This document shows, piece after piece, positions 1 to 22,209 of a stretch of DNA of 22,209 nucleotides. The stretch covers positions 1 to 22,209 of IMG/VR virus record IMGVR_UViG_3300010150_000203; one strand, written 5' to 3'. Made by a program: the position numbers and the translations under genes. Source of the stretch: a virus. Numbering within the stretch: position 1 is the first letter of the stretch; each line of letters begins with the position of its first letter. The notes beneath the pieces are model-generated. The model did no database searches. It worked only from the letters and a program-made list of their open reading frames with translations, and was not told the origin of the DNA.

Positions 1-165
1 ATATGCAGGATTAGTACCACCACCACTAATAGTTAAACCTGTTTGATAGGTGCTATCAGTAAAGTCTTCATTGACTGTTTGTTCAGTAGCCATAGCAATA
101 GGCATAGGGTATATTAATAAACCTACTATTAGTAAACGAACTAAGGTATTGAATTTGCGAAGCAC
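1..165 (-). CDS. Exported protein with N-terminal signal peptide (partial, 3' end off window)
   Basis: A 55-codon open frame runs off the left edge. The only start between the upstream in-frame TAG and the hydrophobic stretch is GTG at 165, with AGGA about 12 nt upstream. The N-terminus is a classic Sec signal: basic n-region (LRKFNTLVR), hydrophobic core (LLIVGLLIY) and a small-residue c-region (PMPIAMA) with likely cleavage before TEQT. The mature start is Thr/Ser/Gly-rich (residues 43-52, GLTISGGGTN), like beta-rich surface proteins. An internal ATG at residue 21 would delete most of the signal, so GTG is preferred. It is last in the visible transcription order, 35 nt after the thermonuclease. 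Function is unknown; a secreted or envelope-targeted phage protein is inferred. Confidence 0.6.
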   Translation of the reverse strand, partial: MLRKFNTLVRLLIVGLLIYPMPIAMATEQTVNEDFTDSTYQTGLTISGGGTNPAY

Positions 166-200
166 TCTCTCATCACTTCCTACCTCTCCCTACCATCATA

Positions 201-539
201 TTATTTTTTGCCGCCATCGTACCAAATAGCATGACCTTTTTCTATCATTTCTTCATTTATATTGACTTCATCTACAAATAACTCACCCAATATACGACCA
301 TACTTACCTGATCCGTGCGATTTCATTTCGACTGGTTTAAATTCTAATCTATCAATAAGCCACTGTTTTGCAGCAAGCCCTCTTGCTTTCTCTTCCAGAT
401 CTCTTGTTCGTGATTCTGGAGCATCAATACCCATGAGTCGTACACGACATTTATGCCACACATTAAAACCCAAATCAATTCTGACATCTACAGTGTCCCC
501 ATCTACTATTCTTAAAACTTCTACTTTATAATAATACAT
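201..539 (-). CDS. Staphylococcal-type thermonuclease (SNase-like endonuclease)
   Basis: A 112-residue protein made almost entirely of one SNase domain (OB-fold, Ca-dependent sugar-nonspecific phosphodiesterase). Visible family motifs: IVDGDTVDV (residues 11-19, Asp13/Asp15), RLMGIDAPE (34-42, matching Arg35/Asp40/Glu43 of S. aureus nuclease) and GKYGRILGEL (78-87, Arg82 matching Arg87). All catalytic positions are therefore present. There is no signal peptide, so it probably acts inside the cell, for example on host DNA or in nucleotide recycling. The start ATG at 539 has GGAGAAAT just upstream (minus-strand AGAGGAGAAAT). It is separated from the holin by two hairpins, so it may be a separate transcription unit. 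The catalytic assignment is strong; the biological target is inferred. Confidence 0.93.
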   Translation of the reverse strand: MYYYKVEVLRIVDGDTVDVRIDLGFNVWHKCRVRLMGIDAPESRTRDLEEKARGLAAKQWLIDRLEFKPVEMKSHGSGKYGRILGELFVDEVNINEEMIEKGHAIWYDGGKK

Positions 540-561
540 ATTTCTCCTCTACGATGACAAA

Positions 562-580
562 GGGGGCTTTTGCCCCCAAA
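562..580 (-). terminator. Candidate rho-independent terminator hairpin
   Basis: On the minus strand a 6-bp all-GC stem (GGGGGC / GCCCCC) with an AAAA loop is followed by TTTGTC. It lies between the holin stop and the thermonuclease start, in one of the few real intergenic gaps. The U-tract is short (three), so termination may be partial. It would end the lysis transcript. Confidence 0.6.
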
Positions 581-593
581 GTCTTTGCGCACC

Positions 594-614
594 TGATCCT
601 CTTTTTGAGGATCA
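594..614. other. Perfect 8-bp inverted repeat / stem-loop
   Basis: TGATCCTC, a five-base T loop (A on the minus strand), then GAGGATCA: a perfect 8-bp stem located 5 nt after the holin stop codon and about 14 nt before the GC-rich terminator hairpin. No U-tract follows on either strand, so it looks more like a 3'-end stabiliser or processing hairpin than a second terminator. It contains two GATC sites within the stem. Confidence 0.55.
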
Positions 615-618
615 AATT

Positions 619-843
619 CTAACCTTTCGGAAAGTTTGACATAAATTTAAAAGGCGATTCTTCAACTACATTTTGTAAAGCTGAGAAAAACGCTGCACCA
701 GCAGCTACCAAAGCACCCTCTAGTACGGACATTTCGAGCCAGCCTGATTGCGCAGCAACTATTACTCCAACTCCTGCTTGCATGCCAGTTCTTAGCGCCC
801 TTATTAAAGACACTTTAAAAGCGTCTGTTAGTTCCCAATTCAT
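619..843 (-). CDS. Holin-like small membrane protein (r1t type)
   Basis: A 74-residue protein starting MNWELTDAFKVSL. A longer frame begins at 879, but ATG 843 is chosen because TAGGAG sits 6-7 nt upstream and the longer form would start inside the lysin gene. After an amphipathic N-terminus come two hydrophobic, Ala/Gly-rich segments (about residues 20-33, GMQAGVGVIVAAQS, and 39-55, SVLEGALVAAGAAFFSA) joined by a short turn, with a charged C-tail (VVEESPFKF). Size, topology and an arginine-containing start resemble r1t-family phage holins (from memory). Its position directly after a peptidoglycan-binding lysin supports a role in timing lysis at the inner membrane. Confidence 0.7.
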   Translation of the reverse strand: MNWELTDAFKVSLIRALRTGMQAGVGVIVAAQSGWLEMSVLEGALVAAGAAFFSALQNVVEESPFKFMSNFPKG

Positions 844-848
844 ATATT

Positions 849-853
849 CTCCT
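849..853 (-). promoter_or_regulatory. Shine-Dalgarno that fixes the holin start and overlaps the lysin stop
   Basis: AGGAG on the minus strand lies 5 nt before ATG 843, and its last bases form part of the TAG stop of the lysin (854-852). Ribosomes finishing the lysin would therefore sit on the holin ribosome site, which suggests translational coupling of the lysis pair. Confidence 0.75.
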
Positions 854-1655
854 ACTGTTTTGCGAAAGTTATTTTCCAAGTTTCAGGTCCTAAGACACCA
901 TCTTGGGTTAGTCCAAATTCTTTTTGGAGTTCCATAACTTTCAATCTAGATCCATTTCCAAACCATCCATCAGGAGTTAATCCTGCGGCTTTTTGCCACT
1001 CTTTTAACTCATCTGATTTCATCATTGGAACTTGAACTTTAAAATGCGTATTTGGCCACTTAGGAAAATCTTTAGAAAAATCATAAATTTCTGTTTCTTT
1101 TTTTCCGATGTCGGAAACAACTTCTGCTGGACTTTTAGAATATACTGGCTCTCTGCCAGATACGGAAATAAACTCATTGTCACCACAATCATCAAAATCT
1201 ACATACTTAACCATAACTTCTTCACCAGAAAGTATTGCATCTCTTATTCTTGGATATACAAATTTATATGCTGAAACGCTTGATCCTACCCACCCATCAG
1301 GTTTTACTAGGTTACTTTCTTGATTTTGGCCAAAAATGAGACAGCCGCTAGTCGACTCGTCAGAATTACCAGTATGCCATAATATATACTCGAAATTTGG
1401 GACATCATTGACATACACCATGCCACGATGCCAGTCGCCATATTTCTTCTTATACCTTGCATGAAAACCTCCTTCTGTGCGAAGTGTTAATTTATACATT
1501 CCAGCAGGGATTCTAGTTTCGTGTTTTACTTTTTTTGATCTATATTCATCTTCAATGGTATAGCAAAGAAATTTTCTTTTGTTATCAGTAATATCAAACA
1601 AGATACCACTTGTTGAATCTTCTTGTGAGCTTATTCTTAGGACTTCTAAAATCAT
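852..1655 (-). CDS. Lysin-like protein: DUF5675 domain plus C-terminal peptidoglycan-binding domain
   Basis: 267 residues in two parts. Residues 1 to about 150 fit the DUF5675 family: a LEVLRI start, a central RIPAGMYKLTL (48-58), a VNDVPNFEYILWHTGN block (82-97) and STSGCLIFG (101-109). His94 and Cys105 in the HTGN...TSGC arrangement recall the His/Ser-x-Gly-Cys active site of YkuD-type L,D-transpeptidases, which makes a cysteine chemistry plausible but unproven. A linker (about 150-205) precedes a PG_binding_1-like domain (about 213-262) with WQKAAGLTPDGWFG and LQKEFGLTQDGVLGPETW. There is no recognisable lysozyme, amidase or endopeptidase domain. It is followed at once by the holin-like gene, so it is the best lysin candidate. 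It has no signal peptide and no strong ribosome site. Confidence 0.75.
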   Translation of the reverse strand: MILEVLRISSQEDSTSGILFDITDNKRKFLCYTIEDEYRSKKVKHETRIPAGMYKLTLRTEGGFHARYKKKYGDWHRGMVYVNDVPNFEYILWHTGNSDESTSGCLIFGQNQESNLVKPDGWVGSSVSAYKFVYPRIRDAILSGEEVMVKYVDFDDCGDNEFISVSGREPVYSKSPAEVVSDIGKKETEIYDFSKDFPKWPNTHFKVQVPMMKSDELKEWQKAAGLTPDGWFGNGSRLKVMELQKEFGLTQDGVLGPETWKITFAKQ

Positions 1656-1696
1656 ATCAAGACCATTTTAGATGAGCTAAAACTTGTTTCAGGTAT

Positions 1697-2935
1697 TTAA
1701 CAATTATACGGAAAGAATTTTAGATCATCCCAAAAATACATCTTATTTTCAGATGATACAGTAAAACCTACCTGTGCTGGTGGAGACCAGTCACCAGATA
1801 TATCTTTAAACCACTCGGATCCACCATCAACAGATGGAGCTTGCATAAACCATCTACCACGATTAGATATACAAAAATAATGATGAAAATGACCAGATAA
1901 GATTAGATCTGCGTCCCCAATAGGCTCTCTGCCCATACATTGACCTGCAAACCATCTAATACCTTTATCAAAAGCATATTTACCTGATTTTAAAGAAACT
2001 CCAGATCTAAATTGGTGACCATGAACCATCCCAACAATTTTACCTGATACTTCTACAGTTGCAGATAATTCGCTCTCAGGGATCTGAAACTTAACATGTC
2101 CAAATGCTTTTTTATTTTGAGCTAAGATCTCCTGAACCTGCTCTACTATTGCGACATCGTGATTATCAGCAAAATCCGTATAAGATTTTCCGTTGTTTCG
2201 ATTCTCACCATGATTTCCAGCAATTGCCGAGATTACGACATTGTCAAATAATGGAGCCCATTCAGTTACAGCTTTAACCATAATTCTACGAGCTACCTTA
2301 ACTTGATCACGAAGATTGAGCTGAACACCATAGGTTTGTGTGTCATAGTGGCCATTACAATTTTCTATAATATCACCTAAAGCAATAATGTGTAAGTTTT
2401 TTAGCTTCCTACCATTTTTTCTTAATTTTAAAATATAATCTTTAAAATCTGGGATCATCTGATTGAGGCGATCTACAATTGCAGCAGTTCCGTCCCCATC
2501 AGGCTTTCCCAGTTGCCAATCTGACCACGCAATGACTACACTATCATTTTTATCAACTTTAGGAAGTTTAGGCTTTTTAGCTTTCTTAACTTCAGCTAAT
2601 AGTTTGTCATAATCTGGATCATTAGGATTTCTTGGTTTCTTAGATACTATTTTTGCTTTATAGTAAAAAAGTCGTGTCCCACCATCGACCATAGAGTCCC
2701 AACTTCTAACCTCAACTGGCTCTATTACATCATATAGTTTAGGATCTAGCTCTAGTTCCTTTAGTACATGAGAGAAGTCAGTGATGTTTCCATCTTTTTG
2801 TGGTTGAGAAGTTATCTCACCTTCATTACCTTTTAACTTATAACCAGGCTCATAACCTTTTAAATTTTCGTTATTTTTTCTTTTTGCATTGTTAAAATCA
2901 CTATTATTCTTGTTGTAATCTTCAAGACTTGACAT
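1697..2935 (-). CDS. Calcineurin-like metallophosphoesterase
   Basis: 412 residues. A polar, charged N-terminus of about 130 residues (Asn/Lys-rich, then a SWDSMVDGGTRLFYYKAKI segment) precedes a metallophosphoesterase core. Motifs in order: SDWQ (138-141), GDIIEN (187-192), GNHGE (240-244), HGHQ (305-308) and GHFHH (348-352). These are the standard metal-ligand motifs of calcineurin-like phosphoesterases, except that the first is Asp-x-Gln, not Asp-x-His. Likely a two-metal phosphodiesterase or phosphatase in the cytoplasm; the substrate is unknown. The start ATG overlaps the end of the upstream helix-turn-helix-like gene by 14 nt, with GGAACGCT before it, suggesting the pair works together. 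Phage homologues with a DNA-binding segment next to the phosphoesterase are known in general terms. Confidence 0.88.
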   Translation of the reverse strand: MSSLEDYNKNNSDFNNAKRKNNENLKGYEPGYKLKGNEGEITSQPQKDGNITDFSHVLKELELDPKLYDVIEPVEVRSWDSMVDGGTRLFYYKAKIVSKKPRNPNDPDYDKLLAEVKKAKKPKLPKVDKNDSVVIAWSDWQLGKPDGDGTAAIVDRLNQMIPDFKDYILKLRKNGRKLKNLHIIALGDIIENCNGHYDTQTYGVQLNLRDQVKVARRIMVKAVTEWAPLFDNVVISAIAGNHGENRNNGKSYTDFADNHDVAIVEQVQEILAQNKKAFGHVKFQIPESELSATVEVSGKIVGMVHGHQFRSGVSLKSGKYAFDKGIRWFAGQCMGREPIGDADLILSGHFHHYFCISNRGRWFMQAPSVDGGSEWFKDISGDWSPPAQVGFTVSSENKMYFWDDLKFFPYNC

Positions 2936-3158
2936 AGCGTTCCATTGTATTCCTAAGTTGTGTTCTTATAGTATCTACCATAAGAGGACAATTCTGATCT
3001 TCTACAAGCCAGATAGCAGCTTTTCTTGCTGATATTCCACTCTTGATACCCTCACAGGCTTCAATCCATGCAGCCCTGTTAGCTTCAGATTGTTCACGCC
3101 ACGGAATAGGTCCAGATTTTTCTTTTGATTTATCTGCAAATTCCTCTAGCGAAGTCAT
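2922..3158 (-). CDS. Small protein with possible helix-turn-helix
   Basis: 78 residues, unrecognised family. A charged N-terminus (DKSKEKSGPIPW) is followed by a helical region. The stretch GISARKAAIWLVEDQ followed by CPLMVDTIRTQLRNTM reads like two helices of a helix-turn-helix (SxRKAAxxL ... TIRTQLR). The start overlaps the previous stop as TAATG, and its 3' end overlaps the metallophosphoesterase start. A DNA-binding or adaptor role for the phosphoesterase, or a small terminase-like DNA-recognition role, is possible; neither is shown by the sequence. Confidence 0.6.
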   Translation of the reverse strand: MTSLEEFADKSKEKSGPIPWREQSEANRAAWIEACEGIKSGISARKAAIWLVEDQNCPLMVDTIRTQLRNTMERYVKS

Positions 3159-3382
3159 TATTCTTCTTCGTTATTTGTTGCGTCTGGTACATTTTCACCA
3201 GAAACTTGTGCTAAAACTTGTTGCAAATTAGTACTACGAACTTTAAGTTCAGAGTTTCTTAATTCAAGATTAGCTATTTTTTCGGCTGTATCTGCCAACA
3301 TTTGCCTGAATGTTTTATTTTCAGCTTGCAAAGTGTTAACTAATTCAGCAATTTGTTCTGGAGTTAATTGTTCTCCTGCCAT
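3158..3382 (-). CDS. Small coiled-coil protein
   Basis: 74 residues from ATG 3382. A GTG lies directly upstream at 3385, but AAAGGA about 5-6 nt before the ATG favours ATG. Most of the protein is a predicted coiled coil: LTPEQIAELVNTLQAENKT, then QMLADTAEKIANLELRNSEL and a further heptad-like run to about residue 61, followed by an acidic tail (NNEEE). Function unknown. It is the first gene after a 71-nt gap and is translationally coupled (TAATG) to the next gene, so it heads the small-protein/phosphoesterase/lysis segment. Confidence 0.65.
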   Translation of the reverse strand: MAGEQLTPEQIAELVNTLQAENKTFRQMLADTAEKIANLELRNSELKVRSTNLQQVLAQVSGENVPDATNNEEE

Positions 3383-3421
3383 CACAATCCTTTCACTAAT
3401 AGTATCAGTAATTACAACATC

Positions 3422-3427
3422 ATTATA
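3422..3427 (-). promoter_or_regulatory. Weak candidate sigma70-type -10 element
   Basis: TATAAT on the minus strand, preceded by TGTA (near an extended -10) and with only a poor -35 (TTCAAT, 17 nt upstream). It lies in the 3383-3453 gap, one of the largest non-coding gaps in the window, about 37 nt before the coiled-coil gene. In AT-rich DNA such hexamers are common by chance, so this is only a candidate for an internal promoter. Confidence 0.2.
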
Positions 3428-3453
3428 TACATAAAATGTCTCAGATTGAAGTT

Positions 3454-3600
3454 TTAGGAGTCTTTATTTTCTTCTTTATGTTCAGCGATTTGGTAATGAT
3501 TTGGCACTATTTGATCATCACCCATTATTGATTTAGGTGATCTATTGGTAACTTGACTTTTTTTAAGCAGTTCCCACTCTAAATTATAGTTATTTACCAT
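3454..3600 (-). CDS. Small hypothetical protein
   Basis: 48 codons from ATG 3600 to TAA: begins MVNNYNLEWELLKKSQ and ends with a charged tail (HKEENKDS). It starts 4 nt after the ferredoxin stop and fills a stretch that would otherwise be empty; the start lacks a clear Shine-Dalgarno. The composition is ordinary for a cytoplasmic protein, with no membrane segment, and function is unknown. Short length is the main reason for doubt. Confidence 0.45.
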   Translation of the reverse strand: MVNNYNLEWELLKKSQVTNRSPKSIMGDDQIVPNHYQIAEHKEENKDS

Positions 3601-3604
3601 ATTG

Positions 3605-3868
3605 TTATTCTACTATAAAAATGCACTCGCCTGGGCATTCCTCAGCTGCTTCACGGACAAGATCTTCCTGACCAACAGGAACTCTTGCTAAACCCTCTTC
3701 ACCCTGTGGGTTACTATGTATTAAGCTAAATATTTGTAGTTCTCTAAAATTACCGACAATTTCTTGTACATACGCTAAACCATCGTTTTGCATAACAAAC
3801 ACATCTGGAGCTATTTCAGCACAAAGTCCATCACCAGTACAGAGATCTTGATCAATCCATACTTTCAT
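3605..3868 (-). CDS. Single-cluster ferredoxin ([4Fe-4S] or [3Fe-4S] type)
   Basis: 87 residues. The N-terminus KVWIDQDLCTGDGLCAEIAP has Cys10-x2-Asp13-x2-Cys16, and the C-terminus has ECPGECIFIV with Cys78-Pro and Cys82. This matches one-cluster ferredoxins of the Pyrococcus/Streptomyces kind, where C-x2-D-x2-C plus a distal Cys-Pro bind a [4Fe-4S] (Asp ligand) or [3Fe-4S] cluster. It is not the plant-type [2Fe-2S] ferredoxin known from cyanophages. The spacing from Cys16 to Cys78 is longer than usual, with an insertion around residues 48-65. Likely a cytoplasmic electron carrier. It follows the 246-aa DUF6065-like gene by 14 nt, so that protein is a candidate redox partner. The start has little Shine-Dalgarno, which suggests low or coupled translation. 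Confidence 0.85.
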   Translation of the reverse strand: MKVWIDQDLCTGDGLCAEIAPDVFVMQNDGLAYVQEIVGNFRELQIFSLIHSNPQGEEGLARVPVGQEDLVREAAEECPGECIFIVE

Positions 3869-3882
3869 AGTTATATGATAAC

Positions 3883-4623
3883 TTATTTTTTGTTTCTTCT
3901 AGTTATATCCCTATAGCCACCAGTAAATTTAGATCTAAGCCTAAAGCTCTCGTTATTAATAGTCTTATGATCATCTTCACTAAAAGTTGTAACATCTAAC
4001 TCTATTTTTTCCCTCTTAAAAGGAATTGCATGTAAAAAAGGCATCCCTCTTTTTAAAAGTATATCCCCCTCTGAGTGCCATATACTTGGAAAGTTAACTT
4101 GATGAAAACTGTCAGTTTCAACAATACCTGGTAATACAGTAAAGTTATCATTTTTGTGAAGTAGTGGTGGAATAAATAGTGTACTCCAACCAGGTGGTGT
4201 AAAAAAGAACCAAGGACTTGTAAATTTAACAGCTCGTTTATAATCTTTTTCATCAAAAGGATAAGTAGGAAGTTGTTCAAAGTCATGAAACTCTATATGA
4301 CTACTGTTTGTATTTATAGAATTAGATTCAAAATGAAAACTATCACCATGTCTTTGTACTAATAAGTCATACCACATTGGGATTATGTATCCTTGTGTAA
4401 AGTAATCAACTACAGCAGGGCATTTTTTAACTGTATGAGAATTGTAATCTTTAAGCATATCACCCATCTTAGGAAAGGGTTGTGCATGTAGCACTGCTAG
4501 ATCTAAGTTTAACTTTTGAAACCATTCAGGTATCATCTGACTAGCTGGTACTGGTGGTGCTATCTCTACTAACGGCTCGTCTATTGTAGCAAATCGCATT
4601 GTTTTAGTTTGAACCCATTTCAT
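3883..4623 (-). CDS. DUF6065-like protein, copy A
   Basis: 246 residues; family of unknown function that I associate from memory with DUF6065. Conserved blocks shared with the 271-aa paralogue: PEWF (32-35), KCP (67-69), GYIIPMW (78-84), TPPGWS (142-147), IVETD with His174 (167-174), RGMP (192-195) and PFKRE (201-205). Prolines, Trp and invariant His/Asp/Glu suggest a beta-rich, possibly metal-binding fold, but no catalytic chemistry is known to me. No signal peptide or membrane segment. The start overlaps the preceding oxygenase-like gene by ATGA, and the ferredoxin follows by 14 nt. An internal TATAAATA lies in the coding sequence and is judged fortuitous. Confidence 0.7.
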   Translation of the reverse strand: MKWVQTKTMRFATIDEPLVEIAPPVPASQMIPEWFQKLNLDLAVLHAQPFPKMGDMLKDYNSHTVKKCPAVVDYFTQGYIIPMWYDLLVQRHGDSFHFESNSINTNSSHIEFHDFEQLPTYPFDEKDYKRAVKFTSPWFFFTPPGWSTLFIPPLLHKNDNFTVLPGIVETDSFHQVNFPSIWHSEGDILLKRGMPFLHAIPFKREKIELDVTTFSEDDHKTINNESFRLRSKFTGGYRDITRRNKK

Positions 4624-5126
4624 AACTTATTCTCAAAAAACCAATGATCTGGTTCTGCAAAATGCAGAAATAACATTCCTACTCTATTCCAACTTGGAAC
4701 TGGAAAATCTTCTCGCCAGTGATCTTGTTCCTCACCATAAAAAGCTAGTGCCTCATTTTCGTCTAAATTATATTCTTGATCTTCTACTATTAGTGGCCAT
4801 TGTACATTTTGATACAAACACACATCAAGAGTATAAGTACATGCGTTTGTGTCTTTGTGTTTGTGTAATTTAGCATCTTCACCCTCATAATGAACAATAA
4901 GACCATAAGTAAATTTTAAAGTATCAGATCCAAATATTTCTTTAGCTTTATCTAATACTTCATCTGCATAATTTTTTATACTTGAATTTTGTTCACTTGA
5001 TTCTTCAAACCTACCAAATCCCTCAAAGTATTCAAAGTTCTTATAATTGTTATTTAGATAAGATTTTAAATGATTAAAAGATTGATGGTTTAATAGATCC
5101 TTAACAAGTTTTACTTCTTTAGCCAT
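4620..5126 (-). CDS. 2OG-Fe(II) oxygenase-like protein (short)
   Basis: 168 residues. The C-terminal half has the double-stranded beta-helix signature: LHKHKD (87-92; His90-x-Asp92 as the iron pair), TLDVCLYQN (99-107), ENEALAFYGEEQDHW (123-137; distal His136), then NRVGMLFLHFAEPDHWFF (147-164; Arg149 as candidate 2-oxoglutarate anchor). It is shorter than classical prolyl hydroxylases and unlike the two other oxygenases in this window, so it is a separate subfamily. Predicted reaction: 2-oxoglutarate-dependent hydroxylation of an unknown substrate in the cytoplasm. It overlaps the upstream gene by 16 nt and the downstream one by 4 nt, so the DUF6065-like and oxygenase proteins are made together. 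Confidence 0.7.
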   Translation of the reverse strand: MAKEVKLVKDLLNHQSFNHLKSYLNNNYKNFEYFEGFGRFEESSEQNSSIKNYADEVLDKAKEIFGSDTLKFTYGLIVHYEGEDAKLHKHKDTNACTYTLDVCLYQNVQWPLIVEDQEYNLDENEALAFYGEEQDHWREDFPVPSWNRVGMLFLHFAEPDHWFFENKL

Positions 5127-5935
5127 TTTTTCCTCGGCAGTAGTTTTTTAGGTCTTCTAGCTAAAGCGTCAGGATATAAAGTATTAGTTTCTCTTCTATT
5201 TACTGCTGATCCAACAATCATATTCCATCTTTCACTAAATGTTTCATTCCAGTCAACCCATTCAACTTTTACAGGCTTAGAGAAAAGTATATTAAACATT
5301 ACAGTATCGTGATTTAGCTCCAGTGTATCTTGTTTCGGATCAGTCCACTCAAACGCCCAAGATAAACCCCTAGACCAAGAATATATAGGCATAAAACCAC
5401 CAATCAAAGATATAGGTAGATTTTTTCCTGCGTTTCTATCACTAGGTACAATATCTAACCATACTTCTGGATCATCCGTAAAAAACATAAACGGCATAGT
5501 TATTTGCATGACAGGTTGCTCTGGATTAGCCCATGCTTCCTTTTCTTCCATAATAATGTCTCTAAAAGGTCCATGATGTTTTACTGCACCATGATAATTA
5601 GCTTGCATAGAATAACCACCAAATCGATCTACTTCATCAGCAAATTGATTTTGTGACAAGTTTACTTTTACATGACTGTAAGGAAAATACATTTCATACA
5701 ATCTGTTTCTCATAAACTGTGTTGAGACACAGCCATTAGGTGCTTTTACAAACTTTCTAGGCGCACCATAATTAATAATAGGTATACTGCTTTCCTCTTC
5801 GTGTTCTTTACCTACTGTATTTGCTAATGGTTTAGGTATAGTGAAAGCTACTCTTGGTAAATTTCTACTAGTTTCTCTGATTGGCTGACTCCATAAAGAT
5901 CCGATGTCAGGTATTTTTATTGGACACTTACTCAT
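5111..5935 (-). CDS. Unknown protein, distant relative of the DUF6065-like pair
   Basis: 274 residues. It starts MSKCPIKIPDIGSLW; a good ribosome site (AAGGAAGGA) lies upstream of ATG 5935, which overlaps the previous gene by 8 nt. The central part (about 140-235) has MFFTDDPEVWLDIVPS, LIGGFMPIYSWSRGL and FNILFSKPVKVEWVDW. The order FFT..P.W....P, then Gly/Phe strands, then a final Pro-Val strand parallels the FFTPPGWS...P..PFKRE layout of its two neighbours, so I infer remote homology and a shared fold. Function unknown; the C-terminus is strongly basic (RRPKKLLPRKKWLKK), which could bind nucleic acid or an acidic surface. Confidence 0.6.
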   Translation of the reverse strand: MSKCPIKIPDIGSLWSQPIRETSRNLPRVAFTIPKPLANTVGKEHEEESSIPIINYGAPRKFVKAPNGCVSTQFMRNRLYEMYFPYSHVKVNLSQNQFADEVDRFGGYSMQANYHGAVKHHGPFRDIIMEEKEAWANPEQPVMQITMPFMFFTDDPEVWLDIVPSDRNAGKNLPISLIGGFMPIYSWSRGLSWAFEWTDPKQDTLELNHDTVMFNILFSKPVKVEWVDWNETFSERWNMIVGSAVNRRETNTLYPDALARRPKKLLPRKKWLKK

Positions 5936-6743
5936 CTAATATTCCTTCCTTAGTCCATTGTTTTTTATTCTTTTGTGTGAGCCAACGATACCATCCATTT
6001 TGCCTAGTTCTTTCGGCAGCTCTACTTTTATCATAATAGTCTTTGTCTTGATCATCCATTTCTGCGACTTCTAATTTCTTTAGGGTTTCTCTTTTAAATG
6101 GAATTATTTGTATTAGTGGCATACCCTGTCTAAATGTTCTTTCACCCTGACCATGATATAAAAATGGAATATTCATTTGATGATAAGAGTCTGTTTCAAC
6201 GATACTAGGGAATATTTCTATGTCTATATTTCTGTGATACCACGGATCCATAACCATTATTGACCAACCAGGTGGAGTAATTATATCCCAGGGGTTCTCA
6301 AACTTTAAAGCTGTATGAAAGCTATGATCGTGTAACGGCATTTTACCTATAGATCTTGCATCGTGAAATGATATTGTGTTTTCAAATGCGTGCTTGTTAT
6401 ACCAATTTAAACCAGAATCTCTATCATGTGATATTTTAAGATCTAACCAAAGTGGTATGATGTAGCCCTCGTGCATAATATCTTTTACTGTAGGGCATTT
6501 TTTTAAACTATTATCTTTGTAAGGTACAGTATTCCAACTTTCGTCATGACCTTCACCATGATTTCCGTCTCTCATCTCAGACCACTCACGCTTTAGGTTC
6601 TTATACCAAGCAGGTATAAATTCTTTAGCTGGTCTAGGTGGTGCAAGATCTATATATTCTGATTTTTGTGTTAAAAATTTTATAGTATCAAATTCTACTT
6701 TGTGTTGTTTAGTTTCTAAAAATCTGTTGTACTTTTTCCCCAT
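5928..6743 (-). CDS. DUF6065-like protein, copy B
   Basis: 271 residues from ATG 6743. GTG 6746 is directly upstream, but AAAGG 6 nt before the ATG favours ATG. A clear paralogue of the 246-aa protein: KCP (82-84), GYIIPLW (93-99), TPPGWS (156-161), IVETD with His188 (181-188), QGMP (206-209) and PFKRE (215-219) occur in the same order and spacing. It has an extra His/Gly/Glu-rich insert near residue 60 (NHGEGHDESW) and a basic, aromatic C-tail. Function unknown. Two copies plus a distant third within 3 kb, mixed with 2OG oxygenases, point to a joint pathway or to heteromeric assembly. Confidence 0.7.
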   Translation of the reverse strand: MGKKYNRFLETKQHKVEFDTIKFLTQKSEYIDLAPPRPAKEFIPAWYKNLKREWSEMRDGNHGEGHDESWNTVPYKDNSLKKCPTVKDIMHEGYIIPLWLDLKISHDRDSGLNWYNKHAFENTISFHDARSIGKMPLHDHSFHTALKFENPWDIITPPGWSIMVMDPWYHRNIDIEIFPSIVETDSYHQMNIPFLYHGQGERTFRQGMPLIQIIPFKRETLKKLEVAEMDDQDKDYYDKSRAAERTRQNGWYRWLTQKNKKQWTKEGILDE

Positions 6744-6753
6744 CACTTACCTT

Positions 6754-7461
6754 TCATTCCAACAATAATGTTGCTGTCATCACAGCTCTTAAGTTTTCTT
6801 CATTTTCGTCAACATCAACAGTATTAAATGATATTGTGTCACCAGTTTCCCAGTGAATTATCTTAATAGATGTAAAATTGTCTCTTAGATACTGTATTGC
6901 AGTGTTAATGCTACTAATTTGATCAGGTTTCCATTCAATGACAACTTTTATACCAGAATTATCACCTATAAGTGTTTCAGCGCCTTTTAAGACATCTACT
7001 TCTTTACCATTAGCACTTATGACTAGAAGATCACAATTTGCTAAAAGTAAGCTATCAATAGTTATAATATCTGTTTCTTGTGTGCTGTCACCAAAGATCA
7101 TATCTAAAATGCCACCAGATTTATTATCATCGAAAAAATACATAGTGCCTGTACCATTTGTATCAGAGCAGGCTTTTTCTATATTTGTTTCGTCAGAAAA
7201 GTTTTGATCTAGTATTGCAAAACGATCTGCATTAGGCTCAATGTTTGTAGTGCTTACGCCAGCAGACTCTAATATCCCTGTAGCTACACCACATCCAGCA
7301 CCTACAATGCAAGCATCTGTAAAATCGCTTGCATTATCTACTAAGTAAAACTCTAATGACGGATTAATGTGATCTAGATCCCCCACTTTACCATATTCAG
7401 ATTTATCATTTTCATCTATATTTATAGTGATACCATTTCTAAATGTTTGTGATTGTGTCAT
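6754..7461 (-). CDS. FkbM-like SAM-dependent methyltransferase
   Basis: 235 residues. Rossmann-type features: the SAM-binding loop CIVGAGCGVATGILESAG (51-68), an acidic residue at the end of the next strand (NIEPN, Glu75), then an FkbM-style C-terminal block: TIDSLLLANCDLLVISANG (134-152), KEVDVLKGAETLI (153-165) and VVIEW (173-177). In typical FkbM proteins the segment reads D-L-L-K-I-D-V-E-G; here it is DLLVISANG, so the usual Asp is absent and activity may be altered. Predicted O-methylation of a glycan or small molecule, or possibly of a fibre protein in this context. The ribosome site is weak. It sits between the oxygenases and the DUF6065-like genes. Confidence 0.65.
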   Translation of the reverse strand: MTQSQTFRNGITINIDENDKSEYGKVGDLDHINPSLEFYLVDNASDFTDACIVGAGCGVATGILESAGVSTTNIEPNADRFAILDQNFSDETNIEKACSDTNGTGTMYFFDDNKSGGILDMIFGDSTQETDIITIDSLLLANCDLLVISANGKEVDVLKGAETLIGDNSGIKVVIEWKPDQISSINTAIQYLRDNFTSIKIIHWETGDTISFNTVDVDENEENLRAVMTATLLLE

Positions 7462-7473
7462 AGCTACATCTTA

Positions 7474-8166
7474 CTACATTAAATCTATTTTTACATTTTG
7501 TGGTAAATACATAGGCGGCAACCCATCAAAATCAATAGTGTGTCCTAACCATGTAACAATTGCATACTTACTGCCTTTTATGACAGGCATTGCTTTGTGT
7601 GAGTAAGCCCAATTACTTGGAAACAGCACTAAAGCTGGTTTATCTGGTTTAATCATTTCATCAAAGTGTGTAAAGTATGTGCCGCCACCCTCGTAATCAC
7701 TAGGATTCAAAAGTACTAAAGCTGATAGATGACGAGGATTATGTGGTGCATAGTCACAGTGAGCTTTATACTCTTGACCACCTTGATACCTCAACAATGT
7801 ATACCCCTCATCAAAATGTATACTTATTTCATACTTTTCGCAGTAATTGTTGACATACTCTAATAATTTATTAGAAAGCAGTTCATTAATATTTTTAAGA
7901 TTTTTTATGTAGTCTTCTTTATTATTTTTAACAGCTTCCCTTATAAGTCTTGCTTCGCCTGGTTCATTTGCATATTTGCTTATGGGAAACAATTGATTAG
8001 TTCTTATGTTTCCACCTTTATGACCTTTGCCAATACCAGCATTTTCAAAACCAAGTTTAAAGTCTTTATCTTGATCTATTTCCTCAATAGCATCTATAAT
8101 CTTTTGTGCTTGATCTTGCGACAAAAAGTCTTCATAAACTTCCACACAACCCATCGATAGTTTCAT
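7474..8166 (-). CDS. Prolyl-4-hydroxylase-like 2OG-Fe(II) oxygenase
   Basis: 230 residues with a textbook P4H core: YTLLRYQGGQEYKAHCDYAP (122-141) supplies the iron pair His136-x-Asp138; LSALVLLNPSDYEGGGTYF (147-165) gives the GG turn; FPSNWAYSHKAMPV (182-195) gives distal His190; and GSKYAIVTWL (198-207) has Lys200, where prolyl hydroxylases use Lys to hold 2-oxoglutarate. The reaction is O2- and 2OG-dependent hydroxylation, likely of a protein side chain or small molecule. ATGA overlap with the preceding oxygenase implies tight co-translation. Such oxygenases are known core genes of marine T4-like phages; the true substrate is unknown. Confidence 0.88.
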   Translation of the reverse strand: MKLSMGCVEVYEDFLSQDQAQKIIDAIEEIDQDKDFKLGFENAGIGKGHKGGNIRTNQLFPISKYANEPGEARLIREAVKNNKEDYIKNLKNINELLSNKLLEYVNNYCEKYEISIHFDEGYTLLRYQGGQEYKAHCDYAPHNPRHLSALVLLNPSDYEGGGTYFTHFDEMIKPDKPALVLFPSNWAYSHKAMPVIKGSKYAIVTWLGHTIDFDGLPPMYLPQNVKIDLM

Positions 8167-8879
8167 ATAATTTGTCTCCTTGTTAGTTCTTCAGGGGGTA
8201 CTCCGTCTAAAAACGAATCTAGATCAAAACCACTGGAACAGGCAACAAGAAAGGCTGACTTTCTACCATTTAATAAAGGGGTTGTTGCGTGTGAATAAAT
8301 AAAAGCACTTGGCATAATTACCACACTGCCTGCTGGTGGTTTGTAAGGATCGTGTTCAAAGTATTCAAAATCTAAAGCGCCACCTTGATGTTTATCAGTC
8401 AAATAAGTTAAAGCTGTAATTCTTCTTAAAAATGGTGCGTTCCAGAACCTACCTGTTGCAGGATTTCTGGTTGATCTATTATCGCCATGATAATTCATAT
8501 ACTTAGGTGGCTTATAAGTAATGTACTGATATTGCTCCATCCAATGTATTTCATCTTTTACCATTGGGTATATTTCTTTATAATTATTTATTTTGTCTAA
8601 AGTGTTTCTTTGTACTTGCCAAAAGTATTCTTTACTTGCTTTTTCATTAAACTCTATTTCAGGATCGAATCTTATAGGACCGTTCTCATTTTTGACTGTT
8701 TGATAATTACCACCTCTATCATATTCATTGTTATCAATGACTTTTTGTTTCCAACGATCAACTTCTGCATTCATAGTCTCTACAACACCTTCAGGGACTT
8801 CTATACAATTCTCGTAGGCTACTACACCTTCAACTATTTTTTTGGGTTCTACTTCTTTCCATAATTTACTTAAAACCAT
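8163..8879 (-). CDS. 2OG-Fe(II) oxygenase family protein
   Basis: 238 residues. The N-terminal half is charged and helical. The DSBH core has YQYITYKPPKYMNYHGDN (117-134; His131-x-Asp133), ITALTYLTDKHQGGALDF (154-171; GG turn), GSVVIMPSAFIYSHATTP (184-201; distal His197) and GRKSAFLVAC (205-214; Arg206 as candidate 2OG ligand). All four key positions are present, so it is probably active. It differs from the next gene in having Arg, not Lys, at the 2OG site, so the two are not simple duplicates. The start is a TAATG overlap with the 155-aa gene. A role in modifying virion proteins or host molecules is inferred from position only. Confidence 0.85.
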   Translation of the reverse strand: MVLSKLWKEVEPKKIVEGVVAYENCIEVPEGVVETMNAEVDRWKQKVIDNNEYDRGGNYQTVKNENGPIRFDPEIEFNEKASKEYFWQVQRNTLDKINNYKEIYPMVKDEIHWMEQYQYITYKPPKYMNYHGDNRSTRNPATGRFWNAPFLRRITALTYLTDKHQGGALDFEYFEHDPYKPPAGSVVIMPSAFIYSHATTPLLNGRKSAFLVACSSGFDLDSFLDGVPPEELTRRQII

Positions 8880-9346
8880 TACTCTTCCTCTTGATTTTCA
8901 AAAACAGCAATTTCTTTAATATCAAACATTTCACCATTTTTCTTAAATATAAGTAAATACCATCCTGTATCTAACCTAACATGCTCGGTTTCATATAATT
9001 GAAATTTCTTATTGTAGCCTAATATATGTGTGTCTTTCTTTACCTTTTCAGCTTTAGGGTTATCATAATCCCTACTCCAGACTTCCATTGTGTAGCTTGG
9101 ATCATCCTCAAACTCTCCATAGTCATCTACAAGTCTGTAAATTAAATACTCTGTATCAGAACAAGTTTCTGGTGTATGTGTTAATTGAAATTCAGGGATC
9201 CTAAATGGATGTGCTTTATCAGGAGTTAAAACATATTTTTTATTATTAGTAGATAGACCTGTATGTATTTCTTGAAATTTACCTTGCCACTGATCTGTAT
9301 AATCGTTTATATCGTGACCTTCAGGTATAAAGAATACCTCTCTCAT
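8879..9346 (-). CDS. Hypothetical protein of the fibre operon
   Basis: 155 residues, family not recognised. It begins MREVFFIPEGHDINDYTDQW with a very strong ribosome site (GGGGAGG) 4 nt before the ATG, the best in the window, suggesting high expression. Composition is acidic and aromatic with alternating beta-like stretches (EYLIYRLVDDYG, HVRLDTGWYLLIFKKNG, MFDIKEIAVFE) and no membrane segment. It is coupled to the 238-aa oxygenase by a TAATG overlap and follows a carbohydrate-binding-like protein, so it could be a small virion component, a chaperone or an oxygenase partner. None of these is demonstrated. Confidence 0.75.
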   Translation of the reverse strand: MREVFFIPEGHDINDYTDQWQGKFQEIHTGLSTNNKKYVLTPDKAHPFRIPEFQLTHTPETCSDTEYLIYRLVDDYGEFEDDPSYTMEVWSRDYDNPKAEKVKKDTHILGYNKKFQLYETEHVRLDTGWYLLIFKKNGEMFDIKEIAVFENQEEE

Positions 9347-9365
9347 TTTACCTCCCCAAAATGAT

Positions 9366-10262
9366 TTAGACTAGATTTGGTCTTGTTTCTAGCAACTCTT
9401 TTAAGTAATCTACTGTGTTTTCTAAAACATCGCTTTTACTAGCTTTATAAGTATCAAAGTCAGCGATGAAAGCATCTTCATCAAAATCTGCTGGAACTTC
9501 GCCTAATTTATAAAGACAGTTAGCAATAGCTTTGTCAACCATTTGTAATGCGTCAGCTTTTTCAGCTGATAAAGCATCTGCGTCAATTGATAATTGCATA
9601 TCTTCTCCTATAGTGTAAGTCTTACCACACAAGTTTAACATAAGTATGGCCATGATTGTGTCCATATTTTCGTTCTTTAATATTTGATCAAGAACACTTT
9701 GTGGTATTTCTAGTGTAGTAGAATTTTCATAAGTATTGAATATTTTATAGTGTGTCCACCACCAACCTTCGCCCTCTTCCCCATGTTCTCTACCATCTTC
9801 GTGTAAAATATCATCTGTATCTATATAACTATCATCACCACTTAAAGTGATTGCCATTGGTGATATTGCTTGAAAAAAACTATCTTTATATAGGTATGGT
9901 TTATTTTCTTTTACATAAACATCGTCATATAAATTTTCTTGTATAGAGTATATAAATCCAGTCATCCAAAATATTGACTCAGGTTCATATGTTACATTTT
10001 CGTCTAAGTCATATAAAAAATCTTTACGCCTAATGTAAAAATCACAATTGTTTGCACCATTTAGATCGATATCTACATATCCATAATTACCAGAAACAGT
10101 AAAGTTTTTCTTTATTCTAGGTGCTTCATTGTATAGATTTTGATAAGTATGATCAGGATCTAGTAAATCAGGGTTTCCCATGTGTCGACCAGGCATGTAC
10201 CAAAGATTATAATTATCATAATCTTGATCTTCTCTACTGTAATAAATGCGAACAGTAGACAT
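9366..10262 (-). CDS. Fibre-operon protein with pullulanase-associated (CBM41-like) N-terminus
   Basis: 298 residues. The start TVRIYYSREDQDYDNYNLWY closely follows the pattern of the bacterial pullulanase-associated domain ([20 protein letters not shown] in family members). Further on, CDFYIRRKDFLYDLDENV and SIFWMTGFIYS match the later strands of that fold (FIIHKGD...D, then E-I-W-L). The middle contains an acidic, Trp-rich patch (GEEGEGWWWTHYK, about residue 163-175). The C-terminal third is helical (SAEKADALQMVDKAIANCLY onward). The domain binds alpha-glucans in enzymes; here no catalytic domain follows, so glycan recognition on the host is inferred. It starts 2 nt after the 219-aa adhesin-like gene. 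Confidence 0.6.
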   Translation of the reverse strand: MSTVRIYYSREDQDYDNYNLWYMPGRHMGNPDLLDPDHTYQNLYNEAPRIKKNFTVSGNYGYVDIDLNGANNCDFYIRRKDFLYDLDENVTYEPESIFWMTGFIYSIQENLYDDVYVKENKPYLYKDSFFQAISPMAITLSGDDSYIDTDDILHEDGREHGEEGEGWWWTHYKIFNTYENSTTLEIPQSVLDQILKNENMDTIMAILMLNLCGKTYTIGEDMQLSIDADALSAEKADALQMVDKAIANCLYKLGEVPADFDEDAFIADFDTYKASKSDVLENTVDYLKELLETRPNLV

Positions 10263-10264
10263 TG

Positions 10265-10924
10265 TTATACCTTAAATGTTTTTACAGTACCACTTGCATA
10301 ACCAGTTACATCCGTAAGAATACCTGTTAGTGGTAGATCTTGAGAAATAATAAATATAACACCACCACCAGTTGTTGTCTCACCACTAGCTTCTATTGTT
10401 CCATATCCCTGCAATTTTCTTGCACAAAGGACTACAATGCCACCACCATGATTGACATTATCGCCTGCACCACCTTGTAGAGCTGCTGGTGTTGTTTGAC
10501 CACCATGAACTATTACGCCCTCTATAGCAATATCTGGGTGGTTAAAATACTCTGCTCCAACAGTAGGTGCTGTAGCTGTATATCCATTTCCATTACCACC
10601 AAGAGAGTTTGTTACCGCTGCGACTGCACCACCTCTAAGAGTTCCTGATGTCGAAACTCCACCAACTCTTCCAATCTTTGTATCAGATTGATTAGTTGAG
10701 GTTGGTGCCATTCCTAAACTATTTCTTACGAAAACTCTATATCCTGCTGTATCCAATACGATACCTGGATCTATTGTTAAATTGTTATAGTGCATATCTC
10801 TAGTAAGAGTTGTGTTAGATGAGATAGTAACATTTCCGTCCATACCTGATCCATAAATGCTATCAGGGATCACATCAAAAGTTTCAAAATCGCTTGGTAC
10901 TTGACCTATTTCTGTAATTGCCAT
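10265..10924 (-). CDS. Glycine-rich adhesin-like fibre protein (short paralogue)
   Basis: 219 residues, AGGAG 5-9 nt before ATG 10924. N-terminal block DSIYGSGMDGNVTISSNTTL, then RDMHYNNLTIDPGIVLDTAGYRVFV, aligns well with DEIYGYGQDGDVTLASNTTL, RDMYYNDLSINANVTLDTNGYRVFV in the larger protein upstream. The rest is rich in Gly, Ala and Thr with GGGIVVLCARKLQGYGTIEA and a final GGGVIFIISQDLPLTGIL strand pair. Glycine-rich sandwiches of this kind are used by phage adhesins (gp38-like) for receptor binding; that is the proposed role. It is the intact comparison for the TAG-interrupted paralogue, sharing both its N- and C-terminal blocks but lacking the long Tyr/Asn/His repeat insert. Confidence 0.75.
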   Translation of the reverse strand: MAITEIGQVPSDFETFDVIPDSIYGSGMDGNVTISSNTTLTRDMHYNNLTIDPGIVLDTAGYRVFVRNSLGMAPTSTNQSDTKIGRVGGVSTSGTLRGGAVAAVTNSLGGNGNGYTATAPTVGAEYFNHPDIAIEGVIVHGGQTTPAALQGGAGDNVNHGGGIVVLCARKLQGYGTIEASGETTTGGGVIFIISQDLPLTGILTDVTGYASGTVKTFKV

Positions 10925-10932
10925 AATTACTC

Positions 10933-11247
10933 CTAACTACTTGGATCTGTATCTGTCGCTGCAATATTAAACACAGTAACGACTGTTCCTGCTGTTGCAG
11001 AACCAGATCCACCTGTTCCAGCCGCAGCTGCTAATGTTAAACCTGACGGCAAAGGTTTAGTTCCTGTTACAAATACTACTGCGCCTCCACCAGCATTATA
11101 AGATTGAGAAGCTGTACCACCAGATCCACCAGCACCACCAGGGTGATAGTTTGTTGGGTTGCTATCGTTGTTTGTCGGATTATTGTTACCACCATAAGAA
11201 TACCCATAAGAATATCCGTAAGAGTATCCGTAGCTATAACCATATGA
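10933..11247 (-). other. In-frame C-terminal continuation of the adhesin-like gene beyond a TAG codon
   Basis: After the TAG at 11250-11248 the same frame stays open for 104 codons to a second TAG (10935-10933). It continues the repeat directly (SYGYSYGYSYGYSYGY), then NNPTNNDSNPTN, a Gly-rich stretch, and GGGAVVFVTGTKPLPSGLTL. That last block aligns with GGGVIFIISQDLPLTGIL at the C-terminus of the 219-aa paralogue. No in-frame ATG or ribosome site restarts translation, so this part is made only by readthrough or suppression, or is a lost C-terminus after a nonsense mutation. The AGGAG for the next gene follows immediately. Confidence 0.8.
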
Positions 11248-11560
11248 CTAATTATTACCTGGATATGAGTAGTTATTACCAGGATATGAATAGTTACTAC
11301 CAGGATAACTATGCGTATGTGCATAGTGGTAATGATAATAACCTGTTGCATAGTTATTTATGGGTGGACTTGGATGCCAGTGATAATGTGTGTGAGAACC
11401 ATAATTTGTTGGGTTAGATCCGTAATTAGTACTATTACTACCTGAGTTTGAGGGGTTTGAGCCACTGTTAGATCCATAGTTTGCACCATTGTTGGCACCA
11501 TAGTTTGCACCATAGTTTGTTGGATTAGTATTACCAGGATAAGAATAGTTATTACCTGGT
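11188..11560 (-). repeat. Tyr/Asn/Gly/His-rich tandem repeats in the adhesin-like gene
   Basis: Low-complexity coding repeats. From the N-terminal side: NNYSYPGNTNPTNYGANYGA, then NYG/NSG/NPTNYG units; a His-rich segment (HTHYHWHP, YYHYHYAHTH; 11311-11394); three 7-residue units (SYPGSNY, SYPGNNY, SYPGNN); the TAG; then four SYGY units. The DNA units are 21 bp and 12 bp, suited to slipped-strand change or recombination. The 219-aa paralogue lacks this insert. Confidence 0.85.
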
Positions 11561-12285
11561 GTGGATGCGTCTGGGGCTGGTGCGCCATCTGTACCTTGTG
11601 AGCTAGCAGTAGTATCATCTGCGTCTGCTCTAATTGTTCCATCTCCTGAAACAGCTTTAGCTACTACTAAAACTACTCCACCACCTACTGCACCTGTACC
11701 TGCTGTTGCTGAGTTACCATCTGCGCCTTTTCCACCATCTGCACCTACAACTTGATAATCAGCCCAACCAGAGTCTCCTCCGTCTGCGCCACCACTAGCG
11801 TTTGCTGTTATCGCACCATCGGATGCGCCTGATCCACCACCTAAAAATTTAAAAGATTCAGTAGATTGATCAAACTTTTGCCCAGCTAGAGCTACTGACA
11901 AGTTAAAGAAATCGTTTTCACCATCAAAAAAAGTATTACCAGAGTGTTCTCCGTCTGTTTGTTCTGAAGATCTACCACCTAAAGTGTCTGTAGCATCTGT
12001 ACCTTTATCAAAACCACCTTTAAGTGTTCCTGCTGTTTCTTTACTTGTAAATCTACCTATACGAGATGTAGCGTCTGCAAATGTCAATGTACCTCTTACA
12101 AAAACACGATACCCATTAGTATCTAATGTGACATTGGCGTTTATCGATAAATCGTTGTAATACATATCACGAGACAATGTCGTATTTGAAGCAAGGGTAA
12201 CATCACCATCTTGCCCATAACCATATATCTCATCGCCACCTAATCTATCCAAAAAGATTGGCTCAGGTACTTGTATTTCAGGCAT
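11248..12285 (-). CDS. Glycine-rich adhesin-like fibre protein, ending at TAG within a repeat
   Basis: 345 residues from ATG 12285, chosen because it forms a TAATG overlap with the preceding stop; a frame extending to 12339 would sit inside that gene. Order: N-terminal block (residues 14-55, YGYGQDGDVTLASNTTL...GYRVFVRGTLTF) shared with the 219-aa paralogue; Gly/Ala/Asp-rich middle (about 150-210) ending GGGVVLVVAKAVSGDGTIRA; then Asn/Tyr/Gly repeats and a His-rich segment at 298-325. The TAG stop replaces the Tyr of the repeat NNY-SYPG. The frame continues to 10933 with the expected C-terminal block, so the intended product is probably about 450 residues. Likely a host-receptor adhesin at the fibre tip; alternating His residues recall the HxH iron sites of T4 gp37. 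Confidence 0.75.
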   Translation of the reverse strand: MPEIQVPEPIFLDRLGGDEIYGYGQDGDVTLASNTTLSRDMYYNDLSINANVTLDTNGYRVFVRGTLTFADATSRIGRFTSKETAGTLKGGFDKGTDATDTLGGRSSEQTDGEHSGNTFFDGENDFFNLSVALAGQKFDQSTESFKFLGGGSGASDGAITANASGGADGGDSGWADYQVVGADGGKGADGNSATAGTGAVGGGVVLVVAKAVSGDGTIRADADDTTASSQGTDGAPAPDASTPGNNYSYPGNTNPTNYGANYGANNGANYGSNSGSNPSNSGSNSTNYGSNPTNYGSHTHYHWHPSPPINNYATGYYHYHYAHTHSYPGSNYSYPGNNYSYPGNN

Positions 12286-12614
12286 TAGCTTACCTCTACA
12301 CCAGAAACTTGTATATTTACTGAAGTTGCTGCTGAACATTTTGCAGCAACAGAAGCATTAGCAGGTATAACCATAGCTAAGTCAATAACTGTAGTTGTAT
12401 TTGCTTGAACAGTTGTATCACCAAAAATGATATGTTGATCACCAGTTGTATCCCCTGTAGGAATAAGTTTGATCTCCACTGTTCTGTCTGTTGCTGTATA
12501 GTTAGCTAACATAATTTGCTTAATAATACACTTGTTAGAATTACTGAAAATTTCTGCTTCAGATGTTCCAAGTGCAGTTACTTCGGCTAACTCAGCTGCG
12601 TTATATACTGCCAT
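12285..12614 (-). CDS. Small virion beta protein, copy 2
   Basis: 109 residues, AGGAG upstream of ATG 12614. Mostly Thr/Val/Ala-rich beta strands: KCIIKQIMLANYTATDRTVE, then a loop with GDTTGDQHIIFGDTTV, VQANTTTVIDLAMVIPANAS and a closing strand SVNIQVSGVEVS. The length and strand order are the same as in the other 109-aa protein (14065-14394), including a final Ile/Val strand ending VEVS versus VEIT. A trimeric fibre cap, collar or decoration role is plausible; no specific family is recognised. Confidence 0.7.
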   Translation of the reverse strand: MAVYNAAELAEVTALGTSEAEIFSNSNKCIIKQIMLANYTATDRTVEIKLIPTGDTTGDQHIIFGDTTVQANTTTVIDLAMVIPANASVAAKCSAATSVNIQVSGVEVS

Positions 12615-12622
12615 TTATTCTC

Positions 12623-13078
12623 CTATAATCCCATCCAGAGCAACGATTCGTTTGTGAATAGTTGTACTGGATTTACTTTTACCATTGATGTAGATGAATT
12701 ATCATATAGCATGACTAGATCATTATCTTCGTCTACATCTATTGATGTTCCATCTGTAAGTCTTGTTGCGTCTATTGAGATCGATACTGCCCCACTTGTT
12801 GCACCACCAGATATTCCTGAAGTGGCACTTGTTGTAACACCTGTCACATCACCAATATCTAATTGCAACCAAGCGCTTGAAGTTCTTACTTCTAGTCGAT
12901 CATCGTCAGTATTGTATATAACCATACCTTCAGTTGCAGATGTAATTGCGTCTCTCTGTGATTCTGTGTACGCAGGTACTAATGGACCGCCATCAGCATG
13001 ACCATCTTGAAATTCTGCTAGACCTGATGAGTCAGATCCAGTCATTTTTACTCTTAGTAATTGTTGTCTATCAGCCAT
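12623..13078 (-). CDS. Short fibre-like virion protein
   Basis: 151 residues. The N-terminus MADRQQLLRVKMTGSDSSGL followed by AEFQDG mirrors the N-terminus of the 2077-aa fibre (MAEKDPIRLNLDGDGNPDGF, AEFQ), suggesting a common attachment motif. The next block, ESQRDAITSATEGMVIYNT then RLEVRTSSAWLQL, matches the C-terminal tip of the same fibre (TARDALSGMSGGEQIFNT, KVNVYDGSSWTEV). The Ser/Thr/Asp-rich C-terminal part ends VQLFTNESLLWMGL. It therefore looks like a mini-fibre made of the end pieces of the large one. The ribosome site GGAGAAGG is inside the 3' end of the 40-aa ORF upstream. Confidence 0.75.
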   Translation of the reverse strand: MADRQQLLRVKMTGSDSSGLAEFQDGHADGGPLVPAYTESQRDAITSATEGMVIYNTDDDRLEVRTSSAWLQLDIGDVTGVTTSATSGISGGATSGAVSISIDATRLTDGTSIDVDEDNDLVMLYDNSSTSMVKVNPVQLFTNESLLWMGL

Positions 13079-13080
13079 AT

Positions 13081-13203
13081 TTATTTACCTTCTCCTAAAT
13101 AGTGTTGAGGTGTAAACTTGCAACTAATATAGTTGACAAGTGCTTTCCCACCAACTTTATTATATTCTAAACTTTCGTGATCTATGGCTTTTAATATCGA
13201 CAT
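13081..13203 (-). CDS. Tiny ORF (40 aa)
   Basis: Encodes MSILKAIDHESLEYNKVGGK and ends HYLGEGK, TAA. Its last codons supply the GGAGAAGG ribosome site of the next gene, and its start lies 11 nt after the 43-aa ORF. One Cys, mixed charge, no membrane segment. No family recognised. It fills what would otherwise be an unusual gap in a gapless operon, which is the main support. Confidence 0.45.
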   Translation of the reverse strand: MSILKAIDHESLEYNKVGGKALVNYISCKFTPQHYLGEGK

Positions 13204-13214
13204 AACTTAATTAT

Positions 13215-13346
13215 TTACTTCTCCTCTATATACCAAGATATCATAACTTCTGAATCTACAGTATGTGTATGTGCAACGGCTTCTTCTGCTGTATCAAATT
13301 CCATATTAAAATCTGTATCTTCATATTTTTTTAATAACCAACTCAT
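13215..13346 (-). CDS. Tiny ORF (43 aa)
   Basis: Encodes MSWLLKKYEDTDFNMEFDTA followed by EEAVAHTHTVDSEVMISWYI, EEK, stop. It begins 2 nt after the lectin stop codon. The alternation of acidic and aromatic residues looks like a compact folded domain, not random sequence. Function unknown; the codon use and operon position are as for neighbouring genes. The upstream ribosome site is poor (AT-rich). Confidence 0.5.
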   Translation of the reverse strand: MSWLLKKYEDTDFNMEFDTAEEAVAHTHTVDSEVMISWYIEEK

Positions 13347-13348
13347 AT

Positions 13349-14056
13349 TTATATAAATCCCTGTGCGTCATAATAATCTGCTAAGGCAGCAACATTTGAT
13401 GATGAAAGGTTACCATTGTATGCACCACAAGCATACAGTTTTCCATCTCCAAATTCAAAGCTACCATAATTACCAAAGTGATATTGCTGATTAGTAAAGC
13501 TAAAGTCACAATCACTAATAGTAATTAATCTTGGGTCATTACCTCTAATATTGTTATATAAATCACTAACATTGGTGCTGTTTCTGTATAAAGTCTTATT
13601 ACCACCAACATTATTGTGATAATAGGCGTTACCACTTCTGTATGCACCTAAATAATCATTGCCACTAGAAGAAGTAGCTATAACAGCTTGAGTGTCATTC
13701 GTCTGCATAACCCAAAACATAGTTAAGTTGCTGCCAAGTGAGTTGTTACCCAAAGAAAAACTAAAGTTGCTAGCTAAGGTAAAATAGCTATGAGTTCCAC
13801 TTGTATAATTTACATTATATAAAGTTGCGTCATGATTATTACCTGTTTCATCAGTCCAAGTGCTACCACTACCACTATAATTATTTGCTGTAAAAAGGAA
13901 TCTTAAACTCATTCCACTAGGAACTGGTGGGAATCCCTCTGCAAATCTATCCTGTTGCTTTATAAACCTGTGTTCTTCCATGCTCAAAATACCCTTGTTT
14001 CCAGTGGTATTCTGTGCTGGTATAGCACCTCGGTAACCATAAATACTTTTACCCAT
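13349..14056 (-). CDS. LamG/concanavalin-like lectin domain protein
   Basis: 235 residues with AAAGGA before ATG 14056. After a 50-residue N-terminus comes a LamG-type jelly roll: LRFLFTANNYSGSGSTWTDE, TGNNHDATLYN (the W-x-D-x-(T/S)-G-N-N-(x)-D-(A/G)-T-L signature), SYFTLASNFSF, NLTMFWVMQTND, ATSSSGNDYLGAY, and a closing strand plus helix GKLYACGAYNGNLSSSNVAA then LADYYDAQGF. Such domains bind glycans or act as structural knobs in phage tail fibres. It sits between the two small 109-aa proteins in the fibre operon, so cell-surface recognition is the likely role. Confidence 0.75.
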   Translation of the reverse strand: MGKSIYGYRGAIPAQNTTGNKGILSMEEHRFIKQQDRFAEGFPPVPSGMSLRFLFTANNYSGSGSTWTDETGNNHDATLYNVNYTSGTHSYFTLASNFSFSLGNNSLGSNLTMFWVMQTNDTQAVIATSSSGNDYLGAYRSGNAYYHNNVGGNKTLYRNSTNVSDLYNNIRGNDPRLITISDCDFSFTNQQYHFGNYGSFEFGDGKLYACGAYNGNLSSSNVAALADYYDAQGFI

Positions 14057-14064
14057 AGGTTCCT

Positions 14065-14394
14065 TTATGTAATTTCAACTACTGAAATGACTATTTCTGC
14101 GTCTGACGCTGCACTTGCCCAAGCTCTAATTTGGTCGCCAGTTTCTAAAACTAGCTTTCCACCAATAGGGTTTAGTGAAGTATCAGCTGGGACAGCAACA
14201 GTATGAGCTAATGCTTTTGCAGTAGTTGTAGAACTATCGTAGTAATCTACATAGACATCTACATTTGCAGAACCATCTACATTTGCTATTTGACATAACA
14301 AAACAACAGCAGTTGTTGCTGATGGACACTGATAAATCGATGTGTCAGCAGTAGTGCTTAAATCAGCATTTACAGATTTATAACTTTCAGCCAT
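14065..14394 (-). CDS. Small virion beta protein, copy 1
   Basis: 109 residues. AGGAG lies inside the last codons of the giant fibre gene just upstream of ATG 14394. Composition is Ala/Thr/Val/Asp-rich: STTADTSIYQCPSATTAVVL, CQIANVDGSANVDVYVDYYD, then ALAHTVAVPADTSLNPIGGK and GDQIRAWASAASDAEIVISV, VEIT. Same length and strand plan as the 12285-12614 protein, so the two are probable paralogues. Position directly after the giant fibre suggests a cap, connector or assembly factor for it; unproven. Confidence 0.7.
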   Translation of the reverse strand: MAESYKSVNADLSTTADTSIYQCPSATTAVVLLCQIANVDGSANVDVYVDYYDSSTTTAKALAHTVAVPADTSLNPIGGKLVLETGDQIRAWASAASDAEIVISVVEIT

Positions 14395-14395
14395 A

Positions 14396-17300
14396 TTAAT
14401 CTCCTAATATAAAGTAGTTTGCTAGACCTGTGCTTCCACCACCACCAACTTCGGTCCAGCTACTACCATCGTATACATTAACTTTTGAGGTAGTGGTATT
14501 AAATATTTGTTCCCCACCTGACATACCTGAAAGAGCATCTCTTGCTGTTTCGTCCATGTTCGGTAATTTTACAGGTACAGAGAAATCAGCAACACTAGAA
14601 TCTATTTTTAATCTTTCTGTGCCTGCTGTGTGCATTTCTATTTCATCATTATCAGAATTAGAACTTTCTACTCTAATAAATGTATCTGTATCGCCATCTC
14701 TAAATGTTGTGGCAGAGTTTGAAGTTCCTACGATGTTTATTGGATCAACAGTTCCATCTGCTAATACAAGATCAAGATCTGTTGCTGATGTTCCAACATT
14801 TGCAAATTGTATAGGATCCGAGGAATTGTCTGCAAGTGTAAGAGGCATTTCATCATTTACATCGAAACTAACACTTCCTACTAAATTGCTTTTTGTGATC
14901 TTCTTATAATCAGTAGCGCTTGTGTCATAAATTAAGATAACATCGTCATCTGCTGCTGTAGTTAAAGCTGATTGACCTGTCAAAGCACTTGTAGTTAAGC
15001 CTGTTGCATTACCCTCAAATGTACCTGCAACGAAAGTTTCGGATCCAACTGTCCATTTGTCTGTTGATTCGTTCCATATAAGAGTTTTATTAGTGTCATC
15101 GCCCCTCTCAATTTCAATACCACCATTCTCTGAAGCAGAGCCAGTTGCATTGGAATTAAGAACGATCTGATTATCAGCTAGGTTAATTGTCTCAGTATTA
15201 ACGGAAGTTGTAGTTCCTGAAACTGTCAAGTCTCCAGATACTATTAAATCATTGAAAGTCACATCGGAAGTTGTTGAGACAGCTTGACCTATACTGATAT
15301 CACCTGATGAAACAGTAACACCTGTACCACCACTGATATAGCTATCTATCTTTGTTTGAACTCTTGCATCTGTATAATATAAATTTGATGAACCCTCACT
15401 TAGATTATCTGTATCTTTAGTCGCAAGTCTTGTGTCAAATGCACTGTTAGATCTAGCGTCTGTATAGTAAAGATTTGTTGATCCCTCTCCAATATCATCA
15501 GTATCAAGAGTTACATTTACCCATGCAGATCCACTGTATCGTAATACTTGATTAGTAGCCAGAGAAGTTAATGTTACATCTGATAACTGAGCTACTTGTG
15601 AACTTGCGTCACCAGGTTCCCATGTAGAACCAGACCATTTGAGAGCTTGACCTGAACTAGGTGCGCTTGTTGTTGTATCAACATCACTAAGATCATCTAT
15701 GGATACAGATCCAAAATCTATATCTATTTCATCATTTGCAGTGTCATTAGTTACAGTAATCTTGGAAGATCCTGCATTGATACCTCTAAACTCTAGATCT
15801 TCACCTGTCTTTTGTAGGAATACACCAATACCTGCTGTGTTCTGATTAGATGCTGTGTTAACTTCACCAGATCCAGATAGTCCACCAAGAGATGAAAGAA
15901 CAAAACCACCTGAGCTATTACTGTAAGATACAACTTTTGCGTCATCGCTTGATGTTGGATTGCTGAATAATACATCACTAAGATCATTTAGATCTGCCGC
16001 AGTAATCCTTGCGTCTGCTCTAGCATTTGTAAAGTACAGATTAGAAGAACCTTCTGTCAAGTTGTCTGTATCTTTAGTTGCTAGTTGTGTATCAAACCTT
16101 GCATTTGTATAATATAGATTTGTTCCTTCTGATAAATCGCTTGTACTAAATCCTGATAAAGATACAGTTGCGTCAATAGCACCATCGTTTGCGTCATCAT
16201 AAGCAAAAGATATACCTGAGTGTGATCCATTTGTTACAATTTGAGCGCCTACTATATCCTGTACTTGTTCATTACTCAATGAAGCAGTATTAGCAATTGT
16301 TAATGTTCCTGCTGAGTCATCATAAGTGACGGATATATCTGTACCAGCAGTTACAACTCCTGCTACATAATCTTCTACTTGTTCTTGTGTAAGTTGTGTA
16401 TTTGTATCTGTAGAGGTAATTGTTAATGTATTAGCAGTGTCATCATAAGTAAGTGATACATTAGTTCCCTCTGTAAGTAAAGCATTTACCCTGTCATCTA
16501 CTCTTTCATCAGTAAAGTAAAGATTTGAAGATCCTTCTGACAAACTATCAGTATCATGATTAGCTATTGAGGAAACTGTTCCTGTTACATTACCTGTTAA
16601 GTTTCCTGTAAATGTAGAGTAGATACTTCCTGCATCAAATCTTTCTGATCCAACAGTCCATTTGTCATCAGTTTCTTCCCAGATCAAAGTCTTGTTAGTA
16701 GAACTACCACGCTCTACTTCTATACCTGCATTTTCAGTTGGTGAGCCTGTGACATTATTGTTTAATACAATGATGTTGTCATCAACTGTCAATGTTTCTG
16801 TATTTAAAGTTGTAGTAGTACCACTTACAGTAAGATCACCAGAAACTACTAAATCATTAAAAGTTACATCACTTGTAGTGCCTACAGCCTGACCTATGCT
16901 TATTTCTCCAGATGATAAAGCCACACCTGTCCCTGCGCTGAAGTGCGCTCTTGTTTCGCTAGCGCTAGGACCTGTATATGTGAATACGCCAGATCCACTG
17001 TTGTAAGATAATGATCCATCACCACCACTGTCAGTTACCGAAACTGCACCTCTAGCCCTTGCGTCTGTGTAGTAAAGGTTAGAGCTACCTTCGGTCAAAT
17101 CGTCTGTATCACTAGCAGATAAACTAGATCCAGCTATTGATACAACTGAATCTCCACCCATACCTGAGTGATGTTGGCAATAGTAATAAAGAGTATCTGA
17201 TGTTGCTGCGTCTACAACTATTTGTGTGTAAGCACCTGATGAACCAGGAGTTCCGTTGTAGGTGACACCAGTAGTATATTCGGAACCACTAGCGTGTGTA

Positions 17301-20300
17301 CCATTTTTAGTTATAGAAAACTTAAGTGGGTGTCCAGAGACAGAACTATCGCTGGTATCAAACCTATATGTTATACCAGGTATCAATTGGATACTTGCAG
17401 CAGTTTCGCCATCTAAGTGATATTTATTACCACTTACATTTGCTACTGTGACTGCAAATTCAATTATTGGTGTATTGTCTTCAAAATTAATTGTCTTATT
17501 AGTAATTGTGTCTGTGCTAGTAGGTGTAAAGTCTGCTGTAAGTGATCCTGAGGAGTAAGTAAGTCCTGATCCTATTTCGTTAGCTCCAATTAAATCTACC
17601 CAGTTTCCTGCATGTGAATAATAAGCTCTACCAGTTCCATGAACATGAGCAAACATACCATGATAAGTTGAAGCACTTGGTAGATCACCTTCTGCTGAAT
17701 ACACATTACCAAATAGGACTTTTCTACCACCCATATCAAGATCAGATGTATTATCAAATGCAATTGTTCCTGAACTAAAGCTGATGTTTGTACCACCACT
17801 AAAGCTGGCCAAAGTTGTAAATGCAGAAGTTGAATTATCATAATTAGATAAATCATTATCTACTACAAAATCAAAATTATTATTAGTGTCATCGTAGGTA
17901 ACAGTTATGAGAGTTTGAGTTCCCATAGTTAAAGCTGTTCCTAATGCGTCTTGAGCTCTTTCGTTTGTGAAATAAAGATTTGATGAACCTTCAGACAAAT
18001 CATCTGTATCATTGTTTGATAGATCATCTTCTGTTGCCGAAATAGTAAGTGTTCCTGCACTATCGTCATATGACAAAGTTATATTTGATCCTGCTGTTAA
18101 TAAACTATCAACTTGATCATCAACTCTTTCATTAGTGAAATAAAGATTTGTACCTTCAGCTAAGTCGCTTGTTGTTTTACCTGACAAAGCACTATCGAAT
18201 CTTGCTGTGGTGTAATAGAGATTAGTTCCCTCAGACAAATCACCTGTATCTGCTGCTGCCAACTTTGTATCAAAATCTGTATTAGCTCTTGTGGTTGTGT
18301 AGTAAAGATTTGAGCTACCCTCACTAAGACTATCTGTATCATGATTAGATATATCTGAAACTGTTCCTGTAACATCGCCTTGTAAATTAGCGATTAATGT
18401 TCCAGTTGAAAAACCAGTAGCACTTGTATCCACTGAGGTAGTAGGCTCTGTTTGTGAACCATGAAATAATCTAAATTTATCAGACTGACTAGCATCCCAG
18501 ACCATACCTGCATATTTTGTTGTCGATGACTGTATGTATTCGCCATACCAACCTATATCTACTGTATTACCTGAGTTTTCATCTGCATACTTGAATAACG
18601 GATCATTTACAGTAACAGTTGTACTATCAACAGTTGTAGTCGAACCACTTACAGTCAAGTCTCCTGAAATAGTTGCATTACCATCAATACTTATGTTTGT
18701 AGAGGTAATGTCATCAGATGTTAAAGTGCCATCAACTTGTATATTATTAAATTGTACATTATCAGTAGTGCCAACAGACTGACCTATTGATATCTCACCA
18801 GAGGATATTCCTATACCAGTTCCAGCAGTGAAATGCGCTCTAACTTCCGATGCTGATGGACCTGTGTAAGTAAACACTCCTGTTGTGTTATCGTAACTTA
18901 GCGATCCATCCCCACCAGCATCAGTAACCGATAAAGAACCTCTGGCTCTAGCGTTTGTAAAGTATAAGTTAGTAGATCCCTCTGACAAATCATCGGTATC
19001 TTTAGTTCCTAATCTTGTGTCAAATCTTGCTGTTGTGTAGTAGAGGTTTGTACCCTCTGTTAAATCAGATGTAGATTTACCTGTAAAAGCTGTATCAAAT
19101 CTAGCAGTTGTGTAATAAAGATTAGTTCCCTCTGTTAGATCACCTGTGTCCTTAGTTGCCAACCTTGTATCAAATCTTGCGTCAGTATAATATAGATTAG
19201 TTGAACCTTCCCCAATGTCATCTGTATCTAGTGTGACATTTAACCAAGCTGAACCACTGTATCTCAATACTTGATTTGTGGCTAAAGATGTCAGCGTGAC
19301 ATCATTCATTTCGCTTATTTCGTTTTCTGTAGCTACAGCACTATCTACATAAGTTTGAGTTGCATAACTGTTGGTAGTTAAATATGATCCAACTCGTGTA
19401 TCTGTATAGTAAAGATTAGTAGATCCCTCTGATAGATCGTCAGTATCTTTTGTAGCTAGTCGAGTATCAAAAGCACTATTAGATCTTGCATCCGTATAGT
19501 AGAGGTTTGAAGATCCTTCTGTTAAATCATCGGTATCAAATGACGACATTGTAACTGCGATAGTAGGGGTTTGTGACTCTCCACTAGTCGTGCTGACACT
19601 TATACCTGTACCAGCAACTAAATTTTGTACGAAATCGCCAACTGTGTCTGTAGCTAGATCTATTGGATCATTAATCCATGAGGATCCATTATATCTAATT
19701 ACATCACCATTTGCTAGACCAGAAAATCCTACATTTGCAAGATCTTCAATATTGGCTAAAGCTATTCTTGCATCTGCACGAGCATTGGTGTAGTAAACAT
19801 TTGTGGTTCCTTCAGTAATGTTATCTGTATCAAATTCAGTAAAATCCACGGATCCTGTAACTGTTCCTGATCCTTCAGTTAAAGTAAGACCTGTACCACC
19901 AGTAAATGTTATTGTTCCACCTAACGAAATATCCGTTGAGTTAGATCCGTCTGTGACTGTTATAGAACTATTACTAAATGCAGTGTTAGGAATATTAGTA
20001 AGAGTGTTAGATCCACCATCAATTGATTTGTTAGTTATAGTATCAGTTGAGGTTTGTGTCAAAATCTCGTCATAAGATTGATTTTCACCCAAAACCCAAC
20101 GATTTGTCGATACATCATAAAATAATCTTGCGTCATCGGTATCTGATGTTTCAATTATTAACCCAGCATCAACTTCGCTATTTCCTGTATTCAGCTTTAC
20201 AAAAGCGTCATCAACAACTATTACTTCTGCCGTAGTATTAAGAAATTCACCTTGAACATCAAGGTTGCCTTGTATAGTTACAGAACCACTGGTCGTTAAT

Positions 20301-20629
20301 CCTGTAAATGTTGGACTGTCCCCTGTTCCTAAACCTAAACTTGTTCTTGCTGTTGCACCTGACTCTGAAATCCATTGACTTCCATCTGATACAATAAATA
20401 CGCCATCTGAATGAGTTATATTTGCTAATGTAGATAAATCTGCGTCATAGGCTTGGACATTAGAGCCAATTTGTAAACCTAAACCTATTCTTAAATCTGC
20501 TAGTGAACTATAAGATCCACCAGTTCCACCATCGGTTAAACCTATAAAATCTGCTGATTGAAATTCAGCAAAACCATCAGGATTACCATCTCCGTCTAAA
20601 TTCAGCCTTATCGGATCTTTTTCTGCCAT
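14396..20629 (-). CDS. Giant modular tail fibre protein with cupredoxin-like domain
   Basis: 2077 residues; start overlaps the previous stop (TAATG). Order: an N-terminal attachment motif (MAEKDPIRLNLDGDG...AEFQ), a tail-fibre module (GSNVQAYDADLSTLANI, ARTSLGLGTGDSPTFTGL), then 17 copies of an 18-25 residue unit of consensus DTDDLSEGSSNLYYTDARF, mixed with four copies of a module GDLTVSGTTT..N.ET...D..IVLN..ATGS..EN.GIEIERG...KTLIW....DKWTVG, and three SGEISIGQAVGTT blocks. A cupredoxin-like domain lies at about 1052-1168 (His1100, Cys1151, His1154, Met1157). The C-terminus (about 1985-2077) has DTFIRVESSNSDNDEIEMHT and ARDALSGMSGG...YDGSSW. Likely a trimeric fibre shaft with host-contacting domains. 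No chaperone domain or protease motif is seen. Confidence 0.92.
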   Translation of the reverse strand: MAEKDPIRLNLDGDGNPDGFAEFQSADFIGLTDGGTGGSYSSLADLRIGLGLQIGSNVQAYDADLSTLANITHSDGVFIVSDGSQWISESGATARTSLGLGTGDSPTFTGLTTSGSVTIQGNLDVQGEFLNTTAEVIVVDDAFVKLNTGNSEVDAGLIIETSDTDDARLFYDVSTNRWVLGENQSYDEILTQTSTDTITNKSIDGGSNTLTNIPNTAFSNSSITVTDGSNSTDISLGGTITFTGGTGLTLTEGSGTVTGSVDFTEFDTDNITEGTTNVYYTNARADARIALANIEDLANVGFSGLANGDVIRYNGSSWINDPIDLATDTVGDFVQNLVAGTGISVSTTSGESQTPTIAVTMSSFDTDDLTEGSSNLYYTDARSNSAFDTRLATKDTDDLSEGSTNLYYTDTRVGSYLTTNSYATQTYVDSAVATENEISEMNDVTLTSLATNQVLRYSGSAWLNVTLDTDDIGEGSTNLYYTDARFDTRLATKDTGDLTEGTNLYYTTARFDTAFTGKSTSDLTEGTNLYYTTARFDTRLGTKDTDDLSEGSTNLYFTNARARGSLSVTDAGGDGSLSYDNTTGVFTYTGPSASEVRAHFTAGTGIGISSGEISIGQSVGTTDNVQFNNIQVDGTLTSDDITSTNISIDGNATISGDLTVSGSTTTVDSTTVTVNDPLFKYADENSGNTVDIGWYGEYIQSSTTKYAGMVWDASQSDKFRLFHGSQTEPTTSVDTSATGFSTGTLIANLQGDVTGTVSDISNHDTDSLSEGSSNLYYTTTRANTDFDTKLAAADTGDLSEGTNLYYTTARFDSALSGKTTSDLAEGTNLYFTNERVDDQVDSLLTAGSNITLSYDDSAGTLTISATEDDLSNNDTDDLSEGSSNLYFTNERAQDALGTALTMGTQTLITVTYDDTNNNFDFVVDNDLSNYDNSTSAFTTLASFSGGTNISFSSGTIAFDNTSDLDMGGRKVLFGNVYSAEGDLPSASTYHGMFAHVHGTGRAYYSHAGNWVDLIGANEIGSGLTYSSGSLTADFTPTSTDTITNKTINFEDNTPIIEFAVTVANVSGNKYHLDGETAASIQLIPGITYRFDTSDSSVSGHPLKFSITKNGTHASGSEYTTGVTYNGTPGSSGAYTQIVVDAATSDTLYYYCQHHSGMGGDSVVSIAGSSLSASDTDDLTEGSSNLYYTDARARGAVSVTDSGGDGSLSYNSGSGVFTYTGPSASETRAHFSAGTGVALSSGEISIGQAVGTTSDVTFNDLVVSGDLTVSGTTTTLNTETLTVDDNIIVLNNNVTGSPTENAGIEVERGSSTNKTLIWEETDDKWTVGSERFDAGSIYSTFTGNLTGNVTGTVSSIANHDTDSLSEGSSNLYFTDERVDDRVNALLTEGTNVSLTYDDTANTLTITSTDTNTQLTQEQVEDYVAGVVTAGTDISVTYDDSAGTLTIANTASLSNEQVQDIVGAQIVTNGSHSGISFAYDDANDGAIDATVSLSGFSTSDLSEGTNLYYTNARFDTQLATKDTDNLTEGSSNLYFTNARADARITAADLNDLSDVLFSNPTSSDDAKVVSYSNSSGGFVLSSLGGLSGSGEVNTASNQNTAGIGVFLQKTGEDLEFRGINAGSSKITVTNDTANDEIDIDFGSVSIDDLSDVDTTTSAPSSGQALKWSGSTWEPGDASSQVAQLSDVTLTSLATNQVLRYSGSAWVNVTLDTDDIGEGSTNLYYTDARSNSAFDTRLATKDTDNLSEGSSNLYYTDARVQTKIDSYISGGTGVTVSSGDISIGQAVSTTSDVTFNDLIVSGDLTVSGTTTSVNTETINLADNQIVLNSNATGSASENGGIEIERGDDTNKTLIWNESTDKWTVGSETFVAGTFEGNATGLTTSALTGQSALTTAADDDVILIYDTSATDYKKITKSNLVGSVSFDVNDEMPLTLADNSSDPIQFANVGTSATDLDLVLADGTVDPINIVGTSNSATTFRDGDTDTFIRVESSNSDNDEIEMHTAGTERLKIDSSVADFSVPVKLPNMDETARDALSGMSGGEQIFNTTTSKVNVYDGSSWTEVGGGGSTGLANYFILGD
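15350..19833 (-). repeat. 17-copy protein repeat (DTDDLSEG-SSNLYYTDAR type)
   Basis: Seventeen variants of (D/S)T(D/S)(D/N/S)(L/I)(S/T/G/A)EG(S/T)(S/T)NLY(Y/F)T(D/N/T)(A/E/T)R occur in the 2077-aa fibre, singly or in runs of up to four (such as FDTRLATKDTGDLTEGTNL). Some lack one residue (EGTNLYYT against EGSSNLYYT). The helical tail after the Arg (FDTRLATK, ADARI, VDDRVNALL) suggests alternating beta and short helical segments of a trimeric shaft. DNA copies differ by many synonymous changes, so these are old duplications, not recent slippage. Confidence 0.9.
17120..17478 (-). other. Cupredoxin-like (type-1 copper) domain inside the giant fibre
   Basis: Residues about 1052-1168. Beta-strand pattern NTPIIEFAVTVANVSGNKYH, then GITYRFDTSDSSVSGHPLKF, and TLYYYCQHHSGMGGDSVVSI. 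His1100 in GHPLKF is followed 51 residues later by Cys1151-x2-His1154-x2-Met1157, the ligand order of blue-copper proteins and the same C-x2-H-x2-M spacing as amicyanin. It is flanked on both sides by fibre repeats, so it is an inserted module. Confidence 0.75.
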
Positions 20630-21810
20630 TATTCACCCATGTTTATGTCTTGTGTCTGTGTAGTGCCATCTGATGAAGTCGTAGTAAGGACTAACGATTT
20701 ACCATCTGAAGTGGGAGGCATTACTATTCTTGATAAAGTTGAACCATCTGTTTGTAATACTTCAACAGCTCTCGTACTCATAGCAACTGTGCTACCACCA
20801 CCATTTACCGAAGCAGTCGTAGTTACTGGTATAAAGTGATTTTTTAAAGGAACTCCACTAGTAGATCCTCCACTAAGCACTAATGGCATTTTACCACTAT
20901 GACTATGAGTTATCGGTATATTTGCCTTTAGAGTTATAGATCTTTGACTAGTATCTGTGACAATATCTAATTTACCTTTACGCTCAGTCCTTGTAACACT
21001 TGGCTCTACAGTATCTAAAGATAAAGTATCCGTAGTGCTGCTTGCTGTAATTGTACTTTGATTGGGTGCAGAAACATTTTTAAATATATCTTGTGATCCT
21101 GATCCACTACTTGTTGAGTCAATTGTTATCTGATCACTATTAGCATCAGCAGTTAAAGTAATTCCTGATCCTGCAACAAAGGTTAATGTATCCGTTTCAC
21201 TATCAGCAAGAAGATCAGATCCACTAGCAGAACCAGATCCAGAGTTAACTGCAAAAGTAGAAAAGGCATTGGCAGCAGTATTTGTATTAGATATTGTGAT
21301 CTTTTTCGGTGTAGCAGTTGGATCAGTAGTTACGCCAATTCCAGATCCAGCTTCTATTTCTATGTTTTCACTTGTAGATCCAGCAGTAATAGTTGTCGAT
21401 CCATTTACTTGTATTCCAGCAATAGCATATTGAGTATTATCTACAGTTGACCAAGATATATTACCTAAGCCATCTGTTGTTAAGACTTGTCCTGATGTTC
21501 CATCCGATCCATTTATGCGAAGTTTTGCAGATAGAATATCTAATCTTTGCGAGCTGTCGATTTTTAAAGCTGGTGTACTGGCAGATCCGAGGACTAGATA
21601 TGTATTAGAGGCAGAAGTTCCTATAGATAAATTACCATCAGATACTACTGTTTTACCATCTAAATATAAATTATCATTTAAAGAAACTATTTGGACAGTT
21701 GCATTAGATAAAGTATAACCCTCACCAGTATCATCATTATCAAAAAAGTCGTCTTGTGTTGAAACATTAGCTATTTCAAGTGTATTTCTGCTATGTGTTG
21801 TTAACGACAT
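20629..21810 (-). CDS. Tail fibre-like protein, Ser/Thr-rich
   Basis: 393 residues; AGGAG about 11 nt before ATG 21810, overlapping the 85-aa gene by 20 nt. After a 30-residue start (SLTTHSRNTLEIANVSTQDD) it is a low-complexity Ser/Thr/Gly/Asp beta-rich chain. Recognisable phage-fibre phrases: KLRINGSDGTSGQVLTTDGL then GNISW (about 95-118) and repeated GSGIGVTTD / GSGITLTAD strands. The C-terminal region (about 290-393) has HSHSGKMPLVLSGG and GVPLKNHFIPVTTTASVNGG, suggesting a distinct tip or knob. It immediately precedes the giant fibre (TAATG), so the two could form successive segments of one appendage, like proximal and distal tail-fibre subunits. Confidence 0.8.
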   Translation of the reverse strand: MSLTTHSRNTLEIANVSTQDDFFDNDDTGEGYTLSNATVQIVSLNDNLYLDGKTVVSDGNLSIGTSASNTYLVLGSASTPALKIDSSQRLDILSAKLRINGSDGTSGQVLTTDGLGNISWSTVDNTQYAIAGIQVNGSTTITAGSTSENIEIEAGSGIGVTTDPTATPKKITISNTNTAANAFSTFAVNSGSGSASGSDLLADSETDTLTFVAGSGITLTADANSDQITIDSTSSGSGSQDIFKNVSAPNQSTITASSTTDTLSLDTVEPSVTRTERKGKLDIVTDTSQRSITLKANIPITHSHSGKMPLVLSGGSTSGVPLKNHFIPVTTTASVNGGGSTVAMSTRAVEVLQTDGSTLSRIVMPPTSDGKSLVLTTTSSDGTTQTQDINMGE

Positions 21811-22048
21811 TCTTAATATCTCCTAGATCGTAGGTGCCTCCCAGTTTTTCATATACCTTTTTTAAATTACTGATACTCTCAGTCATTTGATCTAAACCAT
21901 ATTTCCATTCAGCATAATCAGGATGATTTTCAGCGACAGGTGTTAGTAAAGTAGCAAATATTTGTATTTCACCTTGCAATATATTATCTAATAAATATTG
22001 CCTTTTCATCCTGTCATTAAATACATTAAATTCGTAAGATTCTGCCAT
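21791..22048 (-). CDS. Small helical protein upstream of the fibres
   Basis: 85 residues with AAAAGG 5 nt before ATG 22048. Charged and mostly helical: EFNVFNDRMKRQYLLDNILQ, then EWKYGLDQMTESISNLKKVY, EKLGG. One aromatic, acidic N-terminus, no membrane segment. It overlaps the 393-aa fibre gene by 20 nt. It may be an assembly factor or connector; family not recognised. Confidence 0.75.
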   Translation of the reverse strand: MAESYEFNVFNDRMKRQYLLDNILQGEIQIFATLLTPVAENHPDYAEWKYGLDQMTESISNLKKVYEKLGGTYDLGDIKNVVNNT

Positions 22049-22072
22049 AAATACCTTTTAGATACTTATAGG

Positions 22073-22209
22073 TTACTTGATATTTTTTTGTCTTTGGGTA
22101 ATTGATCTGTAAGCATTTTTAAACTTACTGTTTAAATCATTTTTATGCCCAGTATCTTGACTTTTTTGCTTTTCAGACATTTGTCCAACATCAAAGTCAT
22201 AATCATCTC
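22073..22209 (-). CDS. C-terminal end of an unknown protein (partial, 5' end off window)
   Basis: The frame DDYDFDVGQMSEKQKSQDTG, then HKNDLNSKFKNAYRSITQRQ, KNIK, TAA is open from the right edge for 44 codons; the other two frames have early stops. The tail is polar and basic with an acidic start, as in unstructured C-termini. The gap to the next ATG is 24 nt. Nothing more can be said without the upstream sequence. Confidence 0.6.
   Translation of the reverse strand, partial: DDYDFDVGQMSEKQKSQDTGHKNDLNSKFKNAYRSITQRQKNIK

Follow-up and report, generated by a model that had tools for sequence, protein, structure and literature searches.

A conserved run of ferredoxin, DUF6065-like and oxygenase-like genes in a marine phage lineage, and a predicted dUTPase fold for DUF6065

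Gene content and conservation of the run

The window analyzed here is the whole 22,209-nucleotide stretch of a marine phage (IMG/VR record IMGVR_UViG_3300010150_000203, positions 1-22,209). Between positions 3605 and 6743 lie genes for a ferredoxin, two DUF6065-like proteins (DUF_A and DUF_B), a 168-aa protein (OG168) and a third protein (Table 1). From the ferredoxin to DUF_A, successive genes are spaced by 14, -4, -16 and -8 nt, and 7 nt separate DUF_A from the adjoining methyltransferase gene. DUF_A starts with GTG at position 6746, and an ATG is available at 6743. None of the five proteins had a match in NCBIfam.

Table 1. Genes of the run and other features of the window
Feature	Position	Strand	Basis
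Single-cluster ferredoxin, actinobacterial host type	3605..3868	-	Fer4_15 E 1.8e-18; CxxDxxC...CPGEC, Asp-ligand type
DUF_B, DUF6065-like, 246 aa	3883..4623	-	phrog_7084 E 1.8e-57; DUF_A paralogue
2OG-oxygenase-like protein, 168 aa (OG168)	4620..5126	-	HxD...H
Third protein of 274 aa with a predicted dUTPase fold	5111..5935	-	model pLDDT 67.5; best 50 PDB matches listed are dUTPases
DUF_A, DUF6065-like, 272 aa, predicted dUTPase fold	5928..6746	-	model pLDDT 82.5, pTM 0.79
FkbM-type methyltransferase	6754..7461	-	PF05050 28.0 bits, cut-off 22.7
2OG-Fe(II) oxygenase, 230 aa	7474..8166	-	PF13640 54.4 bits, cut-off 27
2OG-Fe(II) oxygenase, 238 aa	8163..8879	-	PF13640 28.9 bits, cut-off 27
Fibre-like protein, Asn/Tyr/Ser/Gly repeat tail (PGNNYSY, NPTNYG)	11248..12339	-	tandem repeats

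We fetched 51 related viral loci, 48 of which were long enough to judge gene order. The order DUF_A, third protein, DUF_B, ferredoxin was kept in all 48, and the overlapping five-gene island described in a first-pass annotation of this DNA is real. These loci are diverse, with 35 distinct full-length DUF_A sequences in 21 clusters at 95% and identities down to 63%. OG168 was absent from 9 of the 48, and an extra copy of DUF_B (DUF_B') was present in 9 related loci. The four genes of the run had dN/dS values of 0.08-0.12 in a comparison with locus L004, which argues that the run is not due to chance. The ferredoxin adjoined DUF_B or DUF_B' in every informative locus of the window's lineage; this constant place fits a partnership equally well.

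Only one lineage (57 loci) showed the third protein and this gene order. The third protein had no match in genome contigs, and neither it nor the ferredoxin had a tblastn match at 1e-5 among 50,697 phage records. The expectation that the DUF6065/ferredoxin neighborhood recurs across genomes was borne out inside a single lineage only.

The 168-aa protein appears to be 2OG-oxygenase-like, judging from an HxD...H triad whose H90-x-D92 and H136 were invariant across 18 aligned sequences. It had no Pfam family at E ≤ 1, its profile found no meaningful sequence relative in the PDB, and it matched phrog_2954, which is labelled ferrochelatase (E 7.7e-13).

Family membership and predicted fold

DUF_A and DUF_B are the clear paralogues that they had been taken for (hhalign 100%), and both belong to phrog_7084 with E-values of 1.7e-55 or better. 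Their membership in Pfam DUF6065 (PF19541, cut-off 26.6 bits) is borderline, at 26.4 bits for DUF_A and 21.8 for DUF_B, with DUF_A reaching 27 bits in a six-frame search; the third protein had no match. The two form a phage-like branch far from core bacterial DUF6065, most members of which score below E 1e-88. A literature search found no paper naming DUF6065.

The third protein had been proposed as a distant DUF6065 paralogue. Sequence profiles gave no detectable link (0.4% by hhalign and 0.3% in a second comparison), but its predicted fold, from a weak model, agrees with that of DUF_A. The motifs TPPGWS and VETD..H proved largely conserved, as claimed: T157, P158, G160, S162, T185, D186 and H189 were each at least 90% conserved among 43 relatives, except that the Glu of VETD alternates with Asp.

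All of the best 50 PDB matches listed for the AlphaFold model of DUF_A were dUTPases (Z 8.8-9.7), as were all of the best 50 listed for the third protein (Z 5.9-7.3), and other families may also match beyond these 50. When the DUF6065 profile was compared with PDB sequences, the sole match was to a dUTPase, covered its motifs 3-4 and was weak (E 2.4). VETD aligns with motif 3, which in dUTPases reads GxIDxDYxG and holds the catalytic Asp and a Tyr on the uracil side. The column of the catalytic Asp holds Glu or Asp among the relatives, the second Asp is kept, and the Tyr column is Ser in DUF_A. In motif 4, Gly and Gln are kept and Arg is replaced by Pro. DUF6065 therefore shares with the dUTPase/dCTP deaminase superfamily (PF00692) a predicted beta-clip fold, the acidic-x-Asp of motif 3 and the Gly/Gln of motif 4. 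It differs in lacking the motif-3 Tyr and motif-4 Arg, and neither DUF_A, DUF_B nor the third protein matched PF00692 at E ≤ 1; the third protein, read by eye, also lacks the acidic motif-3 residues. Taken together, the models make a dUTPase fold for DUF6065 very likely, and DUF_B presumably shares the fold predicted for DUF_A and the third protein.

Two narrower identities were considered. A dCTP-deaminase reading was dropped, as nothing seen by eye corresponds to the catalytic Glu of that enzyme's motif. The idea that the conserved Glu/Asp/His form an iron site was set aside because these residues appear, from the alignment, to fall on dUTPase motif 3.

The company of the ferredoxin and of DUF6065 elsewhere

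The ferredoxin matched Fer4_15 at 67.4 bits (cut-off 22.4). Its C10, D13, C16 and C78 were invariant in 17 sequences, and we take them to be the cluster ligands by analogy with the Pyrococcus ferredoxin; the closest solved sequence was ferredoxin 1siz. Its best actinobacterial matches were 71-76% identical and share the CTGDGLC motif. These are single-cluster ferredoxins encoded beside Pup-proteasome and TrmI-like genes, whereas many phage copies have a longer loop and adjoin DUF_B. WhiB was found in 11 of 38 records, comprising 5/16 from the window's lineage and 6/22 from other ferredoxin phages (one below cut-off). Its presence in both groups suggests actinobacterial hosts. PMC7771536 links WhiB with Actinomarinales phages, and none of the literature titles listed linked such phages with ferredoxin.

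Outside the lineage, the two genes part. None of 19 DUF6065 phage records carried such a ferredoxin, and only one of 22 ferredoxin records had a DUF6065 match, which was weak and 22 kb away. A relative of that one phage (G653, 109 kb) has a DUF6065/halogenase cassette without Fer4_15, and none of three relatives of G031 has this ferredoxin. Given this separation and the predicted dUTPase fold, the first-pass proposal that the DUF6065 proteins accept the ferredoxin's electrons is unsupported. The ferredoxin is probably no dedicated partner of DUF6065, an example of how misleading a host-type ferredoxin can be when it lies next to enzymes.

DUF6065 genes lie behind or near fibre genes in the window, HF2, G031 and L272; others (e.g., L107, L111-L120) do not adjoin fibres. 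A second actinophage lineage has the order fibre, 2OG oxygenase, DUF6065, p250, Trp halogenase and three 2OG oxygenases, with a Trp_halogenase match of E 2.1e-106. Phages with flavin-dependent halogenase neighborhoods exist, such as cyanophage VirX1, and the second lineage resembles them in this respect, whereas the window's lineage showed no halogenase across 16 records. By eye, p250 gave the impression of a partner like the third protein; sequence profiles linked it neither to the third protein (0.6%) nor to DUF6065 (2.3%), and it was not counted.

Bacterial DUF6065 genes often neighbored tandem repeats. In four loci (L314, L315, L317, and L318), DUF6065 is preceded by a short protein of 2 to ~10 repeats, with the precursor-like repeats KVKLGMMAPAFGKS and KVRLGNMSPAFKV lying 17-141 bp upstream. 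This arrangement is reminiscent of multi-core RiPP precursor systems, but no known RiPP enzyme was recognized among nearby genes read by eye. NSSS repeats as a universal partner were refuted (0/10 in the next set), and a wider count of tandem repeats was used instead. Coding-period tandem repeats lay within 1 kb of DUF6065 in 11 of 23 bacterial loci, compared with 2.6% of random places and 0/10 core-DUF6065 controls; the association was first noticed in a 14-locus set and counted afterwards, and the 23 loci, from which L323 was dropped for a broken match, share phylogeny and are not independent. The remaining 12 had no TRF repeat inside 1 kb, including L314 and L315, whose repeats were missed by TRF and scored as negative. 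DUF6065 may thus act on or bind repeat polypeptides, a reading we hold tentatively.

The repeat fibre of the window is not adjacent to the DUF6065 genes but ~5 kb upstream, and no precursor-like repeat adjoins them. The N-terminus of this fibre-like protein resembles HF2_490, and its homologues have 60-aa windows consisting of at least 95% N/S/G/Y/T/P/H.

A possible tailoring cassette and its alternatives

The first-pass suggestion of a modification role is plausible, because 2OG oxygenases and an FkbM-type methyltransferase adjoin the island and the second lineage has a comparable 2OG/DUF6065/halogenase set. Our leading explanation, which we offer tentatively, is a tailoring cassette behind the tail-fibre genes of a marine actinobacteriophage lineage, with the ferredoxin as a host-type copy. 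DUF_A, the third protein and DUF_B would assemble into trimers as dUTPases do, possibly of mixed composition, and these would bind low-complexity Asn/Ser/Gly/Tyr repeats or act on them, the fibre of the window being a possible substrate. Together with the trimers, the 2OG oxygenases would hydroxylate and the FkbM protein would methylate. The ferredoxin, as a copy from an actinobacterial host, would serve host-type electron or Fe-S needs in infection and at most keep iron enzymes reduced, rather than being dedicated to DUF6065.

A broader and more speculative extension, to which we give limited credence, is that DUF6065 constitutes a new dUTPase-fold class that tailors or presents peptides. In bacteria it would handle (NSSS)n, KVRLGNMSPAFKV and KVKLGMMAPAFGKS precursors, and in phages mixed trimers of 2-3 paralogues would present the repeat tails of fibres to 2OG oxygenases, halogenases or methyltransferases.

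Among the alternatives, the dUTPase-fold proteins might instead be structural trimers that serve the neighboring fibres as a chaperone or as part of the virion, without chemistry of their own. Beta-clip decoration proteins exist, and the position near fibres, the lost motif-3 Tyr and the missing PF00692 match would all suit such a role. We nevertheless consider it rather unlikely, as bacterial members adjoin small repeat peptides and no fibre, and the conserved T-D..H motif suggests a pocket. Somewhat less likely again are true relatives of dUTPase or dCTP deaminase that handle nucleotides with an altered substrate, as sensors or in counter-defence. This possibility draws on the predicted fold, the motif 3-4 resemblance and the lack of an ordinary dUTPase in the 16 lineage records, all possibly fragments; yet DUF_A fails to match PF00692, and several divergent copies clustered next to oxygenases would be odd for a nucleotide enzyme, as would bacterial copies beside repeat peptides.

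An accidental run of unrelated accessory genes behind fibres, with its order reflecting common descent of one lineage, is improbable. Confinement of the third protein and the gene order to one lineage speaks for it, and tail-module accessory genes are usually mosaic, but the genes overlap, their order persists down to the lowest DUF_A identity, and the second lineage also places 2OG and DUF6065 genes behind fibres. Least probable by a little is the first-pass reading of the ferredoxin as dedicated electron donor to a redox modification complex of DUF_A, the third protein and DUF_B: the four genes stay fixed while OG168 and DUF_B' come and go, and all four are under purifying selection in one comparison, but we know of no redox precedent for the fold predicted for DUF_A and the third protein, DUF6065 occurs elsewhere without the ferredoxin, and 21 of 22 ferredoxin records outside the lineage lack DUF6065.

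If the tailoring reading is true, a dUTPase-fold family joins peptide and fibre modification, and the small multi-repeat proteins offer substrates for assay. DUF6065 occurs in haloviruses, cyanophages, actinophages and Alphaproteobacteria, and its predicted fold, along with a repeat neighborhood above that of random places and the control branch, turns an orphan into a testable family.

A conserved five-gene island

The island described in the first-pass annotation, five genes on one strand of a 22,209-base IMG/VR virus contig, was present as described and is conserved. Successive intergenic gaps are 14, -4, -16, and -8 nt, and an FkbM methyltransferase gene lies 7 nt upstream of DUF_A, itself preceded by two 2OG-Fe(II) oxygenase genes. 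The ferredoxin belongs to the Pfam family Fer4_15. The DUF6065-like paralogues DUF_A and DUF_B fall near the Pfam cut-off for DUF6065, and both belong to phrog_7084 (PHROGs).

Coordinates of features in the window and in two comparison loci
Record	Position	Strand	Feature
Window	1697-2935		412-aa protein, kept across the lineage, whose GD..GNH..GHxH motifs resemble those of metallophosphoesterases (by eye)
Window	3605-6746	minus	Ferredoxin, DUF_B, 168-aa protein, third (274-aa) protein, DUF_A
Window	4620-5126	minus	168-aa protein with HxD...H oxygenase-like motif
Window	11195-11307		Tandem-repeat stretch within which the fibre-like reading frame stops
Window	11248-12339	minus	Fibre-like gene
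L272 (phage-like contig, Chitinophagaceae MAG)	751-1902		Fibre-like protein with PFGFT-type repeats (by eye)
L272	1911-2645		DUF6065 directly downstream of the fibre-like gene, then a ribonucleotide-reductase-like gene (by eye)
L308 (phage record G031)	12642-17965		Four 2OG oxygenases, DUF6065, 250-aa protein, and tryptophan halogenase, behind tail fibres

A close relative of DUF_A is encoded in 51 viral loci. DUF_A, the third protein, DUF_B, and the ferredoxin occurred in this order in all 48 informative loci, i.e., those reaching at least 4.5 kb past the DUF_A start, which are partly redundant (35 distinct full-length DUF_A proteins in 21 clusters at 95% identity). The 168-aa gene was present in 39 of the 48 and a second copy of DUF_B in nine. 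Distinct DUF_A proteins were 63-99% identical to that of the window, and dN/dS ranged from 0.08 to 0.12 for DUF_A, the third protein, DUF_B, and the ferredoxin (window versus locus L004). The third protein was found in 57 viral loci, with all comparable contigs belonging to the same lineage, and in no cellular genome with the patterns used.

The 168-aa protein matched phrog_2954 and phrog_3531, whose ferrochelatase label in PHROGs may be wrong, given the HxD...H motif of this protein. The 412-aa protein had no Pfam match at E 0.01. Genes for several DNA methylases, S-adenosylmethionine synthetase, and WhiB are present in an 85-kb relative (G001, L253-L257).

Predicted fold of the DUF6065-like proteins

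The predicted dUTPase fold of DUF6065, together with its repeat-peptide neighbourhood in bacteria, was a more interesting result than the redox pathway proposed initially. A model of DUF_A from a 43-sequence alignment (pLDDT 82.5, pTM 0.79) returned dUTPases and one dCTP deaminase as the top PDB matches in Foldseek. In a second structure comparison, all 50 listed entries were dUTPases (Z 8.8-9.7, rmsd 2.8-6.5, 111-140 residues). DUF_B would share the fold, judging from its paralogy with DUF_A. No sequence profile joined the third protein to DUF_A, and its model was weaker (pLDDT 67.5); Z of 5.9-7.3 might by itself mean a common arrangement, as for any value below 8, but the list was nonetheless uniform, with dUTPases in 50 of 50 entries.

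Searching PDB sequences with the DUF6065 profile at E up to 10 gave a single match, the dUTPase 3p48 (E 2.4), spanning motif 3 to motif 4. The first-pass annotation had proposed checking for a metal site around the conserved Glu/Asp/His. Because this alignment sets Glu184 on the motif-3 Asp and Asp186 on the second Asp, with the Tyr lost, VETD..H is most simply read as an altered nucleotide-pocket motif rather than a 2-His-1-carboxylate iron site.

Repetitive proteins near DUF6065

Bacterial DUF6065 genes have a repeat-peptide neighbourhood. An Asn-Ser repeat protein accompanied nine of the first 14 bacterial loci, eight within 1 kb and one (L270) about 4 kb away. In a second set of ten loci, low scorers picked from a class-wide search, none had an NS tract, and a repeat protein of the KVRLGNMSPAFKV or KVKLGMMAPAFGKS type lay 17-141 bp ahead of DUF6065 in four of nine usable loci. 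Under a fixed rule (TRF score ≥ 60, period a multiple of 3 and ≥ 9, within 1 kb), 11 of 23 bacterial loci were positive versus 0 of 10 core-DUF6065 loci. The random background was 2.6% (measured on 20 stretches of 20 kb drawn at random from the same genomes), giving a binomial P of 4.5e-12 with loci treated as independent and relatedness ignored.

Secreted-looking (NSSS)n repeat proteins lie near phage-like DUF6065 genes of Proteobacteria (L262-L264, L266-L270, L273), some with ECF sigma/anti-sigma-like genes nearby (by eye). The multi-repeat peptides directly upstream of DUF6065 in L314, L315, L317, and L318 are precursor-like.

Among phages, G031 and three relatives carry, in order, a fibre gene, two more genes, a 2OG oxygenase, DUF6065, and the 250-aa protein; where contigs extend far enough, a tryptophan halogenase gene comes next, and then three additional 2OG genes. 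In halovirus HF2, an Asn/Gly-rich protein is encoded three genes away from DUF6065, and the N-terminus of this protein resembles the window's fibre-like family (hhalign 90%, 51 columns). Listed homologues in that family contain 60-residue stretches of at least 95% Asn/Ser/Gly/Tyr/Thr/Pro/His. Proximity to fibres is unlikely to be a general rule because DUF6065 is not beside them in several other phages (L106, L107, L111-L120).

We tentatively suggest that the cassette tailors fibres or peptides: dUTPase-fold proteins would hold or alter a repetitive polypeptide, 2OG proteins would hydroxylate it, and FkbM would methylate it. The genes themselves, their order, the predicted folds, and the neighbourhood statistics are results of the analysis; we infer trimers, the substrate, the division of labour, and the DUF_B fold.

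The fibre-like protein has 363 aa in the window versus 468 aa in a 96% identical relative (L002); slippage, phase variation, or assembly error could each have shortened the frame.

Origin of the ferredoxin

Within the lineage the ferredoxin steadily adjoins DUF_B, as expected had it fed electrons to the DUF6065-like proteins, but the pair is parted elsewhere and such a partnership is unlikely. The ferredoxin profile had at least 583 viral matches, 80 of which were listed. Near 22 of the listed loci, these being from outside the lineage, other cassette genes were absent, save one weak FkbM match. Whole-record searches of these 22, which like all records compared outside the lineage may be fragments, gave one weak DUF6065 match, in G031 (ferredoxin at 41.0 kb, DUF6065 at 63.6 kb). 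Conversely, among 19 phage records with DUF6065 from outside the lineage, none had a Fer4_15 ferredoxin, and neither did three further contigs with the G031 cassette, one of 108,687 bases.

The ferredoxin instead looks like host-derived cargo of actinobacteriophages, given this absence beside DUF6065, its host matches, and WhiB. It matched in 64 of 198 actinobacterial genomes, the best being 71-76% identical. The actinobacterial regulator WhiB occurred in 11 of 38 ferredoxin-bearing records, both within and outside the lineage, and WhiB is also described in phage sequences obtained from single cells of Ca. Actinomarinales (PMC7771536). By eye, the host ferredoxin adjoined a proteasome-ATPase, Pup-ligase, or TrmI-like gene in nine of 12 loci. 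Pfam placed a proteasomal ATPase in all three host loci checked (L351, L358, L359), with a Pup ligase and TrmI-like protein as well in L351, and a SufB/D-core protein adjoins the ferredoxin in L353. Actinobacterial homologues in a Pup-proteasome/TrmI neighbourhood were seen in L351, L352, L358, L359, and L361.

Follow-up and report, generated by a model that had tools for sequence, protein, structure and literature searches.

A private in-frame TAG in a repeat-rich adhesin-like phage gene is best explained as a recent nonsense allele or a sequence error

In one metagenomic phage contig, a one-base substitution that turns a Tyr codon into TAG ends an adhesin-like gene that every relative keeps whole, and we consider it very probable that this private change is either a nonsense allele or a sequence error. 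A programmed event at the codon is unsupported; the data point to an ordinary nonsense change or a mistake in the sequence. The contig is a 22,209-base IMG/VR virus record, analyzed here over its whole length (the window), and the features discussed below are these:

10933..12285, minus strand: adhesin-like structural gene, rich in Gly codons and 450 aa long in the nearest relatives; here a single in-frame TAG interrupts it
11248..11250, minus strand: the in-frame TAG at codon 346, where the three nearest relatives have TAT (Tyr)
10936..11247, minus strand: the 104 codons 3' of the TAG, comprising the remaining (SYGY)n repeat and a conserved C-terminal block
11197..11251, minus strand: repeat tract of 55 bases in which nine third codon positions, one of them in the TAG, set the window apart from the relatives' contigs G001, G002 and G003 alike
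10265..10924, minus strand: 219-aa paralogue downstream of the adhesin-like gene, with the N-terminal core in common and without the Tyr/Asn/His-rich insertion
12285..12614, minus strand: upstream 109-aa gene, conserved beside the adhesin-like gene

The adhesin-like frame runs from an ATG at 12285 to the TAG at 11250-11248, continues through 104 open codons, and closes at a second TAG at 10935-10933. The repeat around the stop reads GSNYSYP-GNNYSYP-GNN-TAG-SYGYSYGY, such that Tyr is expected where the TAG stands. The initial annotation had described a TAG at a repeat Tyr followed by 104 open codons, and both position and context hold on the minus strand. By a simple stop frequency, an open run of this length has a chance of ~0.007, and in the window the other five TAG stops have only 0, 3, 4, 11 and 30 open codons beyond them. 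Because the long run is improbable and those after the other TAGs are short, we take the 104-codon extension to be genuine former coding sequence.

The initial annotation had also proposed comparison with related phages. A search of viral contigs with the read-through protein returned 33 loci, 31 of them with the full gene, and searching again with the family alignment brought in seven further relatives, for a total of 38. None of the 38 carries an internal stop in the gene; their frames, of 437-551 aa, are open from the conserved N-terminus through the conserved end (...NIxxxxTDPxx). The nearest by protein identity are L002 and L003 (97% each) and L004 (92%), and in all three the codon at the TAG position is TAT. 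Between L002 and L003, which are distinct IMG/VR records, the gene shows a single base difference. Across the relatives, the repeat tract varies in both the number and the order of its units. Two degenerate patterns written for the repeat junction with TAG matched no other viral contig; the TAG is thus private to this one contig. The gene has no relative in bacterial or archaeal genome contigs, and neither DNA nor protein comparison with the phage collection yields an isolate relative.

We then examined the codons beyond the stop. Over the 104 downstream codons, the window differs from L002 by 16 synonymous and 0 nonsynonymous changes, all at third positions, a pattern with a neutral probability of ~1.5e-9 if changes were random. 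When changes are polarized with L004, eight synonymous and no nonsynonymous changes fall on the window's own branch. Together, these patterns place the downstream protein under selection until late on that branch, showing that, until very recently, this part was translated and the selection on it was purifying. The eight-to-zero trace would be the same for a stop that is young, for an error and for a stop that is read efficiently; because the TAG is missing from other contigs, only the first two fit. The combination of a private stop, an undecayed downstream frame and intact relatives is that of a recent nonsense allele or a sequence error.

Elsewhere in the gene, the bulk of the amino-acid differences from L002 lies in codons 144-232 (11590-11856), before the repeat domain, and upstream of the TAG the window's branch carries eight nonsynonymous and three synonymous changes.

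We give about an even chance to a very recent nonsense allele, which would truncate the protein at 345 residues, and somewhat under an even chance to a base-call or assembly error within the repeat tract; on assembled sequence without reads, the two are nearly even. The TAG is the second of the nine tract differences in coding order and lies at the edge of the tract. At all nine sites the window stands alone against a base shared by G001, G002 and G003, and the density of differences is several times that of the whole aligned region (~97% identical). The divergent tract is the (SYGY)n repeat, whose units appear reshuffled, and it could have arisen by unit shuffling, by exchange with an unseen strain, or by chimeric short-read assembly. 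An exact search for the tract in other known phages gave no match. All other window genes comparable with relatives are intact, and over shared genes 53 nonsynonymous and 147 synonymous changes are unique to the window, not a clear excess when set against the 26 and 101 that only G002 carries. Because the remainder is clean and this excess is missing, a poor-quality contig is not indicated, which argues slightly against error. Against a real allele is that it requires a damaging variant to be the consensus assembled from its sample.

The likely consequence of a real allele depends on what lies beyond residue 345. Searches of Pfam, PHROGs and PDB sequences gave no match for the adhesin-like gene. 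Its N-terminal core resembles the 219-aa paralogue strongly (hhalign 99.7%, E 3e-27), whereas the C-terminal blocks compared alone align weakly, over 26 columns (probability 9.7%, E 0.003); the initial annotation's match between the gene's C-terminus and that of the paralogue is accordingly weak for the block itself, the strong likeness being that of the core. For the L002 protein, which is intact, the predicted structure is of low confidence overall (mean pLDDT 53, pTM 0.46): ten-residue blocks score ~60-90 in parts of both the N-terminal core and the C-terminal block, and below 50 in the repeats. Predicted strands lie at residues ~25-80 and 204-242 in the core and at 379-439 in the C-terminal block, with the low-confidence repeats between them. 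Fold searches with this model found nothing in the PDB; low-TM collagen-like matches in a viral library were not used. If the allele is real, the model suggests that the 345-residue product would lack the C-terminal strands and keep the N-terminal core and most repeats, and such a product is probably non-functional.

Single nonsense changes of this kind are known in phages. In kayvirus 812K1/420, a nonsense substitution splits the ribonuclease H gene into two in-frame ORFs, and the stop that splits its tail-fibre gene stems from a 77-bp deletion (PMC6445280). As in the first of these, one nonsense substitution here divides a gene and leaves the frame unchanged; the kayvirus, however, is a sequenced isolate, whereas ours is one metagenomic contig without reads, in which error is possible.

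That the TAG is real and fixed in its population, with readthrough or suppression frequent enough for both 345- and 450-residue forms to be made, is highly unlikely. Programmed readthrough would give two fibre forms of these lengths, as in the coat protein of phage Qbeta, and we accord it a very slim chance. Infection by Qbeta depends on its A1 protein, which arises by readthrough of a stop codon (PMC12469967), and in both cases the frame of a virion gene stays open for a long stretch past a stop; the difference is that ours occurs in one contig only and the relatives lack a stop altogether. Downstream conservation on the window's branch is expected of a translated extension, but a stop that is simply young predicts the same. 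Further, all 38 relatives keep the extension and none has the stop, which is missing from other viral contigs as well. The codon immediately after the TAG is TCA, and we found neither a stimulatory 3' context nor a stimulatory RNA structure: the RNA fold 3' of the stop has a z of 0.32, and 122 of 200 shuffles fold equally well or better.

Decoding of the TAG by a phage or host suppressor tRNA, or its recoding in this phage lineage, is scarcely credible. The TAG does occupy a Tyr position, one base away from TAT or TAC, yet it is the sole in-frame TAG among 25 window genes, and the frame closes within 0-30 codons after the five other gene-ending TAGs. TAG terminates six of the 25 genes (at 619, 852, 7474, 12623 and 21791, and the adhesin-like gene itself), which is five others, not the at least six counted by the initial annotation. 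Its judgment that general amber recoding is unlikely nonetheless stands: stop usage and the frames closing after other TAG codons are grounds for rejecting it. ARAGORN called no tRNA in the window or the relatives' loci, and the Rfam tRNA model found nothing above cut-off in the whole contigs of 19 relatives, which reach 85 kb and are possibly fragments. One candidate on the L020 contig scored 24.7 bits against a cut-off of 29, and ARAGORN calls no tRNA there. Recoding of the code 15 type brings many in-frame TAGs and avoidance of TAG as a stop, neither of which is seen here. Code-15 crAss-like phages recode TAG to Gln, carry suppressor tRNAs and show a marked gain in coding density (PMC9523058); both cases have an in-frame TAG in a phage structural gene, but ours is a single one, it stands where Tyr is expected, the TAG stops nearby are normal, and the searches turned up no tRNA.

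The idea that the TAG codon turns a host-range protein reversibly on and off, suggested by a repeat-rich gene whose unit number and order differ between relatives, has next to no chance of being correct, given that the change is a substitution and not one of repeat length, that no relative has the off state, and that nothing switch-like was seen among the window's genes. Among the options raised by the initial annotation, a recent nonsense mutation and a sequencing error therefore fit all the evidence (0 of 38 relatives with a stop, TAT at the position in the nearest three, and a junction context absent from all other viral contigs); readthrough or suppressor forms and switching have no support, as the stop is not conserved and no tRNA, RNA element or switch was found.

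Several neighboring genes merit description. A 298-aa protein (9366-10262), which adjoins the adhesin-like pair and is kept in the family, matches the pullulanase-associated domain PUD (PF03714) at a score just short of the threshold. A module at 13199-14065 containing a 235-aa gene (13349-14056) lies outside the aligned blocks of the L002 and L003 contigs (G001, G002); a similar gene occurs in only one relative of the set, and the module is likely a variable cassette. The cluster at 3605-8879 encodes a ferredoxin, two DUF6065-like proteins, an FkbM-type methyltransferase and two 2OG-Fe(II) oxygenases, the last of which bear a distant likeness to cyanophage PiuC-type proteins.

Nonsense alleles that split phage genes in frame are already known, and the TAG as it stands matters little. 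It does carry a caution: when a stop in a repeat-rich phage gene is seen in one contig only, readthrough should not be proposed until relatives have been compared. The gene belongs to an uncharacterized Gly-rich family with a Tyr/Asn/His-rich insertion and repeats reshuffled among close relatives, and it may be a candidate host-contact protein of uncultured phages.
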